Part shown: piece by piece, positions 1 to 64,000 of the stretch | Layout of the letters: every line of letters starts with the position of its first letter | How positions within the stretch are numbered: the stretch's first letter is position 1 | Assembly (NCBI RefSeq): GCF_001049755.1 | Contig: NZ_CVLB01000003.1 | Location: forward strand, 124,001 to 188,000 | Length of the DNA: 64,000 nt | Direction: 5' to 3' | Source: Brachyspira suanatina | Lineage (GTDB): Bacteria; Spirochaetota; Brachyspiria; Brachyspirales; Brachyspiraceae | The notes under the pieces: generated by a model | Told to the model about the DNA's origin: nothing | The model's input: only the letters and a program-made list of their open reading frames with translations | Database searches by the model: none | Made by a program: the position numbers and the translations under genes

Positions 1-154
1 TGAATATTTTACTTAATATATTCAATTATTTATCGAAAATTAATGGTTTATTAAAAAATACATATAAAATAATTGAAATAAAAATTATTTTATGTTATTA
101 TGTATAGTAATTTATTTTATAAATTTTACTAAATTTATGGAGGATTTAAGTAAG

Positions 155-1516
155 ATGAAAGTAGCAAAATTTGGTGGCTCTTCTGTAGCAAATGCAAGTC
201 AAATAAAAAAAGTTGTGGACATAGTACTATCAGACAAAGATAGAAGAATAGTAGTAGTATCTGCTCCTGGAAAAAGACTCAAAGAAGACACCAAAGTAAC
301 CGATTTGCTTATCACTCTTGCTGAAACTATCATTGCCGGTAAAGACGGAAAATTAGAATTAAAAATCATTATAGAAAGATTTAAAAATATAATAGATGAA
401 CTTTCTCTTTCGCATGAACTTTTGAAAGAGATTCAAAACGATATATTAAAGAGAATAGCTGAAGATAAATCGCTTCCTACAAAATTTGTAGACGGAGTAA
501 AAGCATTAGGAGAGGATTTAAGTGCTAAGGTAATAGCTGCATATATTAATTCTATAGGAGTTAAAGCTAAATATGTTAATCCTAAAGATGCTGGACTTTT
601 ACTTTCCGAAGAATTCGGAAATGCCACTGTATTAGAAAAATCTTATTCTAATCTATCTAAATTAAAAGATGAATCTGCCTTGGTAATATTTCCAGGATTT
701 TTTGGATATACTGAAAAAGGCGATGTAGTAACTTTCCCTAGAGGAGGAAGCGATATCACAGGTGCTATTTTAGCAAAAGCAGTTAATGCTGAAGTTTATG
801 AAAACTTTACTGATGTAGACGGAGTATTTGCTGCAGCTCCAAATATAGTAGATAATCCTAAATTGATAGACGAGTTTACATATAGAGAAATGAGAGAATT
901 AAGTTACGGCGGATTTAATGTTCTTCATGCTGAAGCCTTACAGCCGGTTTATGAAGCTAATATACCTGTTCATATACTTAATACCAATAACCCTTCTGCT
1001 AAAGGTACTAGAATAGTTGCAAGCAGAAATAAAAATGTTAATCCTGTAGTTGGTGTTTCCGGAGAAGATGATTTCTCTTGTCTTTATGTAAGTAAATATT
1101 TGATGAACAGAGAAGTTGGATTCGGCAGAAAGCTTTTAGAGATAATAGAAAATGAAAATATACCTTATCAGCATGCTCCTTCAGGAATAGACAATATTTC
1201 TGTAATAGTTAGAAATTCTGCTATTACTCCTGAAAAAGAAAAACGTATATATGAAAGGGTAAGAGATGAGCTTCATGTAGATAATATTTACTTTGAGCAT
1301 GGACTTGCTTTGATAATGCTCGTAGGTGAAGGAATGCAGCAATGTGTAGGTGTTTCTGCAAGAGCTATGCATGCTATGGAGAAATGCAATATCAATATAG
1401 AAATGCTTAACCAAGGTATAAGCGAAGTAAGTATTATGATAGGCGTAAAAGATGATGATTTAAATAAAGCTATAAAGAGTATATATAAAACATTCTTTGA
1501 AGAGCAAAATTTATAA
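155..1516 (+). CDS. lysC: Aspartate kinase (monofunctional, with C-terminal ACT domains)
   Basis: This enzyme phosphorylates L-aspartate, the first step toward lysine, threonine, methionine and diaminopimelate. The N-terminus has the aspartokinase signature KFGGSSV at residues 5-11, and PRGGSD lies near residues 195-200. The last ~140 residues look like the paired ACT regulatory domains that bind lysine or threonine in this family. The length of 453 aa is normal and there is no homoserine dehydrogenase fusion. The reading frame is open back to position 92, but GGAGG at 139-143 sits the right distance before ATG 155, so the start is placed there. It stands alone on the plus strand. The 154 bases upstream show no recognisable lysine riboswitch. 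Confidence 0.93.
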   Translation: MKVAKFGGSSVANASQIKKVVDIVLSDKDRRIVVVSAPGKRLKEDTKVTDLLITLAETIIAGKDGKLELKIIIERFKNIIDELSLSHELLKEIQNDILKRIAEDKSLPTKFVDGVKALGEDLSAKVIAAYINSIGVKAKYVNPKDAGLLLSEEFGNATVLEKSYSNLSKLKDESALVIFPGFFGYTEKGDVVTFPRGGSDITGAILAKAVNAEVYENFTDVDGVFAAAPNIVDNPKLIDEFTYREMRELSYGGFNVLHAEALQPVYEANIPVHILNTNNPSAKGTRIVASRNKNVNPVVGVSGEDDFSCLYVSKYLMNREVGFGRKLLEIIENENIPYQHAPSGIDNISVIVRNSAITPEKEKRIYERVRDELHVDNIYFEHGLALIMLVGEGMQQCVGVSARAMHAMEKCNINIEMLNQGISEVSIMIGVKDDDLNKAIKSIYKTFFEEQNL

Positions 1517-1651
1517 TTACATTTTTTATGTAAGTTCAAATTTATTTAATAACTCTAAAATAATTTATAAAATATTTTTTATAATATATTGTATATTTTT
1601 AAAAATCAATATACAATATATACCTATAAAAATATATGATGGAGATTAAAA

Positions 1652-2047
1652 ATGAAAAAAGGCACTGTTAGAAGCGTTCCTATGCTAGTAGTTTTAAGTA
1701 TAGTTACATGCGGTATTTATTATCTTTATTGGATTTATAAAACTACAGATGAAATTAAAAATTTTATGGAAAGAGAAGATATAAATCCTGCTTTGGAGCT
1801 TATACTAGTTGTAGTAACTTGTAACATATATAGTTTATACTGGTATTACAAATATGGTAAAATTGTTTATTTAGAAATGACTGCAAAAGCAGGTTTGGAT
1901 AATAGCGAGGATAGTACAAGTCTATTAGTAATATTAGGATTATTAGTTTATGTTGCAGCAGGTGCTATAATGCAGGATAAATTAAATTCTATATGGAATA
2001 ATATAGATGATTCTGGAAATACTACAGCTAATATAGAAAATAATTAA
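1652..2047 (+). CDS. DUF4234 family small membrane protein
   Basis: A 131-aa membrane protein with three hydrophobic segments, at roughly residues 8-28, 48-66 and 93-111. The two cysteine-containing stretches SIVTCGIYYLYW and VVTCNIYSLYWYYK are the repeated C-x-I-Y-x-x-Y-W motif of DUF4234 proteins, whose function is unknown. The start follows a GGAG ribosome site about 8 bases upstream. It is a single-gene unit ending at a strong hairpin terminator (2075-2100). Confidence 0.75.
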   Translation: MKKGTVRSVPMLVVLSIVTCGIYYLYWIYKTTDEIKNFMEREDINPALELILVVVTCNIYSLYWYYKYGKIVYLEMTAKAGLDNSEDSTSLLVILGLLVYVAAGAIMQDKLNSIWNNIDDSGNTTANIENN

Positions 2048-2074
2048 TTAGAAAATTAATTCAATATATCATTA

Positions 2075-2109
2075 AAGGCTTGCTTTTTTAAGCAAGCCTT
2101 TATTTTTAT
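2075..2109 (+). terminator. Rho-independent terminator after the DUF4234 gene
   Basis: AAGGCTTGCT (2075-2084) pairs with AGCAAGCCTT (2091-2100) around a 6-base T/A loop, and TATTTTTAT follows. This is a perfect 10-bp stem. Confidence 0.88.
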
Positions 2110-2175
2110 AAACTGTTTTTCATTATTTTTCCGATACTAATTACAAATATTATAATTTTATAAGGAGCTGTAATA

Positions 2176-3345
2176 ATGAGAAAATATTTTATACTGATTA
2201 TATTTCTATTCAATATATTTATTTTAAATGCCAGAGAATACAGCACTTTAAACGAAGTATTAAAAACTCCTGTAAGTTATAATATATACAAAGGTAATAA
2301 TACAGAAAAATCATTCAATGCTGTAAGATATATAAAAAATAATTATTCAAAAGAAACATTCAAAGCAAAGAATATATATTCAACATCAAAAATAGATGTG
2401 TATTTAGAAAATGGCTTAGAAATCAATGAAAGAGAATTAGAAAATATTATATTAGAAACATCTAAAATATATGAGATGGAAGAATATCTATATGGAAAAT
2501 TAAAAGGTAAATTAACTCTTTTAATAATGGATATTAATGGAGGACATACAGGCGACAAGCCTTATATGCAAGGATATTCCATATTAGATGGACTTAATGA
2601 AATAAAAAATGATACTCAAAATATAATATTTTTGGATTATATAAATGGCTGGGAAAATCCTGAGTCTGTTGTAAATACTATAGCCCATGAACTTCATCAT
2701 GTTATACATTATAGTCAGTTACAAAATAAAAACAGCAATGCATTTGATGTATGGGTTGATGAAGCATTATCAGAAGCGGCAGTAATATCATATAGAGGAA
2801 AAGTACCTTCAAACAGGCTTAATTACTATAATACTGATTCAATGTATTTAATAACTAAAGGTGATTATTTTATCAATTGGAATCAAGGATACACTGTTCA
2901 TAAATATGCAACTGTTTCATTATTCATGTATTGGTTAGGACTTCATTCTAAAAATGGTTTTGAAATTTATAAAGATATAGCAAATGCCCCTGAAGAATAT
3001 AGAGGCACTTATAAAGCTATACTATATGCAGCCAACAAAAACATAAAACAGTTTCAGGATTGGAGCGAGCTTTATGCTACTTGGCTTGAAGCTAATTATA
3101 AAAATGATAAAAGCGGACTTTATGGTTATAAAGGCTATATAGAAACAAAGCCAAAAATTATAACTACCCAATATAATTGTCCTATGGCTCCGGGTTCTGC
3201 TATTTATGTTAAGGGTGATTTTATGTCTGATGATACTCTATTAAGATATGTAGAACTTGGCGATGATATTTATATTGTTTATAATCCTGATGTTAATACT
3301 AAAGGTAAGGACAGATATTTGATAGTTAATTCATCATTTTATTAA
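2176..3345 (+). CDS. Secreted HEXXH metallopeptidase, peptidase M30 (hyicolysin)-like
   Basis: A 389-aa protein with an N-terminal hydrophobic signal sequence (residues ~4-19, probable cleavage after ILNA). The zinc-protease motif H171-E-L-H-H175 is followed ~20 residues later by DEALSE, whose Glu196 is a plausible third zinc ligand as in gluzincins. This arrangement resembles the M30/hyicolysin group. No other domain is recognisable. It has its own AGGAG ribosome site and no operon partner. It is probably an exported or periplasmic protease with unknown substrate. The metalloprotease class is well supported, the M30 assignment less so. Confidence 0.7.
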   Translation: MRKYFILIIFLFNIFILNAREYSTLNEVLKTPVSYNIYKGNNTEKSFNAVRYIKNNYSKETFKAKNIYSTSKIDVYLENGLEINERELENIILETSKIYEMEEYLYGKLKGKLTLLIMDINGGHTGDKPYMQGYSILDGLNEIKNDTQNIIFLDYINGWENPESVVNTIAHELHHVIHYSQLQNKNSNAFDVWVDEALSEAAVISYRGKVPSNRLNYYNTDSMYLITKGDYFINWNQGYTVHKYATVSLFMYWLGLHSKNGFEIYKDIANAPEEYRGTYKAILYAANKNIKQFQDWSELYATWLEANYKNDKSGLYGYKGYIETKPKIITTQYNCPMAPGSAIYVKGDFMSDDTLLRYVELGDDIYIVYNPDVNTKGKDRYLIVNSSFY

Positions 3346-3403
3346 TAAAAGCAATCTTCAGCACTTTAGCTATTTTATAACTCCTAAAAAATGAGTATAT
3401 GGG

Positions 3404-3446
3404 AAAAGCTAATGCATATCTATGGCTTAGGTATGCATTAGCTTTT
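3404..3446. terminator. Stem-loop between convergent units, probably bidirectional terminator
   Basis: AAAAGCTAATGCATA (3404-3418) pairs perfectly with TATGCATTAGCTTTT (3432-3446) around a 13-base loop. It lies between the plus-strand protease and the minus-strand ATPase/companion cassette. Its right arm contains the apparent stop codon (3438-3440) of the companion pseudogene. Confidence 0.7.
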
Positions 3447-4002
3447 GCTTATCGGTTTAAATAAAATTTCTTTAGTATTTATTGGTATAGATATAGTTTC
3501 CCATTGCTCTGTTGTCATAAATAAAACTTTTTTCATAAATGACTTTTTATATGTAGAGTCTTTTTTATTATGGGTAAATTTTTTTCTAAACGCTCATTTA
3601 ATTTGTTTTGAATCGCATATTTCTTATTTTAAATGGAAAATGAAATATTATAAAATAATAAACATCTATATTATTATTAATATACCCTGAGCTGTATTCT
3701 TTAAGAAATGGGCCTCTTCCTTTTTGTATTAATTCATAAATAATTGAATCTTTATTTAAAGGTTCTTCTATTTTTAATATCTTTATTTCATTTTCTAATT
3801 GATTTTTATCTTCAATTTGTAAATTTTTTAATTCTATAAATATTATTTTATCATTTTCTTTTATCATTAAATCAACATTACTCATACAGTGTGAATATTG
3901 ATTTCTTTTTTCTTTGCCATTGCTATTTAGCTCTTCAATATCTATAATTTCAAAATCATCACTATAATGTATTTTAAAATTATCTTTTTCAATAATACTC
4001 AT
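3438..4002 (-). pseudogene. Frameshifted companion of the adjacent ATPase, PD-(D/E)XK nuclease-like
   Basis: The intact part is a 134-aa ORF (3598-4002) containing VDLMIKENDKIIFIELKNLQ, a D-(x)n-E-x-K pattern like the core of PD-(D/E)XK nucleases. Translation downstream shows it was once longer. In a second frame the DNA reads QNKLNERLEKNLPIIKKTLH. In a third it reads FMKKVLFMTTEQWETISIP and on to a stop at 3438-3440. Each junction is repaired by restoring one base in a short run (near 3617 T/A and near 3557 A/T). The restored protein would be ~195 aa. It starts 14 bp after the ATPase stop and shares an upstream CGGATACATA sequence with it, so the two form a cassette. The nuclease call rests on motif spacing only. 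Confidence 0.6.
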
Positions 4003-4016
4003 ATATATGTATCCGA

Positions 4017-5176
4017 TTATTTAATCATTTCTTCAATATATTCATTATTCTGTTTTATTATTTTTTCATTTATAGGATTATTTTCTAAATCCAATAAAAT
4101 TTCTTTGCTTTCTATTTTCACTCCGCTACTAAAATCATCTTCATCAAAATAAAAAGAATGATACATAATAGAATCTTTATCAGTTCTTTGTAATTCTATA
4201 TCATCAAGTATAAAGCTATTATGAGTAGCTATAAATTTTGAAATCCTAATTTTGATAAACTTAAAAGTATATTAACAAGTAAATCAGTAAGACTAGGATT
4301 TAAATTTGATTCAGGCTCATCTAAAAGAAGTATAGTATTTTTATCAATTTCACCATTCACAATTAAAATATATATAAGAGCTAATTTTTTATGACCTTCA
4401 GCTACTATGTCAAAAGAAACTTCACCTATATTTTTATAGTCTATAAAGAAATTATTATTTTTATAAATAGTTTTTCCGCCTATAGCATTTTCTATTTTTT
4501 TAGCTATTTCAAGTAAATCATTATCTAATTCTCTTAACTTGGGAAGTTCTGTTTTTTTTATAGTATTATAGTATACTGCTTCAAAATTTATATCTCTTTT
4601 ATCATAAAGTGCTGCAAATCCATTTGAAGAAGTGAGTATATCTTTGCATGGTATAAATGTAGATTTTTTATTTAAATACTTTTTTGAATTTTCATTTAAA
4701 TGATATATTATATTGTATAGATTATCATAACCAGAACCTTCAAAATCAGTCATAGTACTGTTTAATTTTATATTATTATTAAATTCTATAAAAATATTTG
4801 GTTCAGTAAAAGATAAAAATATATTTTTATTTAGCTCTTTATTTTTTTTCGTTCCAATTATTTCTGAAATTTTATATATTTCTTCATTTATATTTTTACA
4901 GGAATATTTTGAGAAGATTTTATTTAAATTAAATGATATAGGATATGATTTTTTATATTCTATTTTTAATTTATCGTCATAAAAATTATAGTCTAAACAA
5001 TTTATAAGTTTTAATAAATGTGTTTTTCCTGTGCCATTTTTACCTATAAAAACACTTAAACCTTTTGAAAAATTTATTTCAGCATTTTTAAAAACGGTAA
5101 AATTAGATATTTTAACATTTTCTATTATATTATTTTTTGATGATACTTTTTTATCTGATGTTTTTGTTTTATTCAT
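4017..5176 (-). pseudogene. ABC/AAA-type ATPase (OLD/RecF-like), interrupted by one frameshift
   Basis: The upstream reading frame (4229-5176) gives 315 aa with Walker A GKNGTGKT near residue 49, an ABC-signature-like AEGHKKLA and Walker B ILLLDEPESNLNPSL. It then ends abruptly at SLSKLGFQNL. The missing H-loop, FIATHNSFIL, follows immediately in another frame and continues ~70 residues to a stop at 4017-4019. Restoring one T in the run read as AAA at 4233-4235 on the plus strand joins the two parts into a normal ~385-aa ATPase. It is last but one in a tight minus-strand run (BFD protein, YbaK, ATPase, companion). ATPase plus nuclease-like pairs are common in phage-defence systems, but that role is inference here. 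Confidence 0.75.
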
Positions 5177-5193
5177 TATTATGTATCCGCAAA

Positions 5194-5655
5194 TTAATCT
5201 TCTGTGAGATCTACTTCTACATTAGATATTTTTTCTAGTATTTCATCATAAGTCATTTTTGCTAAAGAGCTGTCGCTTCCGCAGGCTATATAAAGTGCAT
5301 CAAATCTCTTCATACTTTTATCAACTAAAACATCAATATCTTTATCTATGCCAAAAGGACATACTCCTCCAAATGTAAAGCCTGTTAATTTGAAAGTATC
5401 TTCTGCATTTGCAAAGCTGGTTTTACAATCGAAATATGTACGCATCTTTTTGGAAGATATTTTTTTATCTCCGGAAGCTATAATCATAGCGAAATTCTTT
5501 TTTGAAGGTTTTACAAGTATTGATTTAGCAACCTGCCCTCTTTCTATATTAAGAGTTTTAGCTGCATCATCAACGGTTTTTGTAACTCCGGCCTCTTCAA
5601 ATTCTTTGTATTCTATACCGAGTTCTTTTAAAGCATTAAGTACTTTTTCATTCAT
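5194..5655 (-). CDS. YbaK/ProX-type aminoacyl-tRNA deacylase
   Basis: A 153-aa single-domain protein of the YbaK/EbsC/ProX editing family, which hydrolyses mischarged aminoacyl-tRNAs in trans. The conserved strand with the functional lysine, QVAKSILVK, lies near residues 41-49. The GGVCPFGI loop near residue 98 is also typical of the family. Which amino acid is edited cannot be told from the sequence. It lies 12 bp after the BFD-like gene and 17 bp before the ATPase pseudogene, so all are probably co-transcribed. Confidence 0.85.
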   Translation of the reverse strand: MNEKVLNALKELGIEYKEFEEAGVTKTVDDAAKTLNIERGQVAKSILVKPSKKNFAMIIASGDKKISSKKMRTYFDCKTSFANAEDTFKLTGFTFGGVCPFGIDKDIDVLVDKSMKRFDALYIACGSDSSLAKMTYDEILEKISNVEVDLTED

Positions 5656-5667
5656 ACTATATCCAAA

Positions 5668-5910
5668 TCAAACATTAAGCGGTTCATAATTGTTCTTTTT
5701 TGCATATTCTATTAAACTCAAAATACGGTCTTTACATCCGCCGCAGCCTGTAGAAGCTTGAGTTTTGGCAACTACATCTTCTAATGTTGTTAATTTATTT
5801 TCAGCTATGGTTCTATATGCATCTCTATATGAAACATTTTTACAGTAGCATAGAGTTTTATCATAATTAATTGAAGTTTGATTTTTTAAATACTCTACAT
5901 CGTATTCCAT
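5668..5910 (-). CDS. BFD-like [2Fe-2S]-binding protein
   Basis: An 80-aa protein with the bacterioferritin-associated ferredoxin (BFD) cysteine pattern, Cys21-x-Cys23 and Cys56-x-x-Cys59, which ligates a [2Fe-2S] cluster. In other bacteria this domain transfers electrons to bacterioferritin or forms part of NifU and nitrite reductase. Here it is free-standing and no bacterioferritin is nearby. AGGGGAGG-like DNA lies just upstream of ATG 5910. It is the first gene of the minus-strand run that continues with YbaK. Confidence 0.8.
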   Translation of the reverse strand: MEYDVEYLKNQTSINYDKTLCYCKNVSYRDAYRTIAENKLTTLEDVVAKTQASTGCGGCKDRILSLIEYAKKNNYEPLNV

Positions 5911-6161
5911 CTATATGCCTCCCCTTTTATTTATATATTATATAAAATAAATAAAATAAAAATATGTAAAAATAAAATGATGCCAATAGTCATAGTTTTT
6001 TAATATAGGAAAATTATATACAATTTTTAAAGTTTTTCAATATTGTTTATCAGTTAAATTTCATAGGTTTTTAATGTAAAAAATTAGATAATACTGTATT
6101 TTTCTATTGACAATAACAAAATATGATATAATTTATTATATAAAAAAATATTGGACGATAT

Positions 6162-6770
6162 ATGGAAAGTAATTCTGAAAAAAATACAAATTCTGATAAT
6201 TCTTCAAATTCTATTAAACCTACTTGGTATACAATGTTTTTTTCTTTCTTTTATATAGGTCTTGTTACCATAGGAGGCGGTCTTGCTATGCTTCCTATAA
6301 TGGAAGAAGAATTCGTTAATAAAAGAAAATTCATAACTAAAGATGAGATCATAGATATATTTGCTCTTGCTCAAAGTATACCTGGCGTTATTGCTGTAAA
6401 CTCTTCTCTTCTTACAGGGTTTAAAGTAGCCGGTATATTTGGGGGCATAATGGCTGGTATTGGAGTTATGGCCCCTTCATTTATAATAATACTTATTATA
6501 GCTCCTATATTTGAAAGGTTTCAAAATACTGAATATGTTAATAAAGCTTTTTTAGGTATTAAAGGGGCAATTGCAGGACTTATACTTTTATCTGCTTTTG
6601 GTATGGGAAAACAGGTAATAAAAAATAAATTCACAGCAGCACTTTTTATATTGAGTTTTGTATTAGTTGTGTTTTTACATTTCAATGTTATATACGCTTT
6701 GCTTCTTGCGGCATTTATTGGATGGCTTTATTATCTTATTAATAAATACGTTATAAAAAAACAATCTTAA
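6162..6770 (+). CDS. Chromate transporter, short-chain CHR subunit 1
   Basis: A 202-aa hydrophobic protein of the CHR family. The N-terminal half carries the diagnostic FFYIGLVTIGGGLAMLPIMEEE stretch and the AQSIPGVIAVNSS motif. Full-length ChrA is about 400 aa with two homologous halves. In this organism the halves are separate genes, this one and the next, and the pair is expected to form the working antiporter. The natural substrate in an anaerobe is uncertain. A TATAAT -10 box lies at 6127-6132, with TTGACA at 6107-6112 at a rather short 14-bp spacing. Confidence 0.88.
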   Translation: MESNSEKNTNSDNSSNSIKPTWYTMFFSFFYIGLVTIGGGLAMLPIMEEEFVNKRKFITKDEIIDIFALAQSIPGVIAVNSSLLTGFKVAGIFGGIMAGIGVMAPSFIIILIIAPIFERFQNTEYVNKAFLGIKGAIAGLILLSAFGMGKQVIKNKFTAALFILSFVLVVFLHFNVIYALLLAAFIGWLYYLINKYVIKKQS

Positions 6771-6785
6771 TTTGGATTTGATATT

Positions 6786-7364
6786 ATGATATATGCTAGA
6801 CTTTTTTATGTATTTGCAAAACTAGGATTTTTTACTTATGGAGGAGGATATGCTATAATTGCCCTTCTTCTAGGTATATTAAAAGAATATAATTGGATTA
6901 CAGATTCAGAATTTTCTAATCTTGTGGCAATATCTCAAATAACACCTGGTCCTATTGCTATTAATGCGGCAACATTTGTAGGATATAAAGTGGCCGGAGT
7001 TTTAGGATCAGCAGTTTCAACATTCGGTATATTTATACCTGCATTCATTATTACTATGATAGTATCGAAATTTTTCTATGCCGTTAAAAACAATGAGCAG
7101 TTTAATAATATAATGAATGCTTTGAGAGTATGTGCCGTTGCTTTAATAGCTTCTGCTGTTGTAACTTTCACTAAAGATGCTTTTTTTGTAAAACTTACTG
7201 AGACTTCTATTTTAAGAAATATTGATTTTATTCAGAGCATTTTTAAATATGTAAGTCCTATAGGAATATTTATATTTGCTTTATCAATATTTTTAAAAAT
7301 AAAAAAAGTTCCGATTCTTGCTATAATATTAATATCTGCCGTTTTGGGTATAGTTTTGTATTAA
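6786..7364 (+). CDS. Chromate transporter, short-chain CHR subunit 2
   Basis: A 192-aa CHR-family membrane protein. It repeats the pattern of its upstream neighbour (FFTYGGGYAIIALL, then ISQITPGPIAINAATF). Only 15 bases separate the two genes, so they are one transcription unit and presumably one heteromeric transporter. About five to six membrane segments are visible. No terminator is obvious; a GC-rich island starts about 70 bases downstream. Confidence 0.88.
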   Translation: MIYARLFYVFAKLGFFTYGGGYAIIALLLGILKEYNWITDSEFSNLVAISQITPGPIAINAATFVGYKVAGVLGSAVSTFGIFIPAFIITMIVSKFFYAVKNNEQFNNIMNALRVCAVALIASAVVTFTKDAFFVKLTETSILRNIDFIQSIFKYVSPIGIFIFALSIFLKIKKVPILAIILISAVLGIVLY

Positions 7365-7427
7365 TAGATTTTGTAAGCTTTTTATATATTTAGTATATAC
7401 TGAAAATTTTTAAGTTTGTCAATTTTT

Positions 7428-7672
7428 GGTTGTTCTTTTTACCGCCGCATACGCTCTGCGGACTTCGTCAAAGAACCTTATATCCTCGATAAACTCGGAT
7501 ACGCTTCGCGAAAGTGCAAGTATGAAATTAGTACTAAATCATACTAACTTTGTTTTACATGTAATATTAAGCTCAAATATAGCCTTTCGCCATAGGCGGG
7601 CTGTGCCTGCTTCTCACTGTAGGGGGCTTCTCCTGTGTCAATACCACAGGCAACTCCATTCGCGGCAAATCC
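7428..7672. repeat. GC-rich hairpin-dense intergenic island
   Basis: About 245 bases are clearly richer in G and C than the surroundings and contain several small hairpins. Examples are CCGCA/TGCGG (7445-7449 with 7457-7461) and CCTGTG/CACAGG (7632-7637 with 7645-7650). An 89-codon open frame crosses it, but its protein has no ribosome site, no recognisable domain and unusual composition, so I do not call a gene. It could be a repeat element or a structured remnant. No second copy is obvious in this window. Confidence 0.45.
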
Positions 7673-7843
7673 CAAAATATAAAAACAAAAATTAAATTTA
7701 TTTTGACAAAATATAGTTATTTAGGTATATCAAATAGTTCATTAAAATATTTTTATTTTAAATGCATTAATCCGCCTCAATAGTAAAGCTAAAAATATAG
7801 ATTTATTTATAATTCAATTTTTAGCTATATTAAAAATTTAGTT

Positions 7844-8201
7844 AAACGTGCGTTTAGTAGATTTTAAACTTAATAAAAACTAGGGCGGGCATGCTTTTTC
7901 TTGTTTAACTATAAAAATGAATAAAGTTAGAATTTCAAATTTGTACAAAAAGAATAAAGGCTGGGGTATGTGAATAAAGTTTTAAAACTTAATTACATTT
8001 GCCAGCCATTTAGATTTATAGTTTTAATTTGCCATTATAATTTTTAATTTTTTTAATAATGTAATTAGAATTTATAGCTGCCCGCCCTAGTTTTATTTAA
8101 ATTTATAATGCATACACCGCCACTATAGCTAATTCAAAATTATGCTGATTATTTTGAATTATAAATTAGCTAATGAATAAAGCTTCACTCACCGTGCGTT
8201 T
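7844..8201. repeat. Nested palindromic intergenic repeat, complete copy A
   Basis: This copy shows the whole architecture. An outer box AACGTGCGTTT lies at 7845-7855, and the GGGCGGGC box AAAACTAGGGCGGGCATGC at 7876-7894. The central inverted repeat GGCTGGGGTATGTGA...TTACATTTGCCAGCC spans 7959-8007. The GGGCGGGC box returns inverted (GCTGCCCGCCCTAG at 8077-8090) and the outer box returns as ACCGTGCGTTT at 8191-8201. It fills the space between two convergent genes and ends 15 bases from the fbp stop. Confidence 0.8.
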
Positions 8202-8215
8202 GAAAGATGATAAAG

Positions 8216-10159
8216 TTAATCAACTTTTTCTTTAACAATACCGCTTCTGTATGCAGATAAAAGCTCTAGTAAATCATCTATTCTTTTTGAAAGCTGCTTT
8301 CCTATATCAGTTTCCCCTACTGTAATTCTCTTTATAAAACGTTCTACTATTATAGATTTAGGACTCAATTTAAATCCGGATTCTACAACTTCAGTAAATG
8401 GCCTATGCTCTGCAATAACCATCATATTCGAATTTGATATCAAAGTGTAGCCGCCTATGCCTGTGCTTTTATGATAAGCCTTTGAAAGTCCTCCGTCTAT
8501 CACTAGAAGAAGTCCTCCTCCTTTAATAGGGCTTTCTCCTTTATGAGTCTTTACAGGTACATGACCATTTATTATATGTGATTTATTTATATCAAGTTCA
8601 AATTCTCTTAATATATTCTGACAGTATTCTTTATTATCTATATGATAATAATAAGGGTTGTATTTTTCTTTATGAGTATCTTTATCTTCTATGAAATATC
8701 TCTCAAAAGTAGTCATTTTATTTTTACCGAATAAAGGCGATTTAGGGCCGCACCATAAATACCAACAGTAATCTAAAGCATTAAGCTGTTCCTCGCTTCC
8801 TACTTCACAGTAGAATGCTTTTCTCACTTTATCTTCTACTTGTTTTAAATATTTCTTTCCTGATAAATATTTACCGTCTATATAAACATCATCAAAACCG
8901 CCTTCCTCTTTAGTAGGTATGCATCCATGATAAAGAAGATTTCCATTAAATATTTTGTATATTCCGCCTTTAGCATACATATAATTCATATGCCTTTGAA
9001 GTGTAGGACTATTCATAAAAGAGAATGCTAAAGTTTGTATTAATGTATTTTCTCCTTCGCTTAATTCAAAAGGATTATTTTTATCTATTGTAGGAAAATT
9101 CTTATCTCTAAGCTCATAAGTTTTTCCTTCTAATGTTATAGTTCCTTTGTCATAATCTATTTTGTCAAGAAGAATTCTGTCGTCCATTCCATAATTAGGA
9201 TGTCTTTTGATAAGCTGACATTCCAATTTAAATTGTATTATAGATATAGCCTTATGCATTTTAGCAGCTAAATCTTTATCAACTTCATCATAAATATTTT
9301 TGTCTAAAGTATTTGGTTTGAATACTTCGCATGGATCATCTTTATAAATATCATTAGCAAATGATGATAAAGATCTTAAATTAATACCATAGCTATATTC
9401 TAATAAGTCAAAATTGTTATATCTTACAGCCAAACGAACAGCATTAGCAACGCATATTAAACTTCCTTTAGCAGCACCTAGCCAATGTATATCATGATTA
9501 CCCCAAGCAATATCAACTTCATTGAAAGTCATTATACTGTCCATAACTTTATCAGGATGAGGCCCTCTGTCATAAATGTCGCCTACTATATGAAGCCTAT
9601 CAACACTGCATTGACGAATAAGCTGGCATAATGCAATGATAAATTTATCTGCAGTAGATATTTCTATTATAGATTCAATTATGGAGAAGTAGTAATTTTC
9701 TTTGTTTTCTTCAGCATCAGTTTGAAGCAGTTCATCCAATATATATGCAAAATTAGCAGGCATTTTTTTTCTTATTTTTGATCTTGTGTATTTGCTAGTT
9801 ACAAGTTTGCATATTCTTATAAGTCTGTATATAGTTATTTTGCACCAATCAGCAAAATCATTTTCATTTGCTTTTTTATTAATCAAATTTTTAGTATCTA
9901 CTATTAATATTTGGAGTTCAACTCTATCATGTTCAGGTAAAGTATTTTTAAATAAAAGTTCAATTTTTTCTCTTATTACTCCCGAAGAAGTGCCAAGCAA
10001 ATATTCAAATCCGTCAGATTCTCCATGTATATCACTAAGGAAATATTCTGTACCTTTAGGTAATTGAGATATAGCCTTTAAATTTATTATTTCTACCGAA
10101 GCATCATCTATTGTAGGGTATTTTTTAGATAATAATTCTAAATAATCTTTATCTCTCAT
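8216..10159 (-). CDS. fbp: Fructose-1,6-bisphosphatase, class III
   Basis: This enzyme dephosphorylates fructose-1,6-bisphosphate in gluconeogenesis. The 647-aa protein is the long class III (Firmicutes-type) enzyme and not the animal or E. coli type. It shows the metallophosphatase motifs SDIHGE (D43, H45), GDIYDRG and WGNHD in order, and a C-terminal GHVPVKTHKGESP region typical of the class. A GGAG ribosome site precedes ATG 10159. It stands alone on the minus strand between a palindromic repeat and the divergent tRNA cluster. Confidence 0.95.
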   Translation of the reverse strand: MRDKDYLELLSKKYPTIDDASVEIINLKAISQLPKGTEYFLSDIHGESDGFEYLLGTSSGVIREKIELLFKNTLPEHDRVELQILIVDTKNLINKKANENDFADWCKITIYRLIRICKLVTSKYTRSKIRKKMPANFAYILDELLQTDAEENKENYYFSIIESIIEISTADKFIIALCQLIRQCSVDRLHIVGDIYDRGPHPDKVMDSIMTFNEVDIAWGNHDIHWLGAAKGSLICVANAVRLAVRYNNFDLLEYSYGINLRSLSSFANDIYKDDPCEVFKPNTLDKNIYDEVDKDLAAKMHKAISIIQFKLECQLIKRHPNYGMDDRILLDKIDYDKGTITLEGKTYELRDKNFPTIDKNNPFELSEGENTLIQTLAFSFMNSPTLQRHMNYMYAKGGIYKIFNGNLLYHGCIPTKEEGGFDDVYIDGKYLSGKKYLKQVEDKVRKAFYCEVGSEEQLNALDYCWYLWCGPKSPLFGKNKMTTFERYFIEDKDTHKEKYNPYYYHIDNKEYCQNILREFELDINKSHIINGHVPVKTHKGESPIKGGGLLLVIDGGLSKAYHKSTGIGGYTLISNSNMMVIAEHRPFTEVVESGFKLSPKSIIVERFIKRITVGETDIGKQLSKRIDDLLELLSAYRSGIVKEKVD

Positions 10160-10273
10160 AAAATAACTCCAATATAATATTATGTATATAGTTAAATATT
10201 ATATACAAAAATATTTGCAAATCTATATATAATCTACATATAATAGTAAAAATGATTATATTAAAAAATAATG

Positions 10274-10301
10274 TTGACAAAAAATATAATTAGTATATAA
10301 T
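10274..10301 (+). promoter_or_regulatory. Sigma-70-type promoter of the tRNA cluster
   Basis: TTGACA (10274-10279) and TATAAT (10296-10301) are separated by 16 bp. Both hexamers match the consensus exactly, and the -10 box ends 17 bases before tRNA-Pro. Confidence 0.8.
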
Positions 10302-10318
10302 TAGCAAACACAATTTAA

Positions 10319-10392
10319 CGGGATGTAGCGCAATTGGTTAGCGTACCTGCTTTGGGAGCAGGGGGTTGTGAGTTCGAGTCTCACCATCCCGA
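10319..10392 (+). tRNA. tRNA-Pro (anticodon TGG)
   Basis: A complete cloverleaf can be drawn. The acceptor CGGGATG pairs with CATCCCG, the anticodon stem CCTGC/GCAGG encloses loop TTTGGGA, and the T arm is GTGAG-TTCGAGT-CTCAC. The discriminator is A. CCA is not encoded. It is the first of three closely spaced tRNA genes. Confidence 0.95.
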
Positions 10393-10394
10393 AT

Positions 10395-10468
10395 GCGCTA
10401 GTAGCTCAATTGGATAGAGCAACTGCCTTCTAAGCAGTAGGTTACAGGTTCGATTCCTGTCTGGCGCG
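10395..10468 (+). tRNA. tRNA-Arg (anticodon TCT)
   Basis: Acceptor GCGCTAG pairs with CTGGCGC (one G-T pair). The anticodon stem ACTGC/GCAGT encloses loop CTTCTAA and the T loop is TTCGATT. It begins only two bases after tRNA-Pro, so both must be processed from one transcript. It reads AGA codons, which are frequent in this AT-rich genome. Confidence 0.95.
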
Positions 10469-10536
10469 CATATAAGCCGTCTGTCAGCGGTTTTTATTAT
10501 ATGATAAAAAATAATAACTCTTTTTAATGTTTAAAT

Positions 10537-10611
10537 GGCGAATGTAGCTCAGTTGGTTAGAGCGCCAGATTGTGGATCTGGATGTCGCGGGTTCAAGTCC
10601 CGTCTTTCGCC
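10537..10611 (+). tRNA. tRNA-His (anticodon GTG)
   Basis: The anticodon stem CCAGA/TCTGG encloses loop TTGTGGA. Acceptor GCGAATG faces CTTTCGC with one T-T mismatch, and an extra 5' G (10537) faces discriminator C (10611). This extra G(-1):C73 pair is the identity mark of tRNA-His. It lies 68 bases after tRNA-Arg in the same cluster. Confidence 0.94.
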
Positions 10612-10769
10612 CATTTCTTTTTTAAAATCTTTCTCTAATAAAATTTATTTATAAAAATTATATTGACATTAAGATAAAATAGCTATAACTTAATATATAG
10701 ATTATTTTTTATACAGCTTAAAAAATTGTATCTAAATCTATTAAAAATCATTTTTATGGAGAATAAAAA

Positions 10770-11534
10770 ATGAAAAAAATCACAAAATTATCATTAGTGA
10801 TTGCTTTAGTATTAGAAGCTAATATTAAAGTATTTGCAGCAAGCGGTTTTGAATTCGCTTTAAATGTACCATTAGGAGCATCTTTTGGTATATTTATAGG
10901 AGAAACAACTTTCACATATCCAGGATTATCCACCATTGCACCTGCTATTAATTCAGAAGTGGGCTTTGATGCTGGAGTACATGCTCAAATAGGATATATG
11001 ATTGATTTTGGTGCCGTAGGTCTTAGCCTTTTAGGTGATTTAGGATACAGTTATGACAGTTACAGAATGTCATTCTCCTTATCAAGCAGTGTTCCAGGAA
11101 ATAATTTTGATATGAAATCATATTACAGTATGTATATGCATAATTTTCAAATAGGTATTCTTCCTAAATTGAATTTTGGAAACTTTGCTATAGGTATAGG
11201 AGCAGGAGTTAAGATTCCTATGGCTGGAACAATAGAAGCTAAAACTGAAGCAAATGTCAATGGTCAACAAATAGATTTTTCACAGTTTAATGGTAGTACT
11301 AAATATGTATCTTCTGATTTTAAAACTCGAGTAATACCTTATATAAAAGCTACATTTGATTACTCTTTCTTCTTTAATGATCGTATGGCTTTTGTTTTGG
11401 GAGCATATTTTGGCTATGATTTTGGACTTGCTTATAAAAATAATCAGCCATTATTCAATGACGATTCAAGACTTGATAGTTTTGATATAGGTGTCAATTT
11501 AGGATTCAAATTCGGTCCTAGAGTTGGCTATTAA
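10770..11534 (+). CDS. Outer-membrane beta-barrel protein
   Basis: A 254-aa protein with a cleavable signal peptide (MKKITKLSLVIALV..., cut near VFA-AS). The mature part is rich in glycine and aromatic residues with alternating strands, and ends in the aromatic GY. This is typical of an outer-membrane barrel of about eight to ten strands. It begins FEFALNVPLGASFGIF, shared with the next gene, so the two are tandem paralogues. GGAG lies 10 bases before the ATG. A possible promoter is TTGACA (10663-10668) with TATAAC (10684-10689). A terminator follows at 11559-11592. The function beyond surface exposure is unknown. Confidence 0.78.
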   Translation: MKKITKLSLVIALVLEANIKVFAASGFEFALNVPLGASFGIFIGETTFTYPGLSTIAPAINSEVGFDAGVHAQIGYMIDFGAVGLSLLGDLGYSYDSYRMSFSLSSSVPGNNFDMKSYYSMYMHNFQIGILPKLNFGNFAIGIGAGVKIPMAGTIEAKTEANVNGQQIDFSQFNGSTKYVSSDFKTRVIPYIKATFDYSFFFNDRMAFVLGAYFGYDFGLAYKNNQPLFNDDSRLDSFDIGVNLGFKFGPRVGY

Positions 11535-11558
11535 TATTTTATTTTATTTACTAAATAA

Positions 11559-11596
11559 AAAGTCTGCTGATTGTTATATTAGCGGACTTTTATTTT
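11559..11596 (+). terminator. Terminator between the two barrel paralogues
   Basis: AAAAGTCTGCT (11559-11569) pairs with AGCGGACTTTT (11582-11592) with one G-T pair; a T-rich tract follows. Confidence 0.8.
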
Positions 11597-11618
11597 ATAG
11601 TTTTATTATTATTTATTT

Positions 11619-12349
11619 ATGAAGAAAATATTATTAATTATTATCATCATTACAACTTTCAATATAAAATTATTTGCAAAAGGCAGTTTTGAAGCTATAT
11701 TAAATGTGCCTTTAGGGGTGTCCTTAGGAATATTCAATGGCGAGGTTGAGTCAATAGGAAGCGAACCTCAAATAAATACTAAAGCAGGATTTAATGCCGG
11801 AATAAATATACAGATTGGTTATATGTTTGCTTTCGGAAAATTCGGATTAAGTATTTTAGGTGATTTAGGCTACAGTTATGACAGCTTTAAATATTCATTA
11901 TATCATAGTATTTCTGCATTTGGAGGAAGTGAAGAATATAATATATATAATAGCTTGTATATGCATAATTTTCAGATAGGACTTCTTCCCAAATTTAATC
12001 TCGGCGCATTTTCTTTAGGTATGGGAGGCGGAGTAAAAATACCAATTGCAGGTACAAGCGAAAGTAGAGCAATAAAAACTATAAATATATTTGGCAATTC
12101 AATAAAATCAGAAGAGAATATTAAAAAAATTATAAATCTTCTGATTATTTATCATCTGTTATCGGATATATTAAAGTTACATTCGATTATTCTTTCTTTT
12201 TTACTGATAAATTAGCTTTCAATTTAGGTGCGTATTTTGGGTATGATATAGGTCTATCATATAAAGAATCAGATTCAAAAGAAAATTACAGAGTTGATAG
12301 TTTTGATGTAGGTATTCAATTGGGATTAAGATTTGCCTCTAAATTATAA
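11619..12349 (+). pseudogene. Outer-membrane beta-barrel paralogue with one frameshift
   Basis: The first 198 codons have a signal peptide and match the upstream barrel gene (FEAILNVPLGVSLGIF; GDLGYSYDS; YMHNFQIGLLPKFNLG). The frame then derails after EENIKK. Another frame resumes the homologous sequence, SSDYLSSVIGYIKVTFDYSF and then RVDSFDVGIQLGLRF, to a stop at 12347-12349. Adding one A to the run of seven at 12123-12129 restores a full ~243-aa barrel. It may be a genuine inactivation, a phase-variable tract or a sequencing miscall. No good ribosome site precedes the ATG, and the upstream terminator separates it from its paralogue. Confidence 0.75.
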
Positions 12350-12419
12350 TATAAAAAAAATATTAATTTCAATATAACTTGATATTTTTTTGTATATTAA
12401 TATACTATAATATATATTT

Positions 12420-12545
12420 ATGAAAACTTTTTTAATAATATTAGCTATACCTTGTATTTTACAGAAATAAACAGCTTTTAATATTGGTCGTAATAACAAA
12501 TATATAAGCCCACAAATTAGAACTGAATTTGATACTAAATCGTAA
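12420..12545 (+). pseudogene. Remnant of a small exported protein, possibly a third barrel paralogue
   Basis: From ATG 12420 the frame gives a signal-peptide-like MKTFLIILAIPCILQK and then a TAA. It continues in the same frame as TAFNIGRNNKYISPQIRTEF before a final stop. TATAAT lies just upstream at 12406-12411. The fragment is only 42 codons and sits after two exported barrel genes, so a truncated relative is plausible, but homology cannot be shown by eye. Confidence 0.35.
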
Positions 12546-12586
12546 ACTATAGTTCATAGTTTCCGATAATTTTAACAATATTAAAA

Positions 12587-12660
12587 GCGTCTGTGGCTCA
12601 ATTGGATAGAGCAGCGGATTTCGGTTCCGCCGGTTGGGGGTTCGATTCCTCTCAGACGCG
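12587..12660 (+). tRNA. tRNA-Arg (anticodon TCG)
   Basis: Acceptor GCGTCTG pairs with CAGACGC. The anticodon stem GCGGA/TCCGC encloses loop TTTCGGT, the T arm has loop TTCGATT, and the discriminator is G. It is a single gene ~73 bp upstream of the TPR protein. It reads CGN codons, which are rare in this genome. Confidence 0.95.
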
Positions 12661-12733
12661 AATAAAAATTGATTATTTGAATAAATATGTTAAAATATAA
12701 ATAATGTAATAGAAAAAAGGTTTTTTATAAAAA

Positions 12734-13912
12734 ATGAAAGAAAAAACTATAAAAAAACTCAATTTAGTTATATTAATACTATTTCCTATTATGCTTTTAG
12801 TATTCTCTATTACATATAATATATATAGCGTAGGTACAGAAAACAGAATTAGAAGAGAATTAGAAAACTTTACAAACTCACTTTCCTTGAGAATGGAAAG
12901 TAAGTATATGGATATGATGACATTGTATTTCAAAGAAGAATTAAATAATTATGCCATAGCAAATGAATTTACAAATCTAGTTAAAGAACAAGTAAGATTA
13001 GGAATAACTCCACATTTCAATTCACTTAAATTTTCCATAGATTATACAATGAAAAACAATGTAAGGACCACTACTTATGCTTTATTGTTTATAGCGGTAC
13101 TTATGTTTATACTAACTTTAGTAATTAATTTCACAAATAACAATATAACTAATACATCGTATGTTAGCAGTAGCAATAATACCGTTATGAGTATTAAAGA
13201 AAATAATGATAAACCTTCTAATCCGATAGGAAGTGTGATTGATTCATCATCCAGTGAGTCTATAAGGCTTGAAATAGAGGAAATGTATAAAAATTTAGTA
13301 AAAGAAATGAAAAATTCCAGAGATGAACAGGCATTAGAAATAATAGAAAAAATGTTCCAATTAGATGATAGAAATTATTTAGCTTTAAATGGTGCTGGAA
13401 TTTTATATACTAAAATGTACGGAAGAGAAAATAAAGATGAGTATTTCAAAAAAGCCAATGAGTATTATCAATATGCTCTATCTTTATACACTAATAATGA
13501 AAATGTTTCAAATAATAGAGCGATCTTATATTCTATAAGATATGAATTAAAAAAATCAGAAGAGGATTATGAAACAGCTTTAATTATACTTAATGATACT
13601 TTATCTGCTAATCATTTAGATGTTGAACTTCTTAATAACAGAGCCACATTATATGCTGTGAAATATAAAATAAGCGGAGATGAAAATATATTTGCAAGAT
13701 CTATAAATGATTATGATGAGCTTATAAAAATTGATTATAATAATATATATGCTCTCAACAATAGAAGTGCTTTATATTTTACCAAATATAAAAATTCTGG
13801 AGATAAAAAATATTTTGACAAATCTATAGAAGATTGTAATACTGCTTTCAAAATTAATTCTGCTGAAGCTCTTTATGATAACAGAGGATCATTATACATA
13901 TATAAATATTAA
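12734..13912 (+). CDS. Membrane-anchored TPR-repeat protein
   Basis: A 392-aa protein with a hydrophobic segment at residues ~11-31, a ~80-residue extracytoplasmic stretch, a second membrane segment near 113-133, and a cytoplasmic part. The cytoplasmic part contains at least four repeats of the N-N-R-A-x-L-Y-x-x-x-Y type (LNGAGILYTK, SNNRAILYS, LNNRATLYA, LNNRSALYF). These are degenerate tetratricopeptide repeats, a protein-protein interaction scaffold. Brachyspira genomes carry many such proteins. The last repeat ends abruptly at LYIYKY. The gene is convergent with the next ATPase, with only three bases between stop codons. Partner and function are unknown. Confidence 0.72.
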   Translation: MKEKTIKKLNLVILILFPIMLLVFSITYNIYSVGTENRIRRELENFTNSLSLRMESKYMDMMTLYFKEELNNYAIANEFTNLVKEQVRLGITPHFNSLKFSIDYTMKNNVRTTTYALLFIAVLMFILTLVINFTNNNITNTSYVSSSNNTVMSIKENNDKPSNPIGSVIDSSSSESIRLEIEEMYKNLVKEMKNSRDEQALEIIEKMFQLDDRNYLALNGAGILYTKMYGRENKDEYFKKANEYYQYALSLYTNNENVSNNRAILYSIRYELKKSEEDYETALIILNDTLSANHLDVELLNNRATLYAVKYKISGDENIFARSINDYDELIKIDYNNIYALNNRSALYFTKYKNSGDKKYFDKSIEDCNTAFKINSAEALYDNRGSLYIYKY

Positions 13913-13915
13913 TTA

Positions 13916-15118
13916 TTAAAATATATTTATTTTTTTCTTTGTAAGTCCAAGTCTATTTTTTCTATATTCTTTTTCTAAATTGCCAATATTTAAATTATTA
14001 TTCATTTTACTGAAATAATCTATTCTATAAATACTGCTCATATTATTTTCTTTATTTGTGATGAAATAATTATAAAGCATAGTACCTTCAATACTCATAA
14101 GAGATGAATCATGGGTTGAAAGTATAAGCTGGGAAGTATCTGTTTCTATTGGGTGAATTTTATTAAAAAAATTTCTGCCGAATAAATTTACAACAAATTC
14201 TAATAATTCTGATTGTATCCCATTAAATTCATCAACTATAGATAATGTACCATTAAGAAGAGAAACTAATATATAAATCAAATTAATAGCGTAAATTTTA
14301 CTTCCTTCTGATTCAACCTCATCAAAATCATTCTTATAACTATCATGTTTGGATACTAATCTTTTATTATCTATGATAAAAGAGAATTCATTAGCAGACA
14401 TACCATCTTCTATATTCAAATCATCTATATCAATAAATGAAAGTAGTTTTTTATATATATACCAAATATTATATTTATTAAAATAATCGAAAGCCTCTAC
14501 TATAGCATATGATGAGAAGTCCGCTTCATTTGTAAATGGAAATAAAAAACATAAATTTTTAAATAATGAAAGATAATAATTTACTTCTTCTCTGTACTCA
14601 TCTATCTTTTCATCATTTATAAAACTCAGAAAAGTATTTGTATCTGGAATATATTTATTATAATTAAACATACCATTTTTTATATAATTCAATTCTCTTT
14701 CAAATACCGTAATATCATGATTTTTTATCAATTTTTCTGAATATATTCTTTTATTTTGATTATCCAATACTAATTCATATAGATATAATATGCATTCATC
14801 ATTTGAATAAAACTCCAAACAGAATCTGCTCTTATCATCTTTACCATAAATCATATTAGGATCTAAAAGTCTCTTTATACTGTCATCACTTGAAGTTATA
14901 TATCCATTATTAGAATAAAGAATAAATTTTAAAGCATTGATTAAATTACTTTTACCTGAACCATTATAACCGTATAAAAGACATAATTTTGATATATATT
15001 CATCATTCATCTTTTTTATAAATCGGCATTCATTTTCTTCGGAAATATCAACGCTTAAATCCAAGACAACCTCATTATAAAAAGATCTGTAATTGGCAAT
15101 TGTAAATTTTTTAAGCAT
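13916..15118 (-). CDS. AAA15-family ABC-type ATPase (COG1106-like)
   Basis: A 400-aa ATPase with a RecF/SMC-like start (LKKFTIANYRSF), Walker A G50-YNGSGKS57, Walker B LSIVDEF and the switch histidine in LSTHD. A large insert between Walker A and B is typical of the AAA15/COG1106 group. These stand-alone ATPases often occur in abortive-infection or overcoming-lysogenisation-type defence loci, with or without a toxin partner. No partner gene is visible here; the convergent TPR gene is on the opposite strand. Unlike the ATPase at 4-5 kb, it is intact. Confidence 0.75.
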   Translation of the reverse strand: MLKKFTIANYRSFYNEVVLDLSVDISEENECRFIKKMNDEYISKLCLLYGYNGSGKSNLINALKFILYSNNGYITSSDDSIKRLLDPNMIYGKDDKSRFCLEFYSNDECILYLYELVLDNQNKRIYSEKLIKNHDITVFERELNYIKNGMFNYNKYIPDTNTFLSFINDEKIDEYREEVNYYLSLFKNLCFLFPFTNEADFSSYAIVEAFDYFNKYNIWYIYKKLLSFIDIDDLNIEDGMSANEFSFIIDNKRLVSKHDSYKNDFDEVESEGSKIYAINLIYILVSLLNGTLSIVDEFNGIQSELLEFVVNLFGRNFFNKIHPIETDTSQLILSTHDSSLMSIEGTMLYNYFITNKENNMSSIYRIDYFSKMNNNLNIGNLEKEYRKNRLGLTKKKINIF

Positions 15119-15194
15119 GTTATTTTATTTTTTATATATTTTCTCTCTAGTATTATAAAAACAAAACAATCTAAAATATGTAAAGATTAAAAAA

Positions 15195-15310
15195 CTTAAA
15201 AAAAGCTTGTGTGGGTGCTGTATTTTCTTATTAAATTAAATAAGAAAATAAATACTAAGATTTCAAAATAAAGCATAAAATATAGAGAGCTGGGAATTAG
15301 AATAATATTT
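15195..15310. repeat. Degenerate copy of the palindromic intergenic repeat (J)
   Basis: AAAGCTTGTGTGGGTGCTG near 15202-15220 resembles the GGGCGGG box, and AGAGAGCTGGGAATTAGAATA near 15281-15301 resembles half of the central module. The match is partial. It lies between the divergent AAA15 ATPase and VWA genes. Confidence 0.35.
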
Positions 15311-15361
15311 TTAAAGCATAAAAATATTTGATTTTTTATTTATTTATCTTATTATTAGAGA

Positions 15362-16504
15362 ATGGATAAAGATAATATAGATTATAAAAATGCATCAAGA
15401 TGGCGTTTAATACTCGGAAGTTTCGCTGAAAATAATTTAGAGCTTGACGGAGAGTATTCTGAAATGGATCAATCATTAGGTTTTTTATATGATAGGGAAT
15501 ACAGCAGAGAAGCAGGATATGCTGATTTTGAAAATAATGATAAACAGAGAGGCGGAAAAAATAAAAGCGCTTTAACTGTACCTACTTGGGTTGCTAAGGT
15601 AAAAAAGTTATTTCCTAAAAAAACAGTTGAAATTATGCAAACTCATGCATTAGAAAAATATAATCTTACTGAGATGATCACTGATGAGAATATTTTAAAA
15701 GAGATGGAGCCTAATATGGAGCTTTTAAAAAATATTCTCACATTTAAAGATATGATGAATGGCAGCGTTAAAAAGCTTGCTTATGATATAGTAAGAAAAG
15801 TTGTTGATGATATAAAAAAGAAAATGGAAAGCGATATAAAAAAAGTTTTCTATGGTAAAAAACTTCCAAACTCCACTACTCAAAATAAAATATTCAAAAA
15901 CCTTGATATAAAAAAAACAATAAGAAATAATTTAAAAAACTATAACATTGAAGATAAAACTATATTTGTAGATAAATTATATTTCAATCAAAACATAAAA
16001 AAGTATAATCCTTGGCATATAATAATACTGATAGATGAAAGCGGCTCTATGATAGACTCTGTAATATATTCTGCAATAATGGCATCTATATTTTCAAATC
16101 TTCCCTATTTATCAATAAAACTTGTAATATTCGATACTTCCATAGTTGATCTAAGCGACAGCGTGAAAGATCCAATAGATGTATTATTTAAAGTTCAGTT
16201 AGGAGGAGGTACTGATATTGTTATGGCTTTGGAATATGCTAAAAAGATTACAACTGCACCTGACAAAACTATAGTACTTCTTATAAGCGATTTATATGAC
16301 AGCAATGATTACAAACATATGTATAAAAGTGCAAGAGACATAATAGAAGCAAGATCTAAACTTTTCGTGCTTCCTGCTTTAGACTATAATGCCGATGCTA
16401 GTTATGATAAAGAGGCGGCAAAGCAATTAGCAAAAATAGGAGCTAAAGTTGCTGCTATTACTCCTGATGAGCTTTCCAGATGGATAAGTACTGTAATATC
16501 ATAA
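15362..16504 (+). CDS. VWA (von Willebrand factor A) domain protein, CoxE-like
   Basis: A 380-aa soluble protein. The first ~210 residues are charged and helical, and the C-terminal part is a VWA domain with a complete metal-binding MIDAS set: D225-E-S-G-S229, T284 in LGGGTD, and ISD310. VWA proteins of this type usually work with a MoxR-type AAA+ ATPase to assemble or insert metals into enzymes. No MoxR gene is adjacent, so the partner must be elsewhere. No signal peptide is seen. It starts right after AGAGA with a weak ribosome site. Confidence 0.8.
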   Translation: MDKDNIDYKNASRWRLILGSFAENNLELDGEYSEMDQSLGFLYDREYSREAGYADFENNDKQRGGKNKSALTVPTWVAKVKKLFPKKTVEIMQTHALEKYNLTEMITDENILKEMEPNMELLKNILTFKDMMNGSVKKLAYDIVRKVVDDIKKKMESDIKKVFYGKKLPNSTTQNKIFKNLDIKKTIRNNLKNYNIEDKTIFVDKLYFNQNIKKYNPWHIIILIDESGSMIDSVIYSAIMASIFSNLPYLSIKLVIFDTSIVDLSDSVKDPIDVLFKVQLGGGTDIVMALEYAKKITTAPDKTIVLLISDLYDSNDYKHMYKSARDIIEARSKLFVLPALDYNADASYDKEAAKQLAKIGAKVAAITPDELSRWISTVIS

Positions 16505-16688
16505 AAAATTTATTTAACAATTATTAACAAATATATACGCAAAATCACTTATATGTTATATATTATGCTAATAAATAAGCATATAGATTTTATTTTCTCA
16601 ATAAGCATACACAACTATATATTCTATATTATATAATATCGTATATTATATTTTATATAGAAGATAAATAACATCAATATTTCTTGAA

Positions 16689-16734
16689 TGAAAATATATT
16701 TTTCTGAAAAAATATATTTTCATATTGTTTTTTT
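16689..16734 (+). terminator. AT-rich hairpin with T tract downstream of the VWA gene
   Basis: TGAAAATATATTTTT (16689-16703) pairs with AAAAATATATTTTCA (16708-16722), and TATTG plus a T7 tract follows. It is 185 bases after the VWA stop, in a 353-bp stretch with no gene. Either late termination or insulation of the vsp pseudogene promoter region would fit. Confidence 0.6.
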
Positions 16735-16769
16735 ACAACACTAATAGTTAATAAAACTTTTTTCTCTTT

Positions 16770-16793
16770 GCTGAACCAAGAAATTGGTTCAGC
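16770..16793 (+). promoter_or_regulatory. Perfect 10-bp hairpin with GAAA tetraloop upstream of the vsp pseudogene
   Basis: GCTGAACCAA (16770-16779) pairs with TTGGTTCAGC (16784-16793) around a GAAA (GNRA-type) loop. It lies 64 bases before the pseudogene ATG and has no T tract, so it is more likely an mRNA leader structure or protein-binding site than a terminator. Confidence 0.5.
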
Positions 16794-16857
16794 ATACTAT
16801 TGATGCTTATACTCAGAAATAGTAATAGTATAAAAAGTATTTATAGGAGATAACTTT

Positions 16858-17418
16858 ATGATACAGAAAGTTAACAAAAAAATAAAGTTTCTAATTTATG
16901 TAACAGGTTCTTTATTAATAACATCAGTTTCAGCATTTGGTATGTATAGTGCTGACGGTAATGACTGGATTAATTTCCTTACTAATGGTAATCAACTTAG
17001 AGCAAGAATGTAACATTTGGGATTCACTTTAGGAAATGGTACAATCAAATGTACATTAGGCTTCAAAACTAACGACAGATATATTGGATCTATACTAACT
17101 CCTGACTGAAATAATCAGGTTAATTTTAATCATACTTTATCTGCAGGTTTGGGGTAAACTTCTTATATATTTGGCATAAGAGTATGATATAACTTCACTT
17201 ACATAGATCAATATGTACAGGTACATACTCCAACATTAGTATTCAATATTTTGAATAACAATTTGAGAGTAGTTATAACTATACAAGTAGCTGTATAAGA
17301 TAATACTTACAGCGATGGTACTAAATTTACCGCTGTAGGTTTTAATCAAATAGAATTGAGATATTATACTGGAATAGATGTTTTTAATTATATAAAATTA
17401 GATTTTAATAATAAATGA
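16858..17418 (+). pseudogene. Variable surface protein (Vsp-family) pseudogene with five in-frame stops
   Basis: Read from ATG 16858 there are 187 codons in one unbroken frame, interrupted by five stops. The order is RARM-stop-HLGF, TPD-stop-NNQ, GLG-stop-TSY, GIRV-stop-YNFT and VAV-stop-DNT. The pieces read as a Brachyspira Vsp: a signal peptide ending VSAFGMYS, DWINFLTNGNQLRARM, LGFTLGNGTIKCTLGF, YNFTYIDQYVQVHTPTL, NILNNNLRV and LRYYTGIDVF. From memory, Vsp39-type proteins are roughly twice this long, so the rest is deleted. The AGGAG ribosome site and leader remain. It could be a decaying paralogue or a silent donor for recombination with intact vsp genes elsewhere. Confidence 0.78.
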
Positions 17419-17433
17419 AATCAATAATAATAA

Positions 17434-17470
17434 AAAAGATGCAGAATAATTAATCCTGCACCTTTTATTA
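17434..17470. terminator. Bidirectional terminator between the vsp pseudogene and lon
   Basis: AAAAG-A-TGCAG (17434-17444) pairs with CTGCA-C-CTTTT (17456-17466) with one A-C mismatch. A-rich and T-rich flanks on the two sides would serve both convergent units. Confidence 0.7.
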
Positions 17471-17488
17471 TTTTCTAATATAATATTG

Positions 17489-20002
17489 TTATTTACTTTT
17501 TTTGTTTGTTTTTTTAGCTGATTTTTGGTTTTCTGATTTATTTGCTTTATTTAGCTTATTCAATTTAAACATAAAGTCAAACACCTCTTTAACATCTTTT
17601 ACAGGATGGAAAGTTAAACCCTTTTTAACATTTTCAGGAATCTCATCTAAATCCCTAATATTCTCATGAGGTATTATTATATGCTTAATGAATCCAAGCC
17701 TTTTTGCCGCTATAGTTTTTTCTTTAAGTCCGCCTATAGGCAAAACTTTTCCATTCAATGAAAGCTCGCCTGTCATAGCAGTATCATTTCTTATAACTTT
17801 ATTCATAGAAAGTGAAAGCAAAGCAGTAGCCATAGTAATACCTGCTGAAGGGCCGTCTTTAGGAGTAGCTCCTTCAGGAATATGCAAGTGAATCATAGCA
17901 TCATTAAAATAATTTTCAGCAACACCATAATCTTTGGCAACGCTTTTTACATAACTATAAGCTATCTCTACACTCTCGCTCATAACATCTCCAAGCTGTC
18001 CTGTTACCTGTATATTTCCGGAATCTTTTTTCTCTGATACCTTTATTGATTCTATAGTAAGAGTTGCACCGCCTAAAGATGTCCAAGCTAAGCCTATAGA
18101 GTTTCCCGGCTTTAAATCCTTCTCTGTGAAGTCTTCTGTGAATATTGGCTTTTTAAGGTACTTCTCTAAATCTTTTCCATCTATTGTATAGCTGTAAGTC
18201 TTTTTATTATGCTCTACAATATCAGCAGCTATTTTTCTGCATATTCTCTCTATTCTTCTTTCAAAATTTCTAACCCCAGCCTCTCTCGCATATCCATCTA
18301 TTATCGTACTTATAGCCTTATTAGTAAATTTTATATTTTTTATATCAAGTCCATGAGCTTTAACCTGTCTAGGTATAATATATTTAGAAGCTATTTTTAA
18401 TTTCTCTTCCATAATGTATCCTGAAAGTCTTATAACTTCCATTCTGTCAAGCAAAGGTCTAGGAATTGTATCAAGTGTATTTGCAGTAGTAATAAATAAA
18501 ACATTTGATAAATCGAAAGGCAAATCCAAATAATGATCTCTAAATGATGCATTCTGTTCCGGATCTAAAACTTCCAGTAATGCACTTGAAGGATCGCCCT
18601 GAAAACTTGTTCCCAATTTATCAATTTCATCAAGCATAAGAACAGGATTTTTAACTTTTACTATCTTCAAAGCCTCAATAATTTTACCAGGCATAGCTCC
18701 TATATAAGTTCTTCTATGTCCTTTAATTTCAGCTTCATCTCTCATACCGCCTAAAGAAAATCTAAAGAAAGGTCTGTCTAATGCCTCAGCAATACTCTTA
18801 CCTATAGAAGTTTTACCAACCCCCGGAGGGCCTACAAAACATAGTATAGAAGATTTTTTCTCAGGATTTAATTTTCTCACTGCTAAAAATTCGTATATTC
18901 TCTCTTTAACATCTTCAAGTCCGTAATGATCTCTGTCTAATATCTTTTTGCTTTTTGATATATCTTCTCTTTCTTTATTTTCCTTATTCCAAGGCAAAGC
19001 AAATAAAGTATCCAAATAATTTTTAGAAACTGTATATTCCGGAGAATGAGTATCTATTGTAGAAATTTTTTCTATCTCCTGCTCCATTCTCTCTTTTACT
19101 TCATCTATAACATTTAACTCTTCAAGAGTTTTTTTATACTTCTCTATATCTCTTTGTTTAGGATCTGTATCGTATCCTAATTCTTTTTTTATTTCTTTTA
19201 ACTGTTCTTTTAAGAAATATTCTCTTTGCTGCTTTTGTACTTTTGAATTGATGCTGCCTTGAATCTTCTGCTGTATTTCAGATATTTCTCTCTCTTTCTG
19301 AAGAAGAAGATGTACTTTTTCAAGTCTTTCCTGAATATCAAAAGTTTCAAGTATTTCCTGCTGACTTGCACGCTCTACATTAAGCATAGATGTAACAAAA
19401 TCAGCCAATCTTCCGGGATCATCTACATTCACCATAGTAAGACGCATTTCTTCAGTGAAAAGCGGATTATTCTCACTTATGGCTTTTATATCTGAAAGTA
19501 AAGCTCTAGTATATGCTTTTATTTCTTTGGCTTCTTTCTCATTTCTGAAAGGATCTATATCAGGTATATAAAGAGGCTCTGCTCTTATTACTGGATCTGT
19601 AGTTACAAATTTTATAACCTTATATCTTCGTATTGAATTTATAAGAAGATTAAGTCCGCCGTCAGGCAAGTTCAATTTTTTGAATACTTTTACAACAACA
19701 CCAACCTTGTATATTTCATCAACAGAAGGTGTTTTCTTTTCAGACGGAGTATCAGAAATATATAAATTAAGTCCTAAAAATCCGTCATTTTCGGCTATAG
19801 CCTTATTTACAGCATCTGCATGATGGGCCGGTATCGGAAATGGAGCATAAAGCCCGGGAAATAAAGGCTTCCCCATAACAGGTATAATTATCAATCTAGA
19901 AGGTAACTTATCTTCCACTATAGCAACTATATTATCCTCTTTTTTATTTTTATTATTATCGATATTTTTATTATTATCTAATTTGTTTTTTTCTTTTGCC
20001 AT
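17489..20002 (-). CDS. lon: ATP-dependent Lon protease
   Basis: This is a cytoplasmic AAA+ serine protease that degrades misfolded and regulatory proteins. The 837-aa protein has the N-terminal substrate-binding LON domain, a coiled-coil linker, and an AAA+ module with Walker A GPPGVGKTS and Walker B VLMLDEIDKL. The proteolytic domain has catalytic Ser719 in DGPSAG and Lys762 in GGLKEK, the same 43-residue spacing as in E. coli Lon. The ends are unusually lysine/asparagine-rich (a low-complexity N-terminus and a ~20-residue basic tail). AGGAG lies 7 bases upstream of the ATG. It is a single gene. Confidence 0.97.
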   Translation of the reverse strand: MAKEKNKLDNNKNIDNNKNKKEDNIVAIVEDKLPSRLIIIPVMGKPLFPGLYAPFPIPAHHADAVNKAIAENDGFLGLNLYISDTPSEKKTPSVDEIYKVGVVVKVFKKLNLPDGGLNLLINSIRRYKVIKFVTTDPVIRAEPLYIPDIDPFRNEKEAKEIKAYTRALLSDIKAISENNPLFTEEMRLTMVNVDDPGRLADFVTSMLNVERASQQEILETFDIQERLEKVHLLLQKEREISEIQQKIQGSINSKVQKQQREYFLKEQLKEIKKELGYDTDPKQRDIEKYKKTLEELNVIDEVKERMEQEIEKISTIDTHSPEYTVSKNYLDTLFALPWNKENKEREDISKSKKILDRDHYGLEDVKERIYEFLAVRKLNPEKKSSILCFVGPPGVGKTSIGKSIAEALDRPFFRFSLGGMRDEAEIKGHRRTYIGAMPGKIIEALKIVKVKNPVLMLDEIDKLGTSFQGDPSSALLEVLDPEQNASFRDHYLDLPFDLSNVLFITTANTLDTIPRPLLDRMEVIRLSGYIMEEKLKIASKYIIPRQVKAHGLDIKNIKFTNKAISTIIDGYAREAGVRNFERRIERICRKIAADIVEHNKKTYSYTIDGKDLEKYLKKPIFTEDFTEKDLKPGNSIGLAWTSLGGATLTIESIKVSEKKDSGNIQVTGQLGDVMSESVEIAYSYVKSVAKDYGVAENYFNDAMIHLHIPEGATPKDGPSAGITMATALLSLSMNKVIRNDTAMTGELSLNGKVLPIGGLKEKTIAAKRLGFIKHIIIPHENIRDLDEIPENVKKGLTFHPVKDVKEVFDFMFKLNKLNKANKSENQKSAKKTNKKSK

Positions 20003-20374
20003 TAAAAAACTCCTAATAATATTGTATAGTATAATATAAAATATACTTATAAGTCAAATAAAATCATATTAAGTATACTATGCAATAATTATGCCAATCT
20101 ATAATATTTTTTTAATATTTTATATATAAAATGAACTTAAAATATTTTTTGTTCAAAATATATCATTATTTTTATATAATATATGATTATTTTTTAATAA
20201 AAAAATCAATAAAAGAAATAATATATAGCTAGATATATACATATATTAATAAAAAATTAAGATAAAATATTTTTATACAAAAAATAAAAAGTGTTTTATT
20301 ATATTTGTTTAATAATAAAACACTTAAAACAATATATTGTATTTAATTTATACTGATATATAAACAATAAAAGA
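20003..20374. other. AT-rich spacer between lon and the chemoreceptor gene
   Basis: No coding frame is supportable in these 372 bases. Both neighbours are on the minus strand. The only clear structure is the chemoreceptor terminator at 20289-20325. The upstream part should hold the lon promoter, but several AT-rich hexamers fit equally well. Confidence 0.6.
20289..20325 (-). terminator. Terminator downstream of the chemoreceptor gene
   Basis: AAGTGTTTTATTA (20289-20301) pairs with TAATAAAACACTT (20313-20325). On the minus strand a T-rich run follows, as expected for the gene ending at 20375. Confidence 0.8.
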
Positions 20375-22324
20375 TTATCTTAATTTAAAGAAATCAATTA
20401 ATTTATTCAAATTCTTAGCTTCATTAAGAAGTAATTGAGATGATGAACTAGCCTCTTCAACCAAAGCTGCATTTTGCTGAACTGAAGAATCCATTTCATT
20501 TATGGCGATATTAATCTGCCCTATACCATTTTCCTGCTCTTTCGCAGCTATATTAACTTTCTGCATCAAATCAGAAACTTTATCCATTCTATCTGCTATA
20601 TCATTGAAAATATCTTTAGACTCATTAACACTTGCCGCCGCTAAATTTATTTTATCATTACTATCAACTATAAGAGAAGTAATATTTTTTACTGATTCCT
20701 GCGTATTTTGGGCCAAGTTTCTAACTTCGCTTGCCACAACAGCAAAACCTCTTCCCTGTTCTCCGGCACGTGCTGCTTCAACGGAAGCATTAAGTGCAAG
20801 TATATTAGTTTGAAAAGCAATAGATTCTATCATTTTAGTTATATCCATTATTTTAGAACTAGCCTCATAAACAGCATCCATTTTATTAACACTTTCTTCT
20901 ATTATTCTACCTGCTTTTCCTACATAATCTTTTGCCTCAACAACCATATTTGTACTATCATATATATCAGAAACAGCAAATTTTACATTGGAAGCCATTT
21001 CATTCATAGTTGATGCTGTTTCCTCCAAGCTGGAAGCCTGCATTTCTGTTCTATTAGATAAATCATTATTTCCTGAAAGAACTTCATTGGCAGCACTTTC
21101 AACTTGTTCCGATGATTCTTTAACAGTATTCATAACATTATTTAAATTATCTAATATGCTTTTTATTGCTCTTGCTATATCTCCCCATTCATCTTTAAGT
21201 TCTGTAAATCCTGGAGGAGTATCCCAAGATATATCTCCTTTAGATAATTTAGTTAAATCCTGAGCAAGTAATTTAATGATAAATACAACTTTCTTTTTTA
21301 TTATTAGAGGTGTAATAATAAATACTATTACTAATATTACAGCTAAAATTATAATCATAATATTTCTTATATTATTACTGTCTTCAAGTATTACATAATT
21401 AGGAACTAATATTTTCATACCCCAATTCTGACCTGTTTCAAGTTTTATAGGTACAAATATATATGCAGATTTGGTATTTAATGATGTGCTGAAATCCTCA
21501 AATATCACAGTTTGACCTGCTTTTATACTTTCTAATACATTATTATCCCTATAATAAGGATAAGCTTCATAAACATTTTTACCTATATAGGATTCATTTT
21601 CCTTGTTATAAAGTAAAGTTCCATTATGATCAAATAAAGAGGTAAGAGTATTCTCAAAAGGATTGATATTATCCATTATAGGAGCTAATGATTCAATAAA
21701 TATATCAACACCTGCAACACCTATAATTTCTCCTTTATTTTTTAAAGGTATTGACCAGGTATTCATTTTTACCATTTTACCGCCAACTTCAAAATCATAT
21801 ATAGATGTAATATTAATATTTCCTGTAGTTACAGGTACTGAATAGTAATCGCTTTTTAATTCTTCGCTTGTCATACCTCTATCTGCAGAAGTACCATTGT
21901 TTCTATATACATAATCAGAAAACATTCCTCCTGCTTCTGAATAATTAGGATCATTTATATAATCAACATCATTTCCCATTACATTAGGTTTAAATATTAG
22001 AAATAATGCTCCTGTACCTTCAGGTAAAGTTTCAAAAAAATTTTTAGTTGTATTTTTATATACTTCTCTATTTCTTTCTCCGGATTGGTATAAATTATTT
22101 ATTGTATATTCAAATGTATTTAAACTATCAAATGCTTCCTGAACAAGAGATTCTACTTTAGCTGCCTCTCCTTTTGCACTTTCTTCTAGTACTTTGTATG
22201 AAAGTTTTTTAGTAACATTATTAACAGAAAATATGTTAAATAAATTTGATATAATAAGCATGATAATAAAAGGTACAACTATAACCATACTTATTTTAAA
22301 TTGCAGGCTGTTAAAGATCTTCAT
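20375..22324 (-). CDS. Methyl-accepting chemotaxis protein (dCache-type sensor)
   Basis: A 649-aa chemoreceptor with a first membrane segment near residues 10-32, a ~290-residue extracytoplasmic domain resembling dCache, a second membrane segment near 320-345, HAMP, and the cytoplasmic signalling domain. The hairpin tip reads [20 protein letters not shown]. It passes ligand signals to CheA/CheW to steer flagella. The frame is open five codons further, but ATG 22324 is preceded at the right distance by GGGAG (22333-22337), so that start is used. No pentapeptide CheR tether is seen at the C-terminus (FFKLR). The ligand is unknown. Confidence 0.93.
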
Positions 22325-22505
22325 TAAGGTATCTCCCAAAATATATTATAAATTATATTTACATTATTATACAATAATATGTATTTATATACAATTGTTG
22401 CTAATAAAAATTGTTCACCCGCTGTGTGTGCCTATAGCAAAGGCTCTGCAAAGTAAAACTTGACAGAGGTTCACAATTTTTATAATTAGATTTACAAAAA
22501 AAGTT

Positions 22506-22713
22506 ATTTACAACCCCCACCCTTTATCCTTCATTATACAATATGTAATTTTTACTTTATTTTATATTTTTGCCTTATTAGAAATATAGCACCCGCCCAA
22601 GATTTTATTAGATTAATAATTAATTCAGCACGCGTTTAGTTGACTGTATATGATAGAATAATACTATAACAATAACTATTTTTAAATATAGTATCGCCTA
22701 ACCGCGTGTTTAA
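22506..22713. repeat. Palindromic intergenic repeat, half copy B
   Basis: Half of the central module (TTACAACCCCCACCCTTTAT, 22508-22527) is followed by the inverted GGGCGGG box (ATAGCACCCGCCCAAGATTT, 22586-22605) and outer boxes CAGCACGCGTTTAG (22626-22639) and AACCGCGTGTTTAA (22700-22713). Upstream, 22410-22475 is a GC-richer patch with small hairpins. It fills the space between divergent chemoreceptor and ruvB genes. Confidence 0.65.
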
Positions 22714-22757
22714 GAAATTTGTTATTTAATGAATTTTAATATATAATTACAAAAACT

Positions 22758-23798
22758 ATGGATAAAGAAAGCATAACAAATGCTGAAGAAAACTCTTATG
22801 ATAAGCCCAATAACAATATAAGGCCTCAAGGTTTTGATGATTTTTTGGGACAGAAAAATATAAAATCAAAACTTAAAGTATTTATAGATAGTGCTAAAAA
22901 AAGAGATGTTTCTTTAGATCATATACTATTTTACGGTCCTCCAGGACTTGGAAAAACAACATTAGCCCAAATAATAGCAAATGAAATGGGAAGCAATATA
23001 AAAGCTACATCAGCCCCCATAATAGAGCGTCCAGGAGATTTGGCTTCTATTCTTACTACTTTGGGTGAAAAAGATATACTTTTTATAGATGAAATACATA
23101 GACTTAGAACTGTAGTTGAAGAGGTACTTTATTCAGCTATGGAGGATTTCTTTGTGGATATAAAGGTAGGAGAAGGAACATCTGCTAAAAGTTTCAGAGT
23201 TAAATTACCGCATTTCACTTTGATAGGAGCCACTACAAGAAGTGGTTTATTAAGTACACCTTTATATGATAGATTCGGAATAGTTGAAAGGCTTGAATTT
23301 TATACAAACGAAGATTTGGCTAATATAGTAAAGAGAAGTTCTGAATTTCTTAATATAAATATCACAGATGAGGCTGCTATTTCAATAGCTTCAAGATCAA
23401 GAGGAACTCCTAGAATAGTTAATAGACTTTTGAGAAGAGTTTTTGACTTTGCTACAGTACATGATGTTTTAAAAATAGACGGGAAGTTTGCCTGTGATTC
23501 TCTTGAAAAATTGGGAATAGATAAAAACGGATTTGAAGCACTTGACAAACTTTATTTAAATACTATCATTAAACATTATAATGGAGGCCCTGTAGGAGTA
23601 GATACTTTATCTGTATCTTTATCCGAGCAGATAGAAACTATAGAAGATGTAATAGAGCCTTATCTTATACAATGCGGCTTTATAAAAAGAACACCGAAAG
23701 GCAGAGTTGCTACAAATAAGGCTTATGGTTATTTAAATCTTTCTTCAAAGTATGACGATAATTATAATAACGAAGAAAGAGGATTATTTGATTTTTAA
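22758..23798 (+). CDS. ruvB: Holliday junction branch-migration helicase RuvB
   Basis: RuvB is the hexameric AAA+ motor that drives RuvA-bound Holliday junctions. The 346-aa protein has Walker A G60-PPGLGKT67, Walker [11 protein letters not shown], sensor I GATTRSG, the arginine-finger region YDRFGI and a C-terminal winged-helix domain ending in the usual [12 protein letters not shown]. Length is standard. ruvA and ruvC are not in the window. The following M23 peptidase gene overlaps or abuts its 3' end. Confidence 0.97.
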
Positions 23799-24978
23799 GG
23801 AGTTTACTATTTTAATTACAGACGATACTTCAACAAAAGAAAAAAAGTCCAATGCTCAGTTGGATAAATACTATTTGGAAGAAACCTCAAAAGATGTAAA
23901 AAATCTAGCTAAAAAATTTGTAGGCAATTTTAAAGATGCTAATAAGTCTGCTGATAATCCAAATTCAAGATTCGATATAAATTATAAAAAAAATGTTCAG
24001 TTAAAACCTACTTCAAGATATAAAGCCCCAAAAGCAAAAATAAAATTTAATAGAACAAAAAAAGTTCTAAATAAATTATATAATGCTACATACGGAATAA
24101 GACATGTATTTAAATTAGTTATAGATGCAATCAAAAGAAAAGGAAATCATGAAAGAAGCATACTAATATTTTATGATGATGATGAGCATGGAATAAGACT
24201 TCCTATCAATAACTTTATGATTTTATTTCTTATCTTAGTATTTTCTGCTTTGATTTATACAGGATATGATGCCTATAATAGACAAAAAGAAGCCAAAGAA
24301 TTTTATAATACTCTATCAGCCAGAGAAGCTAAAACTTATACCTTAATAGAAGATTATAAAAAGTCTTTAAATAGATTTTCAAAAGCATTAACAGAATATA
24401 ATAATACTATAAAATCTATATCATATACTATAGATTACAATGATTTGGGTACATTCAATAATAACAATAATTTAAATAATAATGAATCCGTAAATATTGA
24501 GAAAATGCTTAGTGAATTAAATACATACCAAAAAAATATCCTTTCATTTATGGAAGTATCTCCAAAAATACATAAAGAAATTCCTTTAGGCTGGCCTGTT
24601 GCAGGCGGCGGAAGAATCTCAAGCGGATTCGGAGCAAGATTATCTCCTTTCAATCAGGAAAAAAGTTATCACTATGGTGTTGATATAGCTGGTCCTTATG
24701 GTACTCCTATACTTGCTGTTGCTGATGGTACTGTTACATTTGCAGGATGGAGAAATGGATATGGTTGGTTCGTTCTAATCACTCATGCTAATGGATATCA
24801 AACTGCTTACGGACATAATTCTAAACTTCTTGTTGATTATGGTCAGAAGGTAAAAAGAGGCGAAAAAATAGCTCTAATAGGAAATACTGGAAGAACTACA
24901 GGAATACACTGCCATTTTGAAATTAGAGTTGGAGGAGATCATAAAAATCCTATGCCTTACTTGAGTGCTAGGTTCTAA
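23788..24978 (+). CDS. M23 (LytM-type) peptidase, single-pass membrane protein
   Basis: A ~396-aa protein with a basic cytoplasmic N-terminus, one membrane segment ([18 protein letters not shown], near residue 145), a coiled-coil-like linker and a C-terminal LytM zinc-endopeptidase domain. The expected ligands are present: H and D in HYGVDIA and the HCHFE motif. Such proteins cut peptidoglycan cross-links during growth or division. The start is uncertain. TTG 23788 overlaps the ruvB end. AAGGAG at 23797-23802 instead points to an unusual ATT codon at 23809. The frame is open back to ATG 23752 inside ruvB, but no ribosome site precedes it. It is translationally coupled to ruvB. Confidence 0.85.
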
Positions 24979-25010
24979 TTTATAATTAAATCTTTTTGCT
25001 CTAGTATTAT

Positions 25011-26627
25011 ATGAATGAACATGATTCTAAAAAAAGGTATTTAGGAGAGTTCTATACTCCTTTAAATTTCGCTGAAAAATCTTTATCCTATATCTTTAAT
25101 ATAATTGATAAAGAAGAATTAGAAAATGGTAAATATAGAATATGGGACATGGCATCTGGAACAGGAAATTTAGAATATTATATTGATGAAAAATATCATA
25201 AGTATATTTATATGTCCACAATAGATCAAAATGATATAGAATATTCTAAAGAAAAATTTAAAAATGCCTGCCTGTTTCAATATGATTATCTAAATGATGA
25301 TATAAAAGATAATGATTTTGAATATAATAAACTTCCTAAAAAACTTCAAGATGATTTAAATAATAAAAATATGAAATGGATCATACTAATTAATCCTCCA
25401 TATGCCACAAGTCAGGTTGCTGGTACAAACTCTAAAAGCAAAAAAAATGTAAGCATAAGCAAAATTAGAGATATGATGCATAAAGAAAAATTAGGTGATG
25501 CTTCAAGAGAATTATATGCTCAGTTTATGTTTAGAATACATAAAGAGTTTAAAAATAATGATAAAGTTTATCTTGCTATATTTTCTAAAACTAATTATAT
25601 CAAATACAATAACAATGAAAAATTTAGAAATAAGGTATGCAATTATAAATTTATAAACGGTTTTATTTTTTCTTCAATTAATTTTGACAATACTTCAAAA
25701 ACCACTCCTTTTCCTGTAAGTTTTATAGTTTGGGAAATAAATAATAACCATAATATAAAAACTGAAAATATAATACTCGATGTACTTGATAATGATTGCA
25801 ATATAATAAATAAAAAAAATTATAATGTAATAGATAGTAATGATCTTCTTAATAAATGGATAAAAAGAATAAAAACTTCAGCAACATTTGTACCGCTTTC
25901 ATCTGCTATAAAAGTAAAAACTTCAGGTCAGGATATAAGGGATAAAGTATGCGATGGATTTATAGGTTCTCTTATGAGCTGCGGAAGTGATTTACAAAAA
26001 CAAAATCTTACAGCAATATTTTCTGCGCCTCAGGCTTCTGCAGGATCTCTTTCAATCACTAAAGAAAATTTTGAAAAAGCTATGATAATACATGCCGTTA
26101 GAAGAACGACTAAGGTAGATTGGCTTAATGGAAGCGATCAATTTTGCATACCTAAAAAGGAATTAGATAAACAATTTATATTAGATTGCATAATATGGAC
26201 TTTATTTTCTACTTCTAATCAAACATCTGCTATGGATAATATCTTATATAAAGAAAAATATTATACTATTATCAATCATTTTTATCCTTTCGATTATAAG
26301 AAAGTGTATTGCGGATGCAGTCAATTTAAGTACGATAATGAAAAAAGATTCTGCTTTGAATATTTAGAAAAAAATAATCAATACATATCAAATGAAGCAT
26401 TTGAACTAATCAATAATGCTGAAAAACTTTATAAATATTTTTATTCAAACATAGAAAAAATCAATAAAGAAAAATTCAAAATATCTTTATGGGACAGCGG
26501 ATTTTGGCAGATAAGAAAATCACTTAAAGATGCTAAATTAGCTTCAGATATATTGAAAGAAATCAAAATAAAAAGAAACATATTAAAAAATAATATATCC
26601 AAAAATACAGATAATTTTATTTTTTAA
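25011..26627 (+). CDS. Orphan N6-adenine DNA methyltransferase
   Basis: A 538-aa class I SAM-dependent methyltransferase. It starts with the Type I/IIG-like GEFYTPLNFAEK, then SAM-binding motif I D46-MASGTGN53 and catalytic motif IV N128-PPY131, which marks it as an amino-methyltransferase, most likely for adenine N6. The remaining ~350 residues would be target recognition. No restriction endonuclease or specificity subunit is adjacent, so it is either solitary or a type IIG enzyme that lacks a recognisable nuclease domain. It follows the M23 gene by 32 bases without a clear ribosome site and is followed by a palindromic repeat. Confidence 0.8.
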   Translation: MNEHDSKKRYLGEFYTPLNFAEKSLSYIFNIIDKEELENGKYRIWDMASGTGNLEYYIDEKYHKYIYMSTIDQNDIEYSKEKFKNACLFQYDYLNDDIKDNDFEYNKLPKKLQDDLNNKNMKWIILINPPYATSQVAGTNSKSKKNVSISKIRDMMHKEKLGDASRELYAQFMFRIHKEFKNNDKVYLAIFSKTNYIKYNNNEKFRNKVCNYKFINGFIFSSINFDNTSKTTPFPVSFIVWEINNNHNIKTENIILDVLDNDCNIINKKNYNVIDSNDLLNKWIKRIKTSATFVPLSSAIKVKTSGQDIRDKVCDGFIGSLMSCGSDLQKQNLTAIFSAPQASAGSLSITKENFEKAMIIHAVRRTTKVDWLNGSDQFCIPKKELDKQFILDCIIWTLFSTSNQTSAMDNILYKEKYYTIINHFYPFDYKKVYCGCSQFKYDNEKRFCFEYLEKNNQYISNEAFELINNAEKLYKYFYSNIEKINKEKFKISLWDSGFWQIRKSLKDAKLASDILKEIKIKRNILKNNISKNTDNFIF

Positions 26628-26640
26628 TTTTTTTAAATTT

Positions 26641-27072
26641 TTAACGCACGTTAAGCTAAACAAAAAATATAAATCAATTAATAATACAAATTTTTATCAT
26701 ATTATTAAAATAAACTAATCGTGCGGTAAATAGATAAAAAATCTAATAAAAACTAGGGCGGGCATGCTTTAAAATTTTAAACTTCAAATATAAATAAATC
26801 TATAATTATAAATAAAATAATAGACATAAATGGCAGGGTATATATATAAAGTTTTAAAATTTACTTTCACTCCCCACCCCTAAATATTATAATTTAAATT
26901 TAAAATTTAAACTTTTAATCATCTAATACCCAATTTAAATTTATTAAAAACCCACCCAAGTATTTTTTTAATTTATAATCTACTTCACCGCACGTAGAAT
27001 GGAATTTAAATATATAACGATAGAAAATTATAATTTAAACTATATATAAAACGAATTTACCGTGCGTAAATT
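26641..27072. repeat. Nested palindromic intergenic repeat, full copy C
   Basis: The outer boxes are TTAACGCACGTTAAG (26641-26655) and AATCGTGCGGTAAAT (26717-26731). The CTAGGGCGGGCATGC box lies at 26753-26767 and the central inverted module at about 26826-26886 (TGGCAGGGTATA...CTCCCCACCCC). The inverted GGGTGGG box (AACCCACCCAAG) lies at 26949-26960. Outer boxes return at 26984-26998 and 27055-27072. It lies between convergent genes. Confidence 0.72.
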
Positions 27073-27169
27073 AACTGTTATATTTAATACTATTGTATTC
27101 ATCTATAAGAGTTTTATAATCTTCTTCATCCATAAAATTATATGAATAATAAAAAAAATTATATATCAT
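27071..27169 (-). CDS. Possible 32-aa small protein
   Basis: A short frame encodes MIYNFFYYSYNFMDEEDYKT and 12 further residues. It is preceded by AAGGA seven bases upstream of the ATG. It lies just after the hairpin that ends the flavin reductase gene, and its stop codon overlaps the edge of repeat copy C. It could be a real small protein, the tail of a lost gene, or chance. Confidence 0.25.
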   Translation of the reverse strand: MIYNFFYYSYNFMDEEDYKTLIDEYNSIKYNS

Positions 27170-27187
27170 AAATTTCCTTAAATATAA

Positions 27188-27213
27188 GGCAGTGCATATT
27201 GCTACACACTGCC
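27188..27213 (-). terminator. Terminator downstream of the flavin reductase gene
   Basis: GGCAGTG (27188-27194) pairs with CACTGCC (27207-27213). On the minus strand TTATATTT follows the stem. Confidence 0.7.
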
Positions 27214-27247
27214 GTAAAATTGGGGTAAAAATTAGTTTGATTTATTA

Positions 27248-27913
27248 TTATGAGATTTTTTCAAAATTACTTTTAGGCTCTCCGCATATAGGACATTTCC
27301 AATCGCTTGGTAAATCCTCAAAAGGTATATCTCCTTTATATTCAAATCCGCAAGTTTTACATTTATATACTGATTTAGTTTTTTGAGCTTCTTCTTTATT
27401 ATCTTCTTTTTTATAAGCATTAGCAGTAGATGCATTTGCGGGTGTATTACCCTTAATAACATTATGATAATAAGCATAAGTCATAGATGGAGTTTCATTA
27501 TCAAATATATCAGCATCTATTAGCTCACCTATAAATATAGTATGAGTATGAACTTCAAAACTATCTGTCACCTTACAAAGTAAATAAGCATTTGCAGCCT
27601 TTATTACAGGCAATCCTTCTTTAATCTCATAAGCAACATTTTCAAATTTATTATTATCTCTTGAACTTCTAAATCCAAATCCGCCTATTAATGTAGGATC
27701 ACTCTTCTCTGAAAGTACAGATAAAGCAAATTTACCATGTTTTTTTATACATTCATTAGTATAATTACTTCTATTAACGCTAATCATAATGGTAGTAGGA
27801 GTAGCTGTTATTTGAGTAGAAGTGTTTATAGTACAGCCTACTGGTTTATCACCATCAAGAGTTGTCAAAATGTACATTCCATAAGAGAGTTTAGTCAAAG
27901 CAAAAGTATCCAT
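27248..27913 (-). CDS. Flavin reductase-rubredoxin fusion (high-molecular-weight rubredoxin type)
   Basis: A 221-aa two-domain protein. Residues ~1-150 form a flavin reductase-like FMN-binding domain ([18 protein letters not shown]...). After a linker rich in Ala/Lys, a rubredoxin domain follows with the two iron-binding pairs CKTCG and CPICG near the C-terminus. In anaerobes this fusion passes electrons from NAD(P)H to oxygen- or nitric-oxide-reducing flavodiiron proteins, so a role in oxygen detoxification is likely. The frame opens three codons earlier, but AGGA is correctly spaced only for ATG 27913. Confidence 0.88.
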
Positions 27914-28036
27914 ACACAGCATCCTTATTGATAATAATTACTAATTATATAGTATATCTATAAAAAATCAATACTAAATAATAAAAAATCGTAAATATTT
28001 TATATTTTTATCATTAAAAATGCACTGATATGAGTA

Positions 28037-29410
28037 TTAATCTTTCATTGTAGTTGAATTAGGATCCTTTATATAATCATTAGTAAGTTTTGCTATTTTT
28101 GGAGAAAGTATTAAAAGACCAATCAAATTTGGTATAGCCATAAGACCATTTAAAGTATCAGCTATAGCCCATATTAAATCTAATTGACTTACAGCACCAA
28201 CTATACCTATAATCAAAAATATTATTCTATATGAATATGAAGCTATTTTATTTCTTTTTGTAAGATATCCTAAGGCAACAACACCATAATGAGACCATCC
28301 TACAAATGTAGAAAATGCAAACAATATTAAAGATATAGTAAGTATTACAGAACCTGCATGTCCTAAATTATTTCCGAAAGAAGCAGATATAAGCTCAGCA
28401 CCATTTAATTTAGTACCTTGATTTGCATCCAAAAATATTATGGCTATAAGACCTGTTAAAGTACATACGAAGAAAGTATCTATAAGTACTTCGAATATTC
28501 CCCATAATCCCTGCTCTATAGGATTTTTTGAATTGCTAGCACCATGAGCCATAGGAGCAGTACCCAAACCAGCCTCATTTGAAAATACACCGCGGGCAAA
28601 TCCGAATTTCATACCCATCATAATAGTATATCCCATAAATCCGGCACCAACCTGCTTTAATGAAAATGCTTCCTCAAATATTCTCTGAAATGCATAAGGT
28701 ATCTTTTCCATGTTCATAAATAATATTATTATTCCAGAAACTATATATATAACACACATAATAGGTACTAATTTTTCAGTAACAGTGGCTATTCTTCTTA
28801 TTCCGCCTATAATAATTATTGCTGTTAAAAATACAACTACTACACCTGTAACTATATGAGGCACTCCAAAATTCTGATAAACAACTCCAGCCATAGCATT
28901 AGTTTGGGTCATATTTCCAGCACCAAAACAAGCTAAAGCAGCAAAAGCAGCGAATATACTTCCAAGCCAAGGCATATTAGCACCTTTAGATATATAATAC
29001 ATAGGGCCGCCATGATGGTGTCCTAAATCATCTTTAACCCTATAATGAACTGCTAAAATAACTTCAGAATATTTTGTAACCATTCCAAAAAAAGCAGCAA
29101 ACCACATCCAAAATAAAGCACCAGGTCCTCCTGCTACTATTGCTGTTGTAACACCTGCAATATTTCCTGTACCTACAGTACTTGCCAATGCTGTACTTAC
29201 TGCCTGAAAAGGAGTAATATTATCATCTAAATCATGTTTTTTTGCCAATGCTCCAAATGTATGCTTAACCCATAAAGGTATTCTTGTTATCTGTAAAAAA
29301 CCTGTTCTTATACTTAAATATATACCTGTTCCTACTAATAATGTAAGCATTATTGGTCCCCATACAAAACCATTAACCACATTATTTATCTTAGTTATCA
29401 TCTCTATCAT
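28037..29410 (-). CDS. Sodium:alanine (alanine/glycine:cation) symporter, AGCS family
   Basis: A 457-aa integral membrane transporter with about eleven hydrophobic segments and family signatures (STVGTGNIAGVTTAI, GGPGALFWMW, GVFSNEAGLGTAPMAHG). It imports alanine or glycine with sodium. AAGGAG precedes the ATG. It lies 22 bp downstream of alanine racemase in the same direction, so the two form an operon. It imports the substrate or product of the racemase, feeding D-alanine into cell-wall synthesis or alanine into catabolism. Confidence 0.93.
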   Translation of the reverse strand: MIEMITKINNVVNGFVWGPIMLTLLVGTGIYLSIRTGFLQITRIPLWVKHTFGALAKKHDLDDNITPFQAVSTALASTVGTGNIAGVTTAIVAGGPGALFWMWFAAFFGMVTKYSEVILAVHYRVKDDLGHHHGGPMYYISKGANMPWLGSIFAAFAALACFGAGNMTQTNAMAGVVYQNFGVPHIVTGVVVVFLTAIIIIGGIRRIATVTEKLVPIMCVIYIVSGIIILFMNMEKIPYAFQRIFEEAFSLKQVGAGFMGYTIMMGMKFGFARGVFSNEAGLGTAPMAHGASNSKNPIEQGLWGIFEVLIDTFFVCTLTGLIAIIFLDANQGTKLNGAELISASFGNNLGHAGSVILTISLILFAFSTFVGWSHYGVVALGYLTKRNKIASYSYRIIFLIIGIVGAVSQLDLIWAIADTLNGLMAIPNLIGLLILSPKIAKLTNDYIKDPNSTTMKD

Positions 29411-29432
29411 AATGCTCTCCTTGATATTTCAA

Positions 29433-30539
29433 TCAATTATTTTTATTTATATAAACCCTTTTTACTCTTTCACCTATATTAACAAGCACTTCATGACTTA
29501 TACTATCTATTCTTGCCGCCAAAGTATCAGCATTAAGTCTTTCATCATTCCCAAATATCAATACTTCATCACCTACTTTTATATTGTCATTTCCTATTTC
29601 AGCAATAATAGAATCCATACATACTCTTCCTCTTAAAGGATAATATTTTCCATTAATTTTAACTTCCCAATTGTTAGATAATTTTCTTGGTATTCCGTCA
29701 GCATATCCTATAGGTATTACAGCAACCTTAGTATCTCTGTTTGCTGTCCAAGTCATTCCATAAGAAATACTTTCACCTTTCTTTATACTTCTTACCAAAA
29801 CTACATAAGATTTTAAATTTAAAATTGGTTTAATACCCAAAAAATCATCATTATATCCGTATAATATAATTCCAGCACGCACCATATCAAAATAAGTACT
29901 TTTATATGAAATTATTGCAGCTGAATTAGATGTATGTGCATTCTTTATTTTTATTCCATTTTCATATAAACTATTTAATACATTATTAAAAACTTCTATC
30001 TGTTTATTAGTAAAACTTATAGAATAATCATCATCCATATCAGAAGCAGCATAATGAGTATTGATGCCTTCTATATTTAAAGTATTATACGATAATACTT
30101 TTTTTGCTAAAGGTAAAACTTCTTCAGGCTTTGCCCCCATTCTATTTAGGCCTGTATCAACTTTTATATATAAATTTAAACTGCCGCCATTCTTTTTTAA
30201 AAACTTATCATAATATTCCAAACATTCATCATTACTAACAATAGGACTTAAATTATATTTACATACCAAATCAGATTCATCTTTAAAATGCTGAAATAAA
30301 ACTAATATAGGAAGTTTAACTCCTGCTTCTCTTATTCTTACCCCCTCTTCTACATTAGCAACACCTAAAGCATCAGCTCCAAATTGCTCTGAAGCCTTTG
30401 ATATCTCTATCAAACCATGACCATAAGCATTTGCCTTAACTATATTAAGAAGTTTAACATCTTTTATTATAGAATGTATAATCTGCATATTTTTATTCAA
30501 AACAGATAAATCAATCTCAGCGATAGTATAATTTGACAT
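29433..30539 (-). CDS. alr: Alanine racemase
   Basis: This PLP enzyme interconverts L- and D-alanine for peptidoglycan. The 368-aa protein has the PLP lysine K35 in VKANAYGHG, the GLNRMGA and YGY motifs of the TIM-barrel domain, and the second-subunit catalytic tyrosine in SYGMTWTA in the C-terminal beta domain. It is first in an operon with the alanine symporter. Confidence 0.95.
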   Translation of the reverse strand: MSNYTIAEIDLSVLNKNMQIIHSIIKDVKLLNIVKANAYGHGLIEISKASEQFGADALGVANVEEGVRIREAGVKLPILVLFQHFKDESDLVCKYNLSPIVSNDECLEYYDKFLKKNGGSLNLYIKVDTGLNRMGAKPEEVLPLAKKVLSYNTLNIEGINTHYAASDMDDDYSISFTNKQIEVFNNVLNSLYENGIKIKNAHTSNSAAIISYKSTYFDMVRAGIILYGYNDDFLGIKPILNLKSYVVLVRSIKKGESISYGMTWTANRDTKVAVIPIGYADGIPRKLSNNWEVKINGKYYPLRGRVCMDSIIAEIGNDNIKVGDEVLIFGNDERLNADTLAARIDSISHEVLVNIGERVKRVYINKNN

Positions 30540-30623
30540 AATCTTAACCTACTTATTTTTTAATAATTAAAAACTTTATTATTAGAGAACTTATAATTTG
30601 TAATAAAGTCAAAAATATAAAAA

Positions 30624-30656
30624 ATGAGATATTATATTACGGATATAATATCTCAT
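30624..30656 (-). terminator. Terminator downstream of the large chemoreceptor
   Basis: ATGAGATATTATAT (30624-30637) pairs perfectly with ATATAATATCTCAT (30643-30656) around a 5-base loop. The minus strand continues with a T-rich run. Confidence 0.82.
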
Positions 30657-30680
30657 CATTAACATTCATAAATATAATAT

Positions 30681-33566
30681 TTACATGCTGAACATTTCCG
30701 GATTTTTGAAGTCTTCTTTAAGCATCTCTAATACATCATCATCTTTTTTGAATTCATCATTATCTTTTTTGAACTCTTCTTCAAGACTCTTAAGCTCCAT
30801 ATCCATTCTTTCGTCTACAGAATAATTTTCCGGATTTTTCTTAATAACATTATCATTCTTAGCTTCTTCTAAGCTATCAGCATTAGTAATAAACTTACCC
30901 ATAAGCTCATTAAATCTTACAAATATTTCATTCAATTTAGATGTAGCAGTGTAGAATTCTTTATTACCCTCAACTGTTTTTACAGATAATTCATTTAAGA
31001 AACTCATAGCATGCATAACTTCTTTAGCACCTGAACTATTAGCTTCAATTATATCAGAAACCTCTCTAGTAATCTGGTCAAGCAAAGTAATTTGGCTGTC
31101 TACCACATCACCACTGTTCATCTGCTCTTTTACACTGTCTTTTACACCTGTTGTAATATTATTCAAGTGTCTTATAGTTTCAAGTATATCTCTTCCTCCA
31201 ACCTCTAATTCACTGTTGGCAGTATTTATCTCAGAAACAACTCTAGCAGTATTCTCTGACATATCAAGTATGTTATCAAGAGACTTACCACTATTACTTG
31301 CTAATTCCACTGTTTCTTCTATTCTCTTAGTAATAGCTTTAATGATGTTAGTGATAGATTTAGTGTTATCAGCTGTGTGTTCTGCCAAAGATCTAATCTC
31401 GTCAGCAACTACAGAGAAACCTCTTCCTTGCTCTCCGGCATGCGCTGCCTCAATAGCTGCGTTCATAGCCAAAAGGTTAGTTTGTTCAGCAATACCTTGA
31501 ATAACGTTAACTATCTCTTTAATCTGGTCAGAGCTTTCTTCAATACCTCTAACCGCCTCAATAACTTCATCTACTGTATCACCTCCGTCATGAGCATCAA
31601 CAAGAAGCTTTTTAGAGAAACTATCCGCTTTATTAACACTTCTTGCCACAGAAGTAATGTTGGATATCATCTCCTCTATAGAAGCTGATGTCTGTTCTAC
31701 AGCTGATGACTGACGTTCCATATTATCATTGATCTTATAAATTGTCTGTAACAATTCTTCTACAGCAATGGAAGCTGATGAAAATGCATGCCTTTGCTGA
31801 TCTGTAGAATTAGTAACATTCTGTATAGAAGTAATAATATTATTAACACTTGCTACACTTTCAGTGATGCTGGAACTTTGATCATTTATTCTATTTGTAT
31901 TTTCATCAATAATTTTTTCTATTACCTTTATCTCTTCAAATACCTTATAACTTTCTATTTTTAAATCTCCTATAAGGTTATCCAAACTAGACAAGAATAA
32001 ATTAAAATTATAAATTAAAACTCCTATTTCATCATTATTCTTTGATAATATTCTTTTTCTTAAATCTCCATTTCCTCCCAAAAGCATTTTTGTAGATTCA
32101 TTTGCTCTGCTTATTGAAGATAAAAGTATTTTCAAAATAACTAAATAAACAGCAAAGAATAAAATAAATATTGATATAAATAAGAATATAAAATTAAATA
32201 TAGTTAAATTTATATCTGAATCTTTTATTATTGTGTTTACATCTTTATAATATAGACCTATAACTTTTAATTCTTCTATATATGAAACTACAGCTATAGA
32301 TTTCTTACCTAAAATATTAATAGGATAAAATATTTCAAATGTTTTATTAGACCCAAATGATTTTTCAAAATTCTCTATATTTTCTGCAAGTTCTGGAGAT
32401 GATGATAATATCTCAGAAGCACTTTCAGCTATATATCTGCTGTCTGAGCTAAGTATTATATCTCTCTTTACTGCTATATAATATATATAAGACCATTTGG
32501 AAAGTATATTATCATTTTTAATAATATTATCAATATTTGCTACACTAGATTCAGATATAATATATCCTATATCTCTTCCAAATAATTTTAATGGAGTATA
32601 AGCAGATATAAATATATTATTTCTATCATAAACATCCATACCTAAAGTTACATAATTATTTTCTATTTCATTTTCTAAGAAGTTATGAATAGTTAAAGCA
32701 TCTGACGCTCTGCTTGTATATCTGTCTGTGGAAGCATCCCTAGATATAGTTACAGAATAAGGAATATCAGTATCTAAATAATCCTGATTAATATTAACAG
32801 ATACTGTATCATACTTATTTTTTAAAGTATCATTTATATATGATAATCTATTAACAAAATGAGTTTGTATATCATCTCTTGAAATTATATTTTTATTAGA
32901 ATAAATATTGAGAACTGCTTCAGAATAAGACATCATATCTGATTTAATATTATCATCAAATTTTCTCATATTATCAGATATAGAAGTCATTTCATTTAAT
33001 ACTAAACTGCTATAGTTGTTTAAATAAACATTTTCTTCTACAGATACATGGTTCATTAAAAAAGCCAATATAATAGTAGAGAAAAACAAATATACTATAA
33101 GTCCTAATTTAGCAATGAGAGGTATATAAAAGGTTACTATGTTTTCATCTAATTCAAAATTCTTAGATAGTATTTTGAAAAACAGCATAAATACGCATGA
33201 TAATAAAACAGCATTTATAGTGGCATTAAATATAGCCAATGTCATAGTATGTAAAAATACTTCATTTATAACAGAATATGCTATTATTTCTACGACACTT
33301 CCTACAAGAGAAATTATAAAAAACGTAAGTATAACTCTGCTTGCCAACCTTATACTAGAATTATTATTCCACATCTTTAAATATTTGAAAAAGAATATAA
33401 AAGAAATTGCAGAAAAGAGTATCTTCAAACCATATATAGGCGGAACTTCTTTATATATAAAGAATAACGCTATATTCCAAATAACAATATCCACTAATAA
33501 ATATATAGGAATAGTTAAAATTTTTAGCTTTCTAATAACATGTTGTTTTATCTTGTCTGAAGCCAT
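30681..33566 (-). CDS. Large methyl-accepting chemotaxis protein with multi-pass N-terminus
   Basis: A 961-aa chemoreceptor. Before the usual periplasmic sensor there are about five hydrophobic segments (roughly residues 12-34, 42-62, 75-97, 108-135 and 150-172). A ~270-residue extracytoplasmic domain follows, then another membrane segment near 455-480, HAMP and a long signalling domain with tip sequence [20 protein letters not shown]. The C-terminus is acidic and repetitive ([15 protein letters not shown]). The extra membrane region is not the standard two-TM receptor layout and may be a second sensor. It is a single gene with its own terminator. Confidence 0.9.
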
Positions 33567-33667
33567 AATATCCTCTATTAAATAAATGCGATTAATATAA
33601 TATTATACATTATCGTTTATTTTTTATCAAAATTTATTCATAAAAAAGTGAAGCATATATTAAAAAA

Positions 33668-34516
33668 TTATACTCTTCCTACCTCATTAATTACTCTGCC
33701 AACTAAAGTATCATGAGTAGATATAGTTTTAGAATTTAGTTCATAAGCTCTTTGTACTTCAATCATTCTAACCATTTCGTTTATAGGATTTACATTGCTC
33801 ATTTCTAAGAATCTTGATAATACTTTAGGTCTATCAACGCCTTTCTGAGCTATATAAGCAGTACCGCTAATATCTGTATCTACCCAGAAAGATTCTCCTT
33901 CTTTTTTCAAATATCTTTCATTATCAAATCTTACTATTTTTAATGTATCAAGTATCTCTTCATCTTCCCATTCATTATCATTAAACTGTACAAATGTATT
34001 GCCGTCCTGATATCTTCTATTGATACTTACTCTGCCATCTTCATCTATATTGAAGTTATTAGTTTTTATCTGAATATAACCATTCTCACCCATAACTTTA
34101 TAACCATGCTTAGTTACAAGATAATGATCTTTATCTATTAAAAAACTTCCGTTTCTTGTGTATCTTTCACCATTAGGAGTTTCTATAGCAAAGAATCCTT
34201 TATCTCCCAAAGCTATATCAAGCTGATTGCCTGTTTCTCTTAAAGAACCCTGCTCCCATTCTGTGAAAACTTCATTAACTTCAACACCTGTTCCCATTCT
34301 TCCTACATAAGGTCTTACATCTGTAGAACCAAGCGGAAATATTACTACTCCGTCATCTTCTGTTCTTGCAGCCATCATTTCTGGGAAAGCCTTAAAACTT
34401 ACTGTATCTCTTTTAAATCCAGGTTTATCAACATTAGCCAAGTTATTAGCTACAACATCTAGTCTAGCCTGTTCAGCCATCATACCGCTGGCACCTGTAT
34501 AAACTCCTCTTACCAT
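33668..34516 (-). CDS. flgF: Flagellar basal-body rod/hook protein, FlgF-like
   Basis: A 282-aa axial flagellar protein with the conserved N-terminus GVYTGASGMMAEQARLDVVA and NNLANVDKPGFKRD, the central ETGNQLDIALGDKGFFAIET motif, and a coiled C-terminus ending in a MIEVQRAYELNSKTI helix. These are hallmarks of the FlgE/F/G rod-hook family. The length and MVRGVYT start are closest to spirochaete FlgF (FlhO-like) rather than FlgG. Brachyspira flagella are periplasmic. It lies 32 bases downstream of murA in the same direction. Confidence 0.8.
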   Translation of the reverse strand: MVRGVYTGASGMMAEQARLDVVANNLANVDKPGFKRDTVSFKAFPEMMAARTEDDGVVIFPLGSTDVRPYVGRMGTGVEVNEVFTEWEQGSLRETGNQLDIALGDKGFFAIETPNGERYTRNGSFLIDKDHYLVTKHGYKVMGENGYIQIKTNNFNIDEDGRVSINRRYQDGNTFVQFNDNEWEDEEILDTLKIVRFDNERYLKKEGESFWVDTDISGTAYIAQKGVDRPKVLSRFLEMSNVNPINEMVRMIEVQRAYELNSKTISTHDTLVGRVINEVGRV

Positions 34517-34548
34517 CTATAATCCCCCTAATTTTTATTTCTTATTAA

Positions 34549-35826
34549 TTATAAAATATCATCTTTTTCTTTTTTTGTTTCTATATTAATACTTTTTAAT
34601 TTTTCTTCTAAATTTTCATATCCTCTTTCTATATGATAGATTCTATGAACATTAGTTGTACCTCTAGCTATAGCTCCGGCAGCAACTAAAGCAGCACCGG
34701 CACGCAAATCGCTAGCCTGTACATCAGCACCTGATAACTCTTTACCGCCGTTTACAACTATATCTGAAGTATTCAACTCTATATCAGCACCCATACGAAC
34801 AAGTTCCGGTACATGGCTGAATCTATCAGGATAAATACCCTCTATAAGCTCACTCTTACCTTTTATAGTGCATGCTAATGTTGTATAAATAGCCTGCAAG
34901 TCTGTAGGAAAGCCAGGATATGGCAAAGTTTCAACCTTAAAAGGCTTTAACTCTTTACCAGAAGCATCTATTTCTATAGTATTTTCTGTAGTTTTTATAT
35001 CACATCCTATATCTGAAAGCAAATCTAATACATAAGTTAAATGTTTAGGCTCTGCATTTTCAAGCTTCAGTTTACCTCTTCCGGCAGCAGCTATTGCCAA
35101 GAAAGTACCTGTTTCTATTCTATCTGGTATTACAGTAAACTCAGCACCATGAAGACCGTCAACACCTTCAATAGTTAAAGTATCAGTACCGCCGCCTGTA
35201 ATTTTCGCTCCCATAGCATTAAGCAAATCAACCAAGTTAGTACATTCAGGTTCTTTTGCTGCATTTCTTATTATAGTAGTACCTTTAGCCAAAGTAGCAG
35301 CCATCATAACATTATCAGTACCCAATACTGTAGGCCCGAATTTACCTGACAAGTCCATATCAGCGCCTATTAAATTATCATCTACTTTAGCATCTATATA
35401 TCCTGCTGTTATATCTATTTTAGCTCCCAATGCTTCCATCCCTTTCAAATGCAAATCTATCGGTCTTGGTCCAAAAGCACATCCTCCTGGATATGATACT
35501 CTACAATGTTTCCTTTTAGCTAGTAATGGTCCTAATACTATTATAGAACCTCTCATCTTTTTAACTAATTTGTAAGGAGCTTCCTCACTTTTTCCGTTAT
35601 GAGATATTATTACAGTTGTATTGTTTTTAAAATCTACTTTTTTACCCAAAGGCTCTAATATATTTATAAGAACATGTACATCTACCAAATCAGGAACATT
35701 ATGAAGTATAACAGGCTCATCTGTTAAAATGGATGCAACAAGCAAAGGCAATGATGCATTTTTTGATCCTGATACCTTTAATACTCCCCCAATATTGTTT
35801 GAACCTTCTATCACATATTTATACAT
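34549..35826 (-). CDS. murA: UDP-N-acetylglucosamine 1-carboxyvinyltransferase
   Basis: MurA transfers enolpyruvate to UDP-GlcNAc, the first committed step of peptidoglycan synthesis. The 425-aa protein has the N-terminal SGSKNASLPLL motif and the active-site loop PGGCAFGPRPIDLH with Cys116. Cysteine there is the residue alkylated by fosfomycin, whereas some spirochaetes such as Borrelia carry aspartate. An A/G-rich ribosome site precedes the ATG. It is followed by flgF. Confidence 0.96.
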   Translation of the reverse strand: MYKYVIEGSNNIGGVLKVSGSKNASLPLLVASILTDEPVILHNVPDLVDVHVLINILEPLGKKVDFKNNTTVIISHNGKSEEAPYKLVKKMRGSIIVLGPLLAKRKHCRVSYPGGCAFGPRPIDLHLKGMEALGAKIDITAGYIDAKVDDNLIGADMDLSGKFGPTVLGTDNVMMAATLAKGTTIIRNAAKEPECTNLVDLLNAMGAKITGGGTDTLTIEGVDGLHGAEFTVIPDRIETGTFLAIAAAGRGKLKLENAEPKHLTYVLDLLSDIGCDIKTTENTIEIDASGKELKPFKVETLPYPGFPTDLQAIYTTLACTIKGKSELIEGIYPDRFSHVPELVRMGADIELNTSDIVVNGGKELSGADVQASDLRAGAALVAAGAIARGTTNVHRIYHIERGYENLEEKLKSINIETKKEKDDIL

Positions 35827-35999
35827 ATATTTTCCGCCTTTTAAAGAATAAAAATTCCGCTTTCCTTATGTTCGGAATAATAAAAAAAGCCTTGATAAAT
35901 TTTATTCATATATTATGTAAATATTCTGTAATCATAATATAAATAGGCTTAAATATATAAAATTACAATTATCCATAATCATATATTTTCAATCTAGTT

Positions 36000-36392
36000 A
36001 ACTCGTGCGGTATATTCTTCACAATTTTTTAAAAAACTTGGGCGGGGGCCGTAATTTCTGATTCAGCTTTAAATATAATTAAAACTAAAATTCAAAAAAT
36101 AGTGACAAAGCATAAAGTGCGTGTATATAAATAAAATTTTAAATTTTTTATCAACTTTTCCCGCAGCAAAAGTGCAAAAATATATTTTATTTGAAACCTT
36201 ATTATGAAGTAAATATTATATTTACAATAATAATGAATTAAAAAGTATAAAGGGTGGGCAAATGTAATTTAACTTTAAAACCTTAATTACATACCCTGCC
36301 CCTTTATCTTATATACATAATTTTAAAATTATAATTCAAATTTATCTTAATAATTTAATAATAAAAAGCATACCCGCCCAAGCTTTTATTAG
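36000..36392. repeat. Nested palindromic intergenic repeat, compound copy D
   Basis: Outer box ACTCGTGCGGTA (36001-36012) is followed by AAAAACTTGGGCGGGGGCC (36032-36050). A degenerate central half (TAAAGTGCGTGTATAT near 36112) comes next, then an intact central inverted repeat from 36247 (TAAAGGGTGGGCAAATGTAA) to about 36308 (TTACATACCCTGCCCCTTTAT). The inverted box AGCATACCCGCCCAAGC lies at 36367-36383. It looks like two units joined. It fills the 680-bp divergent gap between murA and the next gene. Confidence 0.72.
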
Positions 36393-36507
36393 TTTTTTAA
36401 TATATTTATCATATTAACATAATATTTTTTTATAAATTTGGTTTTAATAAAAATATAATTATGATATAATATATCTAACAATTTTATTAGGAGTAGGATG
36501 GAATATT

Positions 36508-36909
36508 ATGACATACATTAAATTGAACAAAGAATATAAAGATGAAATAGTATATGAGACTATGCTTAAAATGGGATTTTTACATTATTTTAATACTAAC
36601 TATTATTATAATAATAAAGGTATTCAATTCAAAAATGATGCTGAATATACTTTCATAGGTTTATTCTTATCATTTGATAATAATATACTTACTATTAATC
36701 ATAATCATAGTATTTTATATTTATCAGAATTTTTAACTAAGCATAATATAACTAAATTAACAGATATAGAGCCTTCTTCCTTAATAGATGTAGAATATGA
36801 GGGAAAAGATCCTTATTACTGTTTTTCAAAATTAAATAATATTACGCAAAAAGTTATTATTACATTTATTGCTGAATTTGATAGAATTTACAGCGGTCTT
36901 GCAAAATAA
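36508..36909 (+). CDS. Hypothetical protein, 133 aa
   Basis: I do not recognise this protein. It is soluble, tyrosine- and asparagine-rich (TNYYYNNKG near residues 31-39), without a signal peptide, membrane segment or cysteine cluster. Support for a real gene is an AGGAG about 16 bases upstream, a TATAAT -10 box about 40 bases upstream, and a full-length frame bounded by non-coding DNA on both sides. Confidence 0.6.
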   Translation: MTYIKLNKEYKDEIVYETMLKMGFLHYFNTNYYYNNKGIQFKNDAEYTFIGLFLSFDNNILTINHNHSILYLSEFLTKHNITKLTDIEPSSLIDVEYEGKDPYYCFSKLNNITQKVIITFIAEFDRIYSGLAK

Positions 36910-37057
36910 TTTAAAGAAAAGCGGTAATAACTAAAAAAATATAAGACATACAATTTTTGTCTTCTTCATATAATTCTAAAATAAAAATATAATAGCAATA
37001 TATTAAAAATTATGATATGATTAATTTTCATCATAATAATATAAAAGGCTTAAATAA

Positions 37058-38566
37058 ATGATAAATATCGCTATACTTGGAAGACCGAATGTTGGCAAAT
37101 CTACACTATTTAACAGATTTGCAGGAAGAAGAAAATCTATAGTTGACCCTATGGCCGGAGTTACTAGGGATATAAGTATAGCTAAAACATATATTGATGA
37201 TATTGCATTCAATGTTTTTGATACAGGCGGACTACTTGATGTAAGTGATGACACTTTAAATGAAAAGGTAAGAGAAAAAGCATTAAAAACTGCATTAGAA
37301 GATTCGGATATACTTTTATTTTTAGTAGATGCACATCAAAGCCACCCAGATGACAGACATTTCATTAATATAATAAGAAAATCCGGAAAACCTATAATAC
37401 TTGTTATAAATAAAGTAGATGCTGATTCTCATAATAATTTAGTAAGCGAATTCTATTCATTAGGAATAAAAGATGTATCTATAATAAGTGCCGAGCATAA
37501 TAATGGTATTGATGATTTAAGAGAAAAAATATTAGAAGTTCTTGAAAGAAACGGATTTGATTTAGAAGCTGAAAGAGAAATATATAAAAATAATAATCCT
37601 AATATAACAGATGAAAATAATAATACAATAGAAATTGAAGATATAGATGAAGATTTTGAAGAAGAATATTATGATGATGATTTAGACGAAGAAGATGAAG
37701 AAAATTACAATAATAAAAAAGAAAAATCAAAACAATATAGACTCGATGAATATATAGCACAAAAGAAAACAATCAATATAGCAATAGTTGGAAAGCCAAA
37801 TGCCGGAAAATCCACTTTATTAAATACATTAATAGGAAAAGATAGAAGCATAGTTTCAAATATTGCAGGCACTACAAGAGACGCCATAGATGAAACATTT
37901 AATTTCAAAGGCGATGATATTTGTCTTGTAGATACTGCCGGAATAAGAAAGAAAAAAAATGTTAATACTGATGTTGAATACTACAGTGTAAACAGAGCAA
38001 TAAAGGCAATAGAAGCATCTGATGTTTGTATATTAATGCTTGATGTTTTTGAAGGGCTTACAGATCAGGATAAAACTATTGCCAATCTTATAATAGAAAG
38101 AAGAAAAGGAATAGTAATAGCAGCAAACAAATGGGATATAAGAGAGAAAGGAACTACTTGGAATGATTATGAAGCATATATGAAAGATACTTTCCCTGTT
38201 CTTAATTATGCTTTTTATGCCAGAGTTTGCGCCAATAGAAAAAACGATGCTGAGAAACTTTTATCTTTAGCAGTAAGGGTAGCAAAAACTAGAATGCAAA
38301 GATTTGAAACTCATGCACTCACAGAAACTATGGTAAGAGCAACCAGAGAATATTCAATATCTGCAGGCGGAAATCCTTTCAAAATTTTCTATGTAGTTCA
38401 AACAGGAGTAAATCCTCCGGCTTTTGCTGTATTTTGTAATCATCCTCATAAATTGAATTCGCATTATAAAAGATATTTAGAAAATAGATTCAGAGAGATG
38501 TTCGACTTCAGAGGAACACCAATTATACTTAATTTCAGAAAAAGAGGCAAAAAATTTGGAGGTTAA
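37058..38566 (+). CDS. der: Ribosome biogenesis GTPase Der (EngA)
   Basis: Der is an essential double-GTPase for 50S assembly. The first G domain has G8-RPNVGKS15, DTGG and NKVD; the second has GKPNAGKS, DTAG and NKWD; a KH-like C-terminal domain follows. At 502 aa it is ~60 longer than usual because the linker between the two G domains is expanded into a very acidic stretch (IDEDFEEEYYDDDLDEEDEE within residues ~190-215). It is followed after four bases by plsY. Confidence 0.96.
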   Translation: MINIAILGRPNVGKSTLFNRFAGRRKSIVDPMAGVTRDISIAKTYIDDIAFNVFDTGGLLDVSDDTLNEKVREKALKTALEDSDILLFLVDAHQSHPDDRHFINIIRKSGKPIILVINKVDADSHNNLVSEFYSLGIKDVSIISAEHNNGIDDLREKILEVLERNGFDLEAEREIYKNNNPNITDENNNTIEIEDIDEDFEEEYYDDDLDEEDEENYNNKKEKSKQYRLDEYIAQKKTINIAIVGKPNAGKSTLLNTLIGKDRSIVSNIAGTTRDAIDETFNFKGDDICLVDTAGIRKKKNVNTDVEYYSVNRAIKAIEASDVCILMLDVFEGLTDQDKTIANLIIERRKGIVIAANKWDIREKGTTWNDYEAYMKDTFPVLNYAFYARVCANRKNDAEKLLSLAVRVAKTRMQRFETHALTETMVRATREYSISAGGNPFKIFYVVQTGVNPPAFAVFCNHPHKLNSHYKRYLENRFREMFDFRGTPIILNFRKRGKKFGG

Positions 38567-38570
38567 AAAT

Positions 38571-39218
38571 ATGTTAGTAAAAATTATAGTAAGCATACTC
38601 GTTTCATATATAATCGGAGCAATACCATTTTCATTTATAATAGGAAAAATAAATGGACATGATGTTAGAAAAGAAGGAAGCGGTAATCCTGGGGCCAGCA
38701 ATGTACTTCGCGTATGCGGTAAAAAAGCTGGAATCGCTGCTTATATTTGCGATATAGGTAAAGGTATGGTTGCTGTTATTGTACCTGCATTCATATTATC
38801 AAGTATTATTTCTACTCATAGCTATATATTAGTGGCATGTGCTGTTGCCTCTATACTTGGGCATGTATTTTCTATATTCTTAGGATTTAAAGGCGGTAAA
38901 GGTGTTGCTACTAGTGCTGGTTCTATGTTTATGCTTGCACCTGTAAGTTTAATTATTACTATGGTATTTTTCTTTATAGGTTTATTTGCATCAAGAAAAA
39001 CTGTTGCTATAGGATCAACTTTTGGAGCTATTGCCTTTCCTATAGTTTTAAGTTTTTTATATTTCAAAGCTAACTTTTTATACAGAATATTTTTTAATAT
39101 AAACTATATTATTCTTCTTCCTATAGCTATACTTCTTGCTATATTTATAGTAATAAAACATATACCTAATTATAAAAGAATGCTCAAAGGCGAAGAAAAT
39201 AGTTTTTCAAAAAAATAA
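38571..39218 (+). CDS. plsY: Acyl-phosphate:glycerol-3-phosphate acyltransferase PlsY
   Basis: PlsY makes lysophosphatidic acid from acyl-phosphate, the first step of membrane lipid synthesis. This ~215-aa multi-pass protein has the three PlsY cytoplasmic motifs EGSGNPGASNV, GFKGGKGVAT and the C-terminal KHIPNYKRML. The frame is open to 38556, but GGAGG (38558-38562, overlapping the der stop) is placed for ATG 38571. It is in an operon with der. Confidence 0.94.
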   Translation: MLVKIIVSILVSYIIGAIPFSFIIGKINGHDVRKEGSGNPGASNVLRVCGKKAGIAAYICDIGKGMVAVIVPAFILSSIISTHSYILVACAVASILGHVFSIFLGFKGGKGVATSAGSMFMLAPVSLIITMVFFFIGLFASRKTVAIGSTFGAIAFPIVLSFLYFKANFLYRIFFNINYIILLPIAILLAIFIVIKHIPNYKRMLKGEENSFSKK

Positions 39219-39227
39219 TAAAATTAG

Positions 39228-39484
39228 TTGTATATAAAAATTATAAAAGTAATTATTTCTTTTTTAGTAATTACATTATTGAAAAGCTGTTCTAATTCCA
39301 GTGAAAATAAAAAATCAAATGAGTATTCATTAATAATAACACAAACTGTAATATAAATGGAACTATTAATTACAGAGCAGAATATATTATTATTGATAAT
39401 ACAATGATAAAAAATTAAATTGTTAAAATACTATTTACAAAATTAGAAAAAGTATTAATATTTATAGATAATGAAATTATTTAG
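39228..39484 (+). pseudogene. Decayed small lipoprotein gene
   Basis: From TTG 39228 the DNA encodes a lipoprotein signal (IISFLVITLLKSC, lipobox near LKSC) and SNSSENKKSNEYS before a stop. A second frame continues NNTNCNINGTINYRAEYIII, then another stop. The GTINYRAEY stretch resembles the GTARYEG and GIVEYKG stretches of the two intact small lipoproteins nearby. It is immediately upstream of one of these and is probably a broken tandem paralogue. Confidence 0.5.
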
Positions 39485-39494
39485 GGGCTAAATT

Positions 39495-39890
39495 ATGAAA
39501 CATTGTATTAAAATTCTAAGTCTATCTTTTATATTATTATTTATTTTAAGCTGCGGAAATAAAAATGATCCTATAGAAAATTTAAAGGGAACAGCTAGAT
39601 ATGAAGGAACTTTAATGACCACACAAAATACTAGACAGCTTGAAACAAACAAAGGCACTTTAATTGTTAATGAAGATAGTTCAATAGAAATCATTATAGA
39701 AGGTGGAAATATACGTTATAGTAAAGTAACCATATCAAAAGAAGAATTAACTAAAGTTGATGAGGCTTCATATACCGCAGAGAAAGATGGAAATAAATAT
39801 TCTTTTGCTTTTTATGACACCTACATGAATTTAACAATCAACAATACTGATAATACAACAACAAATGGAAAACTTTCAAAAATTAGTTAA
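39495..39890 (+). CDS. Small lipoprotein, 131 aa
   Basis: A predicted lipoprotein with signal peptide and lipobox (FILLFILSC, Cys near residue 20). The ~110-residue mature domain is beta-rich and starts LKGTARYEGTLM, with conserved Tyr/Thr strands (SYTAEKDGNKYSFAFY). The same pattern is seen in the lipoprotein at 52.6 kb. It has no known family. GGGGC precedes the ATG. It is probably exported and membrane-anchored. Confidence 0.65.
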   Translation: MKHCIKILSLSFILLFILSCGNKNDPIENLKGTARYEGTLMTTQNTRQLETNKGTLIVNEDSSIEIIIEGGNIRYSKVTISKEELTKVDEASYTAEKDGNKYSFAFYDTYMNLTINNTDNTTTNGKLSKIS

Positions 39891-39946
39891 GCTGATTTTT
39901 ATTATTGTTTAATTCATAATTCAAACATATATTTAAAACTTTGCTC

Positions 39947-40202
39947 TGGATGCGGTGAATACACGATAAATTTAAAATCCGCTTGGGTGGGCAGCAAAAA
40001 ATTCTAATTAAGTAAATGAGAAATTAAAAGTTTCTACTGCAAAGTGATACTTTAAATATAAAGGGTGGGCAAATGTAATTAAATTTTCAAACTTAATTTA
40101 CATACCCCGCCCTTTATTCTTTGTTGATTTATTTTTTAATCATAATTTAAATTGTTTTATTGCTTAATTAAAAAAGCACACCCGCCCTAGCTTTCATTAA
40201 AT
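39947..40202. repeat. Nested palindromic intergenic repeat, copy E
   Basis: Outer box TGGATGCGGTGAAT (39947-39960) is followed by GCTTGGGTGGGCAGC (39981-39995). The central inverted repeat spans 40058-40119 (ATAAAGGGTGGGCAAATGTA...TACATACCCCGCCCTTTAT), and AGCACACCCGCCCTAGC lies at 40175-40191. The right end stops about 8 bases before the MATE gene stop. It lies in a convergent gap. Confidence 0.75.
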
Positions 40203-40209
40203 TTATAAT

Positions 40210-41583
40210 TTATTTAGTATTATCCTGAAGGCTTTTTAAATGCTTTATTTCTATAGCTACCATTATAATAGTAACTAGCAAAGCAGCTCCGTCAGCAATA
40301 GGACCAGCATACATTACACCGTCTATACCAAATATTCTAGGAAGTATAATTATTAAAGGCAAAAGAAATAAAGTCTGTCTAGTTACAGCAAGGAATGCAC
40401 CCTTAAATGCTTTTCCTAAAGAACTAAAGAATGTACCAGTTACAGGCTGTGCCGCATTGATTATCATAAGCATCATAAATATTCTCATATACTTTTCAGA
40501 GAACTGAAAATAAAGTTCGCTTCCGTCACCGAATATAGAAACAATTTGTCTAGGGAAGAATTGAAATAATAAAAATGCAATGAATGTTATAGCACTTGTT
40601 ATTATGATAGTATATTTATATGTTTCAATAACCCTATCATAATTTTTAGCTCCATAATTAAAACCTATTATAGGCTGACTTCCTTGAGAAGCTCCTATAA
40701 CAAATGACATTACAAGCATGTTAACTTTCGCTACTATTCCGGAAACTGCTAAAGGTATATTACCGCCGTATATAGAATTACTTCCATAATAGCTAAGTAC
40801 ATTATTCATAACAATTTGAAGAATCATCATAGATAAGTTACTGAATCCTGCAGAAGCACCTAATGCAAATATTTTTAATATTGATTTGAATTCAGGTATA
40901 AAGCTTTGTTTTTCAAATTGAATATTTTTAAATTTGAATATGTATGCAAAAGCTATAAAGAAAGATACATACTGTCCTATAACTGTGGCAAGTGCAGCAC
41001 CTGCAATACCCATTTTAAATACAAATATAAATAAAGGGTCTAGAATAGTATTAACAATAGCACCGCTTAAAACTGAAGCCATAGAATATTTAGGACTTCC
41101 GTCTGCTCTTATGGTATAACTCATAACCATAGAAAATATATAAGCTGTAAATCCAAAAGAAGTTATATCGGTATATATTACTGCATAATCCAAAACCTCT
41201 TTTGTTGATCCGAATGCTATCATCAATTTTGTATTGAATATCTTTACCACTATTGATAATATAATACCAAATACAAATGATAAAGTAATACTGTTTCCAA
41301 TGATAACAGAAGCATGTTTATTTTCACCTTTTCCTAGCAGTATGCTGTAAAGAGAAGCTCCTCCAACACCTAGAAACAATGATATAAATATGCATATTAT
41401 AGTGAGAGGGAAAGCCACATTAGTTGCGGCATTCCCATTGATTCCCACTCCTTGTCCTATAAATATTTGATCTACTATATTATAAAGAGAACCCACAAGC
41501 ATTGATATAATACTTGGAGTTCCATATTTAAAAAGAAGCCTATGTATCTTTTCATAATACAAAGGGTTTGATGAAACTGACAT
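40210..41583 (-). CDS. MATE family efflux transporter (paralogue 1)
   Basis: A 457-aa multidrug/toxin exporter with twelve predicted membrane segments and the MATE hallmarks (TPSIISMLVGSLYNIVDQIF near the N-terminus, GSQPIIGFNYGAKNY at mid-length). The frame extends to a TTG at 41595, but ATG 41583 has a GGA ribosome site and aligns with its paralogue. It is clearly similar throughout to the MATE gene at 42.8-44.1 kb, indicating tandem duplication. Substrate is unknown. Confidence 0.9.
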   Translation of the reverse strand: MSVSSNPLYYEKIHRLLFKYGTPSIISMLVGSLYNIVDQIFIGQGVGINGNAATNVAFPLTIICIFISLFLGVGGASLYSILLGKGENKHASVIIGNSITLSFVFGIILSIVVKIFNTKLMIAFGSTKEVLDYAVIYTDITSFGFTAYIFSMVMSYTIRADGSPKYSMASVLSGAIVNTILDPLFIFVFKMGIAGAALATVIGQYVSFFIAFAYIFKFKNIQFEKQSFIPEFKSILKIFALGASAGFSNLSMMILQIVMNNVLSYYGSNSIYGGNIPLAVSGIVAKVNMLVMSFVIGASQGSQPIIGFNYGAKNYDRVIETYKYTIIITSAITFIAFLLFQFFPRQIVSIFGDGSELYFQFSEKYMRIFMMLMIINAAQPVTGTFFSSLGKAFKGAFLAVTRQTLFLLPLIIILPRIFGIDGVMYAGPIADGAALLVTIIMVAIEIKHLKSLQDNTK

Positions 41584-41820
41584 ATATAAATCCAATAAAT
41601 ATATTAAATAACCTCAATAATTATAAAGTATATTTATTTTTCTTACATTTTCAACAATTTCAATTACTTTTATTCTTTTCAAGTATTTTTAATTTTTTTA
41701 TTTCTCTGCTTACTAATATATAAAAATATAATTATAAACTATTTTTATTTATTCTATATTTGATTTAAATAATAATATATTATATAATAAATAATATGGA
41801 TAATTTAATTAATATGAAAG

Positions 41821-41920
41821 TCAAGTCAAGTCAAGTCAAGTCAAGTCAAGTCAAGTCAAGTCAAGTCAAGTCAAGTCAAGTCAAGTCAAGTCAAGTCAAG
41901 TCAAGTCAAGTTAAGTCAAA
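41821..41920 (+). repeat. Pentanucleotide tandem repeat (TCAAG)18 in the leader of the FkbM gene
   Basis: Eighteen perfect TCAAG units (41821-41910) are followed by two degenerate units (TTAAG, TCAAA). It lies 66 bases before the FkbM methyltransferase ATG and within a leader ORF (41796-42002) that encodes repeated KSSQV and overlaps the methyltransferase start. Tracts of short non-triplet repeats like this are typical hypermutable contingency loci. Confidence 0.95.
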
Positions 41921-41985
41921 TAAATCATTATACTTTAATTATATATCCAATACCATAGTTGGAAATTATTTTTTTGGAGGCATAA

Positions 41986-42762
41986 ATGTATCATATTCCT
42001 AATAGTGAAGAAGTAGAAAAAATTATAAATAAAATTGTTTGGTGGATACCTTTTAAGAATTGCAGAAATTTAATTAGAGCTATTCTATTAAAAATATACA
42101 ATATTGATGATAATATCATACGTTTAGAAAATGTTATTATATATAACAATTCTATTGCAATGTCTAAATTGATACTGGACAAACTTGGTATAAAAAAAGA
42201 ATATTATAATATTTTATTAGATATAAATGAAAATGACATTTGTATAGACTGCGGTGCTAATATGGGGCTTTTTACAAGGCTAGTTGATGTGCAAAAAGGA
42301 ATATGCTATTCTTTTGAGCCAAATACATCATTATATAATCATCTATCAAAAAGATATAAAGATTCTAAATATATACATATATATAATAATGCTGTATCTA
42401 ATAAAAATGAAAAAGTAAAATTTTTCACATCTGGTGATAATTATGTTAATGATCAAGCTTTTACTATGTCCTATGAAATGACAGATAATTATATTGAAGT
42501 TGATTCGATAAAATTTTCTGATTTCATAAAAAATGACATATTAACAAAACATGATTTTATATACTTAATAAAAATTGATATAGAAGGTGAAGAGTTTAAT
42601 GTTTTGGAAGATCTAATAAATGAAAATATTTATAAAAAAGTAGGTTATATATTCGTCGAAACTCATGAAAGATTTTTCGAAAATGGAGAAGAACGGCTAA
42701 ATAAAATAAAAAAATTGATAGAATATAATAATATAAAAAATATATATTTAGATTGGATTTAA
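41986..42762 (+). CDS. FkbM-family SAM-dependent methyltransferase
   Basis: A 258-aa class I methyltransferase with SAM motif I IDCGANMGLF near residue 85, an acidic SFEPN loop, and the FkbM signature IKIDIEGEEFNVLEDL. FkbM enzymes O-methylate sugars or antibiotics; in surface polysaccharide or flagellar glycan loci they alter antigenicity. GGAGG lies just upstream of the ATG. The gene sits on the opposite strand between two duplicated MATE genes and its 3' end overlaps the second MATE gene by four bases. An 18-copy TCAAG repeat lies in its leader. Confidence 0.85.
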   Translation: MYHIPNSEEVEKIINKIVWWIPFKNCRNLIRAILLKIYNIDDNIIRLENVIIYNNSIAMSKLILDKLGIKKEYYNILLDINENDICIDCGANMGLFTRLVDVQKGICYSFEPNTSLYNHLSKRYKDSKYIHIYNNAVSNKNEKVKFFTSGDNYVNDQAFTMSYEMTDNYIEVDSIKFSDFIKNDILTKHDFIYLIKIDIEGEEFNVLEDLINENIYKKVGYIFVETHERFFENGEERLNKIKKLIEYNNIKNIYLDWI

Positions 42763-44141
42763 TTATTATAATTTTTCTTCATATTTTTTAAATTTTTTAT
42801 TTCTCTGCTTACCAATATAACAGTAACGATTAAAGCAGCTCCGTCAGCAACAGGTCCTGCATACATTACTCCGTCTATACCTAATATTCTAGGAAGTATT
42901 ATTATAAGAGGAAGTAAAAATATAATCTGTCTTGTCATAGATATAAATGCTCCTTTGAATGCTTTTCCTAAAGAAGTAAAGAATGTACCTGTTACAGGCT
43001 GAATACCATTTATCACCATTAATGCCATATATATTCTCATGTATTCTTCAGCAAAATGAAAATACAATTCGCTTCCGTCCCCGAATATTCCTACAATCTG
43101 TCTTGGTAATAATTGAAATAGAAGAAAAGCTATAAAAGCCATAATAGTTGTTATTGTTATAGTAAGCTTATATGTCTTTATAACTCTGTCATAATTCTGA
43201 GCCCCATAATTAAAACCTATTATAGGCTGGCTTCCCTGAGATGTACCTATTATAAAAGCCATTACAAGCATATTTACTTTTGAAATAATGCCTGCCACAG
43301 CCAAAGGAATATTTCCGCCGTATATGGAATTAGTACCATAATAGCTGAGTACATTATTCATAGTGATTTGAACGGCCATCATTGCTAATTGATTAAAACC
43401 TGATGATGAACCTAAAGAAAATATTTTCAATATGTTTTTAGGATCAACTTTAAAATTATCTCTTTCAAAAGTTATATGTTTGAATCTGAATAAATATCTG
43501 AAAACTATAGCAAATGAAATGAACTGTCCTATTATTGTTGCAAGTGCCGCACCTGATATACCCATATCAAATTTAAATATTAAAATAGGGTCTAATATAG
43601 TATTTACAATGGCACCTGTAAGAACTGACATCATAGAATATTTAGGGCTTCCGTCAGCTCTTATTATATGACTCATCATCGTAGAAAATATAAATGGTAT
43701 AAATCCGAACGCTGTTATATTTGTATATTCTATTGCATAAGGTAAAACCTCTTTTGTAGAGCCGAACATAACCATAAAATTTTTATTAAACAGTTTTACT
43801 ATCACTGTAAATATAAAACCTAATGCCAAAGCAGATACTACAGCATTTCCTATAAAAGTAGCAGCTCTTTTATTATTACCTTGTCCTAATAATATGCTGT
43901 ACATTGAGGCACTTCCAAATCCATGAAACAATGCTATAGACATACAAATTATAGTAAGAGGAAAAGCAACATTAGTGGCGGCGTTTCCATTAATACCTAT
44001 TCCTTGGCCTATAAATATTTGATCTACTATATTATATAAAGAACCTACAAGCATTGATATAATACTTGGAGTGGCATATTTAAAAAGAAGTTTATATGGT
44101 TTCTCATAGTATAGAGGATTAGAAACTACATCATTATTCAT
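42759..44141 (-). CDS. MATE family efflux transporter (paralogue 2)
   Basis: A 460-aa exporter very similar to paralogue 1 over its whole length (same NPLYYEK start, TPSIISMLVGSLYNIVDQIF, GSQPIIGFNYGAQNY and PLIIILPRILGIDGVMY). Twelve membrane segments are predicted. Its stop overlaps the convergent FkbM gene. Confidence 0.9.
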   Translation of the reverse strand: MNNDVVSNPLYYEKPYKLLFKYATPSIISMLVGSLYNIVDQIFIGQGIGINGNAATNVAFPLTIICMSIALFHGFGSASMYSILLGQGNNKRAATFIGNAVVSALALGFIFTVIVKLFNKNFMVMFGSTKEVLPYAIEYTNITAFGFIPFIFSTMMSHIIRADGSPKYSMMSVLTGAIVNTILDPILIFKFDMGISGAALATIIGQFISFAIVFRYLFRFKHITFERDNFKVDPKNILKIFSLGSSSGFNQLAMMAVQITMNNVLSYYGTNSIYGGNIPLAVAGIISKVNMLVMAFIIGTSQGSQPIIGFNYGAQNYDRVIKTYKLTITITTIMAFIAFLLFQLLPRQIVGIFGDGSELYFHFAEEYMRIYMALMVINGIQPVTGTFFTSLGKAFKGAFISMTRQIIFLLPLIIILPRILGIDGVMYAGPVADGAALIVTVILVSREIKNLKNMKKNYNN

Positions 44142-44304
44142 AAATAAAATCCGTTATATAAAAATAATTCTATTAAGTATATTTTATTTTTCTGTTTTTT
44201 CAATAATGTAATTTTCAAATTGAATATATAAATAATTTTCTTTATGCTTTACGAAATATATTTTTTACTATATAATTTTTATAAAATTAATTGGGTGTTT
44301 TTAT

Positions 44305-45060
44305 ATGATAACAAAAAGAATAATTCCATGTTTAGATGTAAGAGATGGAAGAGTTGTAAAGGGCACTAACTTTGAAGGATTAAAAGATGTTGATGATCCT
44401 GTGGAGCTTGCTAAATATTATAATAATTCTTTAGCTGATGAGCTCGTATTTTATGATATTACAGCTTCTTATGAGGGAAGAAAATTATTTGTAAACGTAC
44501 TTGAGAAAGTTGCCAATGAAATATTTATACCTCTTACAGTGGGAGGCGGAATAAACACTATAAAAGATTTTGACATGGTTTTAAAATCCGGAGCTGATAA
44601 AGTAAGTGTAAATTCCGGAGCTATAAAGAATCCTGATTTAATAAGGGAAGCCGCTGAAAAATACGGAAATCAATGTGTAGTTCTTTCTATAGATATAAAA
44701 AGAGTTAATGGAAAATATTCTGTATTTTCTAAAGGCGGAAGAGAAGACACTGGAATTGATGCAATTGAATGGGCTGTAAAAGGCGAGAAAAACGGAGCAG
44801 GAGAGCTTGTAATAAATAGTATTGATACGGACGGAGTAAAAAACGGTTTTGATATAGAATTGCTTAAAGAAATAGCTGATAATGTTTCTATACCTTTAAT
44901 CGCTTCAGGAGGTGCAGGAAACATGGAGCATTTCAAAGATGTATTTCAGGTTAAAGGTGTTGATGCTGGGCTTGCTGCTTCAATATTTCACTTCAAAGAA
45001 ATAGATATTAAAGAATTAAAAGAGTATCTTCAAAAAAATAATATCAAGGTAAGACTTTAA
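44305..45060 (+). CDS. hisF: Imidazole glycerol phosphate synthase cyclase subunit HisF
   Basis: HisF cyclises PRFAR with ammonia from HisH to give IGP (histidine) and AICAR (purine). The 251-aa TIM barrel has both catalytic aspartates, D11 (IPCLDVRDGRVVKG) and D130 (VLSIDIKR), and the two phosphate-binding glycine loops (VGGGINT, ASGGAG). No hisH or other his gene is in the window, so it is an isolated his gene here. GGGTGT precedes the ATG. It may depend on hisH elsewhere, or serve a HisF-like role in sugar amidination as in some LPS loci. Confidence 0.93.
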   Translation: MITKRIIPCLDVRDGRVVKGTNFEGLKDVDDPVELAKYYNNSLADELVFYDITASYEGRKLFVNVLEKVANEIFIPLTVGGGINTIKDFDMVLKSGADKVSVNSGAIKNPDLIREAAEKYGNQCVVLSIDIKRVNGKYSVFSKGGREDTGIDAIEWAVKGEKNGAGELVINSIDTDGVKNGFDIELLKEIADNVSIPLIASGGAGNMEHFKDVFQVKGVDAGLAASIFHFKEIDIKELKEYLQKNNIKVRL

Positions 45061-45083
45061 ATTTTTTATATATTTTAACTTTT

Positions 45084-45520
45084 TTACCGCACGGTGAATA
45101 CGTTTTTATTTGTTATTTAAATTATAATTCAGGACGCATATATGTTAAAAATTTATTTTAGAGTGCGTTGTATAAAGTCATAAATTTAAAAAACTCTTGG
45201 CTGGGAAGCTAAAAATTCTAATGAGATAATAAAGAATTAAAAAGTTTATATTATATATAAAAACTATGAGCCTTGAGGGTGGGGAATGAAAATAAGTTTT
45301 AAAACTTAATTACATACCCCACCCTTTATTATTATATGTATTAATTTGCAATTATAGTTTTTTTATATTTAAAGATTTAATCTGTAATTATAACACCCGC
45401 CCTAGTATTTATTATATTTAAAAATTTATTTAACGTACGGTGAATGCATTTTTATTTACTATTTAAATTATGATTCATAATTAATTTATATTTTAAATTT
45501 TACTCTGCGTGCGATGAATG
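45084..45520. repeat. Nested palindromic intergenic repeat, full copy F
   Basis: Outer box TTACCGCACGGTGAAT (45084-45099) and GAGTGCGTTGTATAA (from 45161) are followed by a degraded CTCTTGGCTGGGAAGC box (45193-45208). The central inverted repeat runs from 45271 (CCTTGAGGGTGGGGAATGAA) to 45328 (TTACATACCCCACCCTTTAT). ACACCCGCCCTAG lies at 45393-45405. Outer boxes TAACGTACGGTGAAT (from 45431) and CTGCGTGCGATGAAT (from 45505) close it. It fills a convergent gap between hisF and MATE 3. Confidence 0.75.
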
Positions 45521-45535
45521 AAGCTATAAAATCAA

Positions 45536-46909
45536 TTATGAATTAATCTCATTTTCCATCATATTTTTCTTCTTTGTTGTTCTATAAATATAGATATACA
45601 TTATTGCTGACAATAGTATAGAAACAACATCTGCTATAGGCTGAGACCATATTATACCATTAATTCCAAAAAATTTTGTACCGAAATATATTGCAGGCAC
45701 AAATGCTATTCCCTGTCTGCATACTGATAAAATTAAAGAAGGCAATGCTTTTCCTAATGCCTGAAATGTTGATATGAATACGAACTGAAATCCTATAATA
45801 GGAGCTACTGAATATGCCGCTATTAAAAATTTAGAACCATATTCTATAACTTCATCATTCTTTATGAATATTGCTATAAGCTCTTTTGAGAATATAAAAG
45901 CAAAAATTAAAAATATTATTCCTGACACAAAACTAAATAAGCATGAAAGTTTTATTGAGGCATTCATTCTTTTATAGTTTTTGGAAGCATAATTATATCC
46001 TATAAAAGGCTGTACTCCCTGCCCTAATCCTATGAATACCAAAAGAACAAGCATGAATATTCTTTGCGAAACTCCAAGACCTGCTACTACATTATCATTA
46101 TATTTAGATGCAAAATTATTTATTAAAATATTTGCTATGCTTATTAATACATTGTTCATAAACACAGGAAAGCCTATTGAAAATACATTATTTAGTATAT
46201 CTTTTGTTAATGCAAAATCTTTAAATCTTATTGAAAGAAAACTGCTTTTTTTAGCTATATGCCAAATATAATATAATGTAGAAGAAGCATTACCTATTAT
46301 AGTGGCAAGAGCAGCACCAGCAACACCTATATTCATATAAAGAATCATTATTGGATCTAATATGATATTTATTATAGTACCAAGCATCATACCTATCATA
46401 GCTTCTTTTGAAGAACCTTCAGAACGTACAATCTGCCCCAATGACATTTGACAAACTACAAATACAGCTCCGAATGCCACTATAAGTAAATAGTCTTTAG
46501 CAAATTTATATGTATTTTGGCTTGCTCCTGATAATTTCAGTATCTTATTTAAAAATACCAAAAAAACTATCATACATACAAATCCAGTAATAACACTTGC
46601 AAAAAATGCAAAAGATGAAACCTGCTTTGCCTTATCATAATTTCTTGCACCTAAACTTCTTGATATATAAGAAGCTCCACCTATTCCGTATATAGATCCA
46701 AATGACATAAGAACCAAATAAATAGGCATAGTCAAAGAAACGGCAGCTACCTGATTAGGATCATTAGTCTGACCTACAAAAAAAGTATCTACCATATTAT
46801 AGAATACGTTAACAAGCATTCCTAGTATGGTTGGAAGAGCCAAGGTTATTAATGCTTTATATACCGGATAATTTTCAAATATATCTATTTTCTTATCGTT
46901 CTGATTCAT
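45536..46909 (-). CDS. MATE family efflux transporter (divergent type)
   Basis: A 457-aa MATE exporter with about twelve membrane segments and the MATE repeat motifs VNVFYNMVDTFFVGQ and GVQPFIGYNYASKNYKR. It belongs to a different MATE subgroup from the two paralogues upstream: the termini differ and identity is visibly lower. Single gene. Substrate is unknown. Confidence 0.9.
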   Translation of the reverse strand: MNQNDKKIDIFENYPVYKALITLALPTILGMLVNVFYNMVDTFFVGQTNDPNQVAAVSLTMPIYLVLMSFGSIYGIGGASYISRSLGARNYDKAKQVSSFAFFASVITGFVCMIVFLVFLNKILKLSGASQNTYKFAKDYLLIVAFGAVFVVCQMSLGQIVRSEGSSKEAMIGMMLGTIINIILDPIMILYMNIGVAGAALATIIGNASSTLYYIWHIAKKSSFLSIRFKDFALTKDILNNVFSIGFPVFMNNVLISIANILINNFASKYNDNVVAGLGVSQRIFMLVLLVFIGLGQGVQPFIGYNYASKNYKRMNASIKLSCLFSFVSGIIFLIFAFIFSKELIAIFIKNDEVIEYGSKFLIAAYSVAPIIGFQFVFISTFQALGKALPSLILSVCRQGIAFVPAIYFGTKFFGINGIIWSQPIADVVSILLSAIMYIYIYRTTKKKNMMENEINS

Positions 46910-46995
46910 AATATTTTCCCAAAAAAGTAAAGAGTATTATATTACATTTGATTTTTATTATCAAGCATTAATCAAGTGAGAATTTAGCTATAAAC

Positions 46996-47120
46996 CTAAT
47001 AAAAACTTGGGCGGGTATTAACATTTCTGTATTGGCATTGAAGAAAAGTAAAATAATAATTTCACAGTAAAATACAAAAGAATAAAGGGCGGGGTATGTA
47101 AATAAAATTTTTAACTGTAA
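46996..47120. repeat. Palindromic intergenic repeat, left half copy G
   Basis: AATAAAAACTTGGGCGGGTAT (47000-47020) is followed by the left arm of the central module (AATAAAGGGCGGGGTATGTA, 47081-47100). The right half is missing. It lies in the 529-bp divergent gap between MATE 3 and the PepSY-like gene; the rest of that gap is featureless AT-rich DNA until the promoter at 47364. Confidence 0.7.
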
Positions 47121-47363
47121 AAGCTAATATATTTATATTAAAAAATTATTCTATGTTATAAAAATTACAATTTTTAACCAGAATTTCCAATTTTATTCTA
47201 ATTTTCATAGCAAAATATTATATTTACAGCCAATTTTATAGTATTTGTAAATATATTTTACATTTATTCTTACCATATTACCTATTTATGTATTATACGT
47301 ATTGTAATACTGTGTTTTTTATTTAGTTTTGTAAATTTATTGTAAATTATTCGTAAATAAATA

Positions 47364-47391
47364 TTGCTTAATTTTTACATTCTGCTATAAT
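47364..47391 (+). promoter_or_regulatory. Promoter of the PepSY-like gene
   Basis: TTGCTT (47364-47369) and TATAAT (47386-47391) lie 16 bp apart, 48 bases before the ATG. Confidence 0.6.
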
Positions 47392-47438
47392 TATAAATGT
47401 AAAGAGATTTTACAATATACACTGTAAGGAGATACAAT

Positions 47439-47819
47439 ATGACTAATAGCTTAAACCTTTTTATTAAAATTACACCTAGCCAATTACCTGAGAATATTAG
47501 AAGATTTATCGCTTCTAATTACAGCAAAGCTAAAATCGTTTATATTGATAAAGTAAAAGATCAATATGAAATTAAATTAAACAATGGTATTTATATCAAC
47601 TTTGACAAAAACGGAAGTTGGAACTATATAAGCAGCGACGATAAATTATCTGAAAATATACTTCCAAAAACTATAGCTAGCAAAATTAAAAACATAATGA
47701 AAAAATATAATAATGCTTATGTTTTTGAAATCAGCAAAAGAATAGAGTTCTACAGAGTAAGATTAACTAATTCTTTAGAAATTAGAATAAAAAATAACGG
47801 ACAATTAATAATGGCATAA
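47439..47819 (+). CDS. PepSY-like (DUF2874) protein, 126 aa
   Basis: A small soluble protein with two copies of a ~55-residue beta-lactamase-inhibitor-like unit. The first reads LPENIRRFIASNYSKAKIVY...YEIKLNNGIYINFDKNGSW. The second is a divergent copy starting LPKTIASKIKNIMKKYNNAY. This is the PepSY-like/DUF2874 pattern, usually found in exported proteins; here there is no signal peptide. AAGGAG lies 8 bases before the ATG. A terminator follows. Function is unknown. Confidence 0.68.
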   Translation: MTNSLNLFIKITPSQLPENIRRFIASNYSKAKIVYIDKVKDQYEIKLNNGIYINFDKNGSWNYISSDDKLSENILPKTIASKIKNIMKKYNNAYVFEISKRIEFYRVRLTNSLEIRIKNNGQLIMA

Positions 47820-47858
47820 CTTTTATCATTTTGTATCTCTTTAAAGTGATTAATATAT

Positions 47859-47898
47859 AAGGCTTGAGTCTTTAATTAGATTCGAGTCTTTTGTTTTA
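47859..47898 (+). terminator. Terminator after the PepSY-like gene
   Basis: GGCTTGAGTC (47861-47870) pairs with GATTCGAGTC (47879-47888) using three G-T pairs, flanked by AA/TT; TTTTGTTTT follows. Confidence 0.72.
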
Positions 47899-47902
47899 TA
47901 AA

Positions 47903-48113
47903 TTCCATTACATTTGCCCGCCCTCTAGGCTTATTATTCAAATCTGAAATTTGCACTTATAGTTTCTTATTATCTAATTAGAATTTTTTGCTGCCCGCCC
48001 AAGCTTATTTTAAATTTAGAATGCATACAACGCACGCAGAATAATATTTAAAATATATACTAATTAAAAATAATAGTTTAAATAATAAATTAAAATCAGT
48101 TCACCGTGCGATT
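47903..48113. repeat. Palindromic intergenic repeat, right half copy H
   Basis: Right arm of the central module (TTACATTTGCCCGCCCTCTA, 47908-47927) is followed by GCTGCCCGCCCAAGC (47990-48004) and outer boxes CAACGCACGCAGA (48028-48040) and TTCACCGTGCGATT (48100-48113). The left half is missing. It ends 34 bases before the addB promoter. Confidence 0.72.
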
Positions 48114-48147
48114 AATGAAATTCAAATAACAAATTCAAAAACTCATT

Positions 48148-48176
48148 TTGACAAAATATATTCATTCTAGTATAAT
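48148..48176 (+). promoter_or_regulatory. Consensus promoter of the AddB-like gene
   Basis: TTGACA (48148-48153) and TATAAT (48171-48176) with 17-bp spacing form a perfect sigma-70 consensus, 25 bases before the ATG. Confidence 0.85.
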
Positions 48177-48201
48177 TAAATAAAAAAAGAGATATACATA
48201 T

Positions 48202-51200
48202 ATGCAAGAATTATTTTTATTTCCAAATTATAAAGCAAAAAATAGTTATCTGAAAAATAATTTTAATAAATATACTTTGGATATAACTAATTATCAAACA
48301 CTTCATCAATATTATAAAAGCAGCAAAGAAAGATTTTTTGAGAATTACAAAATAGAAAATAATGTTCAGGATATAGATGAATCAATAGCTATAATCAATA
48401 TCCACAATATATTATTTCAATATAAAGAAAAAAATAAAGAAGCATTAATATCAAAACAAAATACAACTTATGAACTAGCATATACTTTATATAAACTCAT
48501 AGAAGAAATAACATTGGCTAAATTTTACGGATTTAAATTAGAAAAGTACAATAATCTTAAAGATATAAATGCAATAATAAATCTATATAAAGAATACAAT
48601 AAAGAAAATAATCTATTAGATGAATTTGATATTTTCGAGCTTTTTATAAAATCTATAGAAAATAAGGAATTAGAATTTTTAAATACTTATAAATCTATAA
48701 CGATTTATAATTTTGAAAAAATTCCTCCTTTGCATTTGATATTTCTAGAATCTTTAAAAAAGCATTATAATAAAAATATAAAAGTTGTAATGCCTTATGA
48801 TATGGAAAAACATTTTAATAATTATAAATCATTCTATCAAGGCATTGATAATTTTGAAATAAATAAAACTTCAATTTTTTCTAAGGCTTTAATTGGAGAA
48901 AATAAAGATATAAAAAAATATAAAGATAAAATAAAGTTTATATCCGGATTCGGTGCTAAACAGGAAGCCGATACTGTTATTGATGAAATAATTAAACTTA
49001 TAGACAGCGGAGTTAATCCTTATGATATAGGCATAATATTTTCAGATATTAAATTATACAGCGATATCGTTTCAAGCAGATTAAAAGAATGCCAAATAAA
49101 ATTTAATGAAAGAAGATCCAACTTTATATGGAAAGTTCCTATAATACCTGTACTCACTTCAATATTTTTGATATTAGATAAATATAACGGTGAAATAGAT
49201 GTAGATACTCTTATAAAAATATTATCTTCTACATATATAAAACTTGATGGAGTTACTCCATATAATATAAGAGATTTGATTTATTCTTATGAGGATTTCA
49301 ACTCTATAGAAATATTTTCAAAAATGTCTTTCAAAGATTTTAAAAATAAAATTTCTAAAAAGTTTGAATATAATGATGCTTCAAAATCTATAACAGCATT
49401 TTTGGATTTATTAAATAATCTTGTATCAAAAAAAAGCTATAAAGAAATAGGGCTTGCATATATAAATATTTTGAAATTCTTAAATATAGGAAACATAGAA
49501 AACATAGAAGATAAAAATGAGTATTCCTACAGAGACAACGAAGCATTAGCTTTATTTATTAATCTTATACTTGAAATAGCATATACAGAAAAACTTGAAA
49601 ATATAGATAATCAGGATATAAGCCATTTTGATTTTCATGCAGCTTTAAATACAATTTTAAGGGACAAATCTATAGGCGAAGATCAAAATAAAGATATCAC
49701 TCTTACAGTAAGTAATTTATATGATGCCAGAGGTTTAAAATTAAAGCATATATTCATATTAGGAATGAATAATGATTTTATTAATAGAAGACCTAATGCA
49801 TTTTTTATAAGTGCCAAATTAAGAGAAGCAATAAATAAAGAAAATAAAAAAATAGTTTTCAATACTCAAAGCTATTTATCAGATATTCATTATGCTTTAT
49901 TTTTGAATATATTATCTTCATGTTATGAGGATAGTAATATTTATTTCTCATTCAGATTCAAAGATGAAAAAGGAAATTTAGAAATTCCATTTTATTATAT
50001 AGAAAATCTATATAGAGAATTATATAATGAAGATTTTAAATTTGAAAATTTAGAGAAAAACGGACTCATATACAGAAAAGAATATATACAAAAAGAAGAT
50101 AATATTCATACAGATAAAGAAAATCTTATGAGCCTATTTTTATATAATGATATAGCTTATAAAATTGATAATGCAGAAAATATCATAGATCTTGTTTATC
50201 ATAAGCAAAATAAAAATATGCATTATGATTTTAATAATAATGAAGATGTAAAAAATTTCTTTTTAAATATTTTAAAAGAGAAAGTATCCGTTACAACTTT
50301 GCAGGCTATAATGGAATGTCCTGCCAAATTCTTCTATTCAAGATTGTACTCAAAAGAATCTGTTGAGTCAAAAATACAAGGCATAAATTATATGGATAGA
50401 GGAAGAGCATATCATAAATTCTTTCAAGATTTTTATAAAGAAGTTAAAAGTAAATATTCAGATGAAGGCTGCCATTTAATAGAAAGTGAATTTAATAATT
50501 ACTGCAATATAGCAAATCAAGTTGTAGATGATCATATAAATGAATTAATAGATTCCTATTCATCAAAGGATTTGGAAGAAAAGTATTTATTAGAATATAA
50601 ATTTGATTTAAATGTTATAAGAGAAGAAGCCTTAAATGTTATGTCATATTTTATAAAAAAAGAAATCATAAATAATAAATTAAAAGAAGAAGATGAAGGC
50701 TGTTTTTATATACCTCAATATTTTGAAAGATACATAGGAAGCAAAGAAGATTTTATAATATATCAGAATAAAGATTTATCTATAAAAATAAAAGGTATAG
50801 TTGATAGAATTGATTTTAGTTACTCTGATAAAGAACATAAAAATATAAATGGAGTTAGAATAGTTGATTATAAATCAAGTTATAAAATAGAGGAAGCCAA
50901 AGGAGAAACTAGAAAAGATATTATAAGAGAAACTATAAGAATATATTTACAGCCTATCTTATATTTAAAATATATACTTAGTCAATATATTAAAAAAAAT
51001 ATAGAGAAAAAAATAAAACATTGCGAGGTAGTATTTACAGTATATAAAGAAAAAGAAGTTATAAATGAATCCCAGGAAATAAATCAAATGTATAATGACA
51101 GGGATATGCTTTTATCTATATGCGGATATATTGATGGTGAGTATAATTTGAATGATTATTTCAATGAAGTATTTGATAAGATTTTAGCTGGAGAATTAGT

Positions 51201-51288
51201 TTATATTTCAAATAGTACAAATTGTACAACCTGTTATAATGCCCCTTACTGCGAAAAAGTATATAAAAAAGATGATGATGAGAATTGA
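48202..51288 (+). CDS. AddB/RecB-like PD-(D/E)XK nuclease, Fe-S type
   Basis: A 1028-aa protein. The C-terminal ~330 residues are a RecB-type nuclease: GIVDRIDF...VRIVDYKSS holds the catalytic D and K (near residue 885). The iron-sulphur staple is formed by C705 (MECPAKFFYSR) and three cysteines near 1007-1016 (NCTTCYNAPYC), as in AddB. The N-terminal part resembles a UvrD-like helicase fold without a visible Walker A, matching the degenerate helicase of AddB-like proteins. AddB works with AddA in double-strand break repair; no addA is in the window. A consensus promoter drives it. Confidence 0.8.
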   Translation: MQELFLFPNYKAKNSYLKNNFNKYTLDITNYQTLHQYYKSSKERFFENYKIENNVQDIDESIAIINIHNILFQYKEKNKEALISKQNTTYELAYTLYKLIEEITLAKFYGFKLEKYNNLKDINAIINLYKEYNKENNLLDEFDIFELFIKSIENKELEFLNTYKSITIYNFEKIPPLHLIFLESLKKHYNKNIKVVMPYDMEKHFNNYKSFYQGIDNFEINKTSIFSKALIGENKDIKKYKDKIKFISGFGAKQEADTVIDEIIKLIDSGVNPYDIGIIFSDIKLYSDIVSSRLKECQIKFNERRSNFIWKVPIIPVLTSIFLILDKYNGEIDVDTLIKILSSTYIKLDGVTPYNIRDLIYSYEDFNSIEIFSKMSFKDFKNKISKKFEYNDASKSITAFLDLLNNLVSKKSYKEIGLAYINILKFLNIGNIENIEDKNEYSYRDNEALALFINLILEIAYTEKLENIDNQDISHFDFHAALNTILRDKSIGEDQNKDITLTVSNLYDARGLKLKHIFILGMNNDFINRRPNAFFISAKLREAINKENKKIVFNTQSYLSDIHYALFLNILSSCYEDSNIYFSFRFKDEKGNLEIPFYYIENLYRELYNEDFKFENLEKNGLIYRKEYIQKEDNIHTDKENLMSLFLYNDIAYKIDNAENIIDLVYHKQNKNMHYDFNNNEDVKNFFLNILKEKVSVTTLQAIMECPAKFFYSRLYSKESVESKIQGINYMDRGRAYHKFFQDFYKEVKSKYSDEGCHLIESEFNNYCNIANQVVDDHINELIDSYSSKDLEEKYLLEYKFDLNVIREEALNVMSYFIKKEIINNKLKEEDEGCFYIPQYFERYIGSKEDFIIYQNKDLSIKIKGIVDRIDFSYSDKEHKNINGVRIVDYKSSYKIEEAKGETRKDIIRETIRIYLQPILYLKYILSQYIKKNIEKKIKHCEVVFTVYKEKEVINESQEINQMYNDRDMLLSICGYIDGEYNLNDYFNEVFDKILAGELVYISNSTNCTTCYNAPYCEKVYKKDDDEN

Positions 51289-51367
51289 TTATAACTTTTT
51301 AATTGAAATATTTTATTATTTACTATAATATAATCTGCATAATTAATATATTAAAAGGAATGTTTTT

Positions 51368-52306
51368 ATGAAAAGGATTATTGTAACAGGAGGAGCCGGT
51401 TTCTTGGGTTCACATTTATGCGAAAGATTATTAAATGAAGGAAATTATGTAATATCTATAGATAATTTTTTTACAGGAAGCAAAGAAAATATTAAACATT
51501 TATTAGATAACAAAAATTTTGAAAGCATAAGACATGATATAACAGAACCTATACATATAGAATGTGATGAAATTTATAATTTTGCCTGTCCTGCATCACC
51601 TATACATTACCAAAGAAATCCTATACATACTTTTAAAACAAGCGTTTTTGGTATAATAAATATGCTTAATTTGGCAAGAGATTGCAATGCTAGAATACTT
51701 CAGGCATCAACAAGTGAAGTTTATGGTGATCCTTTAGAACATCCACAAAGAGAAAATTATTGGGGACATGTTAATCCTAATGGAATAAGAAGCTGTTATG
51801 ATGAAGGAAAAAGAAGTGCTGAAACTTTAATGATGGACTATCACAGACAGTACAATACAGATATAAAGATAATTAGAATATTTAATACTTACGGACCTAG
51901 AATGAATGAACATGACGGCAGAGTAGTTTCTAATTTTATTATACAAGCTCTTCAGAATATACCTATAACAGTTTATGGAGATGGAAGCCAGACTAGAAGT
52001 TTCTGCTATTGCGATGACTTAATAGAAGGTGCTGTAAAAATGATGAATTCAGATAATTTTATAGGTCCTGTTAATTTGGGAAATCCTGCTGAAATGACAG
52101 TATTGGAATTTGCTCAAAAAATCATAGAAATGACTAATTCAAAATCTGAAATAATTTATAAAGATCTTCCTAAAGATGATCCTATAAAAAGACAACCGAA
52201 TATTACATTAGCCAAAGAAAGACTTAATTGGAAACCAGAATATAAATTGGAAGATGGATTGAAAAAAACTATAGAATATTTTGATAATTATTTAAAAAAT
52301 AAATAA
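51368..52306 (+). CDS. UDP-glucuronate decarboxylase (UDP-xylose synthase)-like SDR
   Basis: A 312-aa extended short-chain dehydrogenase/reductase. The NAD-binding motif GGAGFLG lies at residues 8-14 and the catalytic Y144-x-x-x-K148 is present. The [20 protein letters not shown] stretch and the [11 protein letters not shown] segment are characteristic of UDP-xylose synthases, which convert UDP-glucuronate to UDP-xylose for surface polysaccharides. Other UDP-sugar epimerases are less likely because of that stretch. AAGGA precedes the ATG. It stands alone, not in a visible polysaccharide cluster. Confidence 0.85.
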
Positions 52307-52441
52307 TTTAATATAAAAGTATAATTTGTATAATAAACTATTTATTTAGTATAAATAATTTCATTTTTTATTTTTCTAATATTTTATGTATTTTTACAGT
52401 GATATATACAATTCTATTATTTAGTAAAAATAAATTACAAT

Positions 52442-52483
52442 TTAATTATAAATTATAAATAATTTTTTATAATTTATAATTAA
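52442..52483 (+). terminator. A/T-only 18-bp perfect hairpin
   Basis: TTAATTATAAATTATAAA (52442-52459) is the exact reverse complement of 52466-52483, with a 6-base loop. It lies 136 bases after the dehydrogenase stop in a 292-bp gap. It has no G or C, so as a terminator it would be weak; a T6 tract lies in the loop region. Confidence 0.45.
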
Positions 52484-52598
52484 TGTAAGTATTATGTAAA
52501 TTATTTTATTTCTTCATAAAAATATAATATGAAATAAATTTTCACTTTTTCTTTATAAATGTTATATTTAATACATAGAAAATATAAGGAAATAAGAA

Positions 52599-53174
52599 AT
52601 GAAAGCAAAAATATTTTTAATAATAATGATAATTTTATTTGCCGTATCATGTGCAAATAATAATCCAGCAAATCCTGTTCAAAATAATAATGAAACAAAA
52701 AACACAGAAAATAATGCTAATTCAGGAAATACAAGCAGTAATTCAGGTAACACTTCTTCTAATGATAATGGCAGTGATAATGAAGGTACAGGAATAAATA
52801 ATAATGGTGATAAGCCAACTATTGAGGCATTAAATGGTATTGTAGAATATAAAGGGAAAGCTCAATTAACTACTAAAGGTTTAGATGGACATCGTCTTAC
52901 AGGTCCTGAAGATATTGGTGAGATATATGTAGATATTTATGAAAAAGAAAAAGCAGCTCTAGTACATGTTAATGGTATTTTTAGTTTTAAAGATATTAAA
53001 TTAGATAATGCTAAACATACATATTATTCAAGTGATGAAAAAGGTGATTATACATTAACAATGACAGTTAGAGATGATTCTATAACAGACTTTCAAATTA
53101 TAATATATTTTAAGGGTGATAATTATAGATCTTATGTTACATCTGCAAAATTAGAAAAAATTATAAGAAATTAA
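52599..53174 (+). CDS. Lipoprotein with Asn/Ser-rich linker, 191 aa
   Basis: A predicted lipoprotein: signal peptide and lipobox (ILFAVSC, Cys near residue 19), then a ~55-residue low-complexity linker rich in Asn, Ser, Gly and Thr, then a ~110-residue beta-rich domain starting LNGIVEYKGKAQL. That domain resembles the small lipoprotein at 39.5 kb in length and pattern, including closing SAKLEKI versus GKLSKI. It has no recognised family. AAGGA lies 11 bases upstream of the ATG. A terminator follows at 53210. Confidence 0.65.
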   Translation: MKAKIFLIIMIILFAVSCANNNPANPVQNNNETKNTENNANSGNTSSNSGNTSSNDNGSDNEGTGINNNGDKPTIEALNGIVEYKGKAQLTTKGLDGHRLTGPEDIGEIYVDIYEKEKAALVHVNGIFSFKDIKLDNAKHTYYSSDEKGDYTLTMTVRDDSITDFQIIIYFKGDNYRSYVTSAKLEKIIRN

Positions 53175-53209
53175 TTTTCCATTAAGAAATAGTTAAAAGT
53201 AGGCTTTAT

Positions 53210-53234
53210 ATTTATTATATAGCCTATTTTTTTA
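53210..53234 (+). terminator. Terminator after the linker lipoprotein
   Basis: TAGGCT (53210-53215) with nearby TATA pairs with AGCCTA (53221-53226); a T7 tract follows. Confidence 0.65.
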
Positions 53235-53367
53235 TTTATTTTCATATATACCCATATACCCTACTTGAATTTTATTAGAAATTTATTATAATTATATTGT
53301 TAGACTATTGTAACATTTTATAAAAAATAGTAAAATGAAATATGTTTTTATACAGGGGGTTATATAT

Positions 53368-55644
53368 ATGAAAATGACTTTAAAAATAGGAGGCATGCAT
53401 TGTGCTGCATGTTCTAGGGCTGTAGAAAGAGCCTTGAAAAAAACAGAAGGTATTGAAGATGCCAATGTTAATATAGCTACTGAAAAAGCAGTATTCAATT
53501 ATGATGAAAAAAAGCTTAAGTATGATGATATAGTGAATGTTGTAGTAAAGGCAGGATATCAGGTTTTAGGTAAGGAAGAAGATCCGACAATAGTAAAAGC
53601 AAGAGAGATAAAAGAGCAGAAAATAAGACTTATAGTATCAGCAATATTTTCTATACCTTTGTTTTATATATCAATGGCGCCTATGGTAAGTTTCGTTAAA
53701 TTCCCAATACCTAGTTTTTTGGTGCATCATATTAATCCTCAAGTTTTTTCTATAGTTGCTATATTTTTATGCGTACCTGTTATGATATCAGGATATAAAT
53801 TTTATACATTAGGTTTTCCTGCACTTTTTAGAGGTTCGCCTAATATGGACTCGCTTGTAGCAATAGGAACAACTGCGGCATTTAGTTATAGTATTTATTC
53901 TACTGTTTTAGCATTTATGGGACTTAATCCTCATGGGGAAAATCTTTATTATGAGTCAGCTGCAGTTATAATAACATTAGTACAGTTTGGAAAATATTTA
54001 GAAGCTAGAAGCAAAGGAAAGACAGGCGAGGCAATAAAAAAACTTATGGGACTTCAGCCTAAAACTGCCACTATAATAAAAGACGGAGAAGAAAAAGAGA
54101 TAAAAATTGCAGATGTAAAAGTTGATGATATAGTATTAGTTCGTCCGGGTGAGAAGATCCCTGTTGATGGTGAAATAATAGAAGGGTACAGTAGTGTTGA
54201 TGAATCCATGCTTACGGGCGAGAGCATACCAGTTGAAAAGAGTGTAGGGGATAAAGTAGTTGGGGCTTCTATAAATAAAACAGGAAGTTTCAAATTCAAA
54301 GCTCAAAAAGTAGGAGCTGATACTGCATTAGCACAGATTATAAAATTAGTAGAAGATGCACAGGGTTCAAAAGCTCCAATAGCACATATTGCCGATGTTG
54401 TTTCTTCATACTTTGTGCCTGCTGTAATAACTATAGCTTTGATATCAGGTATAATTTGGTTTATAGCTCTTCATAATTTTGTATTCTCTTTAACCGTATT
54501 TGTATCCGTACTTGTTATAGCTTGTCCTTGTGCTTTAGGGCTTGCGACACCTACTGCAATAATGGTTGGGACTGGAAAAGGTGCTGAATTAGGAATACTT
54601 TTTAAAAATGCTGAGGCCTTAGAAGTTTCTGAAAAAATAAATGCTGTAATGTTCGATAAAACAGGTACTCTTACAGAGGGCAAGCCTTATGTTACTGACA
54701 TTATTTCTGATGATAAAGACAAACTTCTTTTGATAGCTGCAAGTGCTGAAAATGGAAGCGAACACCCTTTAGGCGAAGCTATAGTAAGAGAGGCCAAAGA
54801 AAAAAATATAAAACTTCTTAATATAGAAAATTTTAAAGCCATAGCTGGTTTTGGTATAGAAACATATATTGATAATAAAAAAGTTTTAATGGGTAATGGC
54901 AAACTAATGAATAAAGAAAATATCAGTACAGAAAATTATAATTCATATATGGATAAACTTTCAAAAGAAGGTAAGACTCCTATGTATGTTGCTTATGACA
55001 ATAAACTTTTAGGTATAATAGCAGTTGCTGATAAATTAAAAAAAGAAAGTATCGAAGCAATAAACAGACTTCACAAACTTGGAATAAAAACTGCAATGAT
55101 TACAGGAGATAATAAAAACACAGCTAATTCAGTTGCAAAAGAAGCTGGTATTGATATTGTATTTGCAGAAGTATTACCTGAAGAAAAATCTAATGAAGTT
55201 AAAAAACTTCAGGATCAAGGTTTAACTGTTGCTATGGTAGGCGATGGTATAAATGATGCACCTGCTTTGACTCAGGCTAATGTTGGTATTGCTATTGGAA
55301 GCGGTACCGATGTTGCTATTGAAAGTGCTGATATAGTATTAGTAAAATCAAACACTAATGATGTTGTAACTGCCATAGAATTAAGCAAGGCAACTATGAG
55401 GGATATAAAACAAAATTTATTCTGGGCTTTTTGCTATAATGTAATAGGCATACCTATTGCGGCAGGAGTTTTGCATGTATTCAGAGAACCTTTAATAGCT
55501 TCTTCTATAGGAGGGTTTTTAACTGCTATTATGGGTAAGGATTTACTTTTGAATCCTATATTTGCTGCTCTTGCTATGAGCTTAAGTTCTGTTTCTGTTG
55601 TTACTAATGCTTTAAGATTAAACTTTTTCAAACCAAGCAAATAG
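53368..55644 (+). CDS. copA: Copper-exporting P1B-type ATPase
   Basis: This ATPase exports Cu(I) from the cytoplasm. The 758-aa protein has one N-terminal heavy-metal domain (GMHCAAC, C12 and C15), the membrane CPC motif (C386, C388), the phosphorylated aspartate D430 in DKTGTLT, HP in the nucleotide domain (SEHPLG), the [10 protein letters not shown] hinge, and the late membrane motif MSLSSVSV typical of Cu(I) pumps. The frame is open to 53335, but GGGGG at 53355-53359 supports ATG 53368. No copper chaperone or CopY/CsoR regulator is adjacent. Confidence 0.93.
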
Positions 55645-55689
55645 ATTTTTATTTATATACTAAGTTTTTCAATCATAATTTACTCAGAG

Positions 55690-55733
55690 GTCCATAGAAA
55701 TTTAATTTTTAATTTCTATGGACTTCTTATTAT
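55690..55733 (+). terminator. Terminator after copA
   Basis: GTCCATAGAAATT (55690-55702) pairs perfectly with AATTTCTATGGAC (55711-55723); TTCTTATTATTTC follows. Confidence 0.88.
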
Positions 55734-55902
55734 TTCTAGCGATAAATGAGCATAATAAAAAATAAATAAATTTTTTTTACAAAAAAATAAATTATAGGAA
55801 ACTTTTAACCAATCAAATTCGTCTAAAAAAGTAAATAGCATGCTATATTATTTTAATAATTGAGATGATTGATTAATTTTGTAAATAGGGGGAAAATTAT
55901 AT

Positions 55903-56565
55903 ATGAGAAATAGAATTAAAATAATTATAGATATAATAATGACAATTCTTTATTTCGTTTTGATGGGATATCATTTTACAGGACGAACTATACATGAATA
56001 TTTAGGATTTTTGATTTTTGTATTTTTTATACTTCATAATATAATGAATATTAATTGGTATAAAAATCTACCTAAAGGAAAATACAATTTAAATAGATCG
56101 CTTAATACATTTATAAATGTCATGCTATTTATATGTATGTTTGGATTAGTGGTAAGCGGAATATTATTTAATAGAGATTTAGTAGAATTTCTTAATCTTA
56201 GCAGCATCAAAGTATTCAATAAAAAACTGCATATAGTTTGCAGCTATTGGGGATTTATATTGATGTCTGTACATTTGGGAATGCATTGGGGTATATTTAT
56301 AAACATGAGTAAAAAAATTATAAATATAAAAAAACAAATATATATATTGATAGCTTTGCTAATAGCTCTATATGGAATAGTTTCTTTTATAAAAAGAGGT
56401 TTTTATATTAATATGTTTGTAATTGCCAAAGTTCCTAAAGCTGAAGAAGCTGCAGTATTTTTCTTTATGGATCATGTTGCTGTAATGGGAGTTTTTATAT
56501 TCATTACTTATTACTTACATAGATTGAGCAATAAATTAAATAAGATGAGTATACAGCAAGGATAA
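55903..56565 (+). CDS. DUF4405 family membrane protein, cytochrome b-like
   Basis: A 220-aa protein with five or six membrane segments. Histidines lie at regular places in the helices (GYHFTG, IHEYLGF, LHNIMN, LHIVCSYWGF, VHLGMHWG), and these pairs could bind haem as in small cytochrome b-type or ferric-reductase-like proteins. It fits DUF4405, whose function is not established. A strong GGGGG ribosome site precedes the ATG. It is not obviously linked to copA because a terminator separates them. Confidence 0.72.
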   Translation: MRNRIKIIIDIIMTILYFVLMGYHFTGRTIHEYLGFLIFVFFILHNIMNINWYKNLPKGKYNLNRSLNTFINVMLFICMFGLVVSGILFNRDLVEFLNLSSIKVFNKKLHIVCSYWGFILMSVHLGMHWGIFINMSKKIINIKKQIYILIALLIALYGIVSFIKRGFYINMFVIAKVPKAEEAAVFFFMDHVAVMGVFIFITYYLHRLSNKLNKMSIQQG

Positions 56566-56580
56566 TAACTTTATAATTTT

Positions 56581-56735
56581 CAAAGTGCGGGCATAGATGT
56601 AATTAAGTTTTAAAATTTATTTACATACCCCGCCATTTATTCTTTATTATCTAATATGTAATTTTTACTTTATTTTATCTTTCTACTTTATTAGAAATCA
56701 AGTTTTTATTATATTAGCAGTTCATTTAACCGCCT
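56581..56735. repeat. Palindromic intergenic repeat, partial copy I
   Basis: The central inverted repeat is present (AAGTGCGGGCATAGATGTAA...TTACATACCCCGCCATTTAT, 56583-56640). Downstream is a weak remnant of the box and outer module (CAAGTTTTTATTATATTAGC, TTTAACCGCCTTTAA near 56725). It begins 15 bases after the DUF4405 stop. Confidence 0.65.
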
Positions 56736-56790
56736 TTAATCTGATAATTATTTATTAATAAGTATTTTTTAATTAAACATTTTATCAGTA

Positions 56791-56818
56791 TTGACAAATA
56801 TATTTAAAAATATATAAT
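56791..56818 (+). promoter_or_regulatory. Promoter of the methionine-uptake cluster
   Basis: TTGACA (56791-56796) and TATAAT (56813-56818), 16 bp apart, both consensus, 56 bases before metN. The leader is too short for a SAM riboswitch. Confidence 0.8.
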
Positions 56819-56874
56819 TGAAAAAATGGGTTTTATTTTCAATAAATTTTATAATCTAATTTTCAGGATAATAG

Positions 56875-57927
56875 ATGATAGTTTTAGAAAATGTCAGTAA
56901 AGTATTTAAAACTGCTAAAAATAAACAGCTCAATGCAGTTAATAATGTGTCTTTAAAAATAAACAAAGGCGAGATATACGGTATAATAGGTTTTTCAGGA
57001 GCCGGAAAATCAACTTTGGTAAGATGCATAAACTTATTAGAAAGACCTACATCAGGAAAAGTTTATGTAGGCGGAGAGGAATTGACATCTTTAAAACCTA
57101 GAGAGCTTAGAGAGAAAAGGAAAAAAATAGGTATGATATTTCAGCAGTTTAACTTGTTCGGCTCAAGAACAGTATTTAAAAATGTTGCATACCCATTAAG
57201 ATACAGAGGACTTTCAAAAGAAGAAATAGAAAAAAAAGTGATGTCTTTACTTGAACTTGTAGATATAAAAGAAAAGGCCTATGTTTATCCTTCGCAATTA
57301 AGCGGCGGACAGAAACAAAGAGTTGCAATAGCTAGAGCTTTAGCCAATGATCCGCAAATACTTTTATGCGATGAAGCTACAAGTGCATTAGATCCTCAAA
57401 CAACATCTTCTATATTGAAGTTATTAAAAAAATTAAATGAAGAACTTGGAATAACTATAGTTGTAATAACCCATGAGATGAGCGTTGTAAAAGAGTTATG
57501 TCATAGAGTTGCAGTTATGAGTAATGGTCATCTTATAGAGGAAGGAAATATATTTGAGGTATTCTCTCATCCTAAAAATCAAATCACTCAGGATTTTATA
57601 GATACAACTTCAAATGTATCTAAGATATATACGCTTATAGAAGAAAAACATAATATAACAGAATTAAAACAAGGCGAATGTATATTAAGATTAAAATATA
57701 AAAAGGATTCTGTAGGAGAGGCTTTAATATCTCATATTTCAAGAAAGTTTAATGTTGATGTTAATATAATATTTGGAAATGTTGAGCTTATAGATGAAAG
57801 CCTTTTAGGCGGACTTGTTGTTATACTTCATGAAAAAGAAAAACATGGCATAACAAAAACTATAGAGTTCCTTAATGAACAAAATGTAGATGTAGAGGTA
57901 ATAAAAGATGCTAGATATGATGAATAA
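56875..57927 (+). CDS. metN: Methionine ABC transporter ATP-binding protein MetN
   Basis: A 350-aa ABC ATPase with Walker A GFSGAGKST, Q-loop, signature LSGGQKQR and Walker B ILLCDEATSALD. A C-terminal NIL domain (residues ~265-345) binds methionine and inhibits the transporter when the cell is replete. This domain identifies it as MetN rather than another amino-acid ABC subunit. AGGA precedes the ATG. It overlaps metI by 20 bases. Confidence 0.95.
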   Translation: MIVLENVSKVFKTAKNKQLNAVNNVSLKINKGEIYGIIGFSGAGKSTLVRCINLLERPTSGKVYVGGEELTSLKPRELREKRKKIGMIFQQFNLFGSRTVFKNVAYPLRYRGLSKEEIEKKVMSLLELVDIKEKAYVYPSQLSGGQKQRVAIARALANDPQILLCDEATSALDPQTTSSILKLLKKLNEELGITIVVITHEMSVVKELCHRVAVMSNGHLIEEGNIFEVFSHPKNQITQDFIDTTSNVSKIYTLIEEKHNITELKQGECILRLKYKKDSVGEALISHISRKFNVDVNIIFGNVELIDESLLGGLVVILHEKEKHGITKTIEFLNEQNVDVEVIKDARYDE

Positions 57928-58588
57928 TTTAATGCCTAATGTTATGGCTGATTTGCCTAGACTTTATCAAAGCATAATACAAACTTTTGTAATGCTTTTT
58001 TATTCAGGTGTAATATCATTTTTTATAGGTGGATTTTTGGGAGTGCTTTTAATAGTTACTAAAAAATTCGGAATAATGGAAAATATATTGTTATATGAAG
58101 TATTAAGCAAAGTGATTAACTTTTTCAGAGCTATACCATTTATAATACTTCTTGCTATGTTAGTACCTCTTACAAGATTTATAATGGGTACTGCAATAGG
58201 AGTAAAAGGAGCTATCATACCATTAATATTTGGAACAGTCCCTTTCTTTGCAAGACAGATAGAAAGTGCATTATCAGAAGTTAATCCAGGACTTGTAGAG
58301 GCGGCACAGTCTATGGGATCATCTCCTATAGCTATTATTTTCAGAGTATATTTAAAAGAAAGTATAGCTCCTATAGCAAGAGGAACTACTATAACAATAA
58401 TTAGTTTAATAGGACTTACTGCTATGGCTGGAGCTGTAGGGGCAGGCGGACTTGGAACTTATGCTATACAATCAGGATATTATAGAAATAAATTAGATAT
58501 TATATATGTATCTGTAATACTTCTTGTAATACTTGTTGGAATTATACAGGCTATTGGAAATTTTATAGTTAAAAAAGCTACACATTAA
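57908..58588 (+). CDS. metI: Methionine ABC transporter permease MetI
   Basis: A 226-aa permease with five membrane segments and the cytoplasmic coupling EAA-like loop (LVEAAQSMGSSPIAIIFRVYL). It forms the membrane channel with MetN. GAGG at 57895-57898 fits ATG 57908 inside the end of metN, so the two are translationally coupled. Confidence 0.95.
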   Translation: MLDMMNNLMPNVMADLPRLYQSIIQTFVMLFYSGVISFFIGGFLGVLLIVTKKFGIMENILLYEVLSKVINFFRAIPFIILLAMLVPLTRFIMGTAIGVKGAIIPLIFGTVPFFARQIESALSEVNPGLVEAAQSMGSSPIAIIFRVYLKESIAPIARGTTITIISLIGLTAMAGAVGAGGLGTYAIQSGYYRNKLDIIYVSVILLVILVGIIQAIGNFIVKKATH

Positions 58589-58638
58589 GAAAATTATTAT
58601 GATATGAAAAAACTATTTGATATTGAGAGGGATTATTT

Positions 58639-59595
58639 ATGGAAACTTTATTGAAAAGAAGAAAAGCTGTATTGATAGGGGCAGGACATGTAGGTTCTCA
58701 TGCAGGATATGCATTGGCGGCTCAAGGTTTAGTTGAAGAAATAATTTATATTGATATAGATGAAAAGAAGGCATTTTCTCAGGCTTTAGATATATTTGAT
58801 GCTACAGTTTATTTACCTCATAGAGTAGAAGTAAAATCAGGAACTTATAAAGATATAGATGATGCTGATATAATGGTGGTATGTGCGGGTCCTTTGCCTA
58901 ATATGAATCAAACTAGAATGGATACTTTAGGTGCTACAATAGGGGTTATGAAAGATGTAACATCTAAAATAAAAAATACAAAGTTCTCAGGAATCATAAT
59001 CAATATTTCTAATCCTGCAGATGTTATCACTCATTATTTACAAAATAAATTGAATTATGATCCTAAAAGAATAATATCTACAAGTACCACATTAGATTCT
59101 GCAAGATTAAGAAGAGCCATATCAGAGGCGATTAATGTTGATCAAAAGTCAATATATGCCTATGCTTTAGGTGAGCATGGAGAAAGTCAGATGGTTCCAT
59201 GGTCAACAGTTACTATAGCAGGAAAGCCTTTGTTTGAACTTATGAAAGAAAAAGATAAATACTCAAAACTTGATTTAAAAGAATTAGCTTATAAAGGAAG
59301 AAGAGGCGGCTGGGATGTTTTAGAGGGTAAAGGATCTACAGAGTTTGGAATAGGTACTGCTTTAGCTGAAGTGGCACGCGCTGTACTTTGCGATGAGCAT
59401 AGAGTTCTTCCTGTTTCAGTTTATTTAAATGGAGAATACGGACAAAATGATGTTTATGCTTCAGTTCCTGCAGTGCTTGGAAGAAATGGAGTTGAAGAGA
59501 TAATCGAATTAAAGATGAATGATGAAGAGAAAAAATTATTTGATGAATCTTGCAGCGTGATGAAAAAGAATTATGAATTAGCTTTGAATATGTAA
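58639..59595 (+). CDS. Lactate/2-hydroxyacid dehydrogenase-like NAD enzyme
   Basis: A 318-aa member of the lactate/malate dehydrogenase family: NAD motif GAGHVGSH near residue 14, catalytic His in GEHGESQ, and the conserved ISNPADVITH. The substrate loop reads GPLPNMNQTRMD, unlike the Q-x-x-G-E-(T/S)-R loop of ordinary L-lactate dehydrogenase. It keeps the catalytic arginine (TRMD) but changes the specificity position, more like L-2-hydroxyisocaproate dehydrogenases. It sits between metI and the metQ genes, which hints at methionine-derived 2-oxo acids, but lactate dehydrogenase activity cannot be excluded. Confidence 0.78.
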   Translation: METLLKRRKAVLIGAGHVGSHAGYALAAQGLVEEIIYIDIDEKKAFSQALDIFDATVYLPHRVEVKSGTYKDIDDADIMVVCAGPLPNMNQTRMDTLGATIGVMKDVTSKIKNTKFSGIIINISNPADVITHYLQNKLNYDPKRIISTSTTLDSARLRRAISEAINVDQKSIYAYALGEHGESQMVPWSTVTIAGKPLFELMKEKDKYSKLDLKELAYKGRRGGWDVLEGKGSTEFGIGTALAEVARAVLCDEHRVLPVSVYLNGEYGQNDVYASVPAVLGRNGVEEIIELKMNDEEKKLFDESCSVMKKNYELALNM

Positions 59596-59711
59596 TAATA
59601 TTTATTATAGTATTATTATATATTGACAAATATTATATAAAATATAGTAAGGCAAATTCTCAATTATAAAATTTATAAAAGAGAATTGTATTATATAAAA
59701 ATGATAATGCT

Positions 59712-60515
59712 ATGAGAAGAATAATTTTACTTTTTATTTTTATATTTTCTGTTTCATGTTCTAATGCTGATAAAAATGTCCATATAGTGAGAGTGGGATA
59801 TATAGGCGAGTCGGATAAAATTATTTGGCAAGAGGTGATGAAAAAAGTTTCTAATGATAATATAGAAATAGAATTGGTATCTTATATTAATTATTCTTCT
59901 CCTAATAAAGTTTTAAATGATGGTGAAATAGATTTAAATAATTTTCAGCATTATGCATTTTTTAATAAGGAGTTGGAAGATAAAGGATATGAATTAACTG
60001 CTATAGCAGATACATGTTTAGCTGCTATGAATATATATTCTGATAATATAACAAATATTAATCAGATTAAAGAGAATGATAAAGTTGCTATACCTAATGA
60101 TGATTCTAATAGAGGCAGAGCTTTAAAAGTATTAGCAGCGGCAGGATTGATAGAATTAAAAAATATATATAAACAAAATCCTACTGTTAATGATATAAAA
60201 GAAAATAAATTAAATTTGGATATAATTGAAGTTGATGCTGGAAGTATATATGGTTTGCTTCCAGATATAGCAAGTGCCGTTATCAATAGTAATTTTGCTT
60301 TAAACTTCGGACTTGATCCTTATAGAGATTCTATATTTAAGGATAATACGAGCAATTATACTGATAAAAATTATATAAATATTATAGCTGCTAGAACAGA
60401 AAATAAGGATAATGAGACATACAAAAAAATAATAAATGCATATCAATCTGATGAGATTAAAGAAATATATAATAAAAAATTTAATGGAATATATAGCTGT
60501 TTGGTAATTTTATAG
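59712..60515 (+). CDS. metQ: MetQ/NlpA-family substrate-binding lipoprotein 1
   Basis: A 267-aa lipoprotein (lipobox VSC, Cys16) that delivers methionine to MetNI. The NlpA-family motifs are kept: DLNNFQHYAFF, AIADTCLAAMNIYS, IPNDDSNRGRALKVL (binding arginine) and SAVINSNFAL (binding asparagine). It is close to MetQ 4. The C-terminus (GIYSCLVIL) differs from the usual ending. It is the first of four tandem copies. Confidence 0.88.
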   Translation: MRRIILLFIFIFSVSCSNADKNVHIVRVGYIGESDKIIWQEVMKKVSNDNIEIELVSYINYSSPNKVLNDGEIDLNNFQHYAFFNKELEDKGYELTAIADTCLAAMNIYSDNITNINQIKENDKVAIPNDDSNRGRALKVLAAAGLIELKNIYKQNPTVNDIKENKLNLDIIEVDAGSIYGLLPDIASAVINSNFALNFGLDPYRDSIFKDNTSNYTDKNYINIIAARTENKDNETYKKIINAYQSDEIKEIYNKKFNGIYSCLVIL

Positions 60516-60533
60516 TTTTTAGTTGGGGGGACT

Positions 60534-61322
60534 ATGAAATCTTTAATAATATTTTTTTTATTAATTAATATTCTTTCTTGCAATAATTCTAATGTTGATA
60601 TTATAAAGGTAGGACATATAGGAGAATTTGATTCGGATGTATGGCAGAAAATAGATGAAGAGTTAAAAATTGAAAATGCAAGATTAGAACTTGTATATTT
60701 TGAAGATTATGAAATTTTAAATAAGGCTCTAAATGATGGTGAGATAGATTTGAATTCTTTTCAAAACTACATATATTTTGTAAATGAAACTAATAAATAT
60801 AATTATAATCTTCATATATTAGGAAAAACTTTCGTGGCTCCTATGAATATATATTCAAAATTTCTTACGAATATAAATCAAATATCATCTAATGCTACAA
60901 TAGCCATTCCTGATGATGAAGTAAATTTATCAAGAGCATTGCAAGTATTAGAAGTGGCAAATATCATTAAACTTGAAAGATTTGATACGAGTTTTTATAA
61001 TATATCTAATATTATAGAAAATAAATTAAATATTCAATTTATAACTATGGATGCTAGTATAATTTATTATAATATGGATAAGGTTGATGCCGCCGTTATA
61101 AATTATGGATTTATTTCAGATTATATAAATTATAAAATTATATTTTATGATGATATATCAAAATATTCGCATGCTGGTTTGATGTCCTATGCTAATTTGA
61201 TTGTATGCCGAGAAAAAGATAGAAATTATAATCTTTATAAGTTTATAACAGAAAGCTATAGACAGAAGATGAAGAAAAATATAGATAAAAATATATTAGA
61301 TGGTCTTATTGCAATTGACTAA
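60534..61322 (+). CDS. MetQ/NlpA-family lipoprotein 2, divergent
   Basis: A 262-aa lipoprotein (lipobox LSC) of the same family but much diverged. The family NDPSNGGRAL becomes DDEVNLSRAL, FQHYAYF becomes FQNYIYF, and the asparagine strand reads VINYGFIS. A GGGGGG ribosome site lies just upstream. It probably binds a different ligand from MetQ 1 and 4, or is losing function. Confidence 0.8.
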   Translation: MKSLIIFFLLINILSCNNSNVDIIKVGHIGEFDSDVWQKIDEELKIENARLELVYFEDYEILNKALNDGEIDLNSFQNYIYFVNETNKYNYNLHILGKTFVAPMNIYSKFLTNINQISSNATIAIPDDEVNLSRALQVLEVANIIKLERFDTSFYNISNIIENKLNIQFITMDASIIYYNMDKVDAAVINYGFISDYINYKIIFYDDISKYSHAGLMSYANLIVCREKDRNYNLYKFITESYRQKMKKNIDKNILDGLIAID

Positions 61323-61346
61323 TAATTAAATATAGGGATACATATA

Positions 61347-62135
61347 ATGAAAAAATTATTATTTATTTTGTTTTTATTACTATTTATTATTTCTTGTAAT
61401 TGTAAAAAAGAAGAAGTGGTAAAGATAGGATACATAGGGGAGCTTGACATGAGCATATGGGAATACGTAGCAAATGAAATGAAAGAACAAAATATTTTAT
61501 TAGAATTAATACAATTTTCAGACTATTCTATAATAAATAAAGCTTTAAATAGCAAACATATAGATTTGAATCATTTTCAGCATTATGCTTATTTCGTTAA
61601 TGCTACAAATAAAAACGATTATTATTTGAGTATAATAGATAAAACTTTTATAGCTGCTATGAATATGTATTCAGAAAATTTAACTAATTTATCTCAGTTA
61701 CAACTACATTCAAAGATAGCAGTACCAAAAGATGAAGTAAATTTATCAAGATCATTAAAAATATTGGAATCTATAGGATTATTAAAATTAATTAGGAAGA
61801 ATAATATTAATTATAATTTTACCACAAATGATATAAGAGAAAATTATTTGAAATTAGAGTTTGTAGCTGTAGAGGCAGATGATGTTTATTCTGTCATGTC
61901 TTTTGTTGATGGAGCTTTTGTTAATCTCAATCTTAATTTTGATTTTAAAGATTCAAATATATTATATTATGATGATCCTAGTAAATATGATTCTGATATG
62001 TATATAAATCTTATAGTTGCAAGATTAGAAGATGAAGATAATAGCGTTTATAAAAAGATAGCTGAGACTTATAAAAAAAGAATAAAAGAGGTTGTCGAAT
62101 CAGGAAAATTAAATGGAATTATCATCAATTATTAA
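61347..62135 (+). CDS. MetQ/NlpA-family lipoprotein 3, divergent
   Basis: A 262-aa lipoprotein (lipobox IISC) that shares with MetQ 2 the altered DEVNLSRSL pocket segment. It has FVNLNLNF at the asparagine strand and an acidic EADDVYSVM in place of the glycine-rich VDAGSIYGLLP. MetQ 2 and 3 are sister copies that diverged together from the canonical type. Confidence 0.8.
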   Translation: MKKLLFILFLLLFIISCNCKKEEVVKIGYIGELDMSIWEYVANEMKEQNILLELIQFSDYSIINKALNSKHIDLNHFQHYAYFVNATNKNDYYLSIIDKTFIAAMNMYSENLTNLSQLQLHSKIAVPKDEVNLSRSLKILESIGLLKLIRKNNINYNFTTNDIRENYLKLEFVAVEADDVYSVMSFVDGAFVNLNLNFDFKDSNILYYDDPSKYDSDMYINLIVARLEDEDNSVYKKIAETYKKRIKEVVESGKLNGIIINY

Positions 62136-62213
62136 TAGTTTTTATTGAAATTATTCAAAAAATAATATAATCTAAATAAATTAATTTAATTAAAATTTTA
62201 TAAAGGAGCGAAA

Positions 62214-63029
62214 ATGAAAAAATTTTTATTATTTATATCATCAGCCATATTATCATTAATGATATTATCATGCGGAAATACTTCTTCTGGTGATCAAAAG
62301 GTAGTTAAAGTTGGTTTTGCTGGAGAGTCTGATTATCAAATCTGGGATCCTATAGTAGCTAAACTAGCTGAAGAAGGAATAAAAGTAGAGTTAGTATCTT
62401 TCTCTGATTACACTATACCTAATCAGGCTTTAAATGATGGAGAGATTGATTTGAATGCTTTCCAACACTATGCATACTTTAATGATGAAGTATCAAATAA
62501 AGGATATGATTTAACTGCTATAGCTGATACTTATATATCTGCTATGAATATTTATTCTACTAATATCACAGATGTAAAACAATTAAAAAACGGCGATAAA
62601 ATAGCTATACCTAATGACCCTTCTAATGGTGGAAGAGCTTTAAAAGTTCTTCAGGCTGCAGGAATCATTAAAGTAAAACCTGAAGCAGGAGATACTCCTA
62701 GTGTAAGCGATATAATAGAAAATCCTCTAAATATTGAAATCGTAGAAATGGATGCAGGTGCTATTTATGGTGTTCTTCCTGATGTTGCTTGTGCTGTTAT
62801 TAATGGAAACTATGCTATAGACTTCGGTTTGAATCCTGGTTCTGACTATATATTCAAAGATGACCCTTCTATTTATAGTGGAAAATCTTTTGTCAATTTG
62901 ATAGCTGCAAGAACTAAAGATAAAGATAATGAATTATACAAAAAAGTTGTAGCAACTTATCAATCTGAAATAGTAGAAAAAGTTTATAATGAGAATTTCT
63001 TAGGTTCTTATCTTCCTACTTGGAAATAA
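62214..63029 (+). CDS. metQ: MetQ/NlpA-family substrate-binding lipoprotein 4, canonical
   Basis: A 271-aa lipoprotein (lipobox ILSC) with the full set of canonical motifs: FAGESDYQIWDPI, DLNAFQHYAYF, IPNDPSNGGRALKVLQAAG, VDAGAIYG-type (MDAGAIYGVLP) and CAVINGNYAI. A strong AAGGAG ribosome site precedes it, and codon use looks less AT-extreme than in copies 2 and 3, so this is likely the main methionine-binding protein. A good terminator follows at 63057. Confidence 0.92.
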   Translation: MKKFLLFISSAILSLMILSCGNTSSGDQKVVKVGFAGESDYQIWDPIVAKLAEEGIKVELVSFSDYTIPNQALNDGEIDLNAFQHYAYFNDEVSNKGYDLTAIADTYISAMNIYSTNITDVKQLKNGDKIAIPNDPSNGGRALKVLQAAGIIKVKPEAGDTPSVSDIIENPLNIEIVEMDAGAIYGVLPDVACAVINGNYAIDFGLNPGSDYIFKDDPSIYSGKSFVNLIAARTKDKDNELYKKVVATYQSEIVEKVYNENFLGSYLPTWK

Positions 63030-63056
63030 TAAATAGAATTAATTTTTGATTAAGTT

Positions 63057-63092
63057 AAGCTATGTATATTTTTTATACATAGCTTTTATTTC
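63057..63092 (+). terminator. Terminator of the methionine-uptake cluster
   Basis: AAGCTATGTATA (63057-63068) pairs perfectly with TATACATAGCTT (63074-63085); TTATTTC follows. Confidence 0.88.
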
Positions 63093-63757
63093 ATATTACT
63101 TAATTAATATAAAAATTATAATATATTTTGGATAAAATGTGTATCATATAACTAATATCAAAGAAGCATAAAAAATTATAAGGAAAATTGTTTGTTAGCC
63201 TACTCTTCTATAATTAACTTCCTACTATATATATATTTTATGCTGAAAATCAAGTTACTCATTTCTTCCAAAATATACAATTTTTTCATAAAAAATAAGA
63301 ATTTATAAGTATAAATAACATTATTTTTTTAATATTTATCAAACTAAATAAAAACTTCATTTATCAGTTATAATAGTATATTTTAATTCCTTCCCTTTTA
63401 TGTATTTTATTTTTATTCAAAATTAGTAATATCATTTATTTTAAAGCTTAAATAATAAAAGCATTCATGACCAAGATTTTATTATATTTATAATCTCATT
63501 CACGAATGATGAGCTGATTCTTAAATATAAATAATATTTGAATTATTAATTTATTTATATTATTTTCTTAATCTACCGTACGTTGTATAAGTTATAAATT
63601 TAAAATTTCACATTATAACATTTATAAATAACAAAAATTGTCGCTTTTATAAAAAATAAGAAAATAAATAACTTAAATGCACTAAATAAAATTCTTAAGG
63701 TTTTTTTTATATTACCGTTAATATTAGAAGTTAATTACTAAAAAAGGAGTTCTTAGT
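63093..63757. other. Gene-free AT-rich stretch with a degenerate palindromic-repeat copy (K)
   Basis: No supportable gene lies in these ~665 bases. AAAAGCATTCATGACCAAGA (about 63458-63477) resembles a GC-eroded form of the inverted GGGCGGG box, and CTACCGTACGTTGTATAA near 63573 resembles an outer box, so an old copy of the dispersed repeat is likely. The end holds the AAGGAG ribosome site of the next gene. Confidence 0.4.
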
Positions 63758-63997
63758 ATGACTATCAATAGAATAAATAATAATGTACAGCAAACAGCAC
63801 AAGTTCAGATGCCTGCTCCTAAAGAAAATATTGCAGCTCAAAACCCTACTAATATACAAAAGATAAGCCAGCAAGGAAACGGTATGTCTCCTCTTTCAAG
63901 CAGATACACTTACGCTATAGGACGTGATGGTAAAAGATACGTTTTACAGCTTAGAATAGATATATCTTCTGTAAGAGCTTTCAGTTCATTAGCTTAA
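63758..63997 (+). CDS. Hypothetical small protein, 79 aa
   Basis: I do not recognise a family. The N-terminal half is Gln/Asn/Pro-rich (NNNVQQTAQVQMPAPKEN) and disordered; the second half has a short ordered segment (YTYAIGRDGKRYVLQLRIDI). An AAAGGAG site 12 bases before the ATG supports translation. The gene is complete, ending three bases before the window edge. Confidence 0.6.
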   Translation: MTINRINNNVQQTAQVQMPAPKENIAAQNPTNIQKISQQGNGMSPLSSRYTYAIGRDGKRYVLQLRIDISSVRAFSSLA

Positions 63998-64000
63998 AAT

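What the first reader, a model, noticed from the sequence alone, without database searches (positions are those of the whole stretch)
7844..8201. Dispersed nested palindromic intergenic repeat family
At least nine copies (7.8, 22.5, 26.6, 36.0, 39.9, 45.1, 47.0, 47.9, 56.6 kb) plus degenerate ones (15.2, 63.5 kb) share three GC-rich modules in an otherwise AT-rich genome. These are an outer CCGTGCG box, a CTAGGGCGGGC box, and a central inverted repeat with arms GGGCGGGGTATGTAA/TTACATACCCCGCCC around AAGTTTTAAAACTT. Full copies are mirror-symmetric (outer, box, centre, box, outer), about 260-440 bp. Variation in the arms often keeps pairing, which suggests selection on structure. I know of no name for it. 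It could be a non-autonomous mobile element, a nucleoid- or protein-binding site, or a structured RNA.
Basis: partly seen in the sequence, partly recalled or inferred. Interest (0 to 1): 0.78.

Follow-up and report, generated by a model that had tools for sequence, protein, structure and literature searches.

The report
Origin-hugging palindromic repeats in Brachyspira
Brachyspira chromosomes carry dozens of copies of an apparently undescribed modular DNA repeat that sits almost only within about 300 kb either side of the replication origin, so it may mark or organise that part of the chromosome.

Summary
The repeat family is real. A 441-column profile finds nine copies plus a weak tenth in the window, none inside genes. 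Two of the nine (47.0 and 47.9 kb) are the halves of one element, split at its centre by a 788-bp insert with a PepSY-like gene. The family is confined to Brachyspira: 23 of 26 genomes, 0 of 270 other spirochaete-phylum genomes. It matches no Rfam family, phage or plasmid. Structured RNA is not supported: the two core arms are systematically mismatched and do not covary.

The main new result is position. In three closed chromosomes the copies centre within 28 kb of the predicted parS sites, equally on both sides, with 73% within 300 kb. B. murdochii-like genomes carry a distinct subfamily whose copies cluster round parS in the same way (24 of 29 loci within 300 kb; 5.4 expected). Origin-distal stretches have none. 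The GC-rich boxes evolve at about 0.6 times the rate of the spacers between orthologous copies.

I favour a multi-site DNA-binding platform of the origin domain, amplified by recombination (tandem arrays, half-units, one 99.4% identical distant pair). A MITE-like element with origin-biased insertion is the close rival. Three Brachyspira genomes lack the family, so it is not essential.

The parts
7772..8205 (+). copy A, full element (flank module, box, core, box, flank module)
   Evidence: profile positions 7-439, 288 bits, E 6e-86; orthologous copy in G008 and G012
7880..7890 (+). left GGGYGGG box of copy A (CTAGGGCGGGC)
   Evidence: exact match
7959..8008 (+). core inverted repeat of copy A, centre AAGTTTTAAAACTT at 7977-7990
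8080..8090 (-). right GGGYGGG box of copy A
   Evidence: exact match on minus strand
8190..8199 (+). right outer end box CACCGTGCGT of copy A
22499..22714 (+). copy B, half element ending at the palindrome centre
   Evidence: profile 220-438 on + and 10-218 on -; orthologous in G008 and G012
26640..27070 (+). copy C, full element
   Evidence: profile 3-436, 222 bits; orthologous in G008
35948..36408 (.). copy D, rearranged element (left part 35987-36147, right part 36232-36408)
   Evidence: in G012 two D-like elements flank extra DNA with a predicted lipoprotein gene
39888..40228 (-). copy E, element without one outer flank; a synteny breakpoint in G012
   Evidence: profile 78-425, 243 bits; breakpoint
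45083..45518 (-). copy F, full element
   Evidence: profile 3-437, 281 bits; orthologous in G008 and G012
46961..47111 (+). copy G/H, left half
   Evidence: profile 70-219
47439..47819 (+). PepSY-like gene lying between the two halves of element G/H
   Evidence: ORF; PF11396, E 4e-23
47900..48111 (+). copy G/H, right half
   Evidence: profile 221-433
56524..56734 (+). copy I, core with partial arms
   Evidence: profile 140-357 on +, 85-247 on -
63432..63582 (-). weak partial copy
   Evidence: profile 8-159, 29 bits, E 1.5e-7

Best explanation
This is a genus-specific family of modular intergenic DNA elements that marks the replication-origin domain of the Brachyspira chromosome (about 300 kb either side of parS). 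A full element is about 440 bp: flank module (CGCACG...CGTGCG), box CTTGGGCGGGT, 78-bp AT-rich spacer, two-armed core, 78-bp spacer, mirrored box, flank module. That gives four GGGYGGG and four CGTGCG sites in mirror order at fixed spacing. I infer that these are binding sites of a sequence-specific protein (unidentified) that binds many elements at once and so gathers, anchors or insulates the origin region, working like RacA/ram, MaoP/maoS or MatP/matS but not related to them. Shown: family, anatomy, genus limit, origin centring in two separate subfamilies, box constraint, absence of RNA-type pairing. Inferred: the protein, the binding and the domain function. Copies probably multiply by recombination (tandem duplication at the flank modules, then ectopic copying), not by a transposase.
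For: Circular means of core hits lie -23 kb (G019), -28 kb (G012) and -23 kb (G008) from parS, left/right 26/26, 26/22 and 20/17; pooled per 100 kb of distance 38, 37, 26, 10, 5, 4, 1.... In G016 a subfamily with its own core variant but the same boxes has 24 of 29 loci within 300 kb of parS against 5.4 expected, mean +42 kb. GGGYGGG is 26.7 per 100 kb on the origin contig (105 of 116 inside elements) against 0.4 per 100 kb in origin-distal stretches, while non-ORF DNA differs only 0.22 against 0.16. Boxes diverge less than spacers between orthologous copies, 0.079 against 0.138, P=1e-9, with no sign of ascertainment asymmetry. Box-core spacing is 75-81 bp despite 66% mean copy identity. Arms are mismatched and do not covary, so selection is at DNA level.
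Against: Three of 26 Brachyspira genomes lack the family, although ParB is present in all three and parS-like pairs in the two whose parS was searched, G009 and G021. In one of them (G021) no other repeat replaces it near parS. Known organising sites are 13-20 bp, not 440 bp. Copy number varies from 0 to about 60 cores per genome. Spacers evolve nearly neutrally and box constraint is moderate. No binding protein was identified. Distal copies are not clearly more decayed than proximal ones.
Confidence: 0.42

Rival explanations
1. A non-autonomous mobile element (MITE-like) whose insertion, or survival after insertion, is biased to the origin domain; the boxes are or were the binding sites of a transposase or recombinase.
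For: Nested terminal inverted repeats, dispersal, copy number from 0 to about 60 cores per genome, intergenic location with excess in convergent gaps (18 of 46 loci), lineage-specific subfamily, and one recent copying event in G016: 356 bp at 99.4% between sites 345 kb apart with unrelated flanks.
Against: No target-site duplication at 93 copy ends; no Y1 transposase in 8 genomes; a published genome survey reports no IS or transposons in B. hyodysenteriae (PMC2650404); copies sit at orthologous sites in G000, G008 and G012; boxes are constrained in place; no clean empty site was found.
Confidence: 0.33
2. A functionless satellite-like repeat that spreads only locally by recombination (tandem duplication, gene conversion between copies, inversions between inverted copies) and stays near the origin because Brachyspira rearrangements are symmetric about the origin.
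For: Tandem arrays with 233-bp half units (G006) or about 348-bp units (G017); half-elements breaking at the palindrome centre; elements enriched at synteny breaks (9 of 49 element gaps broken against 12 of 178, P=0.023); X-shaped genome alignments reported (PMC3163572). The recent G016 pair sits at -185 and +159 kb from parS.
Against: Copy similarity does not fall with distance (rho -0.04); boxes are conserved against near-neutral spacers; zero copies in 240 kb of origin-distal stretches although rearrangement is frequent; origin confinement recurs in a separate subfamily.
Confidence: 0.18
3. A structured RNA or transcription terminator/attenuator used at gene ends.
For: Core can fold (consensus energy -11.3 kcal/mol); excess in convergent intergenic gaps.
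Against: Persistent C.A mismatch in the stem, no covariation; no Rfam match; found in divergent gaps too; gene function cannot explain confinement to the origin domain.
Confidence: 0.05

Closest known systems
RacA-binding ram sites of Bacillus subtilis
   Different: ram sites are short motifs and also scattered over the rest of the chromosome; here 440-bp compound elements with almost none origin-distally; RacA homology was not tested
MaoP/maoS (Ori) and MatP/matS (Ter) macrodomain systems of E. coli
   Same: sequence-specific sites that define a domain of several hundred kb; matS has 23 dispersed copies (PMC5441646)
   Different: maoS is one 17-bp sequence; matS is at the terminus; neither is a modular repeat
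MITEs such as the Correia element of Neisseria (PMC10969869)
   Same: dispersed intergenic inverted-repeat elements of a few hundred bp, without ORFs
   Different: no target-site duplication or mobilising enzyme found; confined to the origin domain; two unequal core arms
BOX elements of Streptococcus pneumoniae
   Same: modular intergenic repeats with variable numbers of inner modules (general knowledge)
   Different: no sequence match tested; BOX is not known to me to be origin-centred
REP/BIME of enterobacteria
   Same: imperfect intergenic palindromes, often arrayed, mostly at gene ends
   Different: REPs are about 35 bp and tied to a Y1 (RAYT) transposase, absent here
parS
   Same: palindromic, origin-proximal
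   Different: Brachyspira has separate parS-like sites; element sequences are unrelated and spread over 600 kb

Membership tests
MITE | terminal inverted repeats | tested here: met
   CGCACG...CGTGCG ends conserved in copies
MITE | target-site duplication | tested here: not met
   no excess of matching flanks at k=3-9 in 93 copies
MITE | related autonomous transposon or recombinase in the genome | tested here: inconclusive
   no Y1_Tnp in 8 genomes; DDE and tyrosine families not screened
MITE | insertion polymorphism with empty sites | tested here: inconclusive
   copies orthologous in close species; one presence/absence half copy without clean edges; one recent duplicate pair in G016
REP/BIME | RAYT (Y1) transposase partner | tested here: not met
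   0 of 8 genomes; the same search rings in E. coli and other controls
parS | TGTTTCACGTGAAACA-like 16-mer | tested here: not met
   parS-like sites are separate loci; element consensus has no such motif
Origin-domain binding-site family (ram/maoS type) | enrichment around the origin | tested here: met
Origin-domain binding-site family (ram/maoS type) | specific binding protein and effect on chromosome position | not testable with these tools
   needs ChIP, affinity purification or Hi-C
Structured RNA | compensatory changes in stems | tested here: not met
   covariation 0.009 against 0.013 in shuffles
Structured RNA | match to a catalogued family | tested here: not met
   only tRNAs in the window

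The most novel reading that the evidence does not exclude
A spirochaete origin macrodomain system: a hundred or so compound elements, each with eight protein sites, define a 600-kb domain centred on parS and are renewed in each lineage by origin-restricted amplification.
Probability: 0.33. Interest if true: 0.88.

Novelty: new variant of a known kind. Interest (0 to 1): 0.72.

Why it matters
Interspersed palindromic repeats are common in bacteria, but I know of no family confined to one symmetric domain around the origin, and here the confinement recurs in two separate subfamilies. If they bind a protein, they would give an origin-domain organising system in a phylum where none is described to my knowledge. 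If they are mobile, they would be an element whose spread is limited to the origin domain, a natural probe of chromosome folding. Either way, the elements are enriched where gene order breaks, which bears on the X-shaped rearrangements reported for Brachyspira, and they are easy to mask or use as strain markers.

Tried and rejected
(1) Structured RNA with covariation: rejected. (2) Target-site duplication search: nothing. (3) RAYT/Y1 partner: none. (4) Phage or plasmid carriage: no match. (5) Polarity relative to replication: element strands are mixed on both sides of parS in G000 (17+/14- left, 12+/17- right, counted by eye). (6) Isolation by distance: none. (7) More intergenic DNA near the origin as the cause: too small a difference. 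(8) Far copies more decayed than near ones: no clear trend. (9) A substitute repeat near parS in a genome lacking the family: none. (10) G008 half copy against the window as an empty site: edges not clean. (11) Literature on such repeats in Brachyspira: none found in the open-access library.

Full report
Observation. The repeat is present and far above chance: the arm motif occurs 9 times against 0.18 expected and the box 6 times against 0.05. Searching the own genome with one copy gave 73 matching pieces. An alignment of 26 own-genome copies gave a 441-position profile, which in the window finds nine copies plus one weak piece at 63.4 kb and nothing at 15.2 kb.

Anatomy. From 70 non-redundant copies (mean pairwise identity 66%) the conserved blocks are: outer CGCACGG; CCGTGCGT about 70 bp further in; box CTTGGGCGGGT; core arm GGGCGGGGTATGTAA; centre AAGTTTTAAAA; second arm TTACATTTGCCCACCC; box CCCACCCAAG; CCGCACG; and outer ACCGTGCGT. 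Left and right flank modules resemble each other (direct inspection), so the element can be read as module, unit, module, and tandem arrays with a period near 348 bp are seen in G017. Box-to-core distance is 75-81 bp in nearly all copies. Half-elements that stop at profile position about 200-230, the palindrome centre, are common.

Not an RNA structure. Left arm C faces right arm A in 50 of 66 copies, T faces G in 7, and only 6 copies make a Watson-Crick pair there. Against shuffles neither pairing nor covariation is raised. RNAalifold finds no compensatory pair. The arms are two unequal types, which gives the element a polarity but argues that selection acts on DNA. Rfam finds only tRNAs in the window.

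Distribution among organisms. With a model of the 61-nt core, 23 of 26 Brachyspira genomes are positive and three are not. In a sample of 296 genomes of the phylum, all 23 positives are Brachyspira; none of the other 270 genomes is. Sixty-eight stretches with an exact 21-base core pattern in named genomes are all Brachyspira. Phage and plasmid collections have no match.

Position on the chromosome. GC-skew sampling puts the cumulative minimum at position about 0 in G012 and about 1.4 Mb in G019. The r-protein gene rplB points away from that region. A published analysis of B. intermedia sets the origin by GC skew at record position 1 and notes that dnaA is elsewhere (PMC3163572). G012, 3,304,788 bp, is probably that chromosome, which is an inference from size. 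dnaA indeed lies 1.2-1.3 Mb away in G008, G012 and G019. ParB is present in all nine genomes tested, with its gene far from the cluster. Near-consensus parS pairs occur at one tight place per closed genome, with no hit to the reversed control pattern. The element cores centre within 28 kb of those parS sites in G019, G012 and G008, equally to left and right, and 73% (101 of 137) lie within 300 kb. These lists were cut at 150 rows, so they miss weaker copies, and copies shared by descent make the three genomes partly dependent.

Recurrence. The G016 genome (3,241,804 bp, the size I recall for B. murdochii) has its own core variant in most copies but the same boxes. Searching with it gave 39 pieces in 29 loci, 24 of them within 300 kb of parS (5.4 expected), mean +42 kb. 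G006 has few copies, also near parS (P=0.009). This recurrence is the strongest argument against simple inheritance of position.

Own genome. Contig C3 (434 kb) holds the window and parS at 197.8 kb. It has 60 element pieces in 46 loci, none inside an ORF of 100 aa or more. Twelve 20-kb stretches from 600 to 1820 kb of contig C1 have none even at relaxed thresholds; GGGYGGG is 26.7 against 0.4 per 100 kb, with non-ORF fraction 0.22 against 0.16. Elements favour convergent gaps (18 of 46).

Age, constraint, movement. Most window copies are at the same sites in G008 and G012. Element DNA diverges 12-13%, near third codon positions (15-17%) and above other aligned intergenic DNA (8-9%). Boxes diverge 0.079 against 0.138 for spacers (P=1e-9), and changes away from consensus are even between the two genomes, so detection bias is not the cause. 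Copy similarity does not fall with distance. Amplification still happens: G006 has a full element followed by five direct half-units of 233 bp, 88-90% matching. G016 has a 358-bp tandem duplicate at 96% and a 356-bp block at 99.4% shared by two sites 345 kb apart with unrelated flanks, at -185 and +159 kb from parS. I cannot tell insertion from gene conversion in that case.

Rearrangement. Gene-order breaks fall in element-bearing gaps more often than in others, 9 of 49 against 12 of 178 (P=0.023); in direct alignments 6 of 9 breaks carry an element against 2.7 expected. Gap length was not controlled, so this is suggestive only.

Interpretation. Position, fixed geometry, box constraint and lack of RNA pairing point to DNA sites of a protein acting in the origin domain. 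Dispersal, subfamilies and recent copying show that the sites multiply. I commit to a protein-binding platform of the origin domain, spread by recombination, at 0.42, with a MITE-like element at 0.33. Absence from three Brachyspira genomes, two of them with both ParB and parS-like pairs, shows that it is not essential and keeps my confidence below one half.

Noticed in passing
G000:C3:197832-198674 and equivalents in 7 other genomes: Predicted parS pairs lie at the GC-skew origin, while the parB and dnaA genes are 0.8 Mb and 1.2-1.3 Mb away in the three large closed genomes: an unusual separation of parB and dnaA from the origin.
   Followed up: partly
window 47112-47899: A PepSY-like gene and flanking DNA sit exactly between the two halves of one element; G012 lacks the whole segment.
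   Followed up: partly
L261:6032-7628 (G006 about 2.494 Mb): One full element followed by five direct 233-bp half-units: local amplification of half an element.
   Followed up: partly
G000:C3:228494-271046: About 42 kb present in the own genome and absent at that site in G008 and G012, where the junction is an element; only the right part of that element remains in G000 (270858-271045).
   Followed up: partly
G012:C2 about 3,214,950: A heptanucleotide minisatellite (CAATCAG-type unit, about 17 copies) beside a predicted lipoprotein gene, between two elements.
   Followed up: no
window 56875-63029: ABC transporter ATPase with a NIL domain followed by a run of similar 262-318 aa ORFs that match each other: tandem paralogues, probably substrate-binding proteins.
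   Followed up: no
window 40210-41595 and 45536-46909: Two MatE transporter genes close together, each next to an element, in a region of gene duplication relative to G008.
   Followed up: no
G021 (2.5 Mb), G009 (2.0 Mb), G005: Brachyspira genomes without the family although ParB is present in all three and parS-like pairs were found in G021 and G009 (parS was not searched in G005): useful natural comparison.
   Followed up: partly
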